Assembly (NCBI GenBank): GCA_025353765.1
Contig: JANXOD010000024.1
Coordinates: 62,001-126,000, forward strand
DNA length: 64,000 nucleotides
Reading direction: 5' to 3'
From: Sphingobacteriales bacterium
GTDB taxonomy: Bacteria > Bacteroidota > Bacteroidia > Sphingobacteriales > Sphingobacteriaceae
Positions 1 to 64,000 of this stretch are shown piece by piece. Made by a program: the position numbers and the translations under genes. The notes beneath the pieces are model-generated. The model had not been told where the DNA came from and ran no database searches. It saw nothing but the letters and a program-made list of their open reading frames with translations. The stretch's first letter is position 1; every line of letters begins with the position of its first letter.

Positions 1-876
1 ACACCAGCTATGTACAGTATGATGAATTACGCTGATCTGGCTTTAGGAACCTGGTATCCGATGAATGGAATGAATGAAATTGTGAAAGCCATGGTTGCTG
101 TTGCTGAAGAGCAGGGAGTAAATATTAAACTAAATACAGAAGTTAATCACATCCGTATAGAAAATAGAATTGCCACAGGCATAGAAACAAATAATGGATT
201 TTACAGTGCAGATTTGATAATCTCTAATGCAGATTATCAGCATACAGATCAAAAACTTTTGGATAAGCCTTACCGAAGCTATTCGGAAAAATACTGGAAT
301 AGCCGTATTTTATCTCCTTCCAGCTTGCTTTTTTATATTGGAATAAATAAAAAAGTAGAGAGTATTGAACATCATAATTTATTTTTTGATGAGGATTTTG
401 AACTTCATGCAAACGAAATTTATACAGATGCCCAATGGCCAACTAAGCCTTTGTTTTATGTTTCCTGCACTTCAAAAACAGATCCTACTGTAGCTCCGAT
501 TGGTGGAGAGAATTTATTTTTTTTAATGCCTATTGCCCCTGGTTTAGAAGACGGTGATGAAGTACGCGAGTATTATTATAATTTAATGATGGATCGTTTT
601 GAGCATATTATAAGGCAAAACATACGTGATTCTGTAGTAGTAAAACGCAGCTATGCTTTGGCTGATTTTTCTACTGATTATCATTCCTTTAAAGGAAATG
701 CATACGGTTTAGCTAATACACTCTCTCAAACGGCATTTTTTAAACCAAAAATGCGATCAAAAAAAATAAAAAATTTATTTTTTACAGGACAGCTAACCGT
801 CCCGGGGCCAGGCATACCGCCATCATTAATATCAGGTCAGGTGGTAGCTGCTGAAGTAGGGAACTATTTTAGATAA
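1..876 (+). CDS. crtI: Phytoene desaturase, 3' part (5' end outside window)
   Basis: This is the C-terminal ~291 residues of a CrtI-type FAD-dependent phytoene desaturase, which introduces double bases into phytoene to make coloured carotenes at the membrane. The frame is already open at base 1 (T-P-A-M-Y-S), so the ATG at 10 is internal and the true start lies upstream. Family signatures visible are GTWYPMNGM near the start, the SNADYQHTDQ segment, and the C-terminal FAD-associated block YGLANTL...FFTGQLTVPGPGIPPSLISGQ. The product fits with crtZ (3276-3767) and the CarH-type regulator (15151-16050) as parts of carotenoid synthesis and its light control. A close relative such as a carotene ketolase of the same fold cannot be fully excluded from the C-terminal part alone, but the GQLTVPGPG block is classical CrtI. 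Confidence 0.9.
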   Translation, partial: TPAMYSMMNYADLALGTWYPMNGMNEIVKAMVAVAEEQGVNIKLNTEVNHIRIENRIATGIETNNGFYSADLIISNADYQHTDQKLLDKPYRSYSEKYWNSRILSPSSLLFYIGINKKVESIEHHNLFFDEDFELHANEIYTDAQWPTKPLFYVSCTSKTDPTVAPIGGENLFFLMPIAPGLEDGDEVREYYYNLMMDRFEHIIRQNIRDSVVVKRSYALADFSTDYHSFKGNAYGLANTLSQTAFFKPKMRSKKIKNLFFTGQLTVPGPGIPPSLISGQVVAAEVGNYFR

Positions 877-933
877 AGATTTCTTTGAGAGTCTTAAAAT
901 TTCTTACATTCATATTAACCAAACTTAACAATC

Positions 934-1464
934 ATGAAACTTCTAAAAATTCTTGGGGGCATAGTCATCGTACTTGCTCTTGTTTTCTTCTTAGGCGGCT
1001 TGCTGCTTCCTAAAACTTATTCTATCAGCAGAACTACTGTTATTAACGCTCCCGATAGTACAGTATTTAATAACGTAGCAGATTTTAATAACTTCCTAAA
1101 ATGGAACCCATGGACTAAAATGGAACCCAGTGCAAAAGTTGTAATCACAGGTACTCCTTCACAAACAGGGCATTTATGGCAGTGGGCTGGAAAAGAAACA
1201 GGAAAAGGACAAATGGAAATTGTTGGAGTACAACCAAATTCTGAAATAAATTATAAACTTACATTTACAGAACCCATGCAAAGCGTTGCAAATTGCAATT
1301 TTAATTTCAAGCCTGTAGATGAGGGTACTCAGGTTACATGGAGTATGAATGGTGAAGCTACCAATATGATGGAAAGATGGTTTTTTCTAAATATGGACAA
1401 TATGATGGATAAAGATTTTACAAATGGATTAGGAAATTTAAAACAGCTTTCAGAGACAAAATAG
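934..1464 (+). CDS. SRPBCC (START/Bet v 1-like) family protein with N-terminal membrane anchor
   Basis: A 176-aa protein with one N-terminal hydrophobic helix (about residues 5-26, IVIVLALVFFLGGLLLP) followed by a polyketide-cyclase/SRPBCC domain: ISRTTVINAPDSTVFNNVADFNNFLKWNPWTKMEP is the typical first strand and helices. SRPBCC proteins bind hydrophobic ligands in a deep cavity; the ligand here is unknown. It follows crtI by 57 bp on the same strand, so it may be co-transcribed, and a lipid or carotenoid ligand is possible, but that is inference from position only. A bidirectional terminator follows. Length and architecture match the many single-domain SRPBCC proteins of Bacteroidota. Confidence 0.8.
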   Translation: MKLLKILGGIVIVLALVFFLGGLLLPKTYSISRTTVINAPDSTVFNNVADFNNFLKWNPWTKMEPSAKVVITGTPSQTGHLWQWAGKETGKGQMEIVGVQPNSEINYKLTFTEPMQSVANCNFNFKPVDEGTQVTWSMNGEATNMMERWFFLNMDNMMDKDFTNGLGNLKQLSETK

Positions 1465-1480
1465 TTTTTTGAGATAAAAT

Positions 1481-1513
1481 AAAGAGCGTTTATGTAGACT
1501 CTAAACGCTCTTT
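1481..1513. terminator. Bidirectional terminator
   Basis: A perfect 12-bp stem (AAAGAGCGTTTA at 1481-1492 pairing with TAAACGCTCTTT at 1502-1513) with a 9-nt loop, A-rich before and T-rich after, lies between two convergent genes, the SRPBCC gene and the sigma factor gene. It can serve both strands. Confidence 0.85.
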
Positions 1514-1533
1514 TATTAAATGCAAAACAACAT

Positions 1534-2073
1534 TTAATTTATTTCTTCATAGGTAGGTCTCTTTATTCCATTTTCATAAGGCCTTAAACATTTTTTAAGC
1601 AATTTACGGGCAACATGAATACGTGTTTTAACCGTTCCAATTGGAATTGTTAAATGCTCAGCAATCTCATGATACTTATGTCCCTCAAAATACATGGTAA
1701 AGGGAACATAATATTCATCAGGTAGTTTTCCCAAGGCATTTTTGATATCGTCCATGACAAATTTAGATTCTCCTGCGTTTTTTGTTGAGCTAAAAACCAG
1801 TTTTGACGAAGGAATATCATCGGCTTTTGAAACAAACGAACTTGTTTTAACAAAACGACGATAATTATTGATAAATGTATTTTTCATGATGGTATAAAGC
1901 CATCCTTTAAGATTCGTACCTTCTTTAAACTTGCTGTAGTACGTAATAGCTTTTAGCATTGTATCCTGTACTAAATCATTAGCGTCATCAGCATCATGAG
2001 TAAAATGCAGAGCATACATTTTTAAAGAACTCGCTTGATGCGTTACCATGGTGTTAAATTCGATTTTAGTCAT
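1534..2073 (-). CDS. ECF-type sigma-70 family RNA polymerase sigma factor
   Basis: A 179-aa sigma factor with region 2 (HDADDANDLVQDTMLKAITYYSKF...GWLYTIMKN, core and -10 recognition) and region 4 (LPDEYYVPFTMYFEGHKYHEIAEHL...GTVKTRIHVARKLL, helix-turn-helix). The start chosen is the ATG at 2073 (MTKIEFNTM). The frame stays open upstream for 33 codons, but that part is low-complexity, is encoded by a partly repeated AT-rich stretch and has no sigma homology. No anti-sigma gene is adjacent. Sigma factors of this size commonly sit beside carotenoid genes in this phylum, so a role in light or oxidative-stress response is plausible. TTGTTAA repeats in its leader resemble those upstream of carH. 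Confidence 0.88.
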   Translation of the reverse strand: MTKIEFNTMVTHQASSLKMYALHFTHDADDANDLVQDTMLKAITYYSKFKEGTNLKGWLYTIMKNTFINNYRRFVKTSSFVSKADDIPSSKLVFSSTKNAGESKFVMDDIKNALGKLPDEYYVPFTMYFEGHKYHEIAEHLTIPIGTVKTRIHVARKLLKKCLRPYENGIKRPTYEEIN

Positions 2074-2128
2074 TTTGTTTATACATTGTAGGTAAATACT
2101 AAACAAAGAAGATGTTCTAAAATACTGC

Positions 2129-2150
2129 TTAACAAAATATTGTTTAACAA
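2129..2150. promoter_or_regulatory. TTGTTAA direct repeats upstream of the sigma factor gene
   Basis: On the minus strand the leader of the sigma gene holds two TTGTTAA copies (plus-strand TTAACAA at 2129-2135 and 2144-2150), 15 bp apart, inside an AT-rich stretch about 60 bp upstream of the start. The same heptamer occurs three times upstream of carH. A shared operator is possible; nothing more than the repeat itself is visible. Confidence 0.3.
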
Positions 2151-2275
2151 TACTATAAAATATATTAAACAAAATCTATGCCTTGCTTAGAGCTGTTTTA
2201 AAATAAGCGAAATGGATAGTGTGTAGTTCTTGGATGAATAAGAACTTAAAGAGATAGTTAATAGGATATTATCTT

Positions 2276-3292
2276 TTAGATAATATTTACTTCGCGTTGC
2301 AAAATTATTCCAAAACGCTTTTTGACGTCTTCTATAATTATAATAGAAAGCTTAAATAATTCATTTCCAGTAGCATTGCCATGGTTTACTAAAACTAATG
2401 CTTGATTTTTCCAGGTACCCACATTTCCAATAATTTTACCTTTCCATCCACATTGCTCAATTAACCATCCGGCAGAAATTTTAATATAACCTTCGCTGGC
2501 AGGATAGTGTACAATGTCTGGAAAAGTGGACTCTAACTGTCTAAATTTGTTGACCTCAATAATTGGATTTTTAAAAAAACTTCCGGCGTTACCAATGGCA
2601 GATGGATCGGGCAGTTTACTTACACGAATAAATGAAACAACCTGTGATATATTTTTAACAGTTGGATGAATAATTCCTCTTTTATCCAGCTCTTGCTGAA
2701 TAGCTCCATAACTTGTATTAGGTATGAAAATTTGCGAAAGTTTATAAGTTACTTCTGTAATGATATACTTATTCTTGAATCCCGTTTTAAAAACACTATC
2801 ACGATAGCTGAACTGACAATCGGATTTATCAAAAATTTTGATCAATCCGGTTTCTATTTCAAAAGCATGGCAAGAATAAAAAACATCTTTTAGTTCTACA
2901 CCATAAGCACCAATATTTTGTACAGGTGATGCTCCTACCGAACCCGGTATTAAGCTTAGATTTTCCATGCCCGAAAAACCACTCTGTACACAATAATCAA
3001 CCAAATTATTCCAAACTTCGCCAGCACCGGATTTTACGTAAACTTCATCCTTTGTAATTTGATGTTCAATTCCCTGAATATTCATGCGAATGACCAATCC
3101 ATCAAAGTTAGTAGTAAATAACATATTACTTCCACCACCAAGTATGAGACGATTTTGATTTTGCCATCTTAGATCCGCAAATAATTCTTTCAGATCATCC
3201 TCAGTATTAACCTCAACATACCATCGTGCATAAGCCTCAACTCTAAATGTATTCAGCTTTTTTAAAGAATAATTTTCATGAATTACAAGCAT
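2276..3292 (-). CDS. murB: UDP-N-acetylmuramate dehydrogenase MurB
   Basis: A 338-aa cytoplasmic FAD enzyme that reduces UDP-GlcNAc-enolpyruvate to UDP-MurNAc in peptidoglycan precursor synthesis. Visible signatures are the FAD-binding LILGGGSNMLF, the NLSLIPGSVGASPVQNIGAYG block, the active-site region NAGSFFKNPII, and the C-terminal SAGWLIEQCGWKG. Length and motif order match the type I (E. coli-like) MurB with an inserted YRDSVFK segment. Its start overlaps the 3' end of crtZ by 17 bp on the same strand, so it is probably translated from the crtZ message, an unusual partner for an essential cell-wall gene. Confidence 0.96.
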   Translation of the reverse strand: MLVIHENYSLKKLNTFRVEAYARWYVEVNTEDDLKELFADLRWQNQNRLILGGGSNMLFTTNFDGLVIRMNIQGIEHQITKDEVYVKSGAGEVWNNLVDYCVQSGFSGMENLSLIPGSVGASPVQNIGAYGVELKDVFYSCHAFEIETGLIKIFDKSDCQFSYRDSVFKTGFKNKYIITEVTYKLSQIFIPNTSYGAIQQELDKRGIIHPTVKNISQVVSFIRVSKLPDPSAIGNAGSFFKNPIIEVNKFRQLESTFPDIVHYPASEGYIKISAGWLIEQCGWKGKIIGNVGTWKNQALVLVNHGNATGNELFKLSIIIIEDVKKRFGIILQREVNII

Positions 3293-3767
3293 AGGAATAA
3301 TATGGGAGTTGGTTTTTATAAGTTAGATACTTTTTAAAATGCCTTTTAGAAACCAGTAATAATCCGAATTCCTCTGATGGATTTTTATCTACCGCCTTAT
3401 GATGAATTTTATGTGCCTTGCGAATATTCAACAAGTATGTATTAGATGTTTTAAAGGTTTTTAAACGATTATGTATAAACCAATCATGAAAAATGAAATA
3501 AATAATTCCATATACTGAAATTCCTGTTCCTGTCCAAAATTCTATATTTAATGTTAATCGGCCATCCCACATTAATAAAATAGCAAGGCTTCCAAAAAGT
3601 AAACTAAAAATATCATTCGTTTCAAACCATCCATTTTTTTGCTCATGGTGAGATTTATGTATAAACCATAGAGGGCCATGAAACAGATATTTATGAATAA
3701 ACCAGGAAAAAGCTTCCATTGCTACAAGCGTAAAAAGAATAATGCCGCTATTTATAAAAATTTGCAT
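3276..3767 (-). CDS. crtZ: Beta-carotene 3-hydroxylase CrtZ
   Basis: A 163-aa integral membrane di-iron hydroxylase that adds hydroxyl groups to beta-ionone rings to make zeaxanthin. The histidine clusters of the fatty-acid-hydroxylase superfamily are all present: HKYLFH at 25-30, HKSHH at 37-41, HDWFIH at 94-99 and HKIHH at 119-123. Hydrophobic segments lie near residues 4-23, 55-70 and 78-93. It lies 34 bp downstream of lpdA and overlaps murB by 17 bp, all on the minus strand, so lpdA-crtZ-murB may form one transcript. With crtI at the window edge this indicates zeaxanthin-type or flexirubin-associated carotenoid synthesis. Confidence 0.93.
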   Translation of the reverse strand: MQIFINSGIILFTLVAMEAFSWFIHKYLFHGPLWFIHKSHHEQKNGWFETNDIFSLLFGSLAILLMWDGRLTLNIEFWTGTGISVYGIIYFIFHDWFIHNRLKTFKTSNTYLLNIRKAHKIHHKAVDKNPSEEFGLLLVSKRHFKKYLTYKNQLPYYSYACNS

Positions 3768-3801
3768 CCTTAGTGATTGTATAATCGGTATTAATCACCT
3801 A

Positions 3802-5205
3802 CTAAATATGAATTGCCCTATTATCTGTAGCGGCCAAACTTGCTTCTCTAAAAGCTTCTGTATATGTTGGATGCGCATGAGAAATTCTGGCAATGTCTTC
3901 TGCAGAAGCACGAAATTCCATCGCAACCACTGCTTCGGCAATAATATCAGCCACACGCGGGCCAATCATATGAACTCCCAAAATTTCATCCGTTTCTGCA
4001 TCTGCTAAGACTTTAATTAAGCCATCTGTGTCCATACTTGCACGTGCACGTCCACTGGCTTTGAATGGGAAAGACCCAACTTTATATTTTACACCTTGTT
4101 CTTTTAATTGTTCTTCAGTATAACCTACACTCGCTACTTCGGGCCAGGTATAAACTACACCGGGAATTAAATTATAATTAATGTGTGGTTTTTGTCCCGC
4201 AATAGTTTCTGCCACAAATGTACCTTCATCCTCTGCTTTATGTGCCAACATAGCACCTTTAATCACATCTCCAATGGCATAAATACCTTTTACAGACGTT
4301 TCAAAATGTTCATCTACAGGTATTTTTTTACCGCGTTCTTCTAATTGAATCCCGATATTTTCTAAACCTAAGCCTTCTGTATAAGCAATACGGCCAACAG
4401 CTACCAAGCAATAATCTCCTTCTAAGGTGATTTTTTCTCCTTTCGGATTATCAGCTGTAACGCTTACTTTATTCCCTTTAACTATAGCACCGGTAACTTT
4501 ATGGCTTAACAAAAATTCCATTCCTAGTTTGGATAATGACTTTTGTAATTCTTTACTTAAGGTTTTATCCATGGTACTGATAATTGAATCCATAAACTCA
4601 ATTACGGTGACTTTGGCTCCCAATCGGGCATACACAGAACCTAATTCTAATCCGATAACTCCGCCACCAATTAAGATCATGTGTTTAGGAATTTCTGTTA
4701 AATTAAGAGCTTCTGTAGAAGTAATTATTCGTTTGCCATCTGTTTTAATAAAAGGCAGTTCAGTAGGTTTTGAGCCTGTTGCAATAATTATATTTTTAGC
4801 AGTTATAGTTTCATTTGTTCCCTCTGCTTTAGAAACCTTTATGGTATTTTTATCCACAAAAGATCCAAGTCCCTCATATACTGTAATCTTATTTTTTATC
4901 ATTAAATAAGTAATACCAGATGTATTTTCTTTAACAACTACATCTTTTCGGGCAATCATTTGTTTCAAATTAACCTTTACACTTCCTAAATCAATGCCAT
5001 GCGTTTTAAAAGTATGTTGTGCATTATAATAATGTTCAGAAGAATCTAACAATGCTTTAGAGGGGATGCATCCAACATTTAAACAGGTTCCGCCAAGGGT
5101 ATTATATTTTTCTATAATGGCGGTTTTTAAACCCAATTGAGCACAACGAATGGCGGCTACATAACCACCCGGACCACTACCTATAATTACTGCGTCGTAT
5201 TGCAT
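3802..5205 (-). CDS. lpdA: Dihydrolipoyl dehydrogenase (E3)
   Basis: A 467-aa flavoprotein disulfide reductase that re-oxidises dihydrolipoamide in 2-oxoacid dehydrogenase and glycine cleavage complexes. It shows FAD-binding GSGPGGYVAAIRCAQLG at the N-terminus, the redox-active disulfide motif GGTCLNVGCIPSKALL (about 38-53), the NAD-binding GGGVIGLELGSVYARLG, the second FAD motif GIYAIGDV, and the C-terminal His-Glu pair in HAHPTYTEAF. The sucAB genes for the E1 and E2 subunits of 2-oxoglutarate dehydrogenase are 6 kb away on the same strand, and this E3 is a natural partner. The start is unambiguous (MQYDAVIIGSGPGGY). Confidence 0.97.
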   Translation of the reverse strand: MQYDAVIIGSGPGGYVAAIRCAQLGLKTAIIEKYNTLGGTCLNVGCIPSKALLDSSEHYYNAQHTFKTHGIDLGSVKVNLKQMIARKDVVVKENTSGITYLMIKNKITVYEGLGSFVDKNTIKVSKAEGTNETITAKNIIIATGSKPTELPFIKTDGKRIITSTEALNLTEIPKHMILIGGGVIGLELGSVYARLGAKVTVIEFMDSIISTMDKTLSKELQKSLSKLGMEFLLSHKVTGAIVKGNKVSVTADNPKGEKITLEGDYCLVAVGRIAYTEGLGLENIGIQLEERGKKIPVDEHFETSVKGIYAIGDVIKGAMLAHKAEDEGTFVAETIAGQKPHINYNLIPGVVYTWPEVASVGYTEEQLKEQGVKYKVGSFPFKASGRARASMDTDGLIKVLADAETDEILGVHMIGPRVADIIAEAVVAMEFRASAEDIARISHAHPTYTEAFREASLAATDNRAIHI

Positions 5206-5358
5206 TTATTAAAATTTAATTGGGCCAAAGTTAAGTATTATGAAGATATTACGATATAAATAAGCAACAAAGAAAGTGCAGAAATTAAAATGCTATGATT
5301 TCTTTAACTTAGCCTGATAGTACTTACAAGAAAATATATTACAATTAAAATTGAAAAG

Positions 5359-7011
5359 ATGTTTTATAGAACTCTATTGTTTACATTAATTGGTTTAGTC
5401 GCCTTTCAGGCTAATGCTCAATTAAATACAAGCCACTATTCGAGAGCTGATTCTTTACGTGGAAATTTAACTCCATTCCGTACTTGCTATGACATTAATT
5501 ATTACCATTTAGATGTTAAGGTAGATGTTGACAAGAAACTCATCAGTGGATCAAACCTGTTTAAATTTACAGCGACACAAGATTTTAAACGTTTACAATT
5601 TGATTTATTTGATAACCTGACTATTGAAAAAATACTTTATCAGGGTAAAGAATTACCCTATAAAAGAGAATTTAATGCGGTTTATATAGACTTTCCTGCA
5701 GAAATTTTAAAAGGTTCTCTTGATGAGTTTACTGTATTTTATAGCGGAAGCCCGATCATAGCAAAAAATGCTCCCTGGGATGGAGGCTTCGTTTTCTCTA
5801 AAGATAAAGACGGCAAACCATGGGTTGCTGTAGCCTGTCAGGGTTTGGGGGCCAGTTCATGGTGGCCAACAAAAGATCATCAAGCTGATGAAGTAGACAG
5901 TATGATGATCAGTATATCTGTACCAAAAGGATTAATGGATGTAAGTAATGGACGCTTGCGTTCAACAGAAAATTTGCCCGATGGATATACCAAATACAAC
6001 TGGTTTGTTTCCTATCCTATTAACAATTATACGGTAACCCTAAACATTGCCGATTATGCGCATTTCAATGATGAGTATAATGGTAAGAATGGGAAATTGA
6101 CACTTGATTATTATGTATTGCCCGAAAATTTGGAAAAAGCTCAAAAACAATTTTCCGAAAATGTAAAACCCATGCTTTCCTGTTTTGAACATTGGTTTGG
6201 CCCTTATCCTTTTTACCGGGATGGTTATAAATTGATAGAAACTCCTTATTTAGGCATGGAACATCAGAGTGCAATAGCTTATGGCAATAAATACCAAAAT
6301 GGCTATCTGGGAAGAGATCTTTCGGGAACAGGATTAGGATTAACCTGGGATTATATTATTGTACATGAGAGTGGCCACGAGTGGTTTGGAAATAACATCA
6401 CCTCAAAAGATATTGCTGATATGTGGATTCATGAAGGATTCACCATGTATTCGGAAGGGTTATTTATTGAATGTAATCAAGGAAAGGCTGCTGGGATAAA
6501 ATATTTAAATGGCGTTCGAAAAAATATCAGAAACGATTCACCTATCATCGGGCCATATAACGTAAATAAAGAGGGCTCAGGTGATATGTATTACAAAGGC
6601 GCTAATATGCTTCTAACTATACGCAGTATTATTAATAATGATGAAAAATGGCTTAAAATATTGCATGGTCTAAATAAGGATTTCGGATTAAAAACCACAA
6701 CAACAGAAGAAGTAGTAAATTATATTAATAAAAAATCAGGCAAAAATTTAACAAAAGTTTTTGACCAGTATTTACGATATGCTAAAATCCCTTTGCTACA
6801 ATATAAAAAAGCAGATGATGGTACTATTTCTTATCATTGGCAGACAATAGTAAAGGACTTTGATATGCCTATAGGAATTAAAGACGGTGATAAGTATATA
6901 TGGATTAAACCAACATCAAAGTGGAAAAGTATAAAGGTTAAAACCAGTTTTACTCCTGATATGGAGAACTTTTATATCGATTTCAAACAATGGCAAGAGA
7001 TTATTGAATAA
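5359..7011 (+). CDS. M1 family metallopeptidase, short form, exported
   Basis: A 550-aa zinc aminopeptidase with a signal peptide (FYRTLLFTLIGLVAFQANAQ). The zinc site follows the M1 rule exactly: H336-E337-x2-H340-E341 in HESGHEWFGNNI and the third ligand E359 (WIHEGFTMY), 18 residues after H340. GMEHQSAIAYGN corresponds to the GxMEN substrate-binding loop, with His in place of the usual Asn. The protein ends after the catalytic domain plus a short beta domain and lacks the long C-terminal helical domain of PepN-type enzymes, as is usual for leukotriene-A4-hydrolase-like exported M1 proteins of Bacteroidota. It likely trims peptides in the periplasm. The next gene follows after 60 bp on the same strand. 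Confidence 0.93.
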   Translation: MFYRTLLFTLIGLVAFQANAQLNTSHYSRADSLRGNLTPFRTCYDINYYHLDVKVDVDKKLISGSNLFKFTATQDFKRLQFDLFDNLTIEKILYQGKELPYKREFNAVYIDFPAEILKGSLDEFTVFYSGSPIIAKNAPWDGGFVFSKDKDGKPWVAVACQGLGASSWWPTKDHQADEVDSMMISISVPKGLMDVSNGRLRSTENLPDGYTKYNWFVSYPINNYTVTLNIADYAHFNDEYNGKNGKLTLDYYVLPENLEKAQKQFSENVKPMLSCFEHWFGPYPFYRDGYKLIETPYLGMEHQSAIAYGNKYQNGYLGRDLSGTGLGLTWDYIIVHESGHEWFGNNITSKDIADMWIHEGFTMYSEGLFIECNQGKAAGIKYLNGVRKNIRNDSPIIGPYNVNKEGSGDMYYKGANMLLTIRSIINNDEKWLKILHGLNKDFGLKTTTTEEVVNYINKKSGKNLTKVFDQYLRYAKIPLLQYKKADDGTISYHWQTIVKDFDMPIGIKDGDKYIWIKPTSKWKSIKVKTSFTPDMENFYIDFKQWQEIIE

Positions 7012-7071
7012 AATTAATTGTAATGCAACGTTTTTAAATTTGAATACGTCTTATAAATAAAACCACACAAC

Positions 7072-7806
7072 ATGAAAAAAGTTATAAGCTCTATTGTACT
7101 TGCAGCATTCTTTGTTTGCTCATCTCAAATCAGTAAGTCTTCTGTATTAGTTGCCAATAAAATTGCAAAAAATACACCTATAGAAGATGAACGTGAAGTA
7201 TCCGGATTTTCGGGTATTATGTCTTCCGGAAGTTTTGATGTATTTATTACTTTGGGAAATAAAGAGAGTTTACGTCTTGAAGGAGACCAAGATATGTTGA
7301 GTGAAATTGAAACCATAGTTGAAAAGGGCATTCTTAAAATCAGAACTAAGGATCATACCAAAATGTGGAATTGGAAAAAAGGCAAAGTGACTGTTTACAT
7401 TACAGCAAAAGCATTAAATACCTTAACAATGAGCGGTTCTGGTGATATGAAAGTGGAAGGAATAATAAAAGCTGACCATCTGACAACTACCGTTAGTGGT
7501 TCAGGAAGTATATCGTTTAGTGCAGACTCTCGTGAATATGTTGGTGTAATTAGTGGGTCAGGGGAAATAAATGCTAAAGGAAGTACTGACAATGCAAAAG
7601 TAACTATAGCAGGGTCTGGTAATTTTGAGGGCAAAGAATTTCACTCAGTGAATGCAGATATTAAAGTTAGCGGATCGGGTGATGCTTCTATATACGCTGA
7701 TAAAACTCTGGATGCTGCGATAAGTGGTTCTGGCAATATTAGCTATAGTGGTAATGCCCAGGTTTCAAAAACTAAAAGCGGATCTGGTACAGTTTCGAAA
7801 TTTTAA
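7072..7806 (+). CDS. Head GIN domain-containing (DUF2807) exported protein
   Basis: A 244-aa secreted protein with a signal peptide (MKKVISSIVLAAFFVCSSQIS) followed by a putative auto-transporter adhesin head GIN domain. The domain is a right-handed beta-helix built of repeated SGSG turns, for example VSGSGSISF, ISGSGEINA, IAGSGNFEG, VSGSGDASI and ISGSGNISY between about residues 120 and 235. Its function is unknown; it is very common in Bacteroidota and located in the periplasm or on the surface. A strong terminator follows directly. It may share a transcript with the M1 peptidase 60 bp upstream. Confidence 0.88.
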   Translation: MKKVISSIVLAAFFVCSSQISKSSVLVANKIAKNTPIEDEREVSGFSGIMSSGSFDVFITLGNKESLRLEGDQDMLSEIETIVEKGILKIRTKDHTKMWNWKKGKVTVYITAKALNTLTMSGSGDMKVEGIIKADHLTTTVSGSGSISFSADSREYVGVISGSGEINAKGSTDNAKVTIAGSGNFEGKEFHSVNADIKVSGSGDASIYADKTLDAAISGSGNISYSGNAQVSKTKSGSGTVSKF

Positions 7807-7824
7807 TATCAAAATTTATATTAT

Positions 7825-7859
7825 AAAAAATGTCCGTTTATAAAAAACGGGCATTTTTT
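7825..7859. terminator. Bidirectional terminator
   Basis: A 15-bp perfect stem (AAAAAATGTCCGTTT at 7825-7839, AAACGGGCATTTTTT at 7845-7859, one G-T wobble) with a 5-nt loop, A-run on one side and T-run on the other, between convergent genes. Confidence 0.88.
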
Positions 7860-7880
7860 ATAATATTTTTATCACAACCG

Positions 7881-8906
7881 CTACTCTTTAAATTTCCTTA
7901 AAGCCCTCCTGCCTAAATCATAGGTCAAGAAAAAAGCCTCCTGATTATCGGCCAGTTTACCCGGAGATTGATGAAAGCTGAATACAAACTTCCCATTAAT
8001 ATGGTTAAAAACGAAAGGTGCCCAACTTAAATCGAGTCGGTTATATATTTTTTTAGAATAAAATGCATCGCCATAGGTGATATTATGGCCTTCTCCGGCA
8101 TAAAAACTATTGGCGAGTCCAAATCTTTTCCAGCCGAGATAAAGATTAGCAACAAATCCTTTTGGAATATTAAAGCCACCTTCACCGCGAATTCTTTCTA
8201 TCGAAAGCATGCCACCAGCATCAAATGTTAAGGAATCCAATGCTGTTTTATGACTGAAATCTAAACCAAGGCGAAGTTGTGCGCCGCCATTATCTCTAAT
8301 ATTATCATTGGGCACAGCAATATGAGCACCGGCATCATGTAGTAACATAAAATAATGAGATATAAAAAATGGGCCTGTTGGACTAGGATTATATTTACCG
8401 GAAAGACCAAAAATGAAATTTTCTCTATCCACATCAGTTTGACGGCTTACCCAATCGATCCAGATTGTTTCATGCCCGTAAATACTGGTATAACGAGCTA
8501 ACATTCCTTCCACATTTGGACGATAATAATTCAATGTATCATTCAGCATCGCTCTGGGATAATCTGACAAAAGCCCTTTACGGGGAAATGCACCTATGTT
8601 AAACTGCCACCCTTTTTGCTGATATTGATAATATAAAATGGGGTCTACTTTCAGAAAATACGGCCTGGCTCCAAATTCATGTATCCCGTTTACTCCCACC
8701 CTAAAACTATTTACACTATCGGGATTAAGGCCAAGGTCCAGAGCTTCACGTGTTCCGAAAATAGTAGTAGAGCGTTTGGTGTAAGCTTTATACTCCCTAT
8801 TATCCATAAAACCTATTGCATTAAAATTTATATCCAAGCTTTGTGCAAAAGAAGTTAAATTACCAAAAATAATTATTATTGAGAAATAGAAAAATTTAGA
8901 GCGCAT
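7881..8906 (-). CDS. Predicted outer-membrane beta-barrel protein, unknown function
   Basis: A 341-aa protein with an N-terminal signal peptide (FFYFSIIIIFGNLTSFAQ) followed by alternating hydrophobic/polar strands rich in aromatic residues (FRVGVNGIHEFGARPYF, WQFNIGAFPRKGLL, FVANLYLGWKRFGLANSFYAG), typical of an outer-membrane beta-barrel. It ends with a basic tail (RRALRKFKE) rather than a terminal aromatic. I do not recognise a named family. Nine bases separate it from the GT39 gene upstream on the same strand, so the two are very probably co-transcribed, suggesting a link to a surface glycan or lipid modification. Confidence 0.7.
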   Translation of the reverse strand: MRSKFFYFSIIIIFGNLTSFAQSLDINFNAIGFMDNREYKAYTKRSTTIFGTREALDLGLNPDSVNSFRVGVNGIHEFGARPYFLKVDPILYYQYQQKGWQFNIGAFPRKGLLSDYPRAMLNDTLNYYRPNVEGMLARYTSIYGHETIWIDWVSRQTDVDRENFIFGLSGKYNPSPTGPFFISHYFMLLHDAGAHIAVPNDNIRDNGGAQLRLGLDFSHKTALDSLTFDAGGMLSIERIRGEGGFNIPKGFVANLYLGWKRFGLANSFYAGEGHNITYGDAFYSKKIYNRLDLSWAPFVFNHINGKFVFSFHQSPGKLADNQEAFFLTYDLGRRALRKFKE

Positions 8907-8915
8907 CTGTTGTGA

Positions 8916-10631
8916 TTATTTCTTAACATTTATAGATATCATATTACTATTTCTAGAACCCGGAAAAGGCTCTGTTCGCACAGAAAATATCAATTTATAT
9001 TTACCTGTTTGTAAAGGAGTTTGTATGTTTTCTGTTATTTCGACAGCTTGATGAGGTAAAATAGTTAATTTTTCAAAGCCATTTTCAAGAGATTTAAAAT
9101 CTTGTAATTCACCATCTTTTATAAAACTATATTCCAAATAGCATTTCCATGTTGCATCCTTATTATTAAAGGTAATGGCATCTTGGTAGGGATTATAGAT
9201 TTTCAGTTTCAAAGCACGTATTTCACCTGCTTTCCAATTACCATTAATGGGATCAATACTCATCATTACTTTTTGATAGAGCCTTACCTGATCAATCCAG
9301 CAACCATAAAAAATACCCTTAGATGTATTAATAGTATCTTCCTGACTATTTTTCCCATGACTGGAGCTCAAAACATAATAAACCTTTTTATTCCTTAAAC
9401 TATCTTCCAATGGCCAGATGTCAAACTGATTTTTGCGATAATACCGCGTATCATAAGCAAATCCTTTGGTCGTGTGGTTATAAAAATTATACGTAGAAGC
9501 TTCCTGAAATCCGCCTTGCAAAATCAGAAATGCATTTCCGGCTTTTTCATGAATTTGCTCTGCCCATTTTTCGGTTCCATAATAGTATTTAACAGCTTTT
9601 AAATCTTTAATGTAAGGAATTGGCACGATTAAAATAAACCTGGCGAAAAGTATCAATATAATATTAGCGATGGCCAGTTTTTCAAACCATCTTGGGATAT
9701 TATTTTTTTGTGATAAAGAAACATAACTTAGAATAAACAAAGGCACAAATCCAATTAATGTCCAATGAGCTTCTACCCTGCCTTTAAATGTGCTTAATAG
9801 AAAAAATAAAAGGATCCCCCAGAAATTAAAATAAAGGGTTTTAATAAAAGGATCAGTGCGTTTAACGGTTACGGCAGATTGATAGATATACCATCCTACC
9901 AAAGGGCCGGCAATTAAAACCTGACTGAGCAGATAGTCTGTTGTGAATGTGAATTTATAAGGTTTTGATGAACGATCAATCAGATGATAATATAAACTTG
10001 GGAAGCCGTTTTCAAACTGCCAACAGATGTGCGGAATAAATAAAATTATCGCTAAAGTAACAATCAGCCAAAATGAAGGCCTTTTTAAAAGCTTAAAATT
10101 AGATAAGATGGTAAAGAACAAAATCAATATCCCATGATATTTACTATACAATAAACAGGCTATAATCAGAGATAAATATAATGCCCATTTGATCTTATCT
10201 TGCTCTAAATAACGCTGGTAAACATACCAAAACATGATACTGAAAAAGAATACAGGAGAATCTGGCGTGGTGATAAACCCATAAACATGGAATAGTAAAA
10301 TGGAGCCAAACAGTAAGATAAACAATTTTATATTGAGTGAATATTTTTTAACTATTTGCCATAAAAAGTAAACGGAAGCGGTGTTGGTTAGAATAGTTAT
10401 TAACCTAAGTCCTAATTTTGAAGGAAATATGAAGTCTCCTGCTTTTATAAACAAAGCGACCATGGGCGGATGATCGAAATATCCCCAATCTAAAAACCTG
10501 GAATAAAGCCAATAATACGCCTCATCCGGATGGAGTTCCATAAAATATCCCTGAATGAGGTTTAAAATAGTCCAGCCAATCAAAAAGATGAGAAGAATTC
10601 TTTCAGGAGAGTTATTTTTTGCTGTAATCAT
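8916..10631 (-). CDS. GT39-family (ArnT/PMT-like) membrane glycosyltransferase
   Basis: A 571-aa polytopic membrane protein of the dolichyl-phosphate-mannose mannosyltransferase/ArnT group, which moves sugars from a polyprenyl-phosphate carrier onto an acceptor outside the membrane. The first outer loop carries the hallmark acidic motif LHPDEAYYWLYSR (D-E about residue 34) and then FDHPPMVALFIK. About 10-11 hydrophobic helices follow up to residue ~345, then a soluble C-terminal domain of ~220 residues with beta-strand character (IRALKLKIYNPYQDAITF). The acceptor is unknown. The short 9-bp gap to the downstream beta-barrel gene supports an operon. Confidence 0.87.
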   Translation of the reverse strand: MITAKNNSPERILLIFLIGWTILNLIQGYFMELHPDEAYYWLYSRFLDWGYFDHPPMVALFIKAGDFIFPSKLGLRLITILTNTASVYFLWQIVKKYSLNIKLFILLFGSILLFHVYGFITTPDSPVFFFSIMFWYVYQRYLEQDKIKWALYLSLIIACLLYSKYHGILILFFTILSNFKLLKRPSFWLIVTLAIILFIPHICWQFENGFPSLYYHLIDRSSKPYKFTFTTDYLLSQVLIAGPLVGWYIYQSAVTVKRTDPFIKTLYFNFWGILLFFLLSTFKGRVEAHWTLIGFVPLFILSYVSLSQKNNIPRWFEKLAIANIILILFARFILIVPIPYIKDLKAVKYYYGTEKWAEQIHEKAGNAFLILQGGFQEASTYNFYNHTTKGFAYDTRYYRKNQFDIWPLEDSLRNKKVYYVLSSSHGKNSQEDTINTSKGIFYGCWIDQVRLYQKVMMSIDPINGNWKAGEIRALKLKIYNPYQDAITFNNKDATWKCYLEYSFIKDGELQDFKSLENGFEKLTILPHQAVEITENIQTPLQTGKYKLIFSVRTEPFPGSRNSNMISINVKK

Positions 10632-10744
10632 GAAGGCCTATTTCCCAAAGGTATATAAATAATTTTCGAAAAGAATTTAGAATACAAGTGATTGACAGTA
10701 TATCAGGTGGAAACAATATCAGCACCAAAGGGAATTTCGCCTCC

Positions 10745-10972
10745 GCCATCACTAACTTTACCAACGCCAACAGGAATTATACCAGCGCCATCACTAACTT
10801 TACCAACGCCAACAGGAATTATATCAGCGCCATCGCTAACTTTACCAATGCCAACAGGAATTATATCAGCGCCATCGCTAACTTTATCAGCGCCAACAGG
10901 AATTATACCAGCACCATCGCTAACTTTACCAACGCCGGCAGGAATTATACCAGCGCCATCGCTAACTTTACC
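10745..10972. repeat. 42-bp minisatellite, five full units plus a partial one
   Basis: Five head-to-tail units of exactly 42 bp start at 10745, 10787, 10829, 10871 and 10913, and an 18-bp partial unit follows. Each unit begins GCCATCRCTAACTTTA. Copies differ by a few transitions. The array fills most of the 370-bp gap between sucB and the GT39 gene. It is open in several frames on both strands (for example plus-strand ITNFTNANRNYTSA-like and minus-strand AGIIPVGVGKVSDG-like 14-mers), which follows from a period divisible by three and is not by itself evidence of coding. No spacers, so not CRISPR. Confidence 0.93.
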
Positions 10973-11001
10973 GAGAGCGTTCAGTGACCTGTGTCAAGAA
11001 A

Positions 11002-12216
11002 TTAAACTCCTAATAGTATGCGTGCCGGATCTTCTAATAACTGTTTAACACGTACCAGGAAACCAACTGATTCGCGGCCATCAACAATGCGATGATCGTA
11101 TGATAACGCTACGTACATGATTGGGCGAATAACTACCTGGCCGTTTATAGCAACCGGGCGTTCTACAATATTATGCATTCCTAAAATCGCAGACTGTGGT
11201 GCATTAATAATAGGAGTAGACATCATAGAACCAAAAACACCACCGTTTGTAATGGTAAAAGTTCCGCCTGTCATTTCCTCCAACGTTAATTTACTATCAC
11301 GGGCCTTACCCGCTAATTCCATTACCGCTTTTTCAATCTCCACTAAGGACATAGATTCAGCATTTCTGATTACCGGAACTACCAAACCCTTAGGTGCAGA
11401 AACAGCTATTGAAATATCAGCAAATTCATTATACACAACTTCTTCTCCGTCAATGCGGGCATTTACAGCTGGGAAATCCTTTAAAGCTTCGCAAACGGCT
11501 TTGGTGAAAAACGACATAAATCCCAAACCAACACCATATTTTTCCTTGAATTTATCTTTGTATTGAGCTCGTAAATCCATAATAGGCTTCATATCTACTT
11601 CATTAAAAGTAGTTAGCATAGCCGTCTCATTTTTTACAGCAACTAGACGTTTTGCAACTGTTTTGCGTAAGGATGACATTTTTTCTCTACGCTCATTTCT
11701 GGAGCCTGCAACTATTTGAGCAGATGGCTTTACAACTTCTGGACTTTTCTGACTCTCGGACTTTTCTGACTTCAAAGCGTCCTCTTTTGTGATGCGGCCG
11801 GCAACTCCACTTCCTTTAACATTTGCAGAATCTACTCCTTTTTCGGCCATTATTTTAGCTGCCGAAGGCGATGGTATACCTGAAGCATATGAATCTTGTT
11901 TTACTTCCGCTTTTTCAGGATTTTCTGACTTCGGAGCTTCCGAGCTTTCTTGCTTTTTGGACTTCTTAACTTCCTGACTTCCCCCCTCTTCAATACTGCA
12001 AACTGTAGCCCCAATATTAAGTGTATCTCCTTGTTTTGCAATAATTTTTAAAACACCTGCTTTTTCGGCAGTTAATTCAAAGGTTGCCTTGTCAGATTCT
12101 AACTCGGCAATTACTTCATCCATTTCTACATAATCACCATCTTTCTTTCTCCATTGTGATAGTGTTACTTCTGAAATGGATTCACCTACCGGAGGAACTT
12201 TGATCTCTAAACTCAT
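11002..12216 (-). CDS. sucB: Dihydrolipoyllysine succinyltransferase, E2 of 2-oxoglutarate dehydrogenase
   Basis: A 404-aa E2 subunit that transfers succinyl groups from E1 to CoA in the TCA cycle. Order of domains: lipoyl domain (1-77, lipoylated Lys in [11 protein letters not shown]), a charged variable linker, the peripheral subunit-binding domain ([13 protein letters not shown]...[12 protein letters not shown], about 115-150), a second linker, then the catalytic core with the [17 protein letters not shown] motif holding the active His-Asp. The linkers ([20 protein letters not shown] and [14 protein letters not shown]) are encoded by imperfect short repeats of a GACTT-type motif. It starts 47 bp after sucA on the same strand. 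The 42-bp minisatellite begins about 30 bp past its stop. Confidence 0.96.
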
Positions 12217-12263
12217 ATAATTTTACCTTTAAATCTTCCTACCAATGAAAAGAAGACATTTAA

Positions 12264-15056
12264 CTAGTCAATATTAACAACTTTTCTGGTTGCTTTTTCA
12301 ATTTGTTTTTTTACTTCAGTACCTGCTTTATCTTCAAACGCCCGTGCAACAATGTATAATTGCTGGGCAATATGTTGCTTTGCGTATCCGGTAGCTGTAC
12401 TACTACTCTCCTTGCGGGATATGATATCTAAATTAAGGTCTGAATTACGGAATTTGCGTAACATATAAGGCCATGCACCCATATTTTCCGGTTCTTCCTG
12501 CACCCAGATAAATTCTTTAGCCTTTTTATACTTCGCTTTTATAACCTCTAACTGCTGAACAGGGGTTGGATATAATTGTTCTACACGAACGATGGCCACG
12601 TCAACTCTTTTATCCACCTGCTGTTTTTGGAGTAAGTCATAATATATTTTACCAGAGCAAAGCAAAACTCGTTTTACATCAGTTGGTTTTACATAAGCAT
12701 CATCAATTAATTCCATGAATTTGCCTTTTGTAAACTCTTCCAGCTTACTTACACATTGTGCACTTCGTAATAAACTTTTGGGCGTAAACACGACTAATGG
12801 CTTACGGAACTCCCGTTTCAATTGGCGGCGCAGCAAATGAAAAAAGTTTGCAGGAGTAGTACAATTTGCAACCTGAATATTATCATCAGCGCAGGCTTCC
12901 ATAAATCGTTCTATCCTTGCAGATGAATGCTCGGGACCTTGCCCTTCAAAACCATGAGGCAACAGCATAACCACACCATTAGAACGTTGCCATTTGGTTT
13001 CTGCACTGGTAATAAACTGATCTATTATAATTTGTGCACCATTTCCAAAGTCACCGAATTGAGCTTCCCAAATTGTTAAAGACATCGGGTTGGCCAATGC
13101 GTATCCATACTCAAAGCCTAAAACTCCATATTCTGAAAGATGAGAATTATAGATATCAAATTTAGCGTCGCCTTTATCTAATTGCGCTAATGGAACATAT
13201 TCTTCTTCTGAATCTTCTAAAGTTAATACCGCATGGCGATGTGAAAAAGTTCCACGCTCTACATCCTGGCCACTTACCCGCACTCTGAAACCTTCTTCAA
13301 GTAATGTTCCGTAAGCCATTAACTCGCCCATCGCCCAATCAAAAGTGCGGCTTTCGACCATTTTTTTACGGTCTTCAAAAAGCTTTTCAATTTTTCTAAA
13401 AAACTTCTTATCGGAGGGCAACGTTGTTATACTTTTAGCAATAGACAGAAATTTTTGCTCTGGAACTGCTGTATCCGATGGCTTAAACAGATCGGCAGAT
13501 GTTGCCAAACGTAAACCTTTCCATGCTCCGGAGAAAACCGGATCTACTTCTGAAAAGTCGTTGTCTTCTTTTGATTCATTCAATTTTTCCTGCAATAATG
13601 CCCGGAAATCTTTCTCCATTTCTTTAGCCAGATTTGCATCTACACTTCCCTGATCTAAAAGCTTTTGATTATAAATTTCACGCGGATTTGCATGTGTTTC
13701 TATCGCCTTATATAAAAGTGGCTGGGTGAATTTTGGTTCATCCGATTCATTATGCCCATAACGGCGATAACATAAAATATCTATAAAAACATCATTATGG
13801 TATTTTTGGCGATATTCTACCGCCATGTTTATGGCATAAACTAATGCCTCAACATCATCTCCATTGACATGAAATACTGGCGATAAGGTAATTTTTGCCA
13901 AATCGGTACAATAGGTTGATGAACGTCCATCTTTAAAATTGGTAGTAAAACCAACCTGGTTATTAATGACCAAATGGATCGTTCCGCCCGTTCTGTAACC
14001 TTCCAATTTAGCCATTTGCAACACTTCATAAACAATGCCCTGACCGGCAAGTGAGGCATCGCCATGAATTAGAATTGGAGCTATTCGTGTATAATCGCCT
14101 CCATATTTAAAATCTATTTTAGACCGTACAATACCCTCAACTAAAGGATCAACGGCTTCTAAATGAGATGGATTAGGGCACAAACTTAAATGCACTTTTT
14201 TGCCCGATGTAGTATCCACATCAGTCGAGTAACCTAAATGATATTTAACATCTCCGCCAAAAGGGCTATTTACGTCATAACCCTTACCTTCAAATTCAGA
14301 AAAAATATCTGTGTATGTTTTGTGCAGGATATTAGCCAATATATTCAAACGGCCACGATGAGCCATACCGATCACAAATTCTTCAATTCCAAGATCTGCG
14401 CCTTTTTCAATTACCGAATCTAATGCAGGAATTACAGATTCTGCACCTTCTAATGAAAACCTTTTTTGGCCTAAAAATTTCGTGCCCAAAAAGTTTTCAA
14501 AAACTACAGCTTCATTTAATTTTTTTAGAATATGTTTTTTAGTTTCTATAGAAAAATTAGGAGTATTCCGTTCACCTTCCATCCGCTCCTGAAACCATTT
14601 GATTTTTTCGGGATTACGAATGTATTTATATTCTGCACCAATAGACTGACAATACGTTTGCTCTAAAAGCTGGCGAATATCACTTAATTTTGCGGGGCCT
14701 AAGCCAACCTCAACTCCGGCATTAAATACGGTATCAAGGTCTGCCTCACTTAAGCCAAATGTTTCAAGTTCTTTGCCTGGAAAATATTTACGACGCTCAC
14801 GAACCGGATTAGTTTTAGTAAATAAATGGCCTCGTATTCTATACCCATCTATTAGATTAAATACCTTGATCTCTTTTAGGAAATGATCTGGTGTTTCATT
14901 ACTAACTATTGTTGCATCAGATCCACGTCCAAAATCATATCCTTCAAAAAATTTTTGCCAACCAAAATCTACCGAATTTGGATCTTCTTTATACGATTGG
15001 TAAAGGGAATCAATATATGCTGAATTTGTGCTATTGAGGTATGATAGATTATCCAT
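12264..15056 (-). CDS. sucA: 2-oxoglutarate dehydrogenase E1 component
   Basis: A 930-aa thiamine-diphosphate decarboxylase subunit of the 2-oxoglutarate dehydrogenase complex. The N-terminus (SYLNSTNSAYIDSLYQSYKEDP) is the typical E2-binding segment. The ThDP domain follows with GMAHRGRLNILANI, HLSLCPNPSHLEAVDP and IHGDASLAGQGIVYE, then the transketolase-like pyrimidine-binding domain (GQDVERGTFSHRHAVL, GFEYGYALANP, LPHGFEGQGPEHSSARIERF) and the C-terminal domain (EEPENMGAWPYM). Length matches the family (~920-940 aa). It is the first gene of a sucA-sucB operon; E3 could be the lpdA product 7 kb away. Confidence 0.98.
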   Translation of the reverse strand: MDNLSYLNSTNSAYIDSLYQSYKEDPNSVDFGWQKFFEGYDFGRGSDATIVSNETPDHFLKEIKVFNLIDGYRIRGHLFTKTNPVRERRKYFPGKELETFGLSEADLDTVFNAGVEVGLGPAKLSDIRQLLEQTYCQSIGAEYKYIRNPEKIKWFQERMEGERNTPNFSIETKKHILKKLNEAVVFENFLGTKFLGQKRFSLEGAESVIPALDSVIEKGADLGIEEFVIGMAHRGRLNILANILHKTYTDIFSEFEGKGYDVNSPFGGDVKYHLGYSTDVDTTSGKKVHLSLCPNPSHLEAVDPLVEGIVRSKIDFKYGGDYTRIAPILIHGDASLAGQGIVYEVLQMAKLEGYRTGGTIHLVINNQVGFTTNFKDGRSSTYCTDLAKITLSPVFHVNGDDVEALVYAINMAVEYRQKYHNDVFIDILCYRRYGHNESDEPKFTQPLLYKAIETHANPREIYNQKLLDQGSVDANLAKEMEKDFRALLQEKLNESKEDNDFSEVDPVFSGAWKGLRLATSADLFKPSDTAVPEQKFLSIAKSITTLPSDKKFFRKIEKLFEDRKKMVESRTFDWAMGELMAYGTLLEEGFRVRVSGQDVERGTFSHRHAVLTLEDSEEEYVPLAQLDKGDAKFDIYNSHLSEYGVLGFEYGYALANPMSLTIWEAQFGDFGNGAQIIIDQFITSAETKWQRSNGVVMLLPHGFEGQGPEHSSARIERFMEACADDNIQVANCTTPANFFHLLRRQLKREFRKPLVVFTPKSLLRSAQCVSKLEEFTKGKFMELIDDAYVKPTDVKRVLLCSGKIYYDLLQKQQVDKRVDVAIVRVEQLYPTPVQQLEVIKAKYKKAKEFIWVQEEPENMGAWPYMLRKFRNSDLNLDIISRKESSSTATGYAKQHIAQQLYIVARAFEDKAGTEVKKQIEKATRKVVNID

Positions 15057-15150
15057 TTAAAACAAAATATATAATGCCACAAAAATAAGGTTTTACCCTA
15101 TAAATAAGGCATAACAAAGTGCTAATTTACAATTAGGCTTGTATTTAATT

Positions 15151-16050
15151 TCAGGAAGCAAGGGAAACGGTATTTGAATTAATCAGTTTCTCAAATTCTT
15201 CAAAATTATTTAAAACTGTTAAGTCCGGATGCGATTTAGTAATCCTATCTGTTATTTGTGCACCTACTAAAATTAAGGGGGTATTTGGTATGCTTTCCAG
15301 AATTTTAGTAATCGTATTATTTACATCACTATCTGAACGTACCTGAGTAATTACAGACAAGATATAATCAGGTTCATAAAATGGGATTATATCTATCAGA
15401 TTATCTAAAGGCATATTAGAACCCAAATATAATACCTGTTGGCCGCTCTCTTTTAACAGATATTTGGCAAATAATAACCCTGCTTCATGCAATTCTCCTT
15501 CGGGCAGGAATAACAGGTAGCGTTTGCCTTCGTGAGATTTTATATTTTTAAGTTTGGAAGTAGCAATGGTAATTTTATTGCAAATATGGTGTACAGCAAA
15601 ATGTTCATGGGCAGTAGTAATAGTACCAACCTGCCACATAAATCCTATTTTACGCATAAGCGGGAAAATGACTTCATCCATGGCTTTTTCCAAACCCATT
15701 TCACGCACACAACCAGACAGTAGCGTTTCAAATTCACGTTCATCCATTCTCAGCGTTGCATTGGCAAGCATTTGAACCTGTACTCCGGTGTTAAAATGAT
15801 CTTCTTTTAGTTTGTTTACAAGTTCATTAATTTGAAGATTGGTCATGGTTGAAATCTTACTGATTTTATAACCATTTTCGTTAAGGGTAGCAACGTTTAA
15901 AAATAAGCGCAGATCTTCGTCATTATAATAACGAATATTGGTTTCGGTACGTTTTGGAGTAAAGAAACTATACCGCTGTTCCCAAATGCGTAAGGTGTGT
16001 GCTTTAATACCCGTAAGGATCTCAATATCACTTATCGAAAATCTTTTCAC
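15151..16050 (-). CDS. MerR-type regulator with B12-binding domain, CarH/LitR-like photoreceptor
   Basis: A 299-aa transcription factor. Residues 1-70 form a MerR winged helix (FSISDIEILTGIKAHTLRIWEQRY). Residues ~85-165 are the B12-domain cap with the W-x9-EH signature (W139, E149-H150), and residues ~175-290 are the Rossmann B12-binding domain with E186-x-H188-x2-G191, where H188 would be the lower cobalt ligand. In CarH proteins adenosylcobalamin-bound tetramers repress carotenoid and photolyase genes in the dark and fall apart in light. Q140 follows the cap Trp, where I recall Thermus CarH having the His used in the light state. The start is GTG at 16050; an in-frame TAA lies directly before it. 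The neighbouring cryptochrome, photolyase and carotenoid genes are plausible targets. Confidence 0.92.
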   Translation of the reverse strand: MKRFSISDIEILTGIKAHTLRIWEQRYSFFTPKRTETNIRYYNDEDLRLFLNVATLNENGYKISKISTMTNLQINELVNKLKEDHFNTGVQVQMLANATLRMDEREFETLLSGCVREMGLEKAMDEVIFPLMRKIGFMWQVGTITTAHEHFAVHHICNKITIATSKLKNIKSHEGKRYLLFLPEGELHEAGLLFAKYLLKESGQQVLYLGSNMPLDNLIDIIPFYEPDYILSVITQVRSDSDVNNTITKILESIPNTPLILVGAQITDRITKSHPDLTVLNNFEEFEKLINSNTVSLAS

Positions 16051-16057
16051 TTATTTT

Positions 16058-16112
16058 TTGTTAACTAAATTCAATATTAATAATATGTTAACAAAAGCCG
16101 AAATTTTAACAA
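16058..16112. promoter_or_regulatory. TTGTTAA repeats upstream of the CarH-type gene, candidate operator
   Basis: Within 62 bp upstream of the GTG start there are three copies of TTGTTAA or its complement: 16058-16064 on the plus strand, and 16088-16094 and 16106-16112 on the minus strand. The first two are part of GTTAAC palindromes (16060-16065 and 16087-16092) that create an inverted repeat of about 10 bp arms. Autoregulation is usual for MerR/CarH proteins, so this is the natural operator site, but binding is inferred. Confidence 0.4.
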
Positions 16113-16307
16113 CAAAAACGTTATTTTTTTTCATCCATATAAATTGTTTTTCCGTATTTGTATTGTTTTTAAAGGTACTCAAGAGGGCTTCGTCGTTTCA
16201 GTTACGATGGAAGCCCATCGTGGCGAAATTATTAATATTTTTCTAATACCCCCGGAATCTTTTAGAATATTCAGGAATGTAATGTGAAAGGAGTCGTATA
16301 AGGTTAA

Positions 16308-17744
16308 TTATCTACTCTTTACCTGCAATAAATCCAGTATGGGCAAGGGGTAAATTTTACCTAATTTAATATTATAGGCAGAAAGATCTAATTCGGTTAA
16401 TAACCATGGTTGATGTATAAGTCCGGCAGGAATATTAGCAATTTCAGGCAACCATAATCGAACGTATTCACCTTGCGGATCATAATCTTGAGCCTGTTTC
16501 AATACATTAAAATGGCTATATTCTTTTGAATCATTACCCACTCCAGCAACGTATGCCCAATTTCCCCAATCGCTGGCAGGACAGTAATCAATTAGCTTTT
16601 CTTCGAAATAAGCTGCTCCCCATAACCAGTTCACCTTTAAATCTTTTACAAGGAAACTTGCCACATTTTGCCTTCCTCTATTGCTCATAAAACCGGTAGC
16701 ATTAAGCTCCCGCATATTTGCATCTATAAATGGAATACCGGTTTTTGCATTTTTCCATAATTCAAAAAACTCTTGTTGATTGGATGCTTCTTCCGGTGCA
16801 GAACCTTTAAAGCCTGATTTTTGGAAGAATTTATTTCCGTGTTTTTTAAACATAAAGCGAAAATAATCCCGCCATAATAATTCAAATGATAATCCATAGG
16901 TAGAATCATTAGCGACTCGCTCCTTTTCATATTTTTTTATTTCCCAATAAACCTCACGGGGCGAAAGACAACCCATAGATATCCATGCAGAAAATTTAGA
17001 TGAATAATTTGCACCAATCAACCCATTACGGGTTTGTTTATAATTTTTGAGTGAATCTGTTTCCCAAAAATAATTATTCATACGTTTTAAACCCTCCGTC
17101 TCGCCTCCCTTATAGCTTAAAACTGAACGTTCATCAAACTGCGGTTCCTCCTGATATCCAAGTTCTGATAGTTCAGGCAAATTTCCGCTTTCTAAGTTCT
17201 CCGGAATTTTAATAAAAGAAGGCGTTTCAAAACAAGGCCTTACTGTACTATCCCGCTCTATTTTTTTACGAAAACTGGTAAAAACATCCGGTATGTCCTT
17301 AATCGGAAATGGAAGATCTTCTTTATGGTAGAGTGTATGGCCTATAAAGTGCCTTAAATTTATTTTCAATCTCCATAAAGCAGTTTCAACATCTGCAGAA
17401 ATACGGGTTTCTTCTGAGGCTACTTCACGATGGTGATATACTTCTGTAACCTGATATTGTTGTACCAACTCTGGTAAAATATCTTCCGGTTTGCCTACTT
17501 TAATAATAAGATCAGCGCCTAATTGTTGAAGAGACTGCTTTAAATCTGACACACTTTCTAATAAGAATTTGGCTCTTATTAGGCCTGTTTTTTTAGTTTG
17601 GTAGGATGTTAACTCAAACTGGCGAGGATCAAAACAATACACCGGAACTATATAATCACTTTTTCGAACTGCTTCAAGCAAAATTTCATTATCATGTATA
17701 CGCAAATCTTTTCTAAACCAAACCAATATGGTTTTTTCACTCAT
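16308..17744 (-). CDS. DASH-family cryptochrome
   Basis: A 478-aa flavoprotein of the photolyase/cryptochrome superfamily. The N-terminal photolyase alpha/beta domain (TILVWFRKDLRIHDNEILLEA) binds the antenna, and the C-terminal FAD domain has GANYSSKFSAWISMGCLSPREVY, ELLWRDYFRFMFKKHG, TGIPFIDANMRELNATGFMSNRGRQNVASFL and WGNWAYVAGVGND. The stretch MSNRGRQNVASF and the DWGNWAYVAGVGND block are typical of CRY-DASH rather than classical CPD photolyase. DASH proteins repair CPDs mainly in single-stranded DNA and may also signal. It lies upstream of carH on the same strand, 257 bp apart; the photolyase gene at 19794 is a separate paralogue. Confidence 0.93.
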   Translation of the reverse strand: MSEKTILVWFRKDLRIHDNEILLEAVRKSDYIVPVYCFDPRQFELTSYQTKKTGLIRAKFLLESVSDLKQSLQQLGADLIIKVGKPEDILPELVQQYQVTEVYHHREVASEETRISADVETALWRLKINLRHFIGHTLYHKEDLPFPIKDIPDVFTSFRKKIERDSTVRPCFETPSFIKIPENLESGNLPELSELGYQEEPQFDERSVLSYKGGETEGLKRMNNYFWETDSLKNYKQTRNGLIGANYSSKFSAWISMGCLSPREVYWEIKKYEKERVANDSTYGLSFELLWRDYFRFMFKKHGNKFFQKSGFKGSAPEEASNQQEFFELWKNAKTGIPFIDANMRELNATGFMSNRGRQNVASFLVKDLKVNWLWGAAYFEEKLIDYCPASDWGNWAYVAGVGNDSKEYSHFNVLKQAQDYDPQGEYVRLWLPEIANIPAGLIHQPWLLTELDLSAYNIKLGKIYPLPILDLLQVKSR

Positions 17745-17800
17745 AATTTAAAGCTAAAAACAGGAATTCTAAAAATACTTATTTTTTCTTCAGCAATACT

Positions 17801-17827
17801 CAAATGTAATTATTCTAAAATTTGCAA
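17801..17827 (-). promoter_or_regulatory. Possible Bacteroidota promoter for the cryptochrome gene
   Basis: On the minus strand a TTG (17825-17827) precedes TACATTTG (17801-17808), which fits the -7 consensus TAnnTTTG; the gap is 16 nt, slightly shorter than usual. It lies about 57 bp upstream of the ATG at 17744. Tentative. Confidence 0.35.
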
Positions 17828-17967
17828 TCTTTACAATGAAAAATAATTTTACCATGTTGTTCAATTTTTTTTAAAACAATTGGCAATGACAAAGAGTTAG
17901 CAAATAAAGTAGGTTTCTGAATCTTCAAAAAAAATTGCTAAGTTTAATTAAGTTAAATCCCTTTATC

Positions 17968-18396
17968 ATGAAAACTGTAAAACACATCTTAAGGAACAAA
18001 TCATCTAATATCTATTCCGTAACTTCAGATTGTTCAGTTTTAAATGCTCTAAAAGTAATGATGGATAAAAACATTAGTGCGCTACTGGTTATGGAAAATG
18101 ACCAATTAAAGGGAATTTTTACAGAACGTGACTATGCCCGTAAAATAATCTTACAAGGTAAATCATCAAAAGACACCCTAATAGAGGATGTAATGACAGC
18201 TAATCTTCTAACCATTGGCATTGATGAGAGCATTTATCAATGTATGCAAATCATGACCGATAAACACATTCGTCATTTACCGATTATAGAAAACGGGAAA
18301 GTTGAAGGAATGATCTCTATTGGCGATGTTGTAAAGTTTGTGATCGAGGATCAAAAACAAACGATTGAGCAATTAGAAAGCTATATTAACAGTTAA
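17968..18396 (+). CDS. CBS-domain pair protein
   Basis: A 142-aa stand-alone Bateman module: two CBS domains (about 8-62 and 75-130) with VMDKN(I)SALLVMENDQLKGIFTERDYARKI in the first and MTDKHIRHLPIIENGKVEGMISIGDVVKFVI in the second. Such proteins bind adenine nucleotides and regulate partners; the partner is unknown. The start is set at ATG 17968 (MKTVKHILR), where the homologous fold begins; an upstream in-frame start exists 11 codons earlier but adds only a low-complexity leader. It is divergent from the cryptochrome gene, so both could share a light- or stress-responsive control region. Confidence 0.87.
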   Translation: MKTVKHILRNKSSNIYSVTSDCSVLNALKVMMDKNISALLVMENDQLKGIFTERDYARKIILQGKSSKDTLIEDVMTANLLTIGIDESIYQCMQIMTDKHIRHLPIIENGKVEGMISIGDVVKFVIEDQKQTIEQLESYINS

Positions 18397-18447
18397 TAAG
18401 ACTGCCTGAGTTTACTGTAAAAATTACTGAAATTAAGCTTTCCGCTA

Positions 18448-18770
18448 TTAGGCAATTCTGAAAAAATTCATAAGTAATCGTTCTACTATTCTATCATTTT
18501 CTATATGTTCAGTCACAATCTCTGCTACATCTTCTAATTGAACTTTGCCATAAAATACACCTTCCGGATAAACAACAATGCTTGGACCAAGTTCACACGT
18601 TTCCATACATCCGGCACGCTGGGCTCTTACTTCCGTATTTAACCCCGATCTTTAATCAGCTTTTTAAAGGCTAATACTAGTGCCGAACCGCGTTCTTCCC
18701 CACAACAAATACGTGCTCCTGCAGCACGTTGATTCGTGCAAATAAATATATGTTTTTTGTAAAGACTCAT
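18448..18770 (-). pseudogene. Thioredoxin-like [2Fe-2S] ferredoxin gene with a -1 frameshift
   Basis: Reading the minus strand from ATG 18770 gives MSLYKKHIFICTNQR...ICCGEERG...LIKDRG and then a stop at 18641-18639. In the next frame the protein continues as NTEVRAQRAGCMETCELGP...YPEGVFYGKV and ends at 18448. One missing base near 18641 (next to GGGGTT) explains the break; restored, the product has about 107 residues, the normal size of the small (2Fe-2S) ferredoxin-domain proteins of Bacteroidota, with C-x10-11-C and C-x3-C ligands. Either a recent pseudogene or a one-base sequencing error. The family carries electrons between unknown partners. Confidence 0.82.
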
Positions 18771-18883
18771 GTTGGTTATTTATCGTATTTATGCTAAAGC
18801 GTTAGTAGTTTTTATGAAATGATCAGTTTAGTGTAAATGGATTTAACTAAACCAAAGGTATTAAAATTGGTTACCATATATAG

Positions 18884-19801
18884 ATGAACAGCAAAACAAT
18901 ACTTATCACTGGCGGTAAAGGATTAGTTGGAAAGCCGTTAACTCAATTACTTCTTCTAAAGGGGTACAATATTCATATTCTTAGCAGAGGTGATGAGCAA
19001 CAAGACAATCCTAAATTTAGGGTATTTAAATGGGATGTTTATAAGCATAAAATTGATGATAAATGCATAGATGGCGTTGAAATTATAATTCATTTGGCCG
19101 GAGAAGGAATTGCAGAAAAACGCTGGACAGAAAAGCGTAAAAAACAGATTATTGAAAGTCGCACAGAGTCCATTCGAATGATATATGACTTACTGAAAAG
19201 AAATAATAAACATACTATTCAGGCTGTAATTTCAGCATCGGCAATTGGTTATTATAGTGACCGTGGTGATGAATTAATGACTGAGGAAAGTAAACCTGCA
19301 AATGATTTTCTGGCTTATTCCTGCATAGAATGGGAAAAAGCAGTTGATGAAGGCTCGGATTTAGGGTTACGGATTGTAAAATTCAGAACCGGGATTGTTT
19401 TAGATAAAAATGGCGGAGCATTATCCCAAATGGATAAACCTATAAAACTGGGATTTGGTGCTATATTAGGCTCCGGCAAGCAATGGATGTCGTGGATACA
19501 CATAAAGGATGTGATACGCATGTATGCTTTTGCGGTTGATAACAAAGATATGCACGGCGCTTTTAATATGGTTACACCTAATCCGGTTACAAATGTAGAA
19601 ATGACCAAAGCAATTGCAAATACACTTAATAAACCCCTTTGGTTACCAAAAATTCCTTCTTTCGCATTAAAATTAGCAATGGGAGAAATGAGTACCATCG
19701 TATTGGGCAGCACTAAAGTCGCTGCTGCTAAAATTCAATCAGCCGGATTTAAATTTGAATACGCGGATTTACAAGAAGCCTTGGAAAAAATATATGGTTG
19801 A
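18884..19801 (+). CDS. TIGR01777 family NAD(P)-dependent epimerase/oxidoreductase
   Basis: A 305-aa extended short-chain dehydrogenase of the SDR39U1/YfcH type. The N-terminal Rossmann motif is ITGGKGLVGKPLTQLLL; IIHLAGEGIAEKRWTEKRKKQI is the family-specific block; SASAIGYYSDRGDE carries the catalytic Tyr region; and MSWIHIKDVIRMY is the conserved C-terminal signature. Substrate unknown. Genes of this family sit next to photolyases in many bacteria. Here its stop overlaps the ATG of the photolyase gene (ATGGTTGA), indicating translational coupling. Confidence 0.92.
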   Translation: MNSKTILITGGKGLVGKPLTQLLLLKGYNIHILSRGDEQQDNPKFRVFKWDVYKHKIDDKCIDGVEIIIHLAGEGIAEKRWTEKRKKQIIESRTESIRMIYDLLKRNNKHTIQAVISASAIGYYSDRGDELMTEESKPANDFLAYSCIEWEKAVDEGSDLGLRIVKFRTGIVLDKNGGALSQMDKPIKLGFGAILGSGKQWMSWIHIKDVIRMYAFAVDNKDMHGAFNMVTPNPVTNVEMTKAIANTLNKPLWLPKIPSFALKLAMGEMSTIVLGSTKVAAAKIQSAGFKFEYADLQEALEKIYG

Positions 19802-21107
19802 TAAAAAATCTGTGAATATTTTCTGGTTCAGACGAGATCTCCGTTTACATGACAATGCCGGGTTATATCATGCTTTAAAATCAGGTTTACCTGTATTACC
19901 TGTCTTTATTTTTGATCGTAATATCTTGGACAAACTGGAAGATCAGGATGATGCCCGCGTTACATTTATTCATGAGACCTTAATTGAATTAAATCTGGAA
20001 TTACAAAAAATTGGTTCTTCTATTCTGGTTAAATATAATTTCCCAGACAAAGCATGGGATGAGATTATAGCCGAATATGACATTCATAATGTCTACACTA
20101 ATCACGATTATGAACCTTATGCCCGTGAAGGTGATGAGCAGCTAGCGACTAAATTATCAGAGAGAAATATTACATTTCATGCTTTTAAAGACCAGGTCAT
20201 TTTCGAGAAAAATGAAGTTGTTAAAGACGATGGAAAACCCTACACCGTTTTTACACCTTATAAAAGGAAATGGCTGGAAAAACTGAATAATTTCTATCTC
20301 AAACCCTATCTTACAGAGAATTATTTTTCAAATTTAAATCAAAACCCATCAAATCAGATTCTCAGTTTGGATAGTATGAGTTTTAAAAAGAATAAGATCA
20401 TATTTCCTGCAAAAGAATATAAAAGTGTAGTTGAAGATTATAACCTTAAAAGAAATTTTCCGGCAATAAAAGGCACATCTCATATCAGCGTTCATTTACG
20501 TTTTGGAACAGTTAGTATTCGCGATCTGGCGAACAGTGCCCAGCAAGCCTCAGAAAAAACCTGGCTTAGTGAATTAATTTGGAGAGATTTTTATGCGATG
20601 ATTTTATGGCATTTTCCGCATACCACGAATAAAGCCTTTAAGCCAGATTATGATAGAATACAATGGCGAAATAACGAAATTGAATTTAAAGCATGGTGTG
20701 AAGGAAAAACGGGTTACCCGATTGTAGATGCCGGGATGCGGGAATTGAATGCAACAGGTTTTATGCATAACCGTGTCCGGATGATTACTGCCAGTTTTTT
20801 AACCAAACATTTATTAATAGACTGGCGCTGGGGCGAGGCTTATTTTGCACGTAAATTATTAGATTATGAGCAAGCGAGTAATGTGGGAGGTTGGCAATGG
20901 GCAGCAGGATCCGGTAATGATGCTGCTCCATATTTCAGAGTGTTTAGTCCAGACTTGCAAACAAAGAAATTTGATCTCAAATTCGAATATATCAGAAAAT
21001 GGATACCCGAGTTTAATAATTCTTTTAACTATCCAAAACCCATTGTAAATCATAAATTTGCAAGAGAACGGGTTTTGGCCACTTTTAAGAAAGCATTATC
21101 TCAATAA
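19794..21107 (+). CDS. phrB: Deoxyribodipyrimidine photolyase
   Basis: A 437-aa CPD photolyase using FADH- and light to split cyclobutane pyrimidine dimers. N-terminal antenna domain starts NIFWFRRDLRLHDNAGLYHAL; the FAD domain has HLRFGTVSIRDLA, SELIWRDFYAMILWHFPH, GYPIVDAGMRELNATGFMHNRVRMITASFLTKHL, DWRWGEAYFARKLLDYEQASNVGGWQWAAGSGNDAAPYFRVF (the key blocks quoted in parts of the family). The start is ATG 19794 (MVDKKSVNIFWF), which overlaps the stop of the upstream epimerase by 8 bp; the 13 codons before it lie inside that gene. A perfect terminator hairpin follows at once. MHNRVRM and NVGGWQW separate it from the DASH protein at 16308. Confidence 0.95.
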   Translation: MVDKKSVNIFWFRRDLRLHDNAGLYHALKSGLPVLPVFIFDRNILDKLEDQDDARVTFIHETLIELNLELQKIGSSILVKYNFPDKAWDEIIAEYDIHNVYTNHDYEPYAREGDEQLATKLSERNITFHAFKDQVIFEKNEVVKDDGKPYTVFTPYKRKWLEKLNNFYLKPYLTENYFSNLNQNPSNQILSLDSMSFKKNKIIFPAKEYKSVVEDYNLKRNFPAIKGTSHISVHLRFGTVSIRDLANSAQQASEKTWLSELIWRDFYAMILWHFPHTTNKAFKPDYDRIQWRNNEIEFKAWCEGKTGYPIVDAGMRELNATGFMHNRVRMITASFLTKHLLIDWRWGEAYFARKLLDYEQASNVGGWQWAAGSGNDAAPYFRVFSPDLQTKKFDLKFEYIRKWIPEFNNSFNYPKPIVNHKFARERVLATFKKALSQ

Positions 21108-21109
21108 AA

Positions 21110-21135
21110 AAGGCTTCCTAAATTTAGGAAGCCTT
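21110..21135. terminator. Bidirectional terminator
   Basis: Perfect 13-bp palindrome centred in AAATTT: AAGGCTTCCTAAA pairs with TTTAGGAAGCCTT. An A-run precedes it and the stem lies between the convergent photolyase and FKBP genes, starting 3 bp after the photolyase stop. Confidence 0.88.
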
Positions 21136-21158
21136 AAAATATGATTTACAATTTGTTT

Positions 21159-22064
21159 TTAATTTGTTACATCAGTTAATTCAATATTAAAATCTAATGT
21201 TGAATTCCCTGGAATTGCACCAGATCCAGATGGACCATATCCTAAAGTTGGAGGTATAATTAAACGAATCTTCCCTCCTTTTTTTATTAAGGGAATACCT
21301 TCCTGCCAACCCGGAATAACATCACTTAATGCAAAAGCTAAAGGATTTGCAGATGTATTAGAATCAAACACAGTTCCGTTGGTTAGTTTACCTGAATAGA
21401 TTGCAGTAACTGTAGATGATAAAGAAATAGGCTCCGTTCCAGTTCCCGGATCAATGATTTGATAATATAATCCGGTACTGGTCTTAGTTAACCCGGTAAT
21501 ATTATTTGCAGTAATATATTTCTGTACAAAAATATCTTCAAAGTCTGTAATATTAGCAGCAGCAGAAAGATTTAAGGTACAATCTAAACATGCATTTCCG
21601 GGAATATTTCCGCTACCATTACGACCATAAGCCAATCTGGAAGGAATGATAAGACGAATACTTCCTCCCCTCTTCTTCAAAATTTCTTTTATAGTTGTAG
21701 CCCAAGAATCAGGATAACCGTGATCAGCTTTAAGATAGCCTAAGAAACTTCCATAACGATTCACATTTTCATCTGTCCTAACATATTGTCCGTCTAATGA
21801 TTTGATAGTATAGGTTAGAAATACTTTATCTGCGTATTCCAAATCTGTTGCCGAGGTACCAGGAGTTAAAATTTCATAATATACACCTGTTTTAACACCT
21901 TCTGGATTTATATATGGCTGCATATTCGACAAGTTATTTGCTTGAATATACGCCTCTACATTCCGTTGATCAACAGTTTCTATTGATTCATATTCTTTTT
22001 TACAGGAAGAAAATACACTTAAGAATAATAATCCCGTAAGGATATATTTAGGAATAAATTTCAT
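21159..22064 (-). CDS. Two-domain FKBP-type peptidyl-prolyl isomerase lipoprotein
   Basis: A 301-aa lipoprotein: signal segment YILTGLLFLSVFSSC with the lipobox Cys, then two FKBP domains. The first (about 45-160) is divergent; the second (about 195-300) has the clear pattern GKLTNGTVFDSNTSANP...FALSDVIPGWQEGIPLIKKGGK, IPPTLGYG, GNSTLDFNIEL. FKBPs speed proline isomerisation and act as chaperones, here in the periplasm or on the membrane. Start chosen at ATG 22064 (MKFIPKYIL); a GTG 7 codons upstream is also in frame but lengthens the signal unnecessarily. Tandem FKBP lipoproteins are common in Bacteroidota, often with one domain having lost activity. Confidence 0.9.
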   Translation of the reverse strand: MKFIPKYILTGLLFLSVFSSCKKEYESIETVDQRNVEAYIQANNLSNMQPYINPEGVKTGVYYEILTPGTSATDLEYADKVFLTYTIKSLDGQYVRTDENVNRYGSFLGYLKADHGYPDSWATTIKEILKKRGGSIRLIIPSRLAYGRNGSGNIPGNACLDCTLNLSAAANITDFEDIFVQKYITANNITGLTKTSTGLYYQIIDPGTGTEPISLSSTVTAIYSGKLTNGTVFDSNTSANPLAFALSDVIPGWQEGIPLIKKGGKIRLIIPPTLGYGPSGSGAIPGNSTLDFNIELTDVTN

Positions 22065-22160
22065 TGAAAATTTAATTTTGGACACGTTGCTGCAAATTTA
22101 TCCTTTTAAACGTTAAAAACTAAGGATTAACATATTTTAACAAAAAAGACTTCAGATATG

Positions 22161-22232
22161 AGAATTGAGATTTAAATTACAATTCGTTTGATGAAAGAAT
22201 CAACGATTTCTAAAATATCCTTTCTCAATTCT
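22161..22232. repeat. Inverted repeat AGAATTGAGA / TCTCAATTCT
   Basis: A 10-bp perfect inverted repeat with arms at 22161-22170 and 22223-22232. The right arm overlaps the stop codon of the acyl-CoA dehydrogenase gene. The core ATTGAGA resembles the arms in the two other gaps of this operon. It may act as a 3' stem in the transcript. Confidence 0.5.
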
Positions 22233-24024
22233 AAAAACAATATTTATTTGCATCAATTAATTGCTTAGCCACTCCTTGTCTTGCTTCTTTAATATTAAAT
22301 GGTTCTGTTTTTGTAAAACGACGTAAACCAACCAACATCATTTTTTGTTCATCTCCTTCAGCAAAAGAATATAGCGCTTCTTTACCGGCTAATGCAACCT
22401 TATCAACTGCTTGTTGCAGGTAAATCCGCATCATATCTAACTGGCCCTTACAAGCTTCTTCTCCGCGTTGTTCCACTAATTTTTCAGTACGGAGCAGGAT
22501 TGATTCAGATACATACACATAGCCAATAATATCAGCGACGTTCATCAAAATTTCTTGTTCTTTAGCTAAGGTGGTCATCAGTTTTTGAACTGCGGCACCT
22601 GCAATCATTAAACCTGCTTTCTTGAGATTTTTTAAAATTGTTTTTTCTGCGGCAAATAAGGAATCCTCCTGTTCACTAAAATCAGGGATAGACATTAATT
22701 CTCCGGCAACGGCCTGTGCAGGTGTCATTAAATCCAGTTCGCCTTTTAGTGCACGCTTTAATAACATATCTACAATTAAAATGCGATTGATCTCATTCGT
22801 ACCTTCAAATATCCGGTTAATGCGACTATCGCGATAAGCACGATCCATCGGTGCCTCAGCAGAATAACCCATCCCACCATATACCTGCACACCTTCATCC
22901 ACCACATAATCTAGCATTTCTGAACCCCAAACCTTCAAAATAGCACATTCAACTGCAAATTGCTCGGTAGATTTTAGTTTTGCTTTAGCGGGTTCCATTC
23001 CTTCGGCAAGCAATGCTTCATAAGCATCTTCAATATTTTGACCGGCACGATAGACTGCGCTTTCTATCGCATAATTCCGGGTCGCCATTTCTGCCAGTTT
23101 ATACCTAATTGCTCCAAATTTCGAGATCGGTAAACCAAATTGTACCCGTTCATTTGAATAATTAATAGCCTGGTTTAATACCCTGCGTGATGATCCGATT
23201 GCTGAAGCGCCTAATTTAATACGGCCTATATTTAAAATGTTAACTGCTATTTTAAAACCGTTTTCACGTTCTGAAAGCAAATTTTCTATAGGAACCGGGC
23301 AGTCATTGAAAAATATCTGACGTGTAGACGATCCTTTAATCCCCATCTTATGCTCTTCGGGATTCATGGTTATTCCGCCAAAATTTCGTTCCACAATAAA
23401 CGCAGAAAGATTTTTATCATCATCAATTTTAGCAAATACGATAAAGACATCTGCAAAACCACCATTCGTGATCCACATTTTTTGACCATTAATCAAATAG
23501 TGCGTTTCCTCAGCGTTCAATTTCGCTTTTGTACGACCAGAATTAGCATCCGAACCGGAATTTGGTTCCGTTAAACAATAGGCAGCCTTCCATTCGCCGG
23601 TACCGAGCTTAGGAATATATTTAGATTTTTGAGTTTCATTTCCATAGTATAAAATGGGCAGAGTACCGATACCTGTATGAGCCGATAATGCTACCGCAAA
23701 CGAACAACCTGCACCACAAACATCGGCTACCAACATAGATGTGTTAAAGTTTTTTCCAAAACCCCCATATTCTTCCGGAATCGAAACAGCTAACATTCCT
23801 AAATCTCCGGCTTTGTCCATTAAGCTCGGCATTAAGCCGTCTTCCTGCGTATCAATACGATCCAGGTTTGGGAACACTTCAGCTTCTAAAAAATCCTCAC
23901 AGGTTTTTTTGATCATCAATTGTTCTTCATCAAATTCTTCGGGGATGAAAATATCATCACAGGAAGTTTCGCTGATGATAAACTCACCACCTTTGATTGA
24001 TTGTTTTTTTCTTGCATTTTCCAT
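22231..24024 (-). CDS. Acyl-CoA dehydrogenase, long form
   Basis: A 597-aa FAD enzyme for the first step of beta-oxidation. The conserved ACAD parts are AYCLTEPNSGSDANSGRTKA, MWITNGGFADVFIVFA, GIKGSSTRQIFF, ANERVQFG-like SNERVQFGLPISKFGAIRYKLAEM, and VQVYGGMGYSAEAPMDRAYRDSR followed by the catalytic Glu in IFEGTNEINR. A ~170-residue helical C-terminal extension makes it like the VLCAD/ACAD9 type of ~600 residues, common in Bacteroidota fad operons. It is the last gene of the minus-strand operon beginning with the MarR regulator at 28664. Electron acceptor would be ETF, not encoded here. Confidence 0.95.
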   Translation of the reverse strand: MENARKKQSIKGGEFIISETSCDDIFIPEEFDEEQLMIKKTCEDFLEAEVFPNLDRIDTQEDGLMPSLMDKAGDLGMLAVSIPEEYGGFGKNFNTSMLVADVCGAGCSFAVALSAHTGIGTLPILYYGNETQKSKYIPKLGTGEWKAAYCLTEPNSGSDANSGRTKAKLNAEETHYLINGQKMWITNGGFADVFIVFAKIDDDKNLSAFIVERNFGGITMNPEEHKMGIKGSSTRQIFFNDCPVPIENLLSERENGFKIAVNILNIGRIKLGASAIGSSRRVLNQAINYSNERVQFGLPISKFGAIRYKLAEMATRNYAIESAVYRAGQNIEDAYEALLAEGMEPAKAKLKSTEQFAVECAILKVWGSEMLDYVVDEGVQVYGGMGYSAEAPMDRAYRDSRINRIFEGTNEINRILIVDMLLKRALKGELDLMTPAQAVAGELMSIPDFSEQEDSLFAAEKTILKNLKKAGLMIAGAAVQKLMTTLAKEQEILMNVADIIGYVYVSESILLRTEKLVEQRGEEACKGQLDMMRIYLQQAVDKVALAGKEALYSFAEGDEQKMMLVGLRRFTKTEPFNIKEARQGVAKQLIDANKYCF

Positions 24025-24048
24025 AATTGTTTAATCGTATTGAGATTT

Positions 24049-24154
24049 GAGTATTGCGTATTGAGACAATATGCGTATTATTTTTTTTTGTATTTTACCT
24101 ATTAAATGCCAAATTCTTCACTGTCTACATTAAGCATCGCAATACGCAATACTC
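24049..24154. repeat. Perfect 15-bp inverted repeat in the fad operon gap
   Basis: GAGTATTGCGTATTG at 24049-24063 and its exact complement at 24140-24154 bracket most of the 146-bp gap between the acyl-CoA dehydrogenase and thiolase genes. Each arm contains a repeated GTATTG unit. As RNA it would form one long stem with a 76-nt loop. Confidence 0.75.
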
Positions 24155-24170
24155 ATTACGCTATACTACA

Positions 24171-25349
24171 TTACAGCATTTCAAAAATCCCCGCTGCTCC
24201 TTGTCCGCTTCCAACACACATGGTAACCATACCGTATTTTTGCTTACGGCGTTTTAATTCGTTAAAAATCTGAACCGACAATTTTGCTCCGGTGCATCCT
24301 AATGGATGACCTAAAGCTATGGCACCTCCGTTTACATTTATTTTATCAGGATCTAAACCTAATGTTCTGATCACGGCTAAAGACTGTGATGCAAAAGCTT
24401 CATTTAGCTCAATTAAATCTAATTCTTCCTGCTTCATTCCGGCTTTTTTTAATGCCAGAGGAATAGCTTCTATCGGGCCAATGCCCATAATCCGGGGCGG
24501 GACTCCGGCTACACCATAACTTACCAAACGAGCAATCGGCTGAACATTTAATTGTTTCAGCATTTCTTCTGAAACCACTAAAACAAAAGCTGCCCCGTCT
24601 GAGGTTTGAGATGAATTTCCAGCTGTGATGCAACCATCTGCAGCAAAAACAGGTTTTAATTTAGCTAATTTTTCAACTGTTGTATCTGCCCGCGGACCTT
24701 CATCGGTATCTACAATATACTCCCTGCTTTTCTCTTTTAAATTTTCATCCAGGTAATTTTCTTTTACAGTGATAGCTACAACCCCGTCTTTTAAATGGCC
24801 ATTTTTTATTGCTTCAACAGCTTTTTTATGAGAGTTGAAAGAGAACGTATCTTGATCTTCACGGCTTACCTTATATTCTTTGGCAACAGCCTCAGCCGTT
24901 AAACCCATTCCCCAATACCAATCCGGGTTGTTTTTTGCCACTTCAGGATTAGGAACTACTTTCCATCCGCCAAAAGGCATACCCGACATCACTTCTACCC
25001 CGCCTGCAATAATACAATCTGCCATACCCGAACGGATTTTTGCCACCGCAGTTGCAATAGTCTCCAGTCCAGAAGCACAATATCGGTTTATCGTTACTCC
25101 CGGAACTTTATCTGTATCTAATCCCATTAAGGAAATCATCCGGCCAATGTTTAAACCCTGTTCTCCTTCGGGAGTAGCATTCCCAACAAGGACATCATCA
25201 ATCTGTTCTTTATCCAAATTGGGCACAGATGCCATTAAATGTTTAATCACATCAGCCGCCAGATCATCTGCACGGATAAAACGAAATACACCACGCGGAG
25301 CTTTTCCAACTGCGGTACGATATGCTGCTATTATATATGCTTCTTTCAT
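24171..25349 (-). CDS. Acetyl-CoA C-acyltransferase (3-ketoacyl-CoA thiolase)
   Basis: A 392-aa thiolase that cleaves 3-ketoacyl-CoA with CoA in the last step of beta-oxidation. The nucleophile is C91 in INRYCASGLETIATA; the other catalytic residues are in GGAIALGHPLGCTGAK (His) and CVGSGQGAAGIFE (Cys). GRTA/RTPVG-like YRTAVGKAPRG at the N-terminus and NEAFASQSLAV are also typical. It is a FadA/FadI-type degradative thiolase judging from its partners, the FadN-like enzyme upstream and the acyl-CoA dehydrogenase downstream on the same strand. Confidence 0.95.
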   Translation of the reverse strand: MKEAYIIAAYRTAVGKAPRGVFRFIRADDLAADVIKHLMASVPNLDKEQIDDVLVGNATPEGEQGLNIGRMISLMGLDTDKVPGVTINRYCASGLETIATAVAKIRSGMADCIIAGGVEVMSGMPFGGWKVVPNPEVAKNNPDWYWGMGLTAEAVAKEYKVSREDQDTFSFNSHKKAVEAIKNGHLKDGVVAITVKENYLDENLKEKSREYIVDTDEGPRADTTVEKLAKLKPVFAADGCITAGNSSQTSDGAAFVLVVSEEMLKQLNVQPIARLVSYGVAGVPPRIMGIGPIEAIPLALKKAGMKQEELDLIELNEAFASQSLAVIRTLGLDPDKINVNGGAIALGHPLGCTGAKLSVQIFNELKRRKQKYGMVTMCVGSGQGAAGIFEML

Positions 25350-25739
25350 TTTTTTGTAAATATTGAGTAGTTAGTATTTAGACTTTTCGCCTTTAGCTTA
25401 GTTTGAAGAGCAAAATTCATTTTCTGAAGCTCAATTAATTGATCGGTAAATCCATTCAATACCTCTACTGATAAATAATTCAAATTCTTTGATATAATTA
25501 ATTGTGTTTCTAATTCGAAAAGAAGATGCATGTGCTATTGCTAAAAACTGCGTAAACTCCTTATCAGAATTCCTTCCAGCACCTTCTGCAATATTTGATG
25601 GAATAGATACAGCTGATCTATTTATTTGAGAAACTAACCCAAATTTTTCTTGTTGAGGAAAATCTTTTGTCAATTCATAAATCATTGTTATCAGCTCAAT
25701 TGATTTTTGCCATATTTTCAACTCTTTATATTGATGCAT
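25346..25739 (-). pseudogene. Four-helix-bundle / 23S rRNA-IVS-type protein gene with a +1 frameshift
   Basis: From ATG 25739 the frame gives MHQYKELKIWQKSIELITMIYELTKDFP..., FGLVSQINRSAVSIPSNIAEG, the family core of S23/four-helix-bundle proteins, then at SSF it runs off into non-homologous residues. The expected continuation FELETQLIISKNLNYLS is in the neighbouring frame. One extra A in the AAAA run at 25518-25521 (T on the coding strand) accounts for this. Repaired, the protein has about 130 residues and its stop lies at 25346, overlapping the thiolase start. The gene sits inside a beta-oxidation operon with no functional tie to it. Mutation or sequencing error cannot be told apart. Family function is unknown; some act as accessory proteins of retroelements. 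Confidence 0.85.
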
Positions 25740-25775
25740 ATTCTCTTATCTAATTCGCTCTAAATACTAAGTACT
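25366..25775. repeat. Inverted repeat with arms at both ends of the IVS-type gene
   Basis: Arms AGTAGTTAGTATTTAGA (25366-25382) and TCTAAATACTAAGTACT (25759-25775) are inverted copies matching at 16 of 17 positions. The outer arm lies upstream of the IVS start codon; the inner arm overlaps the last ~12 codons of the repaired reading frame. The pair therefore brackets nearly all of the gene, as the ends of a small mobile unit would. Confidence 0.7.
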
Positions 25776-25782
25776 ATATAAC

Positions 25783-28188
25783 CTAATTCCTCAATGCCTT
25801 CCCCTTACTTAATATGGATTGAATCCGTTCTAACGTCTTCTTTTCTCCACAAAGCGATAGAAATACTTCACGCTCTAAATCCAATAAATACTGTTCTGAG
25901 ACTAAGGTTGGAGCAGATAAATCACCTCCGCAAAGCACCCAACCAAGTTTTTCAGATATCTTTTTATCATGTTCTGAAATATAATGACCAGAATACATAG
26001 TGTTAGCTCCGGCGTAAACGATTCCTAAACCACTTTTGCCTAATACACGGATATCTTTCCGCTGAACCGGTTTGGTATAACCTGCTTCTGCTAATTCAAT
26101 GGCTTTGGCTTTCGCATCCGAAATTAAACGACTTCGATTCATGGTGATGCTGTATTTACCTTTTTGCAGATATCCAAGTTCATAGGCTTGTTCTCCCGAA
26201 GTGGAAACTTTAGCCATACCGATCGTTAGGAAGCGATCGCGTAAAGCAGTCTGTTCGATCTGACCTTCTTTAAATTCATCAGAAAGACGAAGAGCAAATT
26301 CTTTTGTTCCTCCTCCTCCCGGAATTAAACCTACTCCAAATTCTACTAAACCCATATAGGTTTCGGCATTGGTTTGTACATGATCTGCATGCAAACACAA
26401 CTCACACCCGCCACCTAAAGTTAGGTTATGAGCTGCTGCCACTACAGGGATAGAAGAATAGCGCACCCGCATCATGGTATTTTGAAATGCTTTTATAGCA
26501 AGATTGATCTCATCCCAGTCCTGCTCCACAGCGGCCATAAATATCATCCCGATGTTTGCTCCGGCAGAAAAATTAGCACCATCGTTACCAATTACTAAAC
26601 CCCGATAATATTTTTCGGCCAGGTCAATGGCTTTATTAATTCCCTGGATGACTTCGGCGCCAATAGTGTTCATTTTAGTATGAAATTCCAGGTTTAAAAT
26701 TCCATCACCCAAATCTGTAATGGTTGTTCCGGCATTTTTCCAAATGGTATTTGTTGGGCGGATATTATTTAAGGTGATAAAAGCATCCGCTCCGGGAACT
26801 ACTTTGTATGATTTAGTTGGGATATCATAATATTTTTTAATCCCATCTTCCACTTTATAAAATGAGGTATTTCCGGCATCTAACATTTCATGAACCCATG
26901 GAGCTGCCTCATTGCCGTATTTTTTCATGTCTTCAACCGCTTCTTTCACACCCAAAGCATCCCACACTTCAAACGGACCTAATTCCCACCCAAAACCTGC
27001 ACGCATAGCATCATCAATACGATAGAGTTCATCTGAAATTTCGGGAATATGATCCGAAACATATTCAAATAAGCCAAAGAAAGAAGTGCGGAAAAATTCT
27101 CCTGCCTTATCAGTCCCTTTGGCAAATACTTTCATCCGCTCACGGAGGTTTTCTATGGGCTTTGTGGCTTCGAGCGTAGCTGATTTTATTTTTTGCTGAG
27201 GCTTGTATTCCAATGTTTTTAAGTCGAGCGATAAAATTTCTGAATTTCCATTTTCGCCTTTTACTTTCTTATAAAATCCCTGCTTCGTCTTATCACCCAG
27301 CCATTTATTTTCCTGCATTTTCTTCACATAGCCTGGCAGTTCAAACAAATTATGGGCTTTATCATTGGGAAGGTTACTGTATAAACCGCCGGCTACATTA
27401 ATCATCGTATCTAAACCCACCACATCGGTAGTTCGGAAAGTAGCAGATTTTGGCCTGCCTAAAGCCGGACCAGTGTATTTATCAACCTCCTCAACAGAAA
27501 GATCCATTTTTTCTACCAGATGCAGTAAAGCCATAATGGAGTAAACACCTACCCGGTTGGCAATAAATGCCGGAGTATCTTTACATAAAACCGTAGTTTT
27601 ACCTAAAAATTTATCACCATAATGCATTAAAAAATCGACAACCTCTGGTTTTGTATGCGGAGTCGGGATAATTTCTAACAAGCGCAAATAACGTGGCGGA
27701 TTAAAGAAATGCGATCCGCAGAAATGAGCCTGAAAATCTTCGCTTCTACCTTCTGCCATTAAATGAATAGGAATTCCTGATGTATTGGATGTAATTAATG
27801 TACCCGGAGTTCTGTGCTTTTCAACCTGGTCATAAACCGATTTTTTAATATCTAAACGCTCTATCACCACCTCAATTACCCAATCACAAGAGGCAATATC
27901 CTTCATATTATCTTCAAAATTTCCGGTGCTAATCTTATTCAATACCTTTTTAGTAAAAACAGGCGAAGGATTTGACTTGACTGCTGTCTCTAAAGCTGTA
28001 TTTACAATACGATTACGTACGTTTTTATTTTCAAGCGTTAAGCCTTTAAACTGTTCTTCGGGACTAAGTTCTTTCGGCAAAATATCAACCAAGAGTACTT
28101 CAACACCAATATTCGCAAAATGACAGGCAATACGAGAGCCCATGATACCCGAGCCTAATACCGCTACTTTTCTGATCGTTCGTTTCAT
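25783..28188 (-). CDS. 3-hydroxyacyl-CoA dehydrogenase / enoyl-CoA hydratase, FadN-like
   Basis: An 801-aa bifunctional beta-oxidation enzyme. The dehydrogenase comes first: Rossmann motif LGSGIMGSRIACHFANIGV at about residue 10, catalytic His in GSHFFNPPRYLRLLEIIP, and a second C-terminal 3HCDH domain (DAMRAGFGWELGPFEVWDALG). The enoyl-CoA hydratase/isomerase domain is at the C-terminal side (GANFSAGANIGMIF, NLTLGGGCEL, GLIPGGGGTKEF). This order is reversed relative to E. coli FadB and matches the Bacillus FadN type. It oxidises enoyl-CoA to 3-ketoacyl-CoA for the thiolase encoded downstream. It follows the MarR regulator by 44 bp. Confidence 0.95.
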   Translation of the reverse strand: MKRTIRKVAVLGSGIMGSRIACHFANIGVEVLLVDILPKELSPEEQFKGLTLENKNVRNRIVNTALETAVKSNPSPVFTKKVLNKISTGNFEDNMKDIASCDWVIEVVIERLDIKKSVYDQVEKHRTPGTLITSNTSGIPIHLMAEGRSEDFQAHFCGSHFFNPPRYLRLLEIIPTPHTKPEVVDFLMHYGDKFLGKTTVLCKDTPAFIANRVGVYSIMALLHLVEKMDLSVEEVDKYTGPALGRPKSATFRTTDVVGLDTMINVAGGLYSNLPNDKAHNLFELPGYVKKMQENKWLGDKTKQGFYKKVKGENGNSEILSLDLKTLEYKPQQKIKSATLEATKPIENLRERMKVFAKGTDKAGEFFRTSFFGLFEYVSDHIPEISDELYRIDDAMRAGFGWELGPFEVWDALGVKEAVEDMKKYGNEAAPWVHEMLDAGNTSFYKVEDGIKKYYDIPTKSYKVVPGADAFITLNNIRPTNTIWKNAGTTITDLGDGILNLEFHTKMNTIGAEVIQGINKAIDLAEKYYRGLVIGNDGANFSAGANIGMIFMAAVEQDWDEINLAIKAFQNTMMRVRYSSIPVVAAAHNLTLGGGCELCLHADHVQTNAETYMGLVEFGVGLIPGGGGTKEFALRLSDEFKEGQIEQTALRDRFLTIGMAKVSTSGEQAYELGYLQKGKYSITMNRSRLISDAKAKAIELAEAGYTKPVQRKDIRVLGKSGLGIVYAGANTMYSGHYISEHDKKISEKLGWVLCGGDLSAPTLVSEQYLLDLEREVFLSLCGEKKTLERIQSILSKGKALRN

Positions 28189-28232
28189 TAATTATGTATT
28201 GAAATGTTTATCTTTTATAATCTGTTTGCAGT

Positions 28233-28664
28233 TTATTCAACTTTATAATCTAATGCCAATTGATTAATTTTTGTTAGACTGTCTGTCAATTGAATACGTT
28301 CTTTTTCACTGATATGACTGTTTATATATTCATTAAATTGACGAACCACATCTTTTGCTATCTGTCTTTTCTCCTTTCCAAAATCTGTTAAAAAGATCTT
28401 TACTGAGCGCTTATCTGCGGTATCTGCCTGGCGGTAAATAAGGCCCAGTGTTTCCATATTATTAAGCATGCGTGAAAGACTGGTAGATTTTACACCCAAA
28501 AGTGCCGCAATTTGTGAAACAGCAGTACCTTCTTCATGAATATTGATGAGCATATAACCCAGTGCCTGGGTAATATCATAGCCGGAAGCAATCTGATTAT
28601 ATTTATTGGCTACGCTTTGCCAAACGATCTTTAAAAAATAATCTACAGTTTCTTCGGGCTTCAT
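28233..28664 (-). CDS. MarR-family transcriptional regulator of the fad operon
   Basis: A 143-aa winged-helix regulator: dimerisation helices at both ends, recognition helix region AVSQIAALLGVKSTSLSRMLNNMETLGLI (about 53-82) and the wing RQADTADKRSVKIFLTDFGKE. As first gene of the beta-oxidation operon it probably represses the operon and is released by an acyl-CoA or fatty-acid ligand; this is inferred from position. A TATGC-AA-GCATA palindrome 10 bp upstream is a good operator candidate. Confidence 0.9.
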   Translation of the reverse strand: MKPEETVDYFLKIVWQSVANKYNQIASGYDITQALGYMLINIHEEGTAVSQIAALLGVKSTSLSRMLNNMETLGLIYRQADTADKRSVKIFLTDFGKEKRQIAKDVVRQFNEYINSHISEKERIQLTDSLTKINQLALDYKVE

Positions 28665-28673
28665 TCAATTTAC

Positions 28674-28718
28674 TATGCAAGCATAACAAATCTATTGAAT
28701 AGAAATTTAGTATGCAAG
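28674..28718. promoter_or_regulatory. Candidate MarR operator (TATGCAAGCATA plus a second TATGCAAG)
   Basis: TATGC-AA-GCATA at 28674-28685 is a palindrome with a 2-nt centre, and TATGCAAG recurs at 28711-28718, 37 bp away. Both lie directly upstream of the MarR start at 28664, where autoregulatory sites are expected. Confidence 0.55.
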
Positions 28719-28836
28719 AGAGGATTGGAGAATTTATTTGGAAAATAATATCTGTTTAAATTTTCAATGCCTGGGGCTTAATGGCCTATAAATGCAGAAA
28801 TGGTAAAATAAGGATTTTAGCGAAATATGAATTTCC

Positions 28837-30381
28837 CTATACAGTAAAAATTTTGGGTGTTTCACTATGTGGTAGAGGATTAGCCTCTGCAATTTTGATT
28901 AATGACGAAAATGCAAATGCTTCTCCTAATACTAATGCTTGTTGTTGTTTTAAACTTGTCAATAAATCAATTTGGCTCTTGTCGTCATATTCAATCGTAT
29001 TTCTTATAAACTCCAAGTCTCTACTATTTGTTATTTTGTGAACTATTAAAGAATTGCATTGGGAAATTACAGTATTAGAAACTTCGGATGGTCTTTGAGT
29101 TGAAACCATAAGATTAACGCCAAATTTTCGCCCTTCTCTTGCTAATTTATCAATATAATAATTGTTTATCTGATCTGTTGATATTGCAGAAATATATCTG
29201 TGAGCTTCTTCCAAAACTAAAAGAATATTATCCTTTTGCCTATTATCTGGATTTGATTTGTAATTGAAAATACTCTTACTAATCATATAGACAAAAAGTG
29301 CTAAAACATCATTGGGAACTCGAAGAGACAAAATCAAAACCTTTTCAGTAGAAGAATTTAAAAAGTCCTCAATTGTGTTACCTTCTTTATTAAAAACTGC
29401 ATTAAATCTTTCATCAGAACAAAAATGCTTAATTCTCATTCGGATATGCTTAAGATATCCAATAACAAAATTGTCCTTATTTCCTTTGCTATCAAGAGGA
29501 ACAGCATTATCAATTTCTAATTGAAGTTTAGTAAATTCATAATATACTTTATCATCGACATTTTTTGTTCCTTTTAATATTTCGACAGCTCCTTTTAAGT
29601 AAGGTATTACGTTCGGCGAATCTTCCTGTAGTAATTGTGTTAATTCATAAAAGCTTAAATCTTTATGAGACAATTCTAAATCTGAATGATCTCTAACAGA
29701 AACCCAACTTGGTTTTATAGGCTTATCTGAAATTAATTCTTCAACTTGGTTAAATATTTCCGAATACTCTTCATTTGAATCAATTATTATAGTTTTAAGT
29801 TTTTTATTAGTGGCATTTAGTAATCTACCTTTTTCAATATAAACACCTTGTAATATTGAGGCAACTGTACAAGACTTTCCGCTACCAGTGTTACCAAAGA
29901 CAGCACAATGCTTTCCAAATAAAATATTGGGGTCAGCATTTATATTCACTTGATTAAAATAGATATCGCTTCCAATTTGTAAAGTTGATGTATCAGGCTT
30001 AATAGTGGAATTATAAATTGCTTCGAGTTGTTTTTCTTCAACTGTAAATACATCGGAATCAAGCGTGGGAAAATAATCAATACCTTTTTTAAAACTTTGG
30101 TTTATTGGGTTAAAGGTTCCTATCAATCGAATTTTTGATATAACAACTTCAGTCTTTGGCGAAAATAAAACCTCCCTTTCTTTGGATGGTTCTAATTGTT
30201 CGAATATTATTCCAATTGCATTTTGTGAATTAAATAAAGGAATAGAAATATAACTATTCAGCATGCCAACAATATGAAGTCCATTACCAGAGGAAATAGG
30301 TTTAGAAAAAATATCTTTGTCGTGAATTATTTCTAAATATCTATTTGTTATACGATATACTGCTCCAATTTTAAATGCCAT
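28837..30381 (-). CDS. HerA-type ATPase of a SIR2-HerA defence system
   Basis: A 514-aa HerA/FtsK-superfamily hexameric ATPase (DUF87 type). An N-terminal HAS-barrel-like beta region (1-115) precedes the ATPase core with Walker A GNTGSGKS at 163-170, Walker B ILLVLEEAH at 386-394, and the downstream LAREGRKFGVNLMVSTQRP segment (413-431) with the arginine-finger and sensor residues. Its start is 6 bp downstream of the SIR2 stop on the same strand. SIR2-HerA pairs are established anti-phage systems (including the one called Nezha) in which a HerA hexamer and SIR2 subunits form one complex that depletes NAD and can cut DNA. Base composition and location suggest acquisition. Confidence 0.92.
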   Translation of the reverse strand: MAFKIGAVYRITNRYLEIIHDKDIFSKPISSGNGLHIVGMLNSYISIPLFNSQNAIGIIFEQLEPSKEREVLFSPKTEVVISKIRLIGTFNPINQSFKKGIDYFPTLDSDVFTVEEKQLEAIYNSTIKPDTSTLQIGSDIYFNQVNINADPNILFGKHCAVFGNTGSGKSCTVASILQGVYIEKGRLLNATNKKLKTIIIDSNEEYSEIFNQVEELISDKPIKPSWVSVRDHSDLELSHKDLSFYELTQLLQEDSPNVIPYLKGAVEILKGTKNVDDKVYYEFTKLQLEIDNAVPLDSKGNKDNFVIGYLKHIRMRIKHFCSDERFNAVFNKEGNTIEDFLNSSTEKVLILSLRVPNDVLALFVYMISKSIFNYKSNPDNRQKDNILLVLEEAHRYISAISTDQINNYYIDKLAREGRKFGVNLMVSTQRPSEVSNTVISQCNSLIVHKITNSRDLEFIRNTIEYDDKSQIDLLTSLKQQQALVLGEAFAFSSLIKIAEANPLPHSETPKIFTV

Positions 30382-30387
30382 TACTTT

Positions 30388-31641
30388 TTATTTTGAAAGT
30401 TCTTTAAGGGTGTCACTTATTATTTCTTTGGGTGGAATAAATGAATTTAATGGAATTAAATATTTTACAACATTTGTAAAATCTCCAACCAAAGAACCTT
30501 CAAATATTATTATTCTATTGTCGCTGACGCTTCTGCTCCTAAGTGTTTGTAGAAAAAGAGGACTGGTAGCATCTATCAATCCGTAAGAATGAACAACTAA
30601 TGTCAAATTCGGATTGTAAAGCCCCGTTCTGATTATATCGTTTATATGTTCGTCTAAAAACGAATAACCAATTACGACTAAAGTGTTTTGGGTTTCGGTT
30701 AAACACTTTGAAAAATTACGAAATAACTCACTATATGGTAAGTCAAGAGAATATGACTTTTTAGTTTGGATAGGATATATCATCAAAGAATCAAAAACAA
30801 AATCTGTCTTCTTTGAAGTATCAGATATTTGTATTTCTTTAAGATTGTATAAGTCGTTTATACTTTCTGCGTATTGCCACGAAATACTCCCGTGAAGTTT
30901 GTAAATGTTCAAATATGTAGCTATTCTTTTTCCTTTGTCGCCCGAATCTTGTTTAATATAGGTTTCATTGTGGAATGTGTCTGGGTCGAATTTACGCATA
31001 TGTACACCACGAAAACCATTGTTATAACTTACGCCAATCTTTTCACAAGCATTTTCAAAAGCAAGATCATAGTTAGGGGTAAATATTTTGGGTCTGTTAA
31101 GTGTTTCTTTCCGACTTACAATTTTATTGATAAACAATTCATGAATTGTTAGTTTATCTTTTACATATTCAATAGGGAAAGGAACGTATTTGTTAACAAA
31201 TATTTTTAAAGCTTGGTCTAAATATTCTTTGATTGTTTTAGCAGAGTCTGCGTCGTCCCTATTGTTCAAATAGTAAAGATGCTCCTGATTTATTTTGTCA
31301 AACTTTTTTTCAAGTAAGTCGTCCGATTCGAAAAACTTGATTAGCTGTCCAATGTAATCTTTTGGATTTGCTATTGCTTTAAGTTCGGTTATAATTACTG
31401 CAAATGGGTTTTCATCTTTGTTTATTGTCTTACCTCCAATTGCTACGGAAGTCCCTGAACCACACAAAAAATTGAGATTCTCGTTTAAGTAATATTTGGC
31501 AAGTTTACTTAATGGTATTTTTTCTTCGTCTCTGAAAAAGCCAAGCAAAGCTGCTTCGTATTCAAGTTCATCACCGTCGGCTCTGTCAAATTCTAAATTA
31601 GAATCAATTGTCCTACCGTCTATTGTTATATGATTTGTCAT
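30388..31641 (-). CDS. SIR2-family NADase effector of a SIR2-HerA defence system
   Basis: A 417-aa protein with a SIR2 (NAD-binding) domain. LNFLCGSGTSVAIGG (57-70) is the NAD-pocket motif, TPNYDLAFENA (188-198) matches the T-x-NYD motif with N190, and KLHGSISW carries the catalytic His250. A C-terminal GYSFLDEHINDII segment, also typical of defence SIR2 proteins, follows. In SIR2-HerA systems this subunit hydrolyses NAD to stop phage growth. It is the first gene of the pair. An N-terminal ~50-residue acidic helical extension precedes the Rossmann fold and may be the HerA contact. No sirtuin zinc cysteines are visible, as expected for this group. Confidence 0.93.
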   Translation of the reverse strand: MTNHITIDGRTIDSNLEFDRADGDELEYEAALLGFFRDEEKIPLSKLAKYYLNENLNFLCGSGTSVAIGGKTINKDENPFAVIITELKAIANPKDYIGQLIKFFESDDLLEKKFDKINQEHLYYLNNRDDADSAKTIKEYLDQALKIFVNKYVPFPIEYVKDKLTIHELFINKIVSRKETLNRPKIFTPNYDLAFENACEKIGVSYNNGFRGVHMRKFDPDTFHNETYIKQDSGDKGKRIATYLNIYKLHGSISWQYAESINDLYNLKEIQISDTSKKTDFVFDSLMIYPIQTKKSYSLDLPYSELFRNFSKCLTETQNTLVVIGYSFLDEHINDIIRTGLYNPNLTLVVHSYGLIDATSPLFLQTLRSRSVSDNRIIIFEGSLVGDFTNVVKYLIPLNSFIPPKEIISDTLKELSK

Positions 31642-31855
31642 CAGTTAGTGTTTATCTATTTGAGGCCTTTAAACATTAACCTTTAAAATATGTTAATCTT
31701 TTTAAGCTATGAAATCTTATATAGTTGTTCAAATTCTCACGGTCTGTTTTAAGTCCTCAAAAAAAACTTAAACCCGCTTCTGACCCCAAATTTGGCATGT
31801 TGAGTTAGGGATACTTGCTCTAATACAATTCTTTAGAACTATTTATAATAAGCAA

Positions 31856-32491
31856 TTATTTCCTATTATATTCTCTTATAATTTTATCAAAAATTTCTGT
31901 TGCTTCTTCAATAGATTGATTAATATCTATCTCATCGTAGCACTTTAATGAAAATCTATTCTCACTCAAACAGTATGTTCCTATCTGCAATTTTTCAGGC
32001 TCACAATCAAAGAAATTTTTTGCTAAGTAATACTGCAATAGAGGAAATTTCAATTGTTGTTCCCAATTAAATGGCATTTCAGTAAAATAATAAGCTGCAT
32101 TATAATCGACATTAGATACTAGTAAAGGAGAATTTCCTGTTAAGCTCACACCTTTAATCAATTCCCAATTAATTCTGATTTGTGGCTTTTCTAATACGAA
32201 ATCTCGTTTCTCAAAATCTTCAAAATAGGGCATAAATCTGTCTATCAAAAACTCTTGTTTTTTACGGTTCTGATTATTGTCAGCATAATTCATAAACCTC
32301 TGTTGAAGTGTTTTTATGGCAGCAGGAATATCCAACTCTTCTTTATGCACATCTCTAACATTTTTCTGCCAGCAAGAAAACATACCAAAGCTACCACCAC
32401 TTGGTGTATTTTCACCATTTTTAAGGCTTTGTGCAAAAGATAAAGGGTTATTCCTTACATCTTCTAATTTTGAACACTGTACTTTAATCAT
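31856..32491 (-). CDS. Unrecognised protein, 211 aa, upstream of SIR2-HerA
   Basis: I do not recognise this family. It has no signal peptide or membrane helix and is probably cytosolic. The N-terminal half is helical (NPLSFAQSLKNGEN, AAIKTLQQRFMNYADNNQNRKKQEF); the C-terminal half is INWELIKGVSLTGNSPLLVSN...FPLLQYYLAKNFF...LQIGTYCLSENRF. The pattern hhTG-x-x-x-hhh followed by a Q-x-x-Y helix and a G-x-Y-x-L strand loosely recalls the second half of RecB/Cas4-like PD-(D/E)XK folds, but the catalytic D and E-x-K are not evident. Same strand as SIR2-HerA, 214 bp upstream; a separate gene or part of the defence locus. Confidence 0.65.
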   Translation of the reverse strand: MIKVQCSKLEDVRNNPLSFAQSLKNGENTPSGGSFGMFSCWQKNVRDVHKEELDIPAAIKTLQQRFMNYADNNQNRKKQEFLIDRFMPYFEDFEKRDFVLEKPQIRINWELIKGVSLTGNSPLLVSNVDYNAAYYFTEMPFNWEQQLKFPLLQYYLAKNFFDCEPEKLQIGTYCLSENRFSLKCYDEIDINQSIEEATEIFDKIIREYNRK

Positions 32492-32847
32492 AAATTATAT
32501 ATTTTAAGAGGTAAAAAATAATGTTTGGGCTTAAAAATTAACTTTTTACTATTAATTTCTTTAAATCAAACCGTAAATATATATACTTATGTAACATATT
32601 TATTACAATTTTTTCATACTTTAAATTTTCAACCTGTCTTTTATAGTAGTACTTGTATTAAAACTAGTTTAGGCAACAACTCTACTACCAATTCACTCTT
32701 ATATCCCCTAACTATTTCCTCTTTCTTAAGTTAACACTAATGTTATATTTAATTTATTATATATTTTTTTTACAATTATTTTTATAAATAAATAAAACAG
32801 TATATATTAGTTCCTGTAAATTTTCATTCACCTTAAATAAGAAAAAC
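32492..32847. other. AT-rich intergenic gap, no gene seen
   Basis: A 356-bp, very AT-rich divergent gap between the 211-aa gene and the duplicated-domain gene. Both strands carry short open frames with start codons but with no recognisable content. It should hold the promoters of both flanking genes; I could not place a convincing TTTG/TAnnTTTG pair. Confidence 0.6.
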
Positions 32848-33573
32848 ATGAGTTCAACATCCGAAACCGGACATGCCAAAAATGTAGCAGGCCTTGAGGA
32901 CCTGATTGATCACCTGGAAGTATTAAATCCGCCTTACAATCCTTCTAAAACATTGCTTCAGTTAAGCAGCTTAAAAGCACAATTGCCTCCCGCACAGGCA
33001 GCCATTAAAACCATTAGTACAACTGCTCCGCCCTATCAGTTAGCGGTAGATGCACAGGAAGAGCTCTTTAAGCCCTTGGGCAAAATGCTTACCCGTATCA
33101 TGAATATATTTCGCTCATCGGTAGATAATCCGAACGAAGTAGAATCTGCCGAAAGCCTGGCCAAATTGATGAAAGGCGGCAGCAAGCCCGCTAAAAAGCC
33201 GGCTGAGGAAGCTCAGACAGAGCCTAAAAACAATAAATCTACCTCACGCCGCTCTTATGATTCTATTATAGAAAATTTCGAAAAGTTGATTGATATACTT
33301 ATTGCTAACCCGTTATACAAGCCCAACGAAACCGAATTTAAAACCGCAACATTAAGCGCTTTACTGGCTGATATGAAAGCTAAAAATAAAGCAGTAGGCG
33401 TATTAGAAGGCCCTTTACGGGGTGCCCGTTTAGAGCGCAATAAATTGCTTTATACTCCCGGAACTGGTATAGTAGATGTAGGCAACGATGTAAGAATTCA
33501 TATTAGAGGTATTCTTAAGCCGGATAATCCGCATTATAAAGCCATACTGGCTATTAAATTTAAAAGCCGTTAA
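32848..33573 (+). CDS. Unrecognised protein with an internal duplication, 241 aa
   Basis: No named family. The protein seems to be two copies of a ~95-residue helical unit: residues ~14-105 (LEDLIDHLEVLNPPYNPSK, SSLKAQLPPAQAAIKTIS, LFKPLGKMLTRIMNIFRSS) and ~135-240 (FEKLIDILIANPLYKPNET, SALLADMKAKNKAVGVLE, RNKLLYTPGTGIVDVGNDV, IHIRGIL). Shared features are a leading leucine-rich helix, the P-x-Y-x-P motif, a coiled helix with charged residues and a final HIRGI/TRIMNI helix. A basic/acidic linker (GGSKPAKKPAEEAQTEP) joins the halves. Similar single- and two-unit proteins occur in Bacteroidota. A strong terminator and a minisatellite follow it. Confidence 0.75.
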   Translation: MSSTSETGHAKNVAGLEDLIDHLEVLNPPYNPSKTLLQLSSLKAQLPPAQAAIKTISTTAPPYQLAVDAQEELFKPLGKMLTRIMNIFRSSVDNPNEVESAESLAKLMKGGSKPAKKPAEEAQTEPKNNKSTSRRSYDSIIENFEKLIDILIANPLYKPNETEFKTATLSALLADMKAKNKAVGVLEGPLRGARLERNKLLYTPGTGIVDVGNDVRIHIRGILKPDNPHYKAILAIKFKSR

Positions 33574-33603
33574 AAGCTATTTATCTCTTTAAAGATAAGT
33601 CCA

Positions 33604-33639
33604 GACTTTCCAGGCTTCCAAAGCCCGGGAAGTCTTTTT
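33604..33639 (+). terminator. Rho-independent terminator
   Basis: A 14-bp stem (GACTTTCCAGGCTT at 33604-33617 with AAGCCCGGGAAGTC at 33621-33634, one wobble and one A-C mismatch), 3-nt loop, followed by TTTTT. It begins 31 bp after the stop of the duplicated-domain gene. Confidence 0.85.
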
Positions 33640-33680
33640 CATTAACAAGTTATACAGAAGCCCAGGCAGATCCTGCAATT

Positions 33681-33869
33681 CACCTGGCAGGTTTCACAAT
33701 CGGTTTGGCCGATTTCACAATTACTTTGGCAGGTTCTACAAAAGGCCCGGAAAATTTTACACTTACTCTGGCAAGCTCTACAGAAGGTTTGGCAGGTTCC
33801 ACAAGAGGCATGGCAAGTTTTACAATGGGTTTGGCCGGCTCTACAGAAGGTTTGGCCAGTTCTGCACTT
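33681..33869. repeat. Degenerate 21-bp minisatellite, nine units
   Basis: Nine tandem units of exactly 21 bp, each with the core TTGGCAGGTTCTACA or a variant, run from 33681 to 33869. The plus-strand frame reads as degenerate GLAGSTE heptads, but there is no ATG before it (only a TTG) and the array follows a terminator, so coding is unlikely. Period is half of the 42-bp array at 10745. Confidence 0.85.
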
Positions 33870-33886
33870 GTTATATTAAAAACTCC

Positions 33887-34246
33887 TTAATATGCCTCTG
33901 AAAAGAATATAGCTGAAGGGATTCCTAAAAAAGAGTGCAATGCTTTTGCCATTTTTAAGGTTAATCCCCTTTTTCCGGACAGAATTAATGAAACATGACT
34001 TTTAGACCCGATAATAGGCTCGAGGTCCTTTGCTTTAAGACCTTTTTCTTCCATTTTTAGTTTAACGACATCAATAGGATCTATTTCAGGAATAGTGATT
34101 GATCTATCTTCATAATCCTTTACAAGAATTAACAGAAGTTCTAATTCTTCAAATTCATTGGTACCTGGCTCGGTATGAAAAATAGCTATGGTTCTTTCCA
34201 GTGCTATTTGATATTCTTTTTCTGTTTTTAATACTTTCCAGTTCAT
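33887..34246 (-). CDS. higA: HigA-type antitoxin, XRE helix-turn-helix
   Basis: A 119-aa antitoxin. N-terminal half (EKEYQIALERTIAIFHTEPGTNEFEELELLLILVKDYED) matches the toxin-binding part of HigA/HTH antitoxins of this group. The C-terminal half is an XRE helix-turn-helix (DVVKLKMEEKGLKAKDLEPIIGSKSHVSLILSGKRGLTLKMAKALHSFL in pieces) that would bind the module's own promoter. Its ATG overlaps the toxin's stop by 4 bp (ATGA), so it is translated by coupling after the toxin, the usual order in HigBA modules. Confidence 0.9.
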   Translation of the reverse strand: MNWKVLKTEKEYQIALERTIAIFHTEPGTNEFEELELLLILVKDYEDRSITIPEIDPIDVVKLKMEEKGLKAKDLEPIIGSKSHVSLILSGKRGLTLKMAKALHSFLGIPSAIFFSEAY

Positions 34247-34551
34247 AGCGTAATGTGTTTTATGGTTGAAGCATCTATGTTATCATATTCTTTATGAGTT
34301 CCAAACCAAATAATATAAGCCGCCTGCGTTCTAAAGTTTATGGAGGCTATTAATCTAAATGAATTGCCCTTAATATTAAAAATTACTCTATGGTTTGTAA
34401 TTAGGCTGGCATTACCATAAACATGCTTTAAATCATTGAAATTTTCAAAAGATGATGTATTAAATTCTTTAAGCCAGCTTAATAAAGCCGTTTTTGCAAG
34501 AGGATATACATTTATATAATGGATAATGGTACGTTTAGCAATTACATTCAT
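34243..34551 (-). CDS. higB: HigB-type mRNA-interferase toxin
   Basis: A 102-aa RelE-superfamily toxin that cuts mRNA on the ribosome. Family blocks are AKTALLSWLKEFN, FNDLKHVYGNASLI, HRVIFNIKGNSFRLIASINFRTQ and YIIWFGTHKEYDNID. Start placed at ATG 34551 (MNVIAKRTI) since an upstream ATG adds only MYHCSN. It precedes higA with a 4-bp overlap. The module lies between the accessory block and housekeeping genes and may stabilise the region or take part in phage defence. Confidence 0.9.
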   Translation of the reverse strand: MNVIAKRTIIHYINVYPLAKTALLSWLKEFNTSSFENFNDLKHVYGNASLITNHRVIFNIKGNSFRLIASINFRTQAAYIIWFGTHKEYDNIDASTIKHITL

Positions 34552-34626
34552 GTTAGAACAATGATACAAATATACTAAAAGTTTGCAAAATGAAAACTTT
34601 TATCGAATAGCTACTATACTATTCAT

Positions 34627-35073
34627 TCAAACATCCCAAGTATAAAAATTATGTTCCTGGTCCATAACAAATCCTGATCGGGGATAGAGATTGTTCCCTA
34701 TTTCATTCGATTTAGCAGTTTCTAACATTAATCCGCACGCTCCTGTTTGCTTACACAGGTCTTTGGCTTTATCAATTAGAGCAATGGAAAATCCTTTACC
34801 TCTGTAATCTGCATCTACAAACAAATCGTTAAGCAACCATAACCGCTTCATTCGGGTAGATGAAAATATGGGATAGAGTTGCGTAAATCCTGTCATTACG
34901 TTCGCCTCATCAAATGAAACGAAAATAACAGATTCATTCGCTGCCATCCGTTCTCTTAAAAAATCTTTTGCCGCATCTACGTCAGATGTCTTTTTATAGA
35001 AGACTCGGTATTTATCAAAAAGGATAGCTAATTCATCTAAGTCTTTAGTGGTGGCTTGTTCAATTCTAATCAT
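34627..35073 (-). CDS. GNAT-family N-acetyltransferase
   Basis: A 148-aa acetyl-CoA-dependent acetyltransferase with an N-terminal IRIEQATTKDLDELAILFDKYR and the acetyl-CoA loop DLFVDADYRGKGFSIALIDKA (motif A), followed by LMLETAKSNEIGNNLYPRSGF. Substrate unknown. The start is ATG 35073 (MIRIEQ); the frame continues upstream 24 codons into the spacer and end of the ggt gene, without GNAT homology. Located 31 bp downstream of ggt on the same strand. Confidence 0.88.
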   Translation of the reverse strand: MIRIEQATTKDLDELAILFDKYRVFYKKTSDVDAAKDFLRERMAANESVIFVSFDEANVMTGFTQLYPIFSSTRMKRLWLLNDLFVDADYRGKGFSIALIDKAKDLCKQTGACGLMLETAKSNEIGNNLYPRSGFVMDQEHNFYTWDV

Positions 35074-35104
35074 ACATGAATTTGTTTTTATTTTATTAAA
35101 CTTT

Positions 35105-36823
35105 CTACCAACCCAGCTTAGTATCATCACCTCTCGGATCTGCACCGCCCTGGTAATAACCCCATTTTGTTTTTAAAATGGCATCTACACGGCCAATGGG
35201 GCTGCGTTCCACTATTTTATAGCCTTTTTGCTGTAGTTTGATTTTGATTAAATTATCCAATGCATCCTTTTCAACAGCAACTTCATCGGGCAACCATTGG
35301 TGATGGAATTTTTTAGCATCCACAGCACCCTGCATACTTTTATCAAATTCAATAACATTTAAAATCGTTTGAAAAACGGAAGTAATAATAGTAGATCCTC
35401 CCGGTGTACCAATCACCATAAATAGGTCACCATTCTTTTCGACAATAGTCGGTGTCATGGAACTCAGCATTCGTTTATTCGGTGATATTGAATTGGCTTC
35501 GCCACCTACTAAACCATACATATTCGGAGTTCCGGGTTTTACAGAGAAATCATCCATCTCATCATTCAACAGAAAACCTGCCCCTTTTACAAACACTTTC
35601 GATCCGTAAGAATTATTTAATGTGGTGGTGATAGAAACTGCATTTCCATCTTGATCTACAATAGAAAAATGAGTGGTTTGATCGCTTTCCTTTGGCGTTG
35701 CATCACCTGCTTTTACATCACTGCTTAAAGTGGCTTTATTCCAGTTAAAATCCTTCATCCGCGAAAGCGAATAATTAGGTGTTAATAATTGTTGTTGCGG
35801 AACTTTATAAAAATCAGGATCACCCATATGTGTGGCACGATCTGCATATACTCTCCGCTCTGCTTCTACTATCAACTGAACGGTAGAATCTGAATTAAAG
35901 CCCCAACGCTTAAGCGGATAAGGCTCTACAGAATATAATAACTGCAATAATGCAATACCACCACTGGATGGCGGAGGCATGGTAATAATTTTATATCCTT
36001 TGTAATTGCCTATAACAGGTGTTCGCCATATAGATTGATAATTTTTAAGATCATCTTTAGTCATGATACCACCGCCTGATTTCATTTCGGCTACGATATA
36101 ATCAGCAACTTTACCGGTATAAAATCCATCCCGGCCTTTATCACGGATTAACTCTAATGTTATGGCCAGATCTTCCTGAATTAGAAGGTCTCCTGCATTC
36201 CATTGGGTGGAGTTTATTAAATAATTTTTACCCGGATTGTATTTAATGAATTCTTGTTTATTTCTATTCAGTTCACCTGCTTGTTTTTCTGTAAGAGAAA
36301 AGCCTTTCCTGGCCAGATCTAAAGCTGGTTGGACCACTTCTGACCAAGTTAATTTGCCATATTTTTGATGAGCTTTGACCATCCCATCCACACTTCCCGG
36401 AACGCCTGCAGCTAACTGACCATATAAACTTTTATCGGTGATTACATTTCCGACTGAGTCTAAATACATATCCCGGTTTGCTTTTTTGGGAGCTTTTTCG
36501 CGATAATCTAACGTTACTGTTTGTCCGTCTTTAGAACGATAAACCATAAAACCACCTCCGCCAATATTGCCTGCATTGGGATAAACTACGGCTAAAGCAA
36601 ACTGAATAGCAACTGCGGCGTCAATGGCACTTCCACCTTTTTTAAGAATTTCTAATCCCACTTTTGAACCAAAAGTATGCGCTGTAACCACCATCCCATT
36701 TTTAAATTCTCCACTATTATTTTTTCCTAACTGTCCGCTTACGCAGGAAGAAAAAAGAACAGCGCTAAGAAAAGTAGCTACTAAAGTCCTATTAAGCCGA
36801 TTAAACTTTAACCTGTTCTGCAT
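35105..36823 (-). CDS. ggt: Gamma-glutamyltransferase lipoprotein
   Basis: A 572-aa N-terminal-nucleophile hydrolase that transfers or hydrolyses the gamma-glutamyl group of glutathione, in the periplasm or on the membrane. The signal segment ends in the lipobox LFSSC (Cys27). The precursor should self-cleave before the catalytic Thr383 in QTTHFSIVDQDGNAVSITTTLN. The large-subunit block GNIGGGGFMVYRSKDG and the small-subunit block GYGLSSMTPT-like MLSSMTPTIVEKNGDLFMVIGTPGGS are present. Its start overlaps the 3' end of the acyl-CoA ligase gene by 23 bp, so both are probably one transcript. Confidence 0.95.
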   Translation of the reverse strand: MQNRLKFNRLNRTLVATFLSAVLFSSCVSGQLGKNNSGEFKNGMVVTAHTFGSKVGLEILKKGGSAIDAAVAIQFALAVVYPNAGNIGGGGFMVYRSKDGQTVTLDYREKAPKKANRDMYLDSVGNVITDKSLYGQLAAGVPGSVDGMVKAHQKYGKLTWSEVVQPALDLARKGFSLTEKQAGELNRNKQEFIKYNPGKNYLINSTQWNAGDLLIQEDLAITLELIRDKGRDGFYTGKVADYIVAEMKSGGGIMTKDDLKNYQSIWRTPVIGNYKGYKIITMPPPSSGGIALLQLLYSVEPYPLKRWGFNSDSTVQLIVEAERRVYADRATHMGDPDFYKVPQQQLLTPNYSLSRMKDFNWNKATLSSDVKAGDATPKESDQTTHFSIVDQDGNAVSITTTLNNSYGSKVFVKGAGFLLNDEMDDFSVKPGTPNMYGLVGGEANSISPNKRMLSSMTPTIVEKNGDLFMVIGTPGGSTIITSVFQTILNVIEFDKSMQGAVDAKKFHHQWLPDEVAVEKDALDNLIKIKLQQKGYKIVERSPIGRVDAILKTKWGYYQGGADPRGDDTKLGW

Positions 36824-38582
36824 TTCTATATATTTTTTCGATGAGTGCTTTATTTTTTTCGAGGATTACTTTACGTTTAAAGCTGAGTTTAGGAGTTAAT
36901 TCACCTCCTTCAATACTCCATTCTGTAGGTAATAATTCGAATTTCTTAACCTGCTCCCAGTGTCCGAAGTTTTGATTATAACGGTCAATTTCTGATTGAA
37001 TTTTATCTATAACCTGCTTGTTCTTTATTATTTCTACATTAGAAAAGAAAGGAATATTCATTTTAGCACACCAATCTTTTAAAGCCGGGAAAGCAGGAAC
37101 TATTAGTGCTGATGGAAAGCGTTCATTCTCGCCCAAAACCATTACCTGCTCAATAAATAAAGATTCTTTATATTTATTTTCCAGGGTTTGCGGGGCTATA
37201 TATTTTCCGCCTGCTGTTTTAAACATCTCTTTTTTACGGTCTGTAATGCGCAGATATTTACCATCAACCATTTCTCCAATATCTCCTGTATAAAAAAATC
37301 CATCCTGATCAATTACTTCGGCAGTCAGGTCCGGACGATTATAATACCCTTTCATCACATTGGGACCTTTACATAAAATTTCACCATCCGGAGCTATTTT
37401 TACTTGCAGATGTTCGATAGGTTTACCAACAGTACCAAATTTTGCATCACCCTTTTTTAAACTATTAACTGCAATTACCGGTGATGTTTCTGTTAAGCCA
37501 TAACCTTCTAATACTGGCATTCCGGCTGCCCAAAACACACGGGCTAAACGAGGCTGCAATGCTGCACCACCAGATACAAGTGCCAATATATTTCCCCCCA
37601 AAGCTTCTCTCCATTTGTTAAAAATGAGTTTATTGGCAATTTTTAACTGCATTTCATACCACCATCCATTTGTGCCATCCGTTTCATATTTAAGGCCGAG
37701 ATTTAATGCCCAGAAAAACATTTTTCTCTTTAGGCCGGTTAACTCTGTCCCTTTGGCTACAATACGATCATATACTTTTTCCAGTAAGCGGGGTACTGTG
37801 GTAAATCCATGTGGTTTAACTTCAACTATGTCGGCAACAATGGTATCCATGTTTTCTGCATAATACACTGAAATTCCTAAATAGAAATACATATACACTA
37901 CCATTCTCTCAAAAATATGCGATAAAGGAAGAAAACTAAGTGCTTTAGAAAATCCAGGTGGATACAAAATACAGGAAGCTAATACATTACTTATCAAATT
38001 ATCATGAGTAAGCATCACTCCTTTGGGTGTTCCCGTAGTGCCGGATGTATAAATGAGCGTAAGCAGATCGTCTGGTTTAATCTGATCCCGGTAGGTATTT
38101 AAATCTATATCCTGATTTTTATTTCCTAGTTCAACTAAATCTTTCCAATTTGGTATACCAGCAATGATATCAAAACTATAAATTTTAATTTCTGTTTCGA
38201 GAGTGAGAATAACCTTGCTTAACTTATCATAAGAAATTTGATCTGATACAAATATGGTTTTCACACCGGCATCTTTTAATATAAACTTAATATCATTTTC
38301 TCCTAATGTTGGATACATGGGTACCTGAGTAGCGCCGGTTTGCATAATGCCGAAATCGCAAATATTCCACTCGGGGCGATTGGCTGACATAATGGCTATT
38401 TTGTCATCTTTTTTAACTCCTGATTTTATTAGTCCCCTACTAACTGCATCTGCTAATTGCAAAAACTCCTCTGTATTATATTTAACCCATATCCCATTTT
38501 GTTTACTGGCAACAAAATCATCTTTTTGGTAATTATCTTTAGAATGCTGCAAAAGATCGAAAACACGGGATACAATAGCCAT
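36801..38582 (-). CDS. Long-chain fatty-acid-CoA ligase (AMP-forming), FAA1/FadD15 type
   Basis: A 593-aa ANL-superfamily enzyme activating fatty acids with ATP and CoA. The P-loop LIYTSGTTGTPKGVMLTH (about 172-189), the gate motif SGGAALQPRLARVFWAAG and EGYGLTETSP, the hinge YLRITDRKKEMFKTAGGKYIAP and the conserved FYTGDIGE are all clear. It resembles the membrane-associated AMP-dependent synthetases of the FAA1 group. The enzyme would supply acyl-CoA for the beta-oxidation operon at 22231-28664. Directly upstream of ggt with overlap. Confidence 0.95.
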   Translation of the reverse strand: MAIVSRVFDLLQHSKDNYQKDDFVASKQNGIWVKYNTEEFLQLADAVSRGLIKSGVKKDDKIAIMSANRPEWNICDFGIMQTGATQVPMYPTLGENDIKFILKDAGVKTIFVSDQISYDKLSKVILTLETEIKIYSFDIIAGIPNWKDLVELGNKNQDIDLNTYRDQIKPDDLLTLIYTSGTTGTPKGVMLTHDNLISNVLASCILYPPGFSKALSFLPLSHIFERMVVYMYFYLGISVYYAENMDTIVADIVEVKPHGFTTVPRLLEKVYDRIVAKGTELTGLKRKMFFWALNLGLKYETDGTNGWWYEMQLKIANKLIFNKWREALGGNILALVSGGAALQPRLARVFWAAGMPVLEGYGLTETSPVIAVNSLKKGDAKFGTVGKPIEHLQVKIAPDGEILCKGPNVMKGYYNRPDLTAEVIDQDGFFYTGDIGEMVDGKYLRITDRKKEMFKTAGGKYIAPQTLENKYKESLFIEQVMVLGENERFPSALIVPAFPALKDWCAKMNIPFFSNVEIIKNKQVIDKIQSEIDRYNQNFGHWEQVKKFELLPTEWSIEGGELTPKLSFKRKVILEKNKALIEKIYRNAEQVKV

Positions 38583-38866
38583 ATAGCAATAAATCTTAAT
38601 ATTAGGGGCTCAGCAATTTAACTTAAAAATACGGTCCAATCAATATTAAAAATCAAATTTGCTTATAATTATAATTTAAAAATACAAATTGGTTTTTAGT
38701 CTAAATAATTTCATCTTACATAATTTTCTTAACTGTTGATCGTTAGAAATTTGATTGTATTTGAAATATAGAAGACTATAATTATTAACAATTAAAAATA
38801 ATTCTAAAACAATTCCTTCCTTGGCATTGTATTTGAAAAACAGGGTTAAATATAAAAAGCACAATT

Positions 38867-39346
38867 ATGAAAAAATTAGTTTTACTTGGTTTAACTGCAA
38901 CCATTATTTTATTGTCGCAAACGGAAACGAAAGCACAACAAACATATAAAAATGCATTGGGTGGAAGGTTAGGTTTTGCAAATGGGATTACTTTTAAAAC
39001 ATTTGTAGCTCCGAATAAGGCCTTAGATTTTATACTAAATTTCCAGTCGAAGGAGGATGTGAATACGTTCCGCTTTACAGGTTTATATGAGATACACAAT
39101 CCAATAAATAATGCAGCGGGATTAAAATGGTATTATGGTATAGGTGGTACTCTTGGATCTTATAAATATAAATATGCTGATAATGGAGAACTTTATGCAA
39201 GTTTGGACGGGGTATTAGGTTTAGATTATAAGTTTAATGGAGCTCCTATCAATATGTCCTTAGACTGGAAACCTGCTTTTGAAGTTGCACCGAATTCGGG
39301 ATTTGATTCTGAAGGTTTTGGTTTATCTATACGTTTTACTTTTTAG
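38867..39346 (+). CDS. Small outer-membrane beta-barrel-like protein
   Basis: A 159-aa protein with signal peptide (KKLVLLGLTATIILLSQTETKAQ) and eight or so amphipathic strands (YKNALGGRLGFANGITF, LDFILNFQSK, GLKWYYGIGGTLGSY), ending in GFGLSIRFTF with a terminal Phe as found in outer-membrane barrels. It belongs to the general small OmpW/OmpA-barrel-like group of Bacteroidota, function unknown. Single-gene unit, with a perfect terminator 14 bp after its stop. Confidence 0.8.
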   Translation: MKKLVLLGLTATIILLSQTETKAQQTYKNALGGRLGFANGITFKTFVAPNKALDFILNFQSKEDVNTFRFTGLYEIHNPINNAAGLKWYYGIGGTLGSYKYKYADNGELYASLDGVLGLDYKFNGAPINMSLDWKPAFEVAPNSGFDSEGFGLSIRFTF

Positions 39347-39360
39347 AAAGTATAATCTAC

Positions 39361-39403
39361 AAAAAGAAAGGCGAGCTATAAAAAATAGCTCGCCTTTCTT
39401 TTT
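39361..39403. terminator. Bidirectional terminator
   Basis: A perfect 19-bp stem (AAAAAGAAAGGCGAGCTAT at 39361-39379 and its complement at 39385-39403) with a 5-nt loop, ending in T-runs on both strands, between convergent genes. Confidence 0.93.
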
Positions 39404-39418
39404 GATAAGCTTTCCAGC

Positions 39419-41218
39419 TTATAGTTTTAGCCATCTTTTACGAACTATTAGTTGTTCTGCATTTGCATTTTCTAACAAATTCATCTTAAATTTCGCATTC
39501 GGATTTTTAATTAATGTTACCTCTATATTTTGCAAGTTTCCATCACGATTAATTAATAAAGTAACCCTATCTCCTGCTTTTTTAGAAGCGATTGCTTTAT
39601 CAATATCATCTACACGGAAACCATCTATACCTATAATCTCATCATTTACATTCAAGCCTCCAATCCAGGCTGCTGTACCACGGGCAACACCAGTAATTGT
39701 AAGTTTGCCATCTTTTAACGCTGTTATCGCACCTAAATAAGGTTCATTTCTAAGAGGAGCTTCATCAGTTAACGATAATCCTGCATAACCTAAATACGAA
39801 TTGTATTCTATCTGTTTTGTCCCATTAACGTAATCATTATAAATTTTATCAAATGACTTACCCGCTATCTTCTCGGCCATAGCTTTAAATTCTCCATCGG
39901 TATAACCACGACCAAGTTTTACATAATACTCATCATACATTGCTTTCATAACCTCATCCAACCCGAATTTCCCTTTTGTGGCATTAATTATTTCCAGGTC
40001 CATAATCATAGCGATCATTGAACCTTTATCATAATAAGATATGGTTGAGTTTTTAGAATTTTCATTTGGACGATACTGTTTAATCCAGGCATCAAAGCTG
40101 GATTGGCTAACAGGTTGAACCCGATTTCCTGGCTGATTTTCTACTGTATTTATAGAATTCGATAGCATGGCCAAATACTCATCTGTCGTAAAAAACCCGG
40201 CACGTTTAACTATCAGGTTATCATAATAGGCGGTGAAACCTTCTGCAATCCATAAGTTGGTTGTATAGTTTTCGGCATCATAATCAAAGGGGCCTAAAGC
40301 AATGGGACGTAAGCGCTTTACATTCCATAAATGGAAGTACTCATGCGCAACTAGTTCTAAAAAAGATTTATGTCCTGGTTCTGTAGAATAATTATTGCGG
40401 GAGGCGCCTAAAACAGTAGAGTTTAAATGCTCCAAACCTCCTCCCCCGCTATTATAATTATGCACAATAAACACATAATGTTTATTAGGATTTACTCCGA
40501 AAACGGTAGTTTCCTCTTCTATAATTTTGGGCATATCAACCTTCAAACGCTCCTTATCATAATTACCTCCGCCATACATGGCTACTTCATGCCTAACTCC
40601 GGCTGCATTAAACTCAAACACATCCTGGTTACCAACTTCTATGGGCGAATCAAATAAAATATCGAAATCAGGAGCTATAAAAGTATTTTCCTTACCTGCG
40701 ATTTTTTCTAAACCGGTTGAAATTTTAGTCCATGCTTTAAAAGGTTTAATAGTAACTGTTGCGGGTTGCTTTGTTTCTCCTGCCAAATACATAAATATTC
40801 CTGTTGGAGATAAAAAGGCATGAGAAGCATCTACAAAGCTGGTACGTACAGAAGCTTCGAATGCATACACGCGATAGCTAATTTTTATTTTTTCATTCTT
40901 TTGAGTGTTTATGCGCCAGGTATTTTTATTAATCTTTTCTGTTACAAGCACATTTCCGTTTAAGCCTGAGGCTGTAAAGCCTTCCACATTTTTAGCAAAT
41001 TCTCTGATCAAATATGAGCCTGGCGCCCATACAGGCATTTTTACTTCTATCTGGTCTTTTTTTATTCCGGAAATTTCCATTTCAACATCTACATAATGTG
41101 CTTGAGGTTCTGAAAAAGAAACTCCAAAAGCAATTTTATTCTGCGCATTAGCTGCTGTTGTTATAATTGCCATAAAAATTATTGGGATTAGATATCTTAA
41201 TCTGGTTACTATATTCAT
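39419..41218 (-). CDS. M61 family metallopeptidase with PDZ domain
   Basis: A 599-aa exported peptidase of the glycyl-aminopeptidase (M61) family. After a signal peptide (IPIIFMAIITTAANAQ) comes the M61 N-terminal beta domain (MPVWAPGSYLIREFAKNVEGF), the zinc-binding HEYFH at 292-296 in LVAHEYFHLWNVKRLRP, the third ligand Glu in WIAEGFTAYYDNL, and the catalytic-domain FDEVM-like GKFGLDEVMKAMYDEY. A PDZ domain is at the C-terminus (about 480-575: IGGLNVNDEIIGIDGFRVDD). Cleaves N-terminal glycine-rich peptides in relatives. Divergent from the MarR gene at 41343. Confidence 0.95.
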   Translation of the reverse strand: MNIVTRLRYLIPIIFMAIITTAANAQNKIAFGVSFSEPQAHYVDVEMEISGIKKDQIEVKMPVWAPGSYLIREFAKNVEGFTASGLNGNVLVTEKINKNTWRINTQKNEKIKISYRVYAFEASVRTSFVDASHAFLSPTGIFMYLAGETKQPATVTIKPFKAWTKISTGLEKIAGKENTFIAPDFDILFDSPIEVGNQDVFEFNAAGVRHEVAMYGGGNYDKERLKVDMPKIIEEETTVFGVNPNKHYVFIVHNYNSGGGGLEHLNSTVLGASRNNYSTEPGHKSFLELVAHEYFHLWNVKRLRPIALGPFDYDAENYTTNLWIAEGFTAYYDNLIVKRAGFFTTDEYLAMLSNSINTVENQPGNRVQPVSQSSFDAWIKQYRPNENSKNSTISYYDKGSMIAMIMDLEIINATKGKFGLDEVMKAMYDEYYVKLGRGYTDGEFKAMAEKIAGKSFDKIYNDYVNGTKQIEYNSYLGYAGLSLTDEAPLRNEPYLGAITALKDGKLTITGVARGTAAWIGGLNVNDEIIGIDGFRVDDIDKAIASKKAGDRVTLLINRDGNLQNIEVTLIKNPNAKFKMNLLENANAEQLIVRKRWLKL

Positions 41219-41293
41219 TTTATTTTTTTGCTTATAACAAAAGTAATTCTAAATAGATTGCCTATAAACAGAAAAAACATTTTGTTGTAAAAT

Positions 41294-41310
41294 AGTTGTC
41301 CATATCAACT
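41294..41310. promoter_or_regulatory. Candidate MarR operator upstream of the efflux operon
   Basis: An inverted repeat AGTTG-N7-CAACT (41294-41310) lies 32 bp before the ATG of the MarR gene, in the divergent gap with the M61 peptidase gene. Position and symmetry suit an autoregulatory site. Confidence 0.45.
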
Positions 41311-41342
41311 GTTATTAAACTATACTAATATATTTGAGTCAC

Positions 41343-41804
41343 ATGAATATGGAAGAATCTATTGCGCACTCATTAATAGCTGTAAGCAAAAAATACTTGA
41401 GTGCATTTTCCCGACGGATAGCAGACTTACCTTTAGATAGGTATCAATATGTTTTGCTATTAATTGATGAACATGCCCAGAATTTAACGCAAAAAGCCCT
41501 TGCCGAGTTAATGCTGGTTGATAAATCATATATGGTTATTATACTTGATTATTTAACCGAAAAAGGATATGTAGTGCGGGAAAAAAATCCCGATGATCGC
41601 AGGGAACAGATCGTAAGACTTACTGATAAAGCAAGAACCGATGTCCCTGTTATAAAAAAAGCTATCTCAGATTTAAATAATAAATCTTTACAAAATCTAA
41701 CTAAAGATCAAATAGCAATATTTAATGAAGTTTTACAGGCCATGCATCATAATCTATCAGACAGCGTTCCAACAGAAATAAGGTTCGACTTTAAAAAATT
41801 ATAA
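41343..41804 (+). CDS. MarR-family transcriptional regulator of the RND operon
   Basis: A 153-aa winged-helix protein: LPLDRYQYVLLLIDEH, NLTQKALAELMLVDKSYMVIILDYLTEKGYVVREKNPDDRRE (recognition helix plus wing) and a C-terminal dimer helix. ATG 41343 (MNMEES) is chosen; a TTG three codons earlier is less likely. Eight bp before the adaptor gene. Probably represses the efflux operon until a drug or membrane ligand binds; inferred from context. Confidence 0.9.
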   Translation: MNMEESIAHSLIAVSKKYLSAFSRRIADLPLDRYQYVLLLIDEHAQNLTQKALAELMLVDKSYMVIILDYLTEKGYVVREKNPDDRREQIVRLTDKARTDVPVIKKAISDLNNKSLQNLTKDQIAIFNEVLQAMHHNLSDSVPTEIRFDFKKL

Positions 41805-41811
41805 TTAATAT

Positions 41812-42891
41812 ATGAAGACTAAGTACATTGTTTACACTCTCTTTTTCATCGCATTAGGCTTTTTGGTTGCTTACCGGATATCAAAAAGTAAAACTCCAGA
41901 TAAAGGTGCAACTGGTATGGGGAGCCCAGGCAAAGGTGGTCCCATGCCATCAATACGTGTAAATGGGATTGTGGTTAAAACAGAAAGTTTTTCCAGTTCA
42001 CTTTCCGTATCAGGTTCAATAGAAGCAAATGAGCAGGTAGAGCTACATAGCGAAATTTCTGGATTAGTAACAGGAATTTATTTTACGGAAGGTAGTAATG
42101 TAAGTAAAGGCCAGTTATTACTAAAAATTAACGATAAGGAATTACAAGCTCAACTTTCGCAGGCCCTTACAAAGCAACAATTAGCTTCAGAAAGCGAGTA
42201 TAGGGCAGGCATGTTACTTAAGAAAGAAGCCATTAGTAAAGAAGAATATGACGTAGCGCTTGCTGATCTTCGGTCATTACAGTCGCAAACTCAATTAATA
42301 CGTGCACAACTATCTAAAACACAAATAAGAGCAGCTTTCAGTGGGAAAATCGGGTTGCGCTCTGTTTCTGTAGGAGAATACCTTACACCCACCGTAACTA
42401 TTGCGAACTTAGTAAATATCAATCCTGTTAAAATCACGTTTTCAATACCAGAAAAATACTCAAAACAAGTTCTTGTAAACACACCATTATCGTTTACAGT
42501 TTCAGGTTCAACAAAAACACACACAGCAACCATATTTGCTATTGAACCGGCTATTGATATGTCTACCCGTACCCTGCAACTTAAAGCAAGGGCGTCTAAT
42601 ATAAGTGGAGATTTACTTCCCGGCTCTTTTGCCAAGATTGATTTGCCTCTATCTAATATTAGCAATGCAATACTTATCCCTACAGAAGCTATCATTCCGG
42701 TACTAAAAGGTAAAAAAGTATTTGTAAGTAATCATGGTAAAGCTAAAGAAGTGATGATTGAAACCGGAACACGTACAGAAAAATCAGTATTAGTAACCTC
42801 TGGTTTAAGTGTAGGAGACACCGTATTAACCACCGGAATGATGTCATTAAAAACAGATGCCCCCGTAAAAATTAAAGTAATTACGAACTAA
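41812..42891 (+). CDS. RND efflux periplasmic adaptor subunit
   Basis: A 359-aa membrane-fusion protein. It starts with one membrane anchor (YIVYTLFFIALGFLVAYRI), then a Gly/Pro-rich linker, the lipoyl-like half-motifs (VELHSEISGLVTGIYFTEGSNVSKGQLLLKI) around a helical hairpin (LQAQLSQALTKQQLASESEYR...), the beta-barrel domain (IRAAFSGKIGLRSVSVGEYLTP) and a C-terminal membrane-proximal domain. It links the inner-membrane pump and TolC. Separated from the MarR gene by 7 bp and from the pump gene by 4 bp. Confidence 0.95.
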   Translation: MKTKYIVYTLFFIALGFLVAYRISKSKTPDKGATGMGSPGKGGPMPSIRVNGIVVKTESFSSSLSVSGSIEANEQVELHSEISGLVTGIYFTEGSNVSKGQLLLKINDKELQAQLSQALTKQQLASESEYRAGMLLKKEAISKEEYDVALADLRSLQSQTQLIRAQLSKTQIRAAFSGKIGLRSVSVGEYLTPTVTIANLVNINPVKITFSIPEKYSKQVLVNTPLSFTVSGSTKTHTATIFAIEPAIDMSTRTLQLKARASNISGDLLPGSFAKIDLPLSNISNAILIPTEAIIPVLKGKKVFVSNHGKAKEVMIETGTRTEKSVLVTSGLSVGDTVLTTGMMSLKTDAPVKIKVITN

Positions 42892-42895
42892 AATA

Positions 42896-45800
42896 ATGAG
42901 TTTATCAACCACCAGTATAAAGCGACCAGTTTTAACCATTGTAATGAACCTTGTACTGGTTTTATTTGGTGTAATTGGCTTTAAATTTTTAGGTATTCGT
43001 GAATATCCTTCTATTGATCCTCCTATTGTATCTGTTCGTACTTCATATCCGGGAGCAAATTCAGATATCATTGAATCTCAGATTACACAACCCTTAGAAA
43101 AAGCCATAAACAGTATCGATGGGATAAAGAATATATCCTCATCAAGTAACCAGGGATCAAGCTCTATTACTGTTGAATTTAATTTGAATAAAAATTTAGA
43201 GGAAGCTGCTAATGATGTACGTGATAAAGTATCACAAGCAGTAAGGCAATTACCTAAAGATATTGATGGTTTACCTGCAGTTTCAAAAGCGGATGCAAAT
43301 TCTGATGCGATCATATCCATGACAGTGCAAAGTGATAAACGAAATCAGCTAGAATTAAGTGATTATGCCGAAAATGTGATTGCTCAACGTTTACAAACCA
43401 TTCCCGGAGTAAGTACTGTTCAAATATGGGGACAAAAAAGATATGCGATGCGTATCTGGATAGACCCGGCAAAACTGGCTTCCTTTAAGCTTACTGCTCT
43501 GGATATAAAAAATGCACTTGATCGCGAAAACGTTCAATTACCCTCAGGAAAAATAACCGGTGATGCTACAGAATTATCTGTAAATACTGCCGGAAATCTT
43601 TCAAACGAAGATGAATTCAATAATTTAATTATACAGAGTACAGGTGATAATATTATTCGCTTACGCGATGTTGGAACAGCAGTTCTAGGTCCGGAAAATG
43701 AAGAAACTATGCTTCGTCAATCCGGAACACCCATGATAGGTATGGCCATTGTACCTCAACCAGGTGCCAATTATCTTGATATTTCAAAAGAGTTTTACAA
43801 GCGATATGAGCAATTAAAAACAGAACTTCCAAAAGATTTCAAATTAGATATCGCTTTAGATAATACGCTGTTTATTAAACGTTCTGTTACTGAAGTGGCC
43901 GAAACTATTATCATTTCATTAATCCTGGTTATCTTAATTATTTATCTCTTTTTCCGTGATTGGAGCATTGCGTTTCGTCCTCTTATAGATATTCCTGTAT
44001 CCTTAATTGCTACTTTCTTCATTATGTACCTTTTTGGGTTTTCCATAAATGTACTCACCCTGCTGGCTGTAGTTTTAGCCACAGGTTTAGTGGTAGATGA
44101 TGGTATTGTAGTAACCGAAAATATTTTCAAAAAAGTAGAGCAAGGATACAGCCCGTTTGAAGCAGCTATATTGGGAGCGAACGAAATATTTTTTGCGGTT
44201 ATCTCAATTTCTATAACACTAGCAGCAGTTTTCCTTCCGGTGATATTTTTGGAAGGGTTTGTGGGCCGTTTATTTCGTGAGTTTGGAGTGGTAATAGGTG
44301 CAGCAGTTTTGATTTCGGCTTTTGTCTCACTTACACTTACGCCGATGCTTAATGCCTATTTAATGAAAGCCAATAAAAAGAAAACGCGTTTTTACGAAAT
44401 TACGGAACCCTATTTTGAAAAAATGACTGGCACTTATGGTGAATCTTTAAATGAATTCATGAAGAAAAGGTGGTTAGCTTTCCCAATCATTATAGGCTGT
44501 ATGTGTTTAATTGCTCTATTTTGGGTGAATATTCAGAAAGAAACAGCCCCTTATGATGATCGTAGCGCTGTAAACATACAAGTAAGCGCTCCAGAAGGTG
44601 CATCTTACCAATATACAGATGACTTCATGCTGAAGTTAACTCAAATGGTAGAAGATTCTATTCCTGAAAAACAGATTAACTTGACAGTTACTTCCCCCGG
44701 CTTTAGTGGTTCGGGTGCAGCCAATACCGGTTTTTTACGGATTCGTATATCCGATCCTGATGAACGTAAGCGATCGCAAAGTGAAATAGCAGATAAGTTG
44801 ACTAAAATTACCAAAAGATATACAGAAGCCAAAACCCTTGTAGCGCAGCAACCAACAATCTCCGTAAACAAACGTGGTGGGTTACCTATAAATTTTATTA
44901 TACAGGCACCAAGCTTTGACAAATTAAGAGAAAAGCTACCGCTTTTTATGGATGAAATAAGTAAAGACCCTGTTTTTACAGTAACAGATGTTAATCTTAA
45001 ATTCAATAAACCGGAAATTGATATTTCTATAGATCGGGAAAAAGCAAAAAATTTAGGTGTTTCTATATTAGATGTAGCACAAACTTTACAGTTTGCATTA
45101 AGCGGGCAACGCTTTTCATATTTTATTATGAATGGAAAACAATATCAGGTTATTGGCCAGTATGATCGCTCAGACCGGAATGATCCTTTAGACCTTACAT
45201 CTATGTTTGTACGCAATACTAAAGGAGAATTAATCCAATTAGATAATCTTGTTCAGGCAAAAGAAGTGAGCACTCCACCACAGCTTTACCATAATAACTT
45301 GTTTATGTCTGCGACAGTTTCTGCAGGTTTAGCGCCAGGCAGGAGCATGGGTGAAGGTATTGATGCCATGAATAAAGCATCAGCAAAAGTTCTGGACAAA
45401 AGTTTTTCAACCGATTTAAGTGGAGAATCCCGTGATTTCGTAGAAAGTTCTTCAAATACCCTATTCGCTTTCGGGCTGGCGCTATTACTGGTTTACTTAA
45501 TTTTGGCAGCACAATTTGAAAGTTTTATAGATCCGATAATTATTATTTTAACTGTTCCCATGGCTGTTGCAGGCGCTTTATTATCATTGTGGTTATTTGG
45601 CCAAACTTGGAATATCTTTAGCCAGATAGGCACTATTATGCTGATAGGGTTGGTAACTAAAAATGGTATCTTGATTGTAGAATTTGCCAATCAGTTAAAA
45701 GAACAGGGTAAACCCATACATGAAGCCATTTGTGAGGCAGCAACTGCCCGTTTAAGGCCTATATTAATGACTAGTTTAGCCATCGCTTTAGGTGCTTTAC

Positions 45801-45961
45801 CCATTGCTTTAGCACTTGGAGCTGCAGCAAAAAGCAGAATGAGTATGGGAATTGTAATTATTGGCGGAACTTTATTTTCATTGATGCTTACGCTATATGT
45901 TATTCCGGCTATTTATTCTATGTGGTCAAAAGCCCATAAACCTCATCCCCGAAGTAGATAA
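42896..45961 (+). CDS. RND efflux permease, HAE1 (AcrB/MexB-like) family
   Basis: A 1021-aa inner-membrane proton-driven drug exporter with the two-fold 6+6 helix architecture, large periplasmic loops after TM1 (about 30-335) and TM7 (about 560-860), and the proton-relay TM4 block GLVVDDGIVVTENIF (the two Asp). Helix 10-11 blocks NGILIVEFANQL and RPILMTSLAIALGALPIAL are present. It forms a trimer that with the adaptor and the TolC protein exports compounds from the inner membrane and periplasm. Substrates are unknown; homologues handle lipophilic drugs or bile salts. Confidence 0.96.
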   Translation: MSLSTTSIKRPVLTIVMNLVLVLFGVIGFKFLGIREYPSIDPPIVSVRTSYPGANSDIIESQITQPLEKAINSIDGIKNISSSSNQGSSSITVEFNLNKNLEEAANDVRDKVSQAVRQLPKDIDGLPAVSKADANSDAIISMTVQSDKRNQLELSDYAENVIAQRLQTIPGVSTVQIWGQKRYAMRIWIDPAKLASFKLTALDIKNALDRENVQLPSGKITGDATELSVNTAGNLSNEDEFNNLIIQSTGDNIIRLRDVGTAVLGPENEETMLRQSGTPMIGMAIVPQPGANYLDISKEFYKRYEQLKTELPKDFKLDIALDNTLFIKRSVTEVAETIIISLILVILIIYLFFRDWSIAFRPLIDIPVSLIATFFIMYLFGFSINVLTLLAVVLATGLVVDDGIVVTENIFKKVEQGYSPFEAAILGANEIFFAVISISITLAAVFLPVIFLEGFVGRLFREFGVVIGAAVLISAFVSLTLTPMLNAYLMKANKKKTRFYEITEPYFEKMTGTYGESLNEFMKKRWLAFPIIIGCMCLIALFWVNIQKETAPYDDRSAVNIQVSAPEGASYQYTDDFMLKLTQMVEDSIPEKQINLTVTSPGFSGSGAANTGFLRIRISDPDERKRSQSEIADKLTKITKRYTEAKTLVAQQPTISVNKRGGLPINFIIQAPSFDKLREKLPLFMDEISKDPVFTVTDVNLKFNKPEIDISIDREKAKNLGVSILDVAQTLQFALSGQRFSYFIMNGKQYQVIGQYDRSDRNDPLDLTSMFVRNTKGELIQLDNLVQAKEVSTPPQLYHNNLFMSATVSAGLAPGRSMGEGIDAMNKASAKVLDKSFSTDLSGESRDFVESSSNTLFAFGLALLLVYLILAAQFESFIDPIIIILTVPMAVAGALLSLWLFGQTWNIFSQIGTIMLIGLVTKNGILIVEFANQLKEQGKPIHEAICEAATARLRPILMTSLAIALGALPIALALGAAAKSRMSMGIVIIGGTLFSLMLTLYVIPAIYSMWSKAHKPHPRSR

Positions 45962-46062
45962 TAAAAAACCAAAAAAGAAAAAATTAAAATTAGTATGATG
46001 ATTAATTTTAAAAAATATCATCAATACACTAACATCTAATTTTACATAATGAACATTAAAAA

Positions 46063-47382
46063 ATGAAATCAAATAAATTTTTTTTATACCTCTTTACAGG
46101 ATTGTTAATTACTGGTACTACTGTTACTCATGCTCAGGAAAAATTGAACCTGCAACAAGCCTTACAAATTGCATTACAGAATAATTATGATATTAAACTG
46201 ACAGCAAACAATCTGGATATTGCAAGAAATAATATCAGCCCTGCTAATGCAGGCATGTTACCTGTTATAACTGGTAATTTTAGTACAAACAAAGTTATTC
46301 AAAACACGAAGCAAACATTGTCTAGTGGACAAACACAACAACAGTCTAATTCAAAAAATTCCAGCACTGCTTATGGCCCGGTTCTTAACTGGAAGATTTT
46401 TGATGGTTTTGAGAGGTTTGCTAAGTACGATCAATTAAAAGAATTGCAAAAGCTAAGAGAAGTAAATTATAAACTAACCATACAAAACACAATAGCTGAC
46501 GTAACAAATAATTACTATGACTTGGTACAACAGCAGCAGCAAATCAAAGCTTTAGGAACAACGCTTGAAATTTCTAAAATTCGTTTAAAAAATTCAAAAA
46601 GCCGGTATGAAATTGGTAAAGCTGCTAAATTAGAGGTATTAGCCGCCTCTGTAGATTTGAATACCGACACCACCAACCTATTGCGTCAAAGGGATATATA
46701 TCGTAATACCCAAATAAAACTTAATGAACTTTTAGCCAGAGATATCTCTACAAATTTTACTGTAGAAGATACCATTATTATTGAAAGAGATTTGAACTTT
46801 ACCGAACTTCAATCGGCAGCAAATAACCAAAACCAAACATTGCAATCAGCTTTAATAAACCAACGCATTGCCGAATTTAACTTAAAACAGGTAAAGGCAA
46901 ATCGTTATCCGGATATAGCTCTGAACACCGGCTATAATTTCAATAATTCTACATCAGAATTAGGTTTTACAAGGCAATCAAATAATAAAGGGTTCAATTA
47001 TGGTTTAACAGCATCCATTAATATATTTAATGGTTTTTTGCAAAACAAGGTTGAGAAAAATGCAAGCATAGAGATTGCTAATAGTAAACTTCAATTTGAA
47101 AAAGTAAATAAGAATTTAGCCTCTCAACTAACGTCTCTTTATCAAATGTATCAAACAAATATTGAATTGGTAAAACTTGAAGAACAGAATTTGGAAGTTG
47201 CCAGACAAAACTTAAATATCACGTTAGAAAAATTTAATTTAGGGAGCATTGCTCCATTAGAATTTAGGGAAGCACAACGCAATTTTATAGATGCGAATGC
47301 TCGTTATACCACTTCCCAATATCAGGCAAAACTAGCAGAAATAGCACTAAAAGAGCTAACTGGGGGATTCTCTCTTAAATAA
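46063..47382 (+). CDS. TolC-family outer-membrane efflux protein
   Basis: A 439-aa outer-membrane channel subunit. Signal peptide (FLYLFTGLLITGTTVTHAQ), then the two repeated OEP halves: LNLQQALQIALQNNYDIKLTANNLDIARNNISPANAGMLP and LQSALINQRIAEFNLKQVKANRYPDIALNTGYNF, each with the long paired helices (for example GKAAKLEVLAASVDLN and LGSIAPLEFREAQRNFIDANARY). It completes the tripartite pump with the two genes upstream, 101 bp away; a second internal promoter in that gap is possible. Confidence 0.95.
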   Translation: MKSNKFFLYLFTGLLITGTTVTHAQEKLNLQQALQIALQNNYDIKLTANNLDIARNNISPANAGMLPVITGNFSTNKVIQNTKQTLSSGQTQQQSNSKNSSTAYGPVLNWKIFDGFERFAKYDQLKELQKLREVNYKLTIQNTIADVTNNYYDLVQQQQQIKALGTTLEISKIRLKNSKSRYEIGKAAKLEVLAASVDLNTDTTNLLRQRDIYRNTQIKLNELLARDISTNFTVEDTIIIERDLNFTELQSAANNQNQTLQSALINQRIAEFNLKQVKANRYPDIALNTGYNFNNSTSELGFTRQSNNKGFNYGLTASINIFNGFLQNKVEKNASIEIANSKLQFEKVNKNLASQLTSLYQMYQTNIELVKLEEQNLEVARQNLNITLEKFNLGSIAPLEFREAQRNFIDANARYTTSQYQAKLAEIALKELTGGFSLK

Positions 47383-47403
47383 TAGTTGAAAACATTAATC
47401 CTA

Positions 47404-47434
47404 TTTGATAAAACTATAAAAAAGAGTATTTTTG
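47404..47434 (+). promoter_or_regulatory. Bacteroidota-type promoter for the response regulator
   Basis: TTTG (47404-47407), a 19-nt spacer, and TATTTTTG (47427-47434) match the phylum's -33 TTTG and -7 TAnnTTTG consensus. Transcription would start near the ATG at 47442, giving a nearly leaderless message and making the response regulator independent of the efflux operon. Confidence 0.65.
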
Positions 47435-47441
47435 ATTAAAT

Positions 47442-47834
47442 ATGGAAAGGTTTAAATATAAAATAGCATTGCTTATTGATGATAGTTATATTGATAATCT
47501 GATTAATCGAAAGATATTAGAGAACACTAACTTTGCCGAATCTATAGTAGTGATAAACTCTCCTGAAAAAGCATTTGAGTATTTAAATGAGTGCTCTACT
47601 CAAAAAAACCTATTACCTGAAGTTATTTTCTTAGATCTTAGAATGCCGGAAATGAGTGGTTTTGAATTTTTAACAGCCTTCGAAACCATAGAGGAATTAA
47701 AACCACATCCTATAAAAATATATGTTTTATCTTCATCTTTAGACCCAAGTGATTTAAGAAAAATTAAAGAAATTACTTTAGTTACTAAGTTTATAAGTAA
47801 ACCTCTTACCAGCCAAACTTTAGAAGATCTCTAA
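47442..47834 (+). CDS. Single-domain response regulator (CheY-like)
   Basis: A 130-aa receiver domain without an output domain. The acidic pair is D13-D14 (LLIDDSYIDN), the phosphoacceptor D65 in VIFLDLRMPEMSGF, the switch Ser/Thr in IYVLSSSLD and the Lys120 in KFISKPL. Such stand-alone receivers relay phosphate or bind partner kinases; no kinase is adjacent. The strong nearby promoter suggests separate control. Its stop overlaps the stop of the convergent small gene by 3-4 bp. Confidence 0.93.
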   Translation: MERFKYKIALLIDDSYIDNLINRKILENTNFAESIVVINSPEKAFEYLNECSTQKNLLPEVIFLDLRMPEMSGFEFLTAFETIEELKPHPIKIYVLSSSLDPSDLRKIKEITLVTKFISKPLTSQTLEDL

Positions 47835-48103
47835 AATAATCTTTTTTCTGATAATGGCTCACTTAATTCAGTACCCTTATTGTTCCTAATTTTCTTTAGT
47901 CCATAAGCCACCCCCGCGACTACTAAAAATCCCACACCTCCGTCTAATGGAGCATCCGGGTCCCCCTGGCAATTTGGATCAAGCAGAGGATCACACTGTG
48001 CAAAAGCATTTACTTGTGTAGCTGCAATTATAAGAATACATAAAAAAGTACCTACAATAAATTTAGAATATCTATTAGTTTTTGATGAACTTCGCTTTTC
48101 CAA
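47831..48103 (-). CDS. Small PID-CTERM-like sorting-domain protein
   Basis: A 90-aa protein with an N-terminal signal peptide (FIVGTFLCILIIAATQVNAFAQ), a Cys- and Pro-rich spacer (CDPLLDPNCQGDPDAPLDGG) and a short hydrophobic helix (VGFLVVAGVAYGLKKIR) followed by charged residues. The DPDAPLDGG-hydrophobic-YGLKK pattern is that of the Bacteroidota PID-CTERM sorting domain: a P-x-D-G-G box, one helix and a basic tail, recognised by a membrane sorting enzyme. No ATG is available; TTG 48103, inside the end of the adhesin gene, is the best start (29-bp overlap), so translational coupling is likely. Convergent with the response regulator. Confidence 0.72.
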   Translation of the reverse strand: MEKRSSSKTNRYSKFIVGTFLCILIIAATQVNAFAQCDPLLDPNCQGDPDAPLDGGVGFLVVAGVAYGLKKIRNNKGTELSEPLSEKRLF

Positions 48104-51100
48104 TGAGTTTATTTTTTATTATATCACGTATTTCTACAATATATATTCCGGCATTTAATGTGGATATATTACTAGTTATCTGCTTATCATCAAAAGTAGC
48201 ACTTCTTATTTTATTTCCGGCAAAATCAAAAACAGTCATTAATACTTTCCCATTAACAGGGGTTTTCAAATTTACTTTTATTTCATCTATTGCCGGATTT
48301 GGATATATGAGGATCTGCAAATCTTTATCAGAACTTGAAGTAAATAAAGTGTAATCTAGTGAAATAGATTCTGAATAACTGTATTTACCATCATCATCTA
48401 CCTGCTTTAATCGGTAATAATTTATTCCGTTTACCGGATGGCTATCCATAAATGTATAGTTTAGTTTTTTAGAAGAGTTTCCGGCCCCCTTTATCTGTGC
48501 AATCTTCTCAAATACTTTGCCATCTATTGAACGTTCCAGCTCAAAATGATCGTTATTCTGCTCACTGGCAGTACTCCAGTTTATCTCTGCACCCCCATTC
48601 GCTTTTTTAGCCGTAAAACTGCTTAGCTTTAAAGGTAATACAACCGGCGGTTGAAATAATAACATAAAGCGATTTGCACCATAGCTGGCCGCTGTAGTTT
48701 TATCAATATTAAAGTTATATACCGGATTGGCTTTTACATCCGTTTGAGTATTTAAATAAGCATCCTGTAAAATTACATCTGTATTTCCGGCTCCACTAAG
48801 ATCACTGAAATTTAATTTCACGTTACCACTTGCTGAGGCATTGGTATAAAGTTTAATGGCACTTACCTCACTTACATCCGGCATAAAGTTAATCGACAGG
48901 TTTTTACCATCTGCCGATGCGCTGCTTAAGGTCACACTGGTGCCTCCAAAAAACAGAGCATCATCATTTACATCGTAGTTGGCTGTTCTGCCATTCTGGA
49001 AAGCAATAACAGTTTCTTCAGTATTCACATCATTCTGCAAGTTAAAACGAAGCAATTGGGATGGAGTAGCATTACTAATATGATTGGAAGGCGAACTATT
49101 CACTGCCGTAACTTCATCCACAGGCATACTTAACAAACGTACCGGAGCACCCGCCGGTAATTTACAAGCCTCGGTAAACGTAATAGAAGGGCTCGCTCCA
49201 TTAGCTATCACATAAAAGGCCTGACCAGGCTGAATAATATTCATGGCAGTACCTGTGCCGCCCGGCACATTACTCGAAATTCCAGCTGAATACTGAGCAA
49301 ATCCTCCTCCGGGTTTTAATACAATAATTTTGTTGGTAATATTCGTCCGGGTGGTGACCAAATTCCAGTCAATGGTTGATGGATAGGGATTTCCTATCAG
49401 GTTATATCCATCGTAACTATCACCATTAGCCGTATAGGTGACCGGGGGCGAAATATTTCCTTTATTGATAGCGCCGGTATAGGTGACCGTCACATTTTCA
49501 GGGGTTGCAAAGGGAGCATTTAATTTGCTGCCGGTGCCGGAACCGGATCCTCCCCAATTGTTGATATTATCTCCTCTAAAGAAAAAGAAAAAGCCCTGGC
49601 CCGCATACGTGGTAGCACCTGTAAGACTTGGCAAAGGTATATATTGACTTACCGTTGATAAAGCAGGTTCGTTATACGTTTGCATGGTTACCGAGTTTGG
49701 AAGAGTTGTATTACCCAGATCAAAACCATTGGCCGTATTACCGGTACCGGTAATGATCATCTTGCTTTTTAACTGGGTAAAAAATGAATTTCCGGTGCTT
49801 ACTACCGGAGAAGTTATACCTCTAAAGGTACGTGAAGCCGTGGATCCTCCGGTAAAATAAGATTGTACATTTACAATACCAGTAACATCTGAAACTCCAG
49901 TAGTTAATGTCCCGATACTCGAGGTACTGCTAGCTGTAGAAAGCATAGTCAAATTCCCTCCCGAAACTAAAGTACCTGACTGTATATCGGCCAGAGCCTG
50001 AATAAATAATGCATTTCCAAGAGTGGTTGTGGTACCAATACCAGCAGAGCGGTTAATGGTCATACTGCTTAAGGTATGATTGTTTGCACTGCTCGGATCA
50101 AAGTAAACAGAAGCACTGGAACCGCTACCCTGTATAAATAACTGGGCAGTGGAAGATCCTTTAAAAAAACCATGCGCACTACTGGTAATATTCCCATTTA
50201 GTTTAAGTATACCTCCGGTATTAAGGTCAAAATAATTATCCGGTGAACTACCCGTACCAATAGTTAGTGTTCCATTGATATTTAAGGTATTTCCACTAGC
50301 TACACTTACTGTATTTACTCCACTAGCAGCTGTTCTGATAATACTTAAATTATTTAATACATTCTCGCTTCCTGACTGAGAAAAATTTAGACTAGCTGCA
50401 ATAAGAGTTCCTGCTCCGTTTACAATTAAATTTGAGGTACTCGAGCCTATAAACTTACCCGTAGTAGTTAATGTGTTACCACTTAAAGTTAACGTATTGC
50501 CATTAAGATTAAAATTAGACCCAGCATTATTTAATACAAAATTACTATTGACAGTAAGGGCTGAATTCAATGTCACATCACCCGCCGTTTTTAAGTTAGT
50601 AAATTGAGCCAGATTTTGTGAACCTGATGTAAATCGCAAATTAGCAGCACCCGTTCCATCTAATATTAAATTCTTTGATGTGCCCGTTGTGGCACCACCT
50701 GTAAGTACCCCGGTAGTATTACATTGTACAATACCGGCAGTACCCGATGTTCCAACAGTAAGAGAAGTAGAGGGAAGAGTAAGCGTACTCCCATTAGCAA
50801 TATCCAAATTATTGGTAACAACAAATGCTGAATTACCAAAAGCTACCGTCTGACCAGAACGGTTAATAGAAAGATTATATAATGTGGATGTACTTGTATT
50901 AGTAGGATCAAGATAGATTGTAGGATTTGGCCCACTCCCAGACACTACAAGCTGGGCAGTTGAAGAACCTGTAAAGTAAGCGGTAGAACCGTTTGTAATA
51001 GTTCCCTTTAAGGTAAGTGTACCTGAACCTATACTCAAATTATTATTAGCACCAATGTTTATTGTCCCATTAATAATTAAAGCATCTGTACCGGGGATGT

Positions 51101-54100
51101 CTGTTTCTTTTGAAGTTCCGATTCTGTTAATAGTTAAATTATTGAGCTCATTTTCACCACTGGTTTGAGAAAAATTTAAAGTTGGTATAGTTGCAGCATC
51201 ATCATTCATTGTTAAATTGGAAGTGCTCGAACCAATAAATTTACCGGTTGTAGTTACCGTACTACCAATGGATATAAGCGATTTACCACCAGCTAAAGAT
51301 AACCTGGAATTTGCAGTTGATAATACAAGTGTTGAATTAACATTAAGGGTTGTAGCATTAAAAGTAACTATACCGGTTGCTAAGCTTTTACCAATAGTAA
51401 GATTACCCAGAGTAGCTGTGGTAGCATTTGTGAAATTAAGTGCAACAGGATCTGTGCCTACCAGTTGAATAGTGTTAGTGCTATTACCACTAATAGTACC
51501 GCTTCCAGTTATAATTCCTCGGGTACCACCTGATCCCATTACTAATCCATTTGATAAACTATTGGGAAGTGTAAGAATAATGCCAGTACCTAAATACAGA
51601 GAATCTCTCACAGTAATCCCATTAGGAATATTAACAGTTGCTGCTGTTCTGGTAATCGTTAAATTAAGAAAGGAGGAGGTAGCAACTGCTCTCAATGTAG
51701 TCAAAGAACTGCCACCTATAACAATACTTCCAGAAGTACCGTTTCCGTCAAATAATCCGGTGCCTAGAAGAGCTCCGTTAAGAGTAATGGTACTACCTGT
51801 GCCGGGAAAGATAAAATTGTTACTAGGCGAAATATCTAATGACGTTCCGATAGTTAGGTCCGAATTTATAGTTATTGAATTAGAGGAAACTCCTGAAGTA
51901 TTCGCACTTAAGGTTTGCAGGGTATGGTTTGCTGTACTAGTTTGATCAAAAACTAATGAAGGATTAATAGAAACAGTAGCTGATGTACCAACGGTTAGAA
52001 TAGAAGTAGAAGAACCTATAAAAGCTCCAGTTGAGTTTATTGTACTCACTAATGTCAAGTTATTCCCGTTTATAGCCAGACGGGCAGTAGAAACAGATAA
52101 GCTAAAAGCTCCGTTTACCGTTAAATCAGTTCCTAAAGTAACCGGCGAGCTTGCACTGGTTTTTGAAATAGTAAAAGTGTTTAGCAAAGCCGATCCCGAT
52201 GTAAAATTAAGTGAAGTTGCGCCCGCACCTGCTATAGTAAGATTGGCGGTAGAGGATCCGGTAAGAGTACCTCCCCCAGTTATGCTTCCTGCATTACTAC
52301 CTGTTCCTATAGTCATTGTTCCACTACTTGGCAAGGGTACAGCAAGACCAGTAGCCAGGTCAAGAGTATTTCGTATGGTAAATGCAGTAGGGAAAGCAAC
52401 AGTTCCTGTTTTGCCAATCGTCAGGTTTAAAAAGGATGAACCTGCTGCTGCCTTAAAGCTAGTAAGTGTGCTATTAGCAGTTACTATAATACTTCCGGCA
52501 GGATTACCTGCAAATGTTCCGCTTCCACTGCCGGGTGCATCTAAGGTTATAGTGGCTGCTGCTACTGGAAGAATCGTACTTGTGGAATTAGTAAGTGCTA
52601 ATCCACCTGCACCGGCATTTCCAATAATTAAATCACTACTTATCGTAACTGTACCAGTGGTAGAGCTATTTATATTCAAGGCTTGTAAAGTATGGTTTGC
52701 CGTACTGGTCTGATCAAAATTCAAACTCGCTGTCTGAGTTGTTCCGGACAAAGTAAGGATAGATGCTGTAGAACCTATAAATTGCCCCGTTGAAATAATA
52801 GTACCATTTACAGTTAAGGTATTTGAGCCTATAGTTAGCGTACCAGAGGCTATATTTAAAACATTGCTTACAGTTACGTTGCCAGACAAAGTAGGAGTTC
52901 CGGTACCAGAAATGGTTAAATTATAATAAGTAAATAAAGGTATAGATTGGGATGCACCATTAAAATTGATTGTACTATTACCTGTATAAGTACCACTACC
53001 TGGAGTAAATGTGCCGGCTATAAATATAGTATTTGAAGCAGATAAACTCTTATCAATAGCACCACTGGTAAAGGTTAAGTTACCATAGATGCCGTCAATT
53101 ACGGCCTGCCCTGAGGTGGATTGGTTATAATTTACCGTACCTGTTGTGGCACTGCTTATGGTACCCGTTGAGCTTTTTGTAATTGCGGCATTAAGTGTTA
53201 GCGTTTTAGCCGCAGCTAATGTTAAGTTTCCTGTGTTGGTAAAGCCTAAGGCACCATTTACAGTCATGTTCCCATTAGCTGCTAAATTTCCTGTGCCAGA
53301 ATGATTTAAAGCACCGGTTACTGTCACATCTGCATTAACTGTAAAATCTCCTCCTCCCGATAAGGAAAGTGCACCGCCCACGGTTAAATTGCTGGATAAA
53401 GTGGCAGTGCCAGTACCTGAAACGGTTAAATTATTATACGTAAATAAGGGTATAGATTGAGACGCACCATTAAAATTAATGGTACTGCCTGTGACTGTCG
53501 GGGTGCCAGAACCCTGTGTAAATGTACCTGAGATATTAATATTCCCGGCAGAAGATAACGTTTTATTGAAATTACTAAAAGTTAGGTTACTATAAGTACC
53601 ATTAATTACAGCCTGACCGTTACTCGATTGATTATAATTTATAGTACCTGTTGCTGCGCTATTTATTGTACCTGATGAGCTTTTGGTAACTCCGGCATTA
53701 AGGGTTAAGGTTTTAGCCGCAGCAATAGTTAAGCTTCCTGTGTTGGTAAAGCCTAAAGCACCATTTACAGTCATGTCTCCGTTAGCTGCTAAATTTCCTG
53801 TGCTGGTAATACTTAATGCACCGGTTACAATCACATCCGCATTAAGCGCTAAATTTGCTGCACCCGATAGTAAAAAAGTATTGCCTACGGTTATATTACT
53901 GGATAAGGTGGGGCTGCCGGTGCCAGAAACGGTTAGATTAAAATATGTAAATGCAGGTAAAGCTTGAGATGCACCATTAAAATTGAGGGTGCTATTACCT
54001 GTATAAGTGCCGCTGCCGGGTGTAAATGTACCGGCTATAAATATAGTACTTGTAGATAAGCTCTTATTAATAGCACCACTGGTAAAGGTTAAGTTACCAT

Positions 54101-55601
54101 AAGTACCATCAATTACAGCCTGCCCGGAGGTAGCTTGGTTGTAATTTACCGTACCTGTTGTTGCACTGCTTATGGAACCCGTTGAGCTTTTGGTGACTCC
54201 AGCATTAAGGGTTAAGGTTTTAGCTGCGGCCAGACTTAAGTTTCCTGTACTGCTAAAGCCTAAAATACCACTTACACTTACATTTCCATTAACTGCTAAA
54301 TTTCCTGCCGCACTTAAGGTTAAAGTACCATTTAAAGTTGCACCGGTACTAATGGTAAAATTCCCTGCATTCCGTACACTTACACTATCACCTACAGTTG
54401 CATCCGTTGTTAAGGTGGCAGTACCTGAGGTTTTTTCAATCCTAAATTTATTTAAGGTTTTTCCAGCAGAAGCAAACCCTATACCTGCTGTTCCATCACC
54501 ATAAACATTTAAATTTAAGGTTGAGCTTACAGAAAGTAAACCTGTTCCTACTAAAGTTACTGTACCCGAGCTGGCGGGAGTTGTATAATTTCCTATTTGA
54601 AGTGTAGTAATATTAGTACCTATTGTAGCGGTAGCATTATTTATAGTTAAAACATTTATAATACCCAACGTACCACTTGCAGCACTCATATTTAAGGTAA
54701 CCCCGGCGTTAATAGTTAAATTAAGAAATATACCTGCATTAGTGAACATATTAATATTACTCGCGGTACTCGTACTGGCCACAATAATGCTTGGAGCCGT
54801 AGTGAATCCTCCGGTGGTATTGCCCCGAAAAGAGCCTGATCCTGTAACAGCTCTGTTAATAGTTAAAGTATTATTACCTCTCAAAAATAATACATCTGTG
54901 CTGGCAAAGAAATTTATGTCTCCCAGTAAATTAATATTATTTAAGCCTGCAGATGCTCCAAATCTAACATCAAACCCGGAAGGCTTTTTAATAGTAATAC
55001 TGGGATAAAAGCAGTTAGTACCATCAGGAGGGATAGTACTACTAACGTTTCCTCCGTTAAATAGAAAGATCGTATTAACCCTTTGGTTAGTAAAATTAAT
55101 TTTACCTCCCGCTCCCTGTGTTATTGTACGGGCTATATTAAAGATCATATTATCAGCAAACTCCCAGGCAAAAGTGGCTATGTTGATATTACCCAAGTTC
55201 CAGGTCCCTACTCCTGTCCAAGTACTATTAGCAGCTAAAACAAGATCACCACTCATGGGACCTGTTTCATTAACCCACGTAGTTAGTGTACCATCATTTA
55301 CAATATTTCCGGCGATATTTAATGTTGAAGCATTAACCGTAACTATAAGAGTAGCCCCAGATTGAATGGTTAAGCTATTTAAATTAACAGTACTTACATT
55401 TAAGTTTACTGTTGCACCTGTAACAATAGTTACATCATCTCCTGCTACCGGAACAACACCAAGAGCCCAGCTTCCAGTCGCATTCCAGCTTCCCCCAGAA
55501 CCTGTACTACTTCTGGCCGTAGCAAATGCACTACTATTAAAAATAAATAACGCAATAAAGGCTACTATAGCTAATAAGCGGGGAGTAAAGAATTTATGCA
55601 T
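48075..55601 (-). CDS. Giant repeat-rich T9SS-secreted surface adhesin
   Basis: A 2508-aa secreted protein. Signal peptide (FTPRLLAIVAFIALFIFNSSAFA), then ~2000 residues of beta-helix-like repeats built of N-G-x-L-x-x-S-G turns (NLTVGGALSLSGGGDFTV, GTLTIGSNTLTVNGTI), a transition region (about 2000-2400) with GINYYRLKQVDDDG, and a C-terminal type IX secretion type A sorting domain (YPNPAIDEIKVNLKTPVNGK...AGIYIVEIRD). The plain function is surface adhesion or matrix; this is inferred from architecture. Three large ~510-bp copies occur within the repeats. Base use is normal for the region. The product overlaps the PID-CTERM-like gene by 29 bp. Confidence 0.93.
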   Translation of the reverse strand: MHKFFTPRLLAIVAFIALFIFNSSAFATARSSTGSGGSWNATGSWALGVVPVAGDDVTIVTGATVNLNVSTVNLNSLTIQSGATLIVTVNASTLNIAGNIVNDGTLTTWVNETGPMSGDLVLAANSTWTGVGTWNLGNINIATFAWEFADNMIFNIARTITQGAGGKINFTNQRVNTIFLFNGGNVSSTIPPDGTNCFYPSITIKKPSGFDVRFGASAGLNNINLLGDINFFASTDVLFLRGNNTLTINRAVTGSGSFRGNTTGGFTTAPSIIVASTSTASNINMFTNAGIFLNLTINAGVTLNMSAASGTLGIINVLTINNATATIGTNITTLQIGNYTTPASSGTVTLVGTGLLSVSSTLNLNVYGDGTAGIGFASAGKTLNKFRIEKTSGTATLTTDATVGDSVSVRNAGNFTISTGATLNGTLTLSAAGNLAVNGNVSVSGILGFSSTGNLSLAAAKTLTLNAGVTKSSTGSISSATTGTVNYNQATSGQAVIDGTYGNLTFTSGAINKSLSTSTIFIAGTFTPGSGTYTGNSTLNFNGASQALPAFTYFNLTVSGTGSPTLSSNITVGNTFLLSGAANLALNADVIVTGALSITSTGNLAANGDMTVNGALGFTNTGSLTIAAAKTLTLNAGVTKSSSGTINSAATGTINYNQSSNGQAVINGTYSNLTFSNFNKTLSSAGNINISGTFTQGSGTPTVTGSTINFNGASQSIPLFTYNNLTVSGTGTATLSSNLTVGGALSLSGGGDFTVNADVTVTGALNHSGTGNLAANGNMTVNGALGFTNTGNLTLAAAKTLTLNAAITKSSTGTISSATTGTVNYNQSTSGQAVIDGIYGNLTFTSGAIDKSLSASNTIFIAGTFTPGSGTYTGNSTINFNGASQSIPLFTYYNLTISGTGTPTLSGNVTVSNVLNIASGTLTIGSNTLTVNGTIISTGQFIGSTASILTLSGTTQTASLNFDQTSTANHTLQALNINSSTTGTVTISSDLIIGNAGAGGLALTNSTSTILPVAAATITLDAPGSGSGTFAGNPAGSIIVTANSTLTSFKAAAGSSFLNLTIGKTGTVAFPTAFTIRNTLDLATGLAVPLPSSGTMTIGTGSNAGSITGGGTLTGSSTANLTIAGAGATSLNFTSGSALLNTFTISKTSASSPVTLGTDLTVNGAFSLSVSTARLAINGNNLTLVSTINSTGAFIGSSTSILTVGTSATVSINPSLVFDQTSTANHTLQTLSANTSGVSSNSITINSDLTIGTSLDISPSNNFIFPGTGSTITLNGALLGTGLFDGNGTSGSIVIGGSSLTTLRAVATSSFLNLTITRTAATVNIPNGITVRDSLYLGTGIILTLPNSLSNGLVMGSGGTRGIITGSGTISGNSTNTIQLVGTDPVALNFTNATTATLGNLTIGKSLATGIVTFNATTLNVNSTLVLSTANSRLSLAGGKSLISIGSTVTTTGKFIGSSTSNLTMNDDAATIPTLNFSQTSGENELNNLTINRIGTSKETDIPGTDALIINGTINIGANNNLSIGSGTLTLKGTITNGSTAYFTGSSTAQLVVSGSGPNPTIYLDPTNTSTSTLYNLSINRSGQTVAFGNSAFVVTNNLDIANGSTLTLPSTSLTVGTSGTAGIVQCNTTGVLTGGATTGTSKNLILDGTGAANLRFTSGSQNLAQFTNLKTAGDVTLNSALTVNSNFVLNNAGSNFNLNGNTLTLSGNTLTTTGKFIGSSTSNLIVNGAGTLIAASLNFSQSGSENVLNNLSIIRTAASGVNTVSVASGNTLNINGTLTIGTGSSPDNYFDLNTGGILKLNGNITSSAHGFFKGSSTAQLFIQGSGSSASVYFDPSSANNHTLSSMTINRSAGIGTTTTLGNALFIQALADIQSGTLVSGGNLTMLSTASSTSSIGTLTTGVSDVTGIVNVQSYFTGGSTASRTFRGITSPVVSTGNSFFTQLKSKMIITGTGNTANGFDLGNTTLPNSVTMQTYNEPALSTVSQYIPLPSLTGATTYAGQGFFFFFRGDNINNWGGSGSGTGSKLNAPFATPENVTVTYTGAINKGNISPPVTYTANGDSYDGYNLIGNPYPSTIDWNLVTTRTNITNKIIVLKPGGGFAQYSAGISSNVPGGTGTAMNIIQPGQAFYVIANGASPSITFTEACKLPAGAPVRLLSMPVDEVTAVNSSPSNHISNATPSQLLRFNLQNDVNTEETVIAFQNGRTANYDVNDDALFFGGTSVTLSSASADGKNLSINFMPDVSEVSAIKLYTNASASGNVKLNFSDLSGAGNTDVILQDAYLNTQTDVKANPVYNFNIDKTTAASYGANRFMLLFQPPVVLPLKLSSFTAKKANGGAEINWSTASEQNNDHFELERSIDGKVFEKIAQIKGAGNSSKKLNYTFMDSHPVNGINYYRLKQVDDDGKYSYSESISLDYTLFTSSSDKDLQILIYPNPAIDEIKVNLKTPVNGKVLMTVFDFAGNKIRSATFDDKQITSNISTLNAGIYIVEIRDIIKNKLIGKAKFIKN
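52860..54400 (-). repeat. Three ~510-bp tandem copies inside the adhesin gene
   Basis: Within the adhesin the block with NFNGASQ, TKSSTGTI, TVNYNQ, GQAVIDGTYGNLTF, FTPGSGTYTGNS occurs three times; on the DNA the marker ACCATTAAAATT (with GATGC/GACGC before it) is at about 52953, 53463 and 53978, giving a period of about 510-515 bp or 170 residues. Boundaries are approximate. Confidence 0.8.
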
Positions 55602-55977
55602 AATAAAATTTAAACAAAATTTATAAACATGAATAAAATATAAGCATCTAATTTTTAGTACTTGCTATAAAATAAATGTTTAGACATATAAAAGTACTAT
55701 ATACGTATTATGTAAAAAAAGGTTTTATTAATATTTACAATGAGATTATTAAAAATTTAGTTTATTTGGTTAAGTAACAACATCTATCTGTTAGCCCTTT
55801 AAGGTCAAAATTTTTAAATATGTACTTGCATAATAATTACATTCAATTTTTAAGCCAGTATTTAAATTGAATAGCTAATTATCTATAAAGTCCATATTAA
55901 ATATACTAAAAAATAATATTAATTTTTTTTCTTTAAAAATATTATTTTGCATTTAGTACTGGAAAGTCAAAATTCAT
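55602..55977. other. AT-rich gap upstream of the adhesin gene
   Basis: A 376-bp gap, very AT-rich, between the lipoprotein gene and the adhesin gene (both on the minus strand). I see no gene. It must contain the adhesin promoter and leader; no -33/-7 pair was convincing enough to call. Confidence 0.6.
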
Positions 55978-56436
55978 TTAATATGCAGCTTTATAATCAA
56001 CCATTATTAATAATCGCGTTGCCTGGCCTGACGTTACTTCTACCGGGTTAATATTACCATCACCATCAAAGCTATTAGCAAAAAGCCCTTTTTCTTCTTT
56101 CGTAAATACCGAATACTTTCCAGGAGGAAGTTTAATTTCGAAAAAACCATTTTCCGTACTTCTAGTAATGGCAAGAGGCTTTTTATTTATTTTAAAAAAA
56201 CCATTTTCGGATATTGCCTGCGATTTATTCACCAGTTTAAAAACAACTATTTCTCTTTCAATACCTTTTCCCTTCTTCTTTCTAATTATATCCGATGATG
56301 GCATATAATTACCCTGTTTCCATATTACTTGCCCCGAGATTCCTTCTTCCACAGAAAATATACCTTTTTTAAGTTGCGCAGAACATCCCGTTAAACAAAA
56401 TATCGTATATATTAAAAATAGATTGGGTTTCATCAT
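55978..56436 (-). CDS. Small exported lipoprotein with carboxypeptidase-regulatory-like fold
   Basis: A 152-aa protein with a lipoprotein signal (LFLIYTIFCLTGC, Cys18). The rest has the pattern GISGQVIWKQGNYMP... and NGFFEIKLPPGKYSVFTKEEKGLFANSF, that is the beta-sandwich of the CarboxypepD_reg-like domain: a G-x-V strand, then F-x-I-x-L-P-P-G-x-Y-x-V-F. Two imperfect ENGFFK/ENGFFE segments repeat. It is divergent from the subtilisin-like gene. Function unknown; located at the membrane surface. Confidence 0.75.
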   Translation of the reverse strand: MMKPNLFLIYTIFCLTGCSAQLKKGIFSVEEGISGQVIWKQGNYMPSSDIIRKKKGKGIEREIVVFKLVNKSQAISENGFFKINKKPLAITRSTENGFFEIKLPPGKYSVFTKEEKGLFANSFDGDGNINPVEVTSGQATRLLIMVDYKAAY

Positions 56437-56498
56437 TTTATATAGACTAAAATTGTAAATTACTTAACTATTTTACGAAACAGCTTATTGGCATATTC

Positions 56499-59400
56499 AT
56501 GTATAGATTCTTATATAAAATTACCATCTTTTTAAGTGTTATTATCTATCTAATTACCCCTGTTAAGGCATTTGCACAGCAGCAAGTTTTTAACAAAAAA
56601 CTTCTTTTACAGTATTCAAAAACATTAAAACTGAATGCCGATGAAAATAGAAACAGAGCCCTTTTCATGGCTAAAGAGAAGGGGTGGAATATTTTTAAAA
56701 TAAAAAAAAATGGTACCATAATATCTTTACAAGGAGTTGATGAATTAGGTTTGCCGATATATTTTGCAACCTATAATAATTCAATATCAGCAGCTACTAC
56801 CCAAACCAATAAACTTTATTCTGGTGGAGGATTAGGATTAAACCTGAGCGGATCAAGTGATAATTTAATTAATAAAATTGGCTTATGGGATGGAGGAAGT
56901 GTATATGCTGCTCACCAGGAGTTTGCAGGAGGTCGAATAATCAACCATGATAGTGGGGCTGAAATTGTAGATCATTCCACCCACGTTGCCGGTACCATGA
57001 TGGCTACTGGTGTATATGCCCCGGCAAAAGGTATGGCCTATGGTTTAAAGAAATTAGTCAGTTATGATTTTACGAATGACATATCTGAAATGGCATCAGC
57101 GGCAGCGGCCGGAATGTTAATATCTAATCATTCATACGGTAGTATAGCAGGATGGGATTTTAATGATAGTCCTCCTTCAGGCGAAGCACGCTGGGAATAT
57201 TGGGGTGCGTCGGGCTCTACCGAAGATTACAAGTTTGGTATTTATAATTCATCTGCCGCAAATTGGGATCAGGTTTGCTTTAATGCTCCTTATTACTTGC
57301 CTGTAAAATCAGCAGGAAATAACCGCACAGAAACGGGACCGGCTGTAGGGCAATCTTATTACAGATTTAATTCTTCTGGAACTATGGTTGATGCTGGGAA
57401 TCGTCCTGCTGGCATCAGTAATAATGACTCTTATGATATTATTGCAACATACGGTAATGCGAAAAATATTTTATTAGTGGGTGCAGTAGAGGGCTTACCA
57501 AATGGATATACTAATCCAGCGAGTGTAAAAATGTCTTCATTTAGCAGCTTTGGCCCTACAGATGATGGTCGTATAAAACCGGATATTGTGGGTGCGGGTA
57601 TTAATGTAACCTCAACAGGAATTACAAGTCCTGATTCATATCTTACTTTATCAGGCACCTCTATGGCAGCACCTAATGTTAGCGGATCTCTGGTATTATT
57701 ACAGGAACAGTATTCTAAAGGTAGTGGCGGACTATTTATGCGTTCTGCTACTTTAAGAGGTCTTGTTATTCATACAACTGATGAATCAGGCGATAACCTA
57801 GGTCCGGATTATCGTTTTGGATGGGGATTATTAGATATGGAAAAAGCTTCTCGGGCACTCAGCAATAATGGCACAAAAAGCTTAATTAGCGAACGGCAAT
57901 TAGCACAAGGTGAAACACAAACTGTACCTGTTATTGCTTCCGGTAACGGTCCATTAATGGCTACCATTTGCTGGACAGACCCAGCAGGAACTCCTACTTC
58001 AACCGGTACTATAAACGATAATACCATTAAACTTATTAATGATTTGGATCTTAAAATAACAGGGGAATCACAATTATTTCAACCTTGGATATTAGATCCT
58101 AATAATCCGGCAGCAGCAGCAACTAAGGGTGATAATATTCGTGATAATGTAGAACAAGTGCTTGTTGAAAATGCAGTACCAGGACGAAATTATGCACTTA
58201 ATATTAGCCATAAAGGCTCAATATCCAGTGGGCCTCAAAAATTCTCCTTAATAGTTACCGGAATAGGTGGTACGGCATATTGTGCATCGGCGGCTACCAG
58301 TAGTGCAGATTCTCGTATTGATAATTTTAAATTAGGAAGTATTGATAATACGCCAGCTGCCGGTTGTACTACATATACTGATTTTACTAATATAACCACA
58401 GATTTGGAAGCTGGGAAAATCTATCCGTTAAGCCTTACATTAGGTACATGCGGCGCTGATTTTGATAAGATAGCAAAAGTTTTTATTGATTATAATGGGA
58501 ATGGTTTGTTTGAGGCAAATGAATTGGTAGCTACCACTAATGTAATTAACGCCACAGGAAATTATACTACAAATGTTACTATTCCTTCCACTATCGCTCC
58601 GGACAACTATAGTATATTGAGAGTAGTACTTACAGAAACTACTGATGCAGCAAATGTAATTTCATGTGGATCTTATAGTAAAGGAGAAACTCAGGATTAC
58701 AGAGTTAGGTTTGTAAAAGCAAGCACAGATGCCGGCGTGCTAAGTATTGTTGATCCTGTTTCAGGAAATTGCAAAAATAGTGCTCAAACATTAAGCGTTA
58801 AACTTAAAAATTATGGAACATCAGCAATAAGCAATATTCCTGTGACAGCAACCATAGTAAACGGAACTATAGCAATCGCAACATTATCTCAGATTTTTAC
58901 AGATACATTAAACCCTTTGGATGAAGCTGATTTTACATTTACAAACCCATTTATTACTCAGCCAGGCCAAAGTTATACCATTACCGCAAGCACTAATTTA
59001 ACAGGTGATCTAAATGTTTTGAATGATTCTGCTCATGTTGATGTGACTATAAGCAATCCTCCATTAGTAACTAATGCAACCGCTTTATTTTCTCCAAACT
59101 CAAGTATGTATGCTTTAACGGGTATGGGTGACGGAACTATTTTTTGGTATAAAAATGCAGCCGATGCAATACCTGTAGCATTTAACAGTCCGGCTAAATT
59201 ATCTGCACCCGCAGGAATTGGTACTTTTTATGCTGGTATAAATGATTTTAGCGGTATAGTTGGGCCGCAAACTAAATTAGATTTTTCTGCTGGTGGATAT
59301 AACCAATTTACACCCGATGTATTAGTAACTACTAAAGTCCCGGTTATACTCGAAAGTGCCAGATTATATATTGGGAATTCGGGGAAAATTACTTTTACAG

Positions 59401-60038
59401 TTAAAAATGCATCATCTGGGATTGAAGTTTCAAAAGCCACTTTGGATGTTACAGCCACAGATCTTACACCACAAGCTGGTGCATCTGCAGGAAATGATCC
59501 TACCGACATTGGACAAGTTTATCCTTTAAATTTGCTTTTGCCACAAGCCGGAGATTACAGTATAGCCATAAGCTACAAAGACGGGGCGACTATTTTTAGA
59601 AATAACGGAGGAGTAAGTGGATATCCTTTTAAGCTTAATGATATATTTAGTATTACAGGCAACACAGCCACAACAACGCCTTTAGATTTTTACTATTATT
59701 TTTATGATCTACAAGTAAAAGCTGCAGGTTGTGTAAGTGATCAGCGAATTCCGGTTACGGTGCTTATTGATAACTCTGTTCCTAAAGATGATCCTGAAGT
59801 TTATCCCGTACCATCAACCGGTATATTTAATATTTTATTTCCGGTAACTGAAAATAAAGATATAACTCTTCAAATCACAAATTTAATAGGCCAACAGATT
59901 TATACATCTACTAAGAAAAATTTCAGCGGTAATTTTTTAGAAACCGTTAATTTAAACAACCATGCTGATGGGATTTATTTTATGAAAATTAGTGTGGGAA
60001 GTAAGATTTATGTAAGGAAAATATTGCTTGCTAAGTAA
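56499..60038 (+). CDS. Subtilisin-like S8 protease with GEVED domain and T9SS sorting domain
   Basis: An 1179-aa secreted serine protease. Signal peptide (ITIFLSVIIYLITPVKAFAQ). The catalytic triad is Asp131 (IGLWDGGSV), His159 (DHSTHVAGTMM) and Ser388 (LSGTSMAAPNVSGSL), so all three residues are intact. A jelly-roll-like P-domain region follows, then a GEVED domain (KVFIDYNGNGLFEANELVATT, about 640-720), an Ig-like/CARDB part (about 740-860) and a C-terminal type IX sorting domain (VYPVPSTGIFNILFP...GIYFMKISVGSKIYVRKILL). It is exported by T9SS and probably attached to or released from the surface. Confidence 0.95.
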   Translation: MYRFLYKITIFLSVIIYLITPVKAFAQQQVFNKKLLLQYSKTLKLNADENRNRALFMAKEKGWNIFKIKKNGTIISLQGVDELGLPIYFATYNNSISAATTQTNKLYSGGGLGLNLSGSSDNLINKIGLWDGGSVYAAHQEFAGGRIINHDSGAEIVDHSTHVAGTMMATGVYAPAKGMAYGLKKLVSYDFTNDISEMASAAAAGMLISNHSYGSIAGWDFNDSPPSGEARWEYWGASGSTEDYKFGIYNSSAANWDQVCFNAPYYLPVKSAGNNRTETGPAVGQSYYRFNSSGTMVDAGNRPAGISNNDSYDIIATYGNAKNILLVGAVEGLPNGYTNPASVKMSSFSSFGPTDDGRIKPDIVGAGINVTSTGITSPDSYLTLSGTSMAAPNVSGSLVLLQEQYSKGSGGLFMRSATLRGLVIHTTDESGDNLGPDYRFGWGLLDMEKASRALSNNGTKSLISERQLAQGETQTVPVIASGNGPLMATICWTDPAGTPTSTGTINDNTIKLINDLDLKITGESQLFQPWILDPNNPAAAATKGDNIRDNVEQVLVENAVPGRNYALNISHKGSISSGPQKFSLIVTGIGGTAYCASAATSSADSRIDNFKLGSIDNTPAAGCTTYTDFTNITTDLEAGKIYPLSLTLGTCGADFDKIAKVFIDYNGNGLFEANELVATTNVINATGNYTTNVTIPSTIAPDNYSILRVVLTETTDAANVISCGSYSKGETQDYRVRFVKASTDAGVLSIVDPVSGNCKNSAQTLSVKLKNYGTSAISNIPVTATIVNGTIAIATLSQIFTDTLNPLDEADFTFTNPFITQPGQSYTITASTNLTGDLNVLNDSAHVDVTISNPPLVTNATALFSPNSSMYALTGMGDGTIFWYKNAADAIPVAFNSPAKLSAPAGIGTFYAGINDFSGIVGPQTKLDFSAGGYNQFTPDVLVTTKVPVILESARLYIGNSGKITFTVKNASSGIEVSKATLDVTATDLTPQAGASAGNDPTDIGQVYPLNLLLPQAGDYSIAISYKDGATIFRNNGGVSGYPFKLNDIFSITGNTATTTPLDFYYYFYDLQVKAAGCVSDQRIPVTVLIDNSVPKDDPEVYPVPSTGIFNILFPVTENKDITLQITNLIGQQIYTSTKKNFSGNFLETVNLNNHADGIYFMKISVGSKIYVRKILLAK

Positions 60039-60052
60039 TTAAATGCTTTATA

Positions 60053-60355
60053 TTAATTTAAAAGCATCTCTGGATTATATGTTAAAGAATCCTGATATGC
60101 TTTACTGAGATCTTTAACTGAGTTTACCTCAAAATCTATTCCCCAAGGTGTCCATGAGATAAACTTGCATTGCTTTTCATGAAGAGATTTATCTGCCCGA
60201 TGGGTTTTCGAAATTTCTTCATAAACTCCAAAATTGCCTAAACTATAGTAGTTTATCTTTGTTTCCTTATTATTTATCACATGAGATTTAACCAACTTAA
60301 AACCCATGGTTTTAATCCATCGTTTAATAATAACTATTTTTTCATGCGCCATCAT
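60053..60355 (-). CDS. Hypothetical protein, about 100 aa
   Basis: I do not recognise this protein. From ATG 60355 (MMAHEKIVIIKRWIKTMGFKL) it has about 100 residues without signal peptide, ending ...VKDLSKAYQDSLTYN. A beta-alpha pattern with SHVINNKETKINYYSLGNFGVYEEI and WTPWGIDFEVNSVKDL suggests a small soluble domain. The frame is open 13 codons further upstream, but those residues are hydrophobic and not needed. It lies 14 bp past the stop of the protease gene, convergent with it. Probably a real gene on length and composition, but unsupported by family. Confidence 0.55.
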   Translation of the reverse strand: MMAHEKIVIIKRWIKTMGFKLVKSHVINNKETKINYYSLGNFGVYEEISKTHRADKSLHEKQCKFISWTPWGIDFEVNSVKDLSKAYQDSLTYNPEMLLN

Positions 60356-60483
60356 AGCCAGTCTTATTGTAAAGAATACTATTATATAACACATTATTAG
60401 GAAGAATAGTTTTATAATCCGTAAAATTATTTACTGCTTTAGGTTACAGGCTTCGAATGTTACTTATACTTTAGATTTTGTGG

Positions 60484-61968
60484 CTATACCATTTTCGGTA
60501 ATAACTCAATAATATACCGGGGTGGGATGACAGACATTCCATTTTTCATTTTTAGTATATCCCCTGCTTTGCCATGTAAATAGCAGGCGATAATACTTGC
60601 CTGTTCCGGATTATGACCCTGAGCTAAAAATGAAGTAATCATTCCGGTGAGTACATCACCCATTCCGCCAACTGCCATAGCCGGATTACCTGTTGGATTA
60701 ATCAATACATCGCCAGATGGCAAAATAATAAAGGAATACTGGTTTTTAAGTACGATTATGATTTGATACTGCTTTGCCTTTTCTCTGGCTGTTTCAACCC
60801 GCTCCCACCAGGTTTGATGTGATCCGAATAAGCGGTCGAATTCTTTTACATGGGGAGTTAAAATTGTATTTAGAGGTAACTTATTAAGCAGTTTGGGATG
60901 TTTAGAAAGAGTATTTAAGCCATCTGCATCAATAACCAATGGAATATTTGCTTGCTCTAAAATCTCTTTAAGTAAGTGGAGCGTATCATCGCTCGTTCCT
61001 AAACCCGGGCCAAAACCGATAGCTGAATATTTATCCAGCGGGGTTTTATGCTGATCAGATCTAACTAAAGCCATCACTTCGGGTGAACAAGTATTTAATG
61101 CTGTTAATCCGCTTTGCGGGATGCAGGCTGTGGTTAATCCGGCTCCGATATGTACACAGGCATCGACGCAAAGTAAAGCAGCGCCCATCGTTTCTATATT
61201 ACCAGCTATAATTAGTGCGTGGCCATAAGTGCCTTTATGAGTAAATGGCTTCCGCAGTTTTAACATGAGTCGGATATCTTCTTCCTCAATTAATTTCCAT
61301 CCGCTTTGTTGTGCTTGGATAAATTGTTCATCCAAACCAATATTTACCACTCTGAAATTTTCCAGAGCATGGACAGATTCAGGAAAGAAAAAATTTAATT
61401 TAGGACGCTGAAAGCTGATAGCCCATGTGGCTTTAAATATAGTTACGAATGGGTCAATGGTACCTTCGCAAAAAAACCCAGAAGGAACATCTATTGAAAA
61501 AACAGTTTTGTTTAGACTATTTAAGTGTTCAACTAAACCTTTAAAATCTCTTTCCAATGGCTTGTTCAGACCCGAACCTAATAAAGCATCAATAAAAATA
61601 GAGGCATTCTCATTAGACAATGAATTGGAAGAAGCTAATTCTGTTATCCTGATACCGCTAAATTGCAAGCGCTCAAAATTCGTGTCAAAGTCTGGAGTTG
61701 ATTTTTGTGAAAACCTTGCAATTTTAACTGACAAACGATCATAACCTTCTTCTTTTAACAGTCGTGCTACGGCTAAACCATCTCCCCCATTATTACCTGT
61801 ACCGCAATAAATACTAATTAACTCGTCCTGGTTTTGAATCTGATTTTTAAATTCATGTACAAAAGCCCGTGCTGCTGCTTCCATTAAATTAATAGAAGAA
61901 ACAGGTTTATTACAGATGGTATATTCGTCTACACTTCGCATTTGGATGGATGTGAGAAGTGTTTGCAT
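60484..61968 (-). CDS. nnr: Bifunctional NAD(P)H-hydrate epimerase / ADP-dependent dehydratase
   Basis: A 494-aa fusion that repairs hydrated NAD(P)H. Residues 1-215 are the YjeF_N epimerase domain (AARAFVHEF, IYCGTGNNGGDGLAVARLL, DALLGSGLNKPL). Residues ~225-494 are the ADP/ATP-dependent dehydratase, a ribokinase-like domain (GTYGHALIIAGN, AIGFGPGLGTSDDTL, LVIDADGLNTLSK, LTPHVKEFDRLFG, NPAMAVGGMGDVLTGMI, ACYLHGKAGD). The ATG at 61968 (MQTLLTSIQMRSVDEY) is chosen; the earlier 15 codons lie in a hairpin region. A perfect hairpin lies just upstream. Confidence 0.96.
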   Translation of the reverse strand: MQTLLTSIQMRSVDEYTICNKPVSSINLMEAAARAFVHEFKNQIQNQDELISIYCGTGNNGGDGLAVARLLKEEGYDRLSVKIARFSQKSTPDFDTNFERLQFSGIRITELASSNSLSNENASIFIDALLGSGLNKPLERDFKGLVEHLNSLNKTVFSIDVPSGFFCEGTIDPFVTIFKATWAISFQRPKLNFFFPESVHALENFRVVNIGLDEQFIQAQQSGWKLIEEEDIRLMLKLRKPFTHKGTYGHALIIAGNIETMGAALLCVDACVHIGAGLTTACIPQSGLTALNTCSPEVMALVRSDQHKTPLDKYSAIGFGPGLGTSDDTLHLLKEILEQANIPLVIDADGLNTLSKHPKLLNKLPLNTILTPHVKEFDRLFGSHQTWWERVETAREKAKQYQIIIVLKNQYSFIILPSGDVLINPTGNPAMAVGGMGDVLTGMITSFLAQGHNPEQASIIACYLHGKAGDILKMKNGMSVIPPRYIIELLPKMV

Positions 61969-61986
61969 ATAAAATAGAATTAAATT

Positions 61987-62019
61987 CTCCCTTTGTTGGT
62001 ATTTGACCAACAAAGGGAG
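61987..62019. repeat. Perfect 14-bp hairpin upstream of nnr
   Basis: CTCCCTTTGTTGGT (61987-62000) and its exact complement (62006-62019) with a 5-nt loop lie 19 bp before the nnr start. On the minus strand no T-run follows, so it is not a clean terminator; it may be a 5' leader stem or the 3' end of the lanthipeptide transcript. Confidence 0.7.
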
Positions 62020-62161
62020 GTAAAAAATGTTGAAATAAAAGTAATTCCAATGCTATTTTATTCAACAAGGCAACTTTACAACCTTTCTTTAAAATTACTG
62101 TAAGTAGATCTTTTTAAAATCTAGTAAATGGGATACTTTCAATTTTACAATAATAATGCCC

Positions 62162-62347
62162 TTATCCTTTCTTATCTGTATAACATCCGTTACTTCTCCA
62201 ACATACCCCATGTTGCGCACTCGGACAAAGGGTACTATGTTCTGAAAGAGTTCCACCTGCTATTTTAGTCATTTCTTCATTTGATAAATTAAAAATTTTT
62301 CCTTTTTTCAACTGCAATCTTGCAGTATTTAATCTTAAATTTTTCAT
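62162..62347 (-). CDS. Class I lanthipeptide-like RiPP precursor
   Basis: A 61-aa precursor. The leader (1-32) has the Bacteroidota form: short basic start, L-x-L-K-K-x-K-I-x-x-L-S, then LSNEEMTKIAGG, with a double Gly at 31-32 as cleavage site. The predicted core (33-61, TLSEHSTLCPSAQHGVCWRS and 9 more) has three Cys (residues 41, 49, 55) and seven Ser/Thr, enough for three (methyl)lanthionine rings. No dehydratase, cyclase or transporter gene is near in this window; the next gene is a divergent TonB receptor. ATG at 62347 is clear. Confidence 0.78.
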   Translation of the reverse strand: MKNLRLNTARLQLKKGKIFNLSNEEMTKIAGGTLSEHSTLCPSAQHGVCWRSNGCYTDKKG

Positions 62348-62684
62348 AATTATAGCTTTTAGTTAAAAAACACTCCGTACGTAGCTATTGTTTTAGTTTT
62401 AATTTCGTTTATTGTAAATTTATCGTTACATATAAAAACATTATTTCTTCTATATTTCTATCATTTATTGACTTACTATATTCATCATGAACTACTTTTG
62501 GCCTTACTCATATCATAGATCAAGGAAATAAAAAACGTAGTTTTGTAAGGTTAATAGTATAAATTAGAATATAGTAAAGCTGCTTGTTCCATTCAGTTTT
62601 TCTTCTATTATCACCATGCTGTAAAAGCAAACCAGAAAAAATACATCCTATTGAAGAAAAAATTATCGAAATTCTATTTTTAAA
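62348..62684. other. AT-rich divergent gap
   Basis: A 337-bp gap between the lanthipeptide gene and the TonB receptor gene, expected to hold both promoters. An open frame on the minus strand at 62520-62753 runs into the receptor's signal-peptide region and is judged spurious. No -33/-7 pair was convincing. Confidence 0.55.
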
Positions 62685-64000
62685 ATGACCTATATACGAA
62701 AACATCTTGTCCTGTTGCTTCTGTCTATTTCTTTCCAAACTATACAAGCACAAACTAAATTCACCTTAAATGGCACCATCAAAGACAATCAAAGTGGCGA
62801 GTCCTTAATCGGAGCCACTGTAAAATTAATAGGTAAAACACCAAGCGGAGCCAGTTCTAATGCCTATGGTTTTTATTCCTTAAATGCCGAATTCGGCGAT
62901 TATGATCTTATTGTTTCTTATATAGGCTATAAAACTCTTCACCAATCCATTAGTATGAATAAAGACATCCGACTGGATTTAGCTTTATATGCAGATAATA
63001 ATCTGGAAGAAGTAGTGGTTACCTCCGTAAAGAAAAACGAGAATGTAGTGAATGCCCAAATGGGTGTAGAAAAGGTGAATGTAAAAGAGATCAGCAGTGT
63101 ACCGGTTCTGTTTGGCGAACGCGATATTTTAAAAACACTCCAATTACTGCCGGGTATAAAATCTGCCGGAGAAGGTAATAGCGGCTTTTATGTTCGTGGC
63201 GGATCTACCGATCAGAATTTAATTTTATTGGATGAAGCACCTGTTTATAATGCCTCGCATCTGTTTGGCTTTTTCTCCACTTTTAATTCGGACGCTATAA
63301 AAGATGTAACGGTTTACAAAGGCGGAATGCCATCGCAATATGGCGGCAGACTCTCTTCCGTTCTGGATATTAAAATGAACGAAGGGAATCGTAAAGAATA
63401 TACCGCAGAAGGTGGAATTGGCCTGATATCTTCCCGTCTTAAGCTCGAAGGCCCCATCGTAAAAGATAAAAGTTCATTTATGATAAGTGCCAGAAGAACC
63501 TATGCCGATTCTTTTTTGGCTTTCTCGCCGGATAGTAACCTGAATAATAATACCCTTTATTTTTATGATTTAAACGCCAAAACAAATTACCAGTTAAATG
63601 ATAAAAATACGTTGTTCCTTTCGGGATATTTTGGCCGGGATAAACTGGCTTTACATAAAGCCTTTGGTTTTAACTGGGGGAATGCCACAGCCACCCTTCG
63701 CTGGAATCATTTATATAACAACCGCTTATTTTCCAATACCTCGCTTATTTACAGCAATTACAATTATGTGATCGAAAGCTTCCTGGAAAGCAATGAATTT
63801 AAAGTAAACTCATCCATAAAAGATGCTAATCTCAAACAAGATTTTCAGTATTCGGCAGGTACTCATGCTTTAAAGTTTGGTTTAAACGCCATACACCATA
63901 CCATTAGTCCGGGTAAAATAAGTGCAGGCAGTACATCCAGTGTAAATCAAACCACTATCCAAAATAGAAAAGGACTGGAACTTGCTGCTTATATTTCAGA
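62685..64000 (+). CDS. TonB-dependent receptor, 5' part (3' end outside window)
   Basis: The first 438 codons of an outer-membrane TonB-dependent receptor. Signal peptide (IRKHLVLLLLSISFQTIQAQ), carboxypeptidase-like regulatory domain (FTLNGTIKDNQSGESLIGATVKL...GDYDLIVSYIGYKT, about 25-100), TonB box-like LEEVVVTSV, plug domain (LQLLPGIKSAGEGNSGFYVRGGSTDQNLILLDEAPVYN split by the family's conserved VRGG), and the first barrel strands (GGRLSSVLDIKMNEGN, IGLISSRLKLEGPI). Substrate is unknown. Divergent from the lanthipeptide gene; reading frame stays open to base 64000. Confidence 0.95.
   Translation, partial: MTYIRKHLVLLLLSISFQTIQAQTKFTLNGTIKDNQSGESLIGATVKLIGKTPSGASSNAYGFYSLNAEFGDYDLIVSYIGYKTLHQSISMNKDIRLDLALYADNNLEEVVVTSVKKNENVVNAQMGVEKVNVKEISSVPVLFGERDILKTLQLLPGIKSAGEGNSGFYVRGGSTDQNLILLDEAPVYNASHLFGFFSTFNSDAIKDVTVYKGGMPSQYGGRLSSVLDIKMNEGNRKEYTAEGGIGLISSRLKLEGPIVKDKSSFMISARRTYADSFLAFSPDSNLNNNTLYFYDLNAKTNYQLNDKNTLFLSGYFGRDKLALHKAFGFNWGNATATLRWNHLYNNRLFSNTSLIYSNYNYVIESFLESNEFKVNSSIKDANLKQDFQYSAGTHALKFGLNAIHHTISPGKISAGSTSSVNQTTIQNRKGLELAAYIS

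Follow-up and report, generated by a model that had tools for sequence, protein, structure and literature searches.

In a number of class I lanthipeptide precursors of Bacteroidetes, the leader motif LxLxKx5L replaces FxLD, many such precursors end in GG, and the gene cluster often includes a C39-family protease, according to PMC7268733. Among the prochlorosins and synechococsins, precursor genes may be scattered singly in the genome with the modifying enzyme elsewhere (PMC10783134). The gene described here, the stray lanA, shares with the Bacteroidota precursors (PMC7268733; NF038153/NF038158) the leader motif, the GG end, and a core with Cys and Ser/Thr, but differs from them in being unlinked to LanB/LanC, and in a leader that scores slightly below the curated cut-offs. 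With the prochlorosins it has in common a precursor gene lying away from its predicted enzymes, although prochlorosins and synechococsins use a single class II LanM (ProcM/SyncM), while the system considered here is of class I and has LanB and LanC as two proteins. A limited literature search, which included the accessible parts of PMC7268733, PMC10352776, and PMC12328550, turned up no account of a Bacteroidota class I precursor that is unlinked, and because the search was limited, this absence carries little weight. Scattered precursors are already known from the prochlorosins, and the notable feature of the stray lanA is its position.

The window, i.e., the whole stretch of DNA that was analyzed (64,000 nucleotides, C24:62001-126000), comes from a genome of 2.83 Mb in 44 contigs, rated 99.79% complete. 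Leader type and relatives place this genome in the Bacteroidota; Sphingobacteriaceae is a guess that draws on how large the surveyed family is and on the tree of C39 transporters. The stray lanA occupies window positions 62162..62347 on the minus strand, stop codon included, as an intact ATG ORF for a 61-aa precursor that contains LSNEEMTKIAGG. A sequence-only reading had proposed a lanthipeptide precursor of Bacteroidota type at this position, which is borne out by the intact ORF, the leader motif with GG, and a match within the same genome to a precursor linked to LanB/LanC (p3, the nearest whole-peptide relative; 53% over 57 aa, E 2.7e-13). The leader, MKNLRLNTARLQLKKGKIFNLSNEEMTKIAGG, spans 32 codons (62252..62347, minus strand), with LxLxKx5L present as LQLKKGKIFNL at residues 11-21, and terminates in a double glycine at residues 31-32. 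The core, TLSEHSTLCPSAQHGVCWRSNGCYTDKKG (62165..62251, minus strand), has the 29 residues, three Cys and seven Ser/Thr (4 Ser, 3 Thr) counted earlier, and includes two S/TxxC pairs whose positions match the alignment with p3; STLC and SNGC, with this p3-like spacing, are the candidate rings. Against the leader models, the stray leader scored slightly below both curated NCBIfam cut-offs: 26.4 bits for NF038158 (lant_leader_L1b; E 5.3e-6, cut-off 27) and 20 bits for NF038153 (L1a; E 5.6e-4, cut-off 22). Its similarity to TIGR04149, a leader family of rSAM targets, was weak (E 0.032, 14.1 bits, below the cut-off of 25). A Pfam search with the peptide returned zero matches above the Pfam cut-offs, and among window ATG ORFs of 35-129 aa the stray lanA was the sole match to a leader regular expression. 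Judged by its leader motif, double glycine, core, and p3 match, the gene belongs to the GG-leader type of Bacteroidota class I lanthipeptide precursors; that it is expressed and modified is predicted, as are the ring pattern, the exporter, and the function of the product.

One full-length LanB and one LanC were recovered in a search of the whole genome, both on contig C32. LanB is encoded by a single 1028-aa ORF at C32:83265-86351 (PF04738, E 1.6e-139; PF14028, E 2.5e-62) and LanC by an ORF of 398 aa at C32:88171-89367 (PF05147, E 2.4e-37), which carries WCYGD and CHG, presumably the zinc-site motifs. A LanM-type protein was not found, this stand-alone LanC being the sole PF05147 match of the genome. 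The earlier statement that the window holds no modification enzymes proved correct, as genome matches to PF04738 and PF05147 occurred exclusively on C32, and LanB/LanC profiles gave zero matches over C24:42001-166000 (124 kb, covering the window and loci L054, L002, and L003). Of the two explanations then offered, enzymes lying past the right edge can be dropped, as profile searches showed LanB/LanC to be absent from the 40 kb to the right, while enzymes acting in trans fits, the sole LanB and sole LanC found being located on C32 together with the precursor family of the stray peptide. LanB/LanC and a leader match, the joint lack of which would have spoken against the proposal, are both present. 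The distance from the stray lanA to the cluster is at least about 127 kb (92 kb to the right end of C24 plus 35 kb to the right end of C32), a value that holds if the two contigs adjoin as closely as they can and that assumes sound contigs.

Seven precursor genes, p1-p7, surround the C32 LanB/LanC. Six are intact and have a common leader type, and one, p5, is broken, its start codon gone and its leader frameshifted (L005:7470-7690, minus strand). All of the intact leaders except p4 (p1, p2, p3, p6, and p7) score above both curated cut-offs; p4 is above that of NF038153 alone. The stray lanA is an eighth member of this family. The cluster is of the same kind as the Bacteroidota LxLxKx5L class I systems in PMC7268733, and among the 15 loci scanned, the LanB of Taibaiella chishuiensis was closest to its LanB (best segment at 57%, with coverage of residues 1-1028), with short GG-leader-like ORFs near LanB/LanC, as on C32. 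Adjoining the lan cluster, three genes lie in a row (L005:10920-13489, plus strand, equal to C32:90920-93489), specifying proteins of 262, 243, and 338 aa. The first lacks a Pfam match, the second is an IPPT/IPT-like transferase, and the third is a PF01070 protein that by eye is type-2 IDI-like; together they may form a small set for prenylation or of cytokinin type.

The T. chishuiensis locus has a C39 exporter and HlyD alongside, and a C39 ABC exporter is located near LanB in this and two other related loci (L075, L076, and L086), whereas a search of C32 for PF03412 (C39 peptidase) gave no match. Five PF03412 matches were found in the genome. Two are full-length ABC exporters, of which one stands alone with HlyD on C20 and the other belongs to a grasp-with-spasm RiPP maturation operon of C10; the remaining three matches are in frames of 192-537 aa. 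In a tree of 16 C39 transporters, the C20 protein fell in a clade of four (support 100/99) that includes the exporter beside LanB in Mucilaginibacter endophyticus, and the C10 protein grouped (89/72) with an exporter from one congener, G007, whose frame is shortened and lies near LanB. Since both group with LanB-adjacent exporters, either is possible as the lanthipeptide exporter. The C10 operon (C10:4284-10083; TIGR04192, TIGR04193) has, besides its C39 ABC exporter, an HlyD-like gene behind it, recognized by eye. Two short GG peptides (MENKPNIKFSGIKKML... and MEKKSNMKFSGIKKML...) were also seen near C39-peptidase matches at C6:394883-401980, perhaps another secreted-peptide system.

Within the genus, the stray lanA stands apart. 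The peptide matched none of the 19 other genomes at E 0.001, and a profile of the eight precursors gave one weak match (E 2.7e-4) in a single congener, G011, to an ORF without LxLxKx5L. The flanking genes are widely conserved. To the left is a gene taken here to be NnrD-like, matched in 15 of 19 congeners, and the gene upstream of it was of the same type, presumably UvrA-like from its appearance, in 11 of the 12 congeners read on that side, a reading that left out three with fragmentary NnrD-like matches. To the right, a TonB-type receptor had matches of 69-73% in 13/19 congeners, and in each congener up to 1.5 kb upstream of this receptor was read, where other genes and no precursor-like ORF were found. 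The two conserved blocks do not adjoin in the congeners read, so the stray lanA sits on the block junction, and its location is a lineage-specific junction or rearrangement point.

Other genomes of the family and class were surveyed for precursors away from LanB/LanC. In the family, 33 of 399 genomes, the own genome included, matched the eight-precursor profile in a survey with a ceiling of 15 scored candidates per genome (two in the case of LanB). Among the matches listed, 57 of the 64 from other genomes were within 15 kb of LanB/LanC (4 of the 57, on contig C7 of G393, near LanC alone) and 7 were further than 15 kb from every LanB/LanC located in the survey. At six of these seven, G011 among them, the ORFs that were read all lack LxLxKx5L and were set aside as different families; at the seventh, in G056, no qualifying ORF was found. 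In a class-wide sample, 6/395 genomes (own included) matched p3. One of them, G449, belongs to another family and is 72% complete, and two of its contigs were examined for LanB/LanC: a 70.6-kb contig (C8) with three LxLxKx5L-GG precursors, on which LanB/LanC profiles had no match, and a 12.3-kb contig (C72) with seven GG precursors around two LanCs, on which no LanB was found. By this limited survey, then, the family sample yielded one clear case of a remote precursor, and the class sample yielded another.

Comparison of the stray lanA with its siblings gave different nearest relatives for core and leader. The core alignment with p3 (CPS..CWxSNGC) scored 56, a value reached by 0/5000 shuffles, while the other six cluster cores scored 13-22, reached by 1257-3312 of 5000 shuffles, i.e., at chance level. 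At the first Cys, the stray and p3 cores have STLC and TYPC, respectively, and both have SNGC at the last aligned Cys. The leader DNA was closest to p6 (78 of 96 bases the same, 18 different), followed by p4 with 21 differences and by p1, p2, p3, and p7 with 25-30. A p6-like leader joined to a p3-like core suggests a recombinant of two siblings, although a comparison of 96 leader bases makes this suggestive only.

The region ahead of the gene was also compared with the cluster. The sequence GTAACN7TTACA, initially spotted by eye in the stray and cluster regions together, occurs at 62413..62429 (minus strand), its first base 82 bp ahead of the stray ATG, and at 88 bp in p1, 85 bp in p4 and p6, and 83 bp in p7; by simple arithmetic, a site would fall on that strand and no more than 3 bp to either side with a chance of about 2.7e-4. 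There are 29 such sites genome-wide versus 7 for a reversed control, and as some stand ahead of, or inside, unrelated genes, the element is not lan-specific. It is putatively an operator or promoter element; a further site is at window positions 32591-32607, and sites precede varied genes, including two members of an M[SA]STSETGHAKN family. When the site was defined from the cluster only (GTAACAAANNNNTTACA, up to 2 mismatches), the window gave 6 matches versus 4.86 expected, so that the position alone is notable. Even with E values up to 50 allowed, a profile built from the five promoters of the cluster, with the stray left out, did not pick up the region ahead of the stray lanA. Pairwise alignment of this region was marginal for p4 and p6, with composition-matched controls as good in 18 and 45 of 2000, and not notable for p1, p7, p3, and p2 (241, 387, 142, and 1257 of 2000). 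A common promoter as strong proof of co-regulation was therefore weakened by the cluster-only site count, the miss by the promoter profile, and the sites at unrelated genes, and co-regulation with the C32 precursors is possible. On the other side of the gene, between its stop and the NnrD-like gene, is a hairpin with a 14-bp stem (61987..62019, minus strand; z -6.13), which may be the terminator of the stray lanA; it has no clear U-tract.

Taken together, these data make it fairly probable that the stray lanA is a displaced precursor of the C32 family, modified in trans by the C32 LanB/LanC and exported by a C39 exporter. The C32 LanB, although unlinked, would bind the LxLxKx5L leader and dehydrate Ser/Thr of the core, and the C32 LanC would close thioether rings, S6-C9 and S20-C23 being the likeliest, while C17 might pair with S11. 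Cleavage after GG and export of the product would fall to a C39 peptidase-ABC exporter, the best candidate being C20:245307-247670 with its HlyD partner. That the C32 enzymes really act on the stray peptide is predicted. The main rival, a good deal less probable, is a decaying dispersed copy, i.e., a recombinant with p6-like leader and p3-like core at a rearrangement breakpoint, which has lost expression and modification. Such a fate would suit the lineage-specific junction and the already broken sibling p5, as well as the upstream alignment, in which TATATTTA, common to the cluster promoters, pairs with TACGTACG ahead of the stray lanA. Between the stray and p6 leaders there were 16.5 nonsynonymous changes over 77.8 sites (pN 0.21) and 1.5 synonymous changes over 18.2 sites (pS 0.08), a pattern that resembles relaxed constraint and speaks against function, whereas p6 and p7 are strongly constrained, with 4 nonsynonymous and 13 synonymous changes (pN 0.05, pS 0.74). 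Because pN is below pS against the five other intact leaders of the cluster (p7, p2, p3, p1, and p4; pN 0.19-0.24, pS 0.30-0.70), the neutral look is confined to the p6 pair and its 18 synonymous sites, and shared AT-rich codons may lower pS in that pair.

Also against decay, the ORF is open, the recognition motif and GG are intact, the SxxC spacings are retained, and GTAACN7TTACA is at the right distance. Motif retention was rare under drift: when 18 random changes were introduced into the p6 leader (20,000 runs for each of three mutation biases), only 0.10%, 0.03%, and 0.04% of runs were free of stops with M1, LxLxKx5L, EEM, and GG intact, as in the stray leader. Of 16 positions, chosen by eye, at which the six intact leaders of the cluster agree, 3 are changed in the stray leader, and 3-5% of stop-free runs had as few; overall BLOSUM similarity was unremarkable, with 7-17% of stop-free runs equally good. 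The divergence at these 3 positions speaks against modification in trans, as do the leader scores under both curated cut-offs, the miss by the promoter profile, the marginal upstream similarity, and the presence of the GTAACN7TTACA site at unrelated genes. As the motif list was set after the stray leader had been seen, and p6 is not the ancestor of the stray, this is moderate evidence that leader recognition has been kept. Positions of recognition kept better than under drift might suit an unmodified leader-peptide decoy or regulator, such as a competitive LanB ligand tuning the cluster, but the p3-like pattern of Cys and Ser/Thr in the core would be unneeded by a decoy, and this reading is the least probable of all. 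Scarcely more probable is that the peptide is a substrate of another RiPP enzyme, e.g., a radical-SAM/SPASM or ATP-grasp maturase; the TIGR04149 match and the GRASP and SPASM maturases with their C39 exporter on C10 point that way, but the match to the LanB-linked precursors, and to the lanthipeptide leader models, is far better.

The reading as a displaced precursor modified in trans leads to a broader and rather doubtful idea, that some Bacteroidota have dispersed combinatorial class I repertoires resembling the prochlorosins, in which one LanB/LanC set serves scattered precursors that arise by joining of leader and core between paralogues and move to rearrangement junctions. If so, such a repertoire would have been caught twice, in the stray lanA and in the triplet of precursors on the 70.6-kb G449 contig. 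Mining restricted to the surroundings of LanB/LanC would miss the stray precursor, and if it is modified in trans, the diversity of class I lanthipeptides in Bacteroidota is undercounted, and the leader needs of an unlinked LanB would become testable on a natural, diverged substrate.
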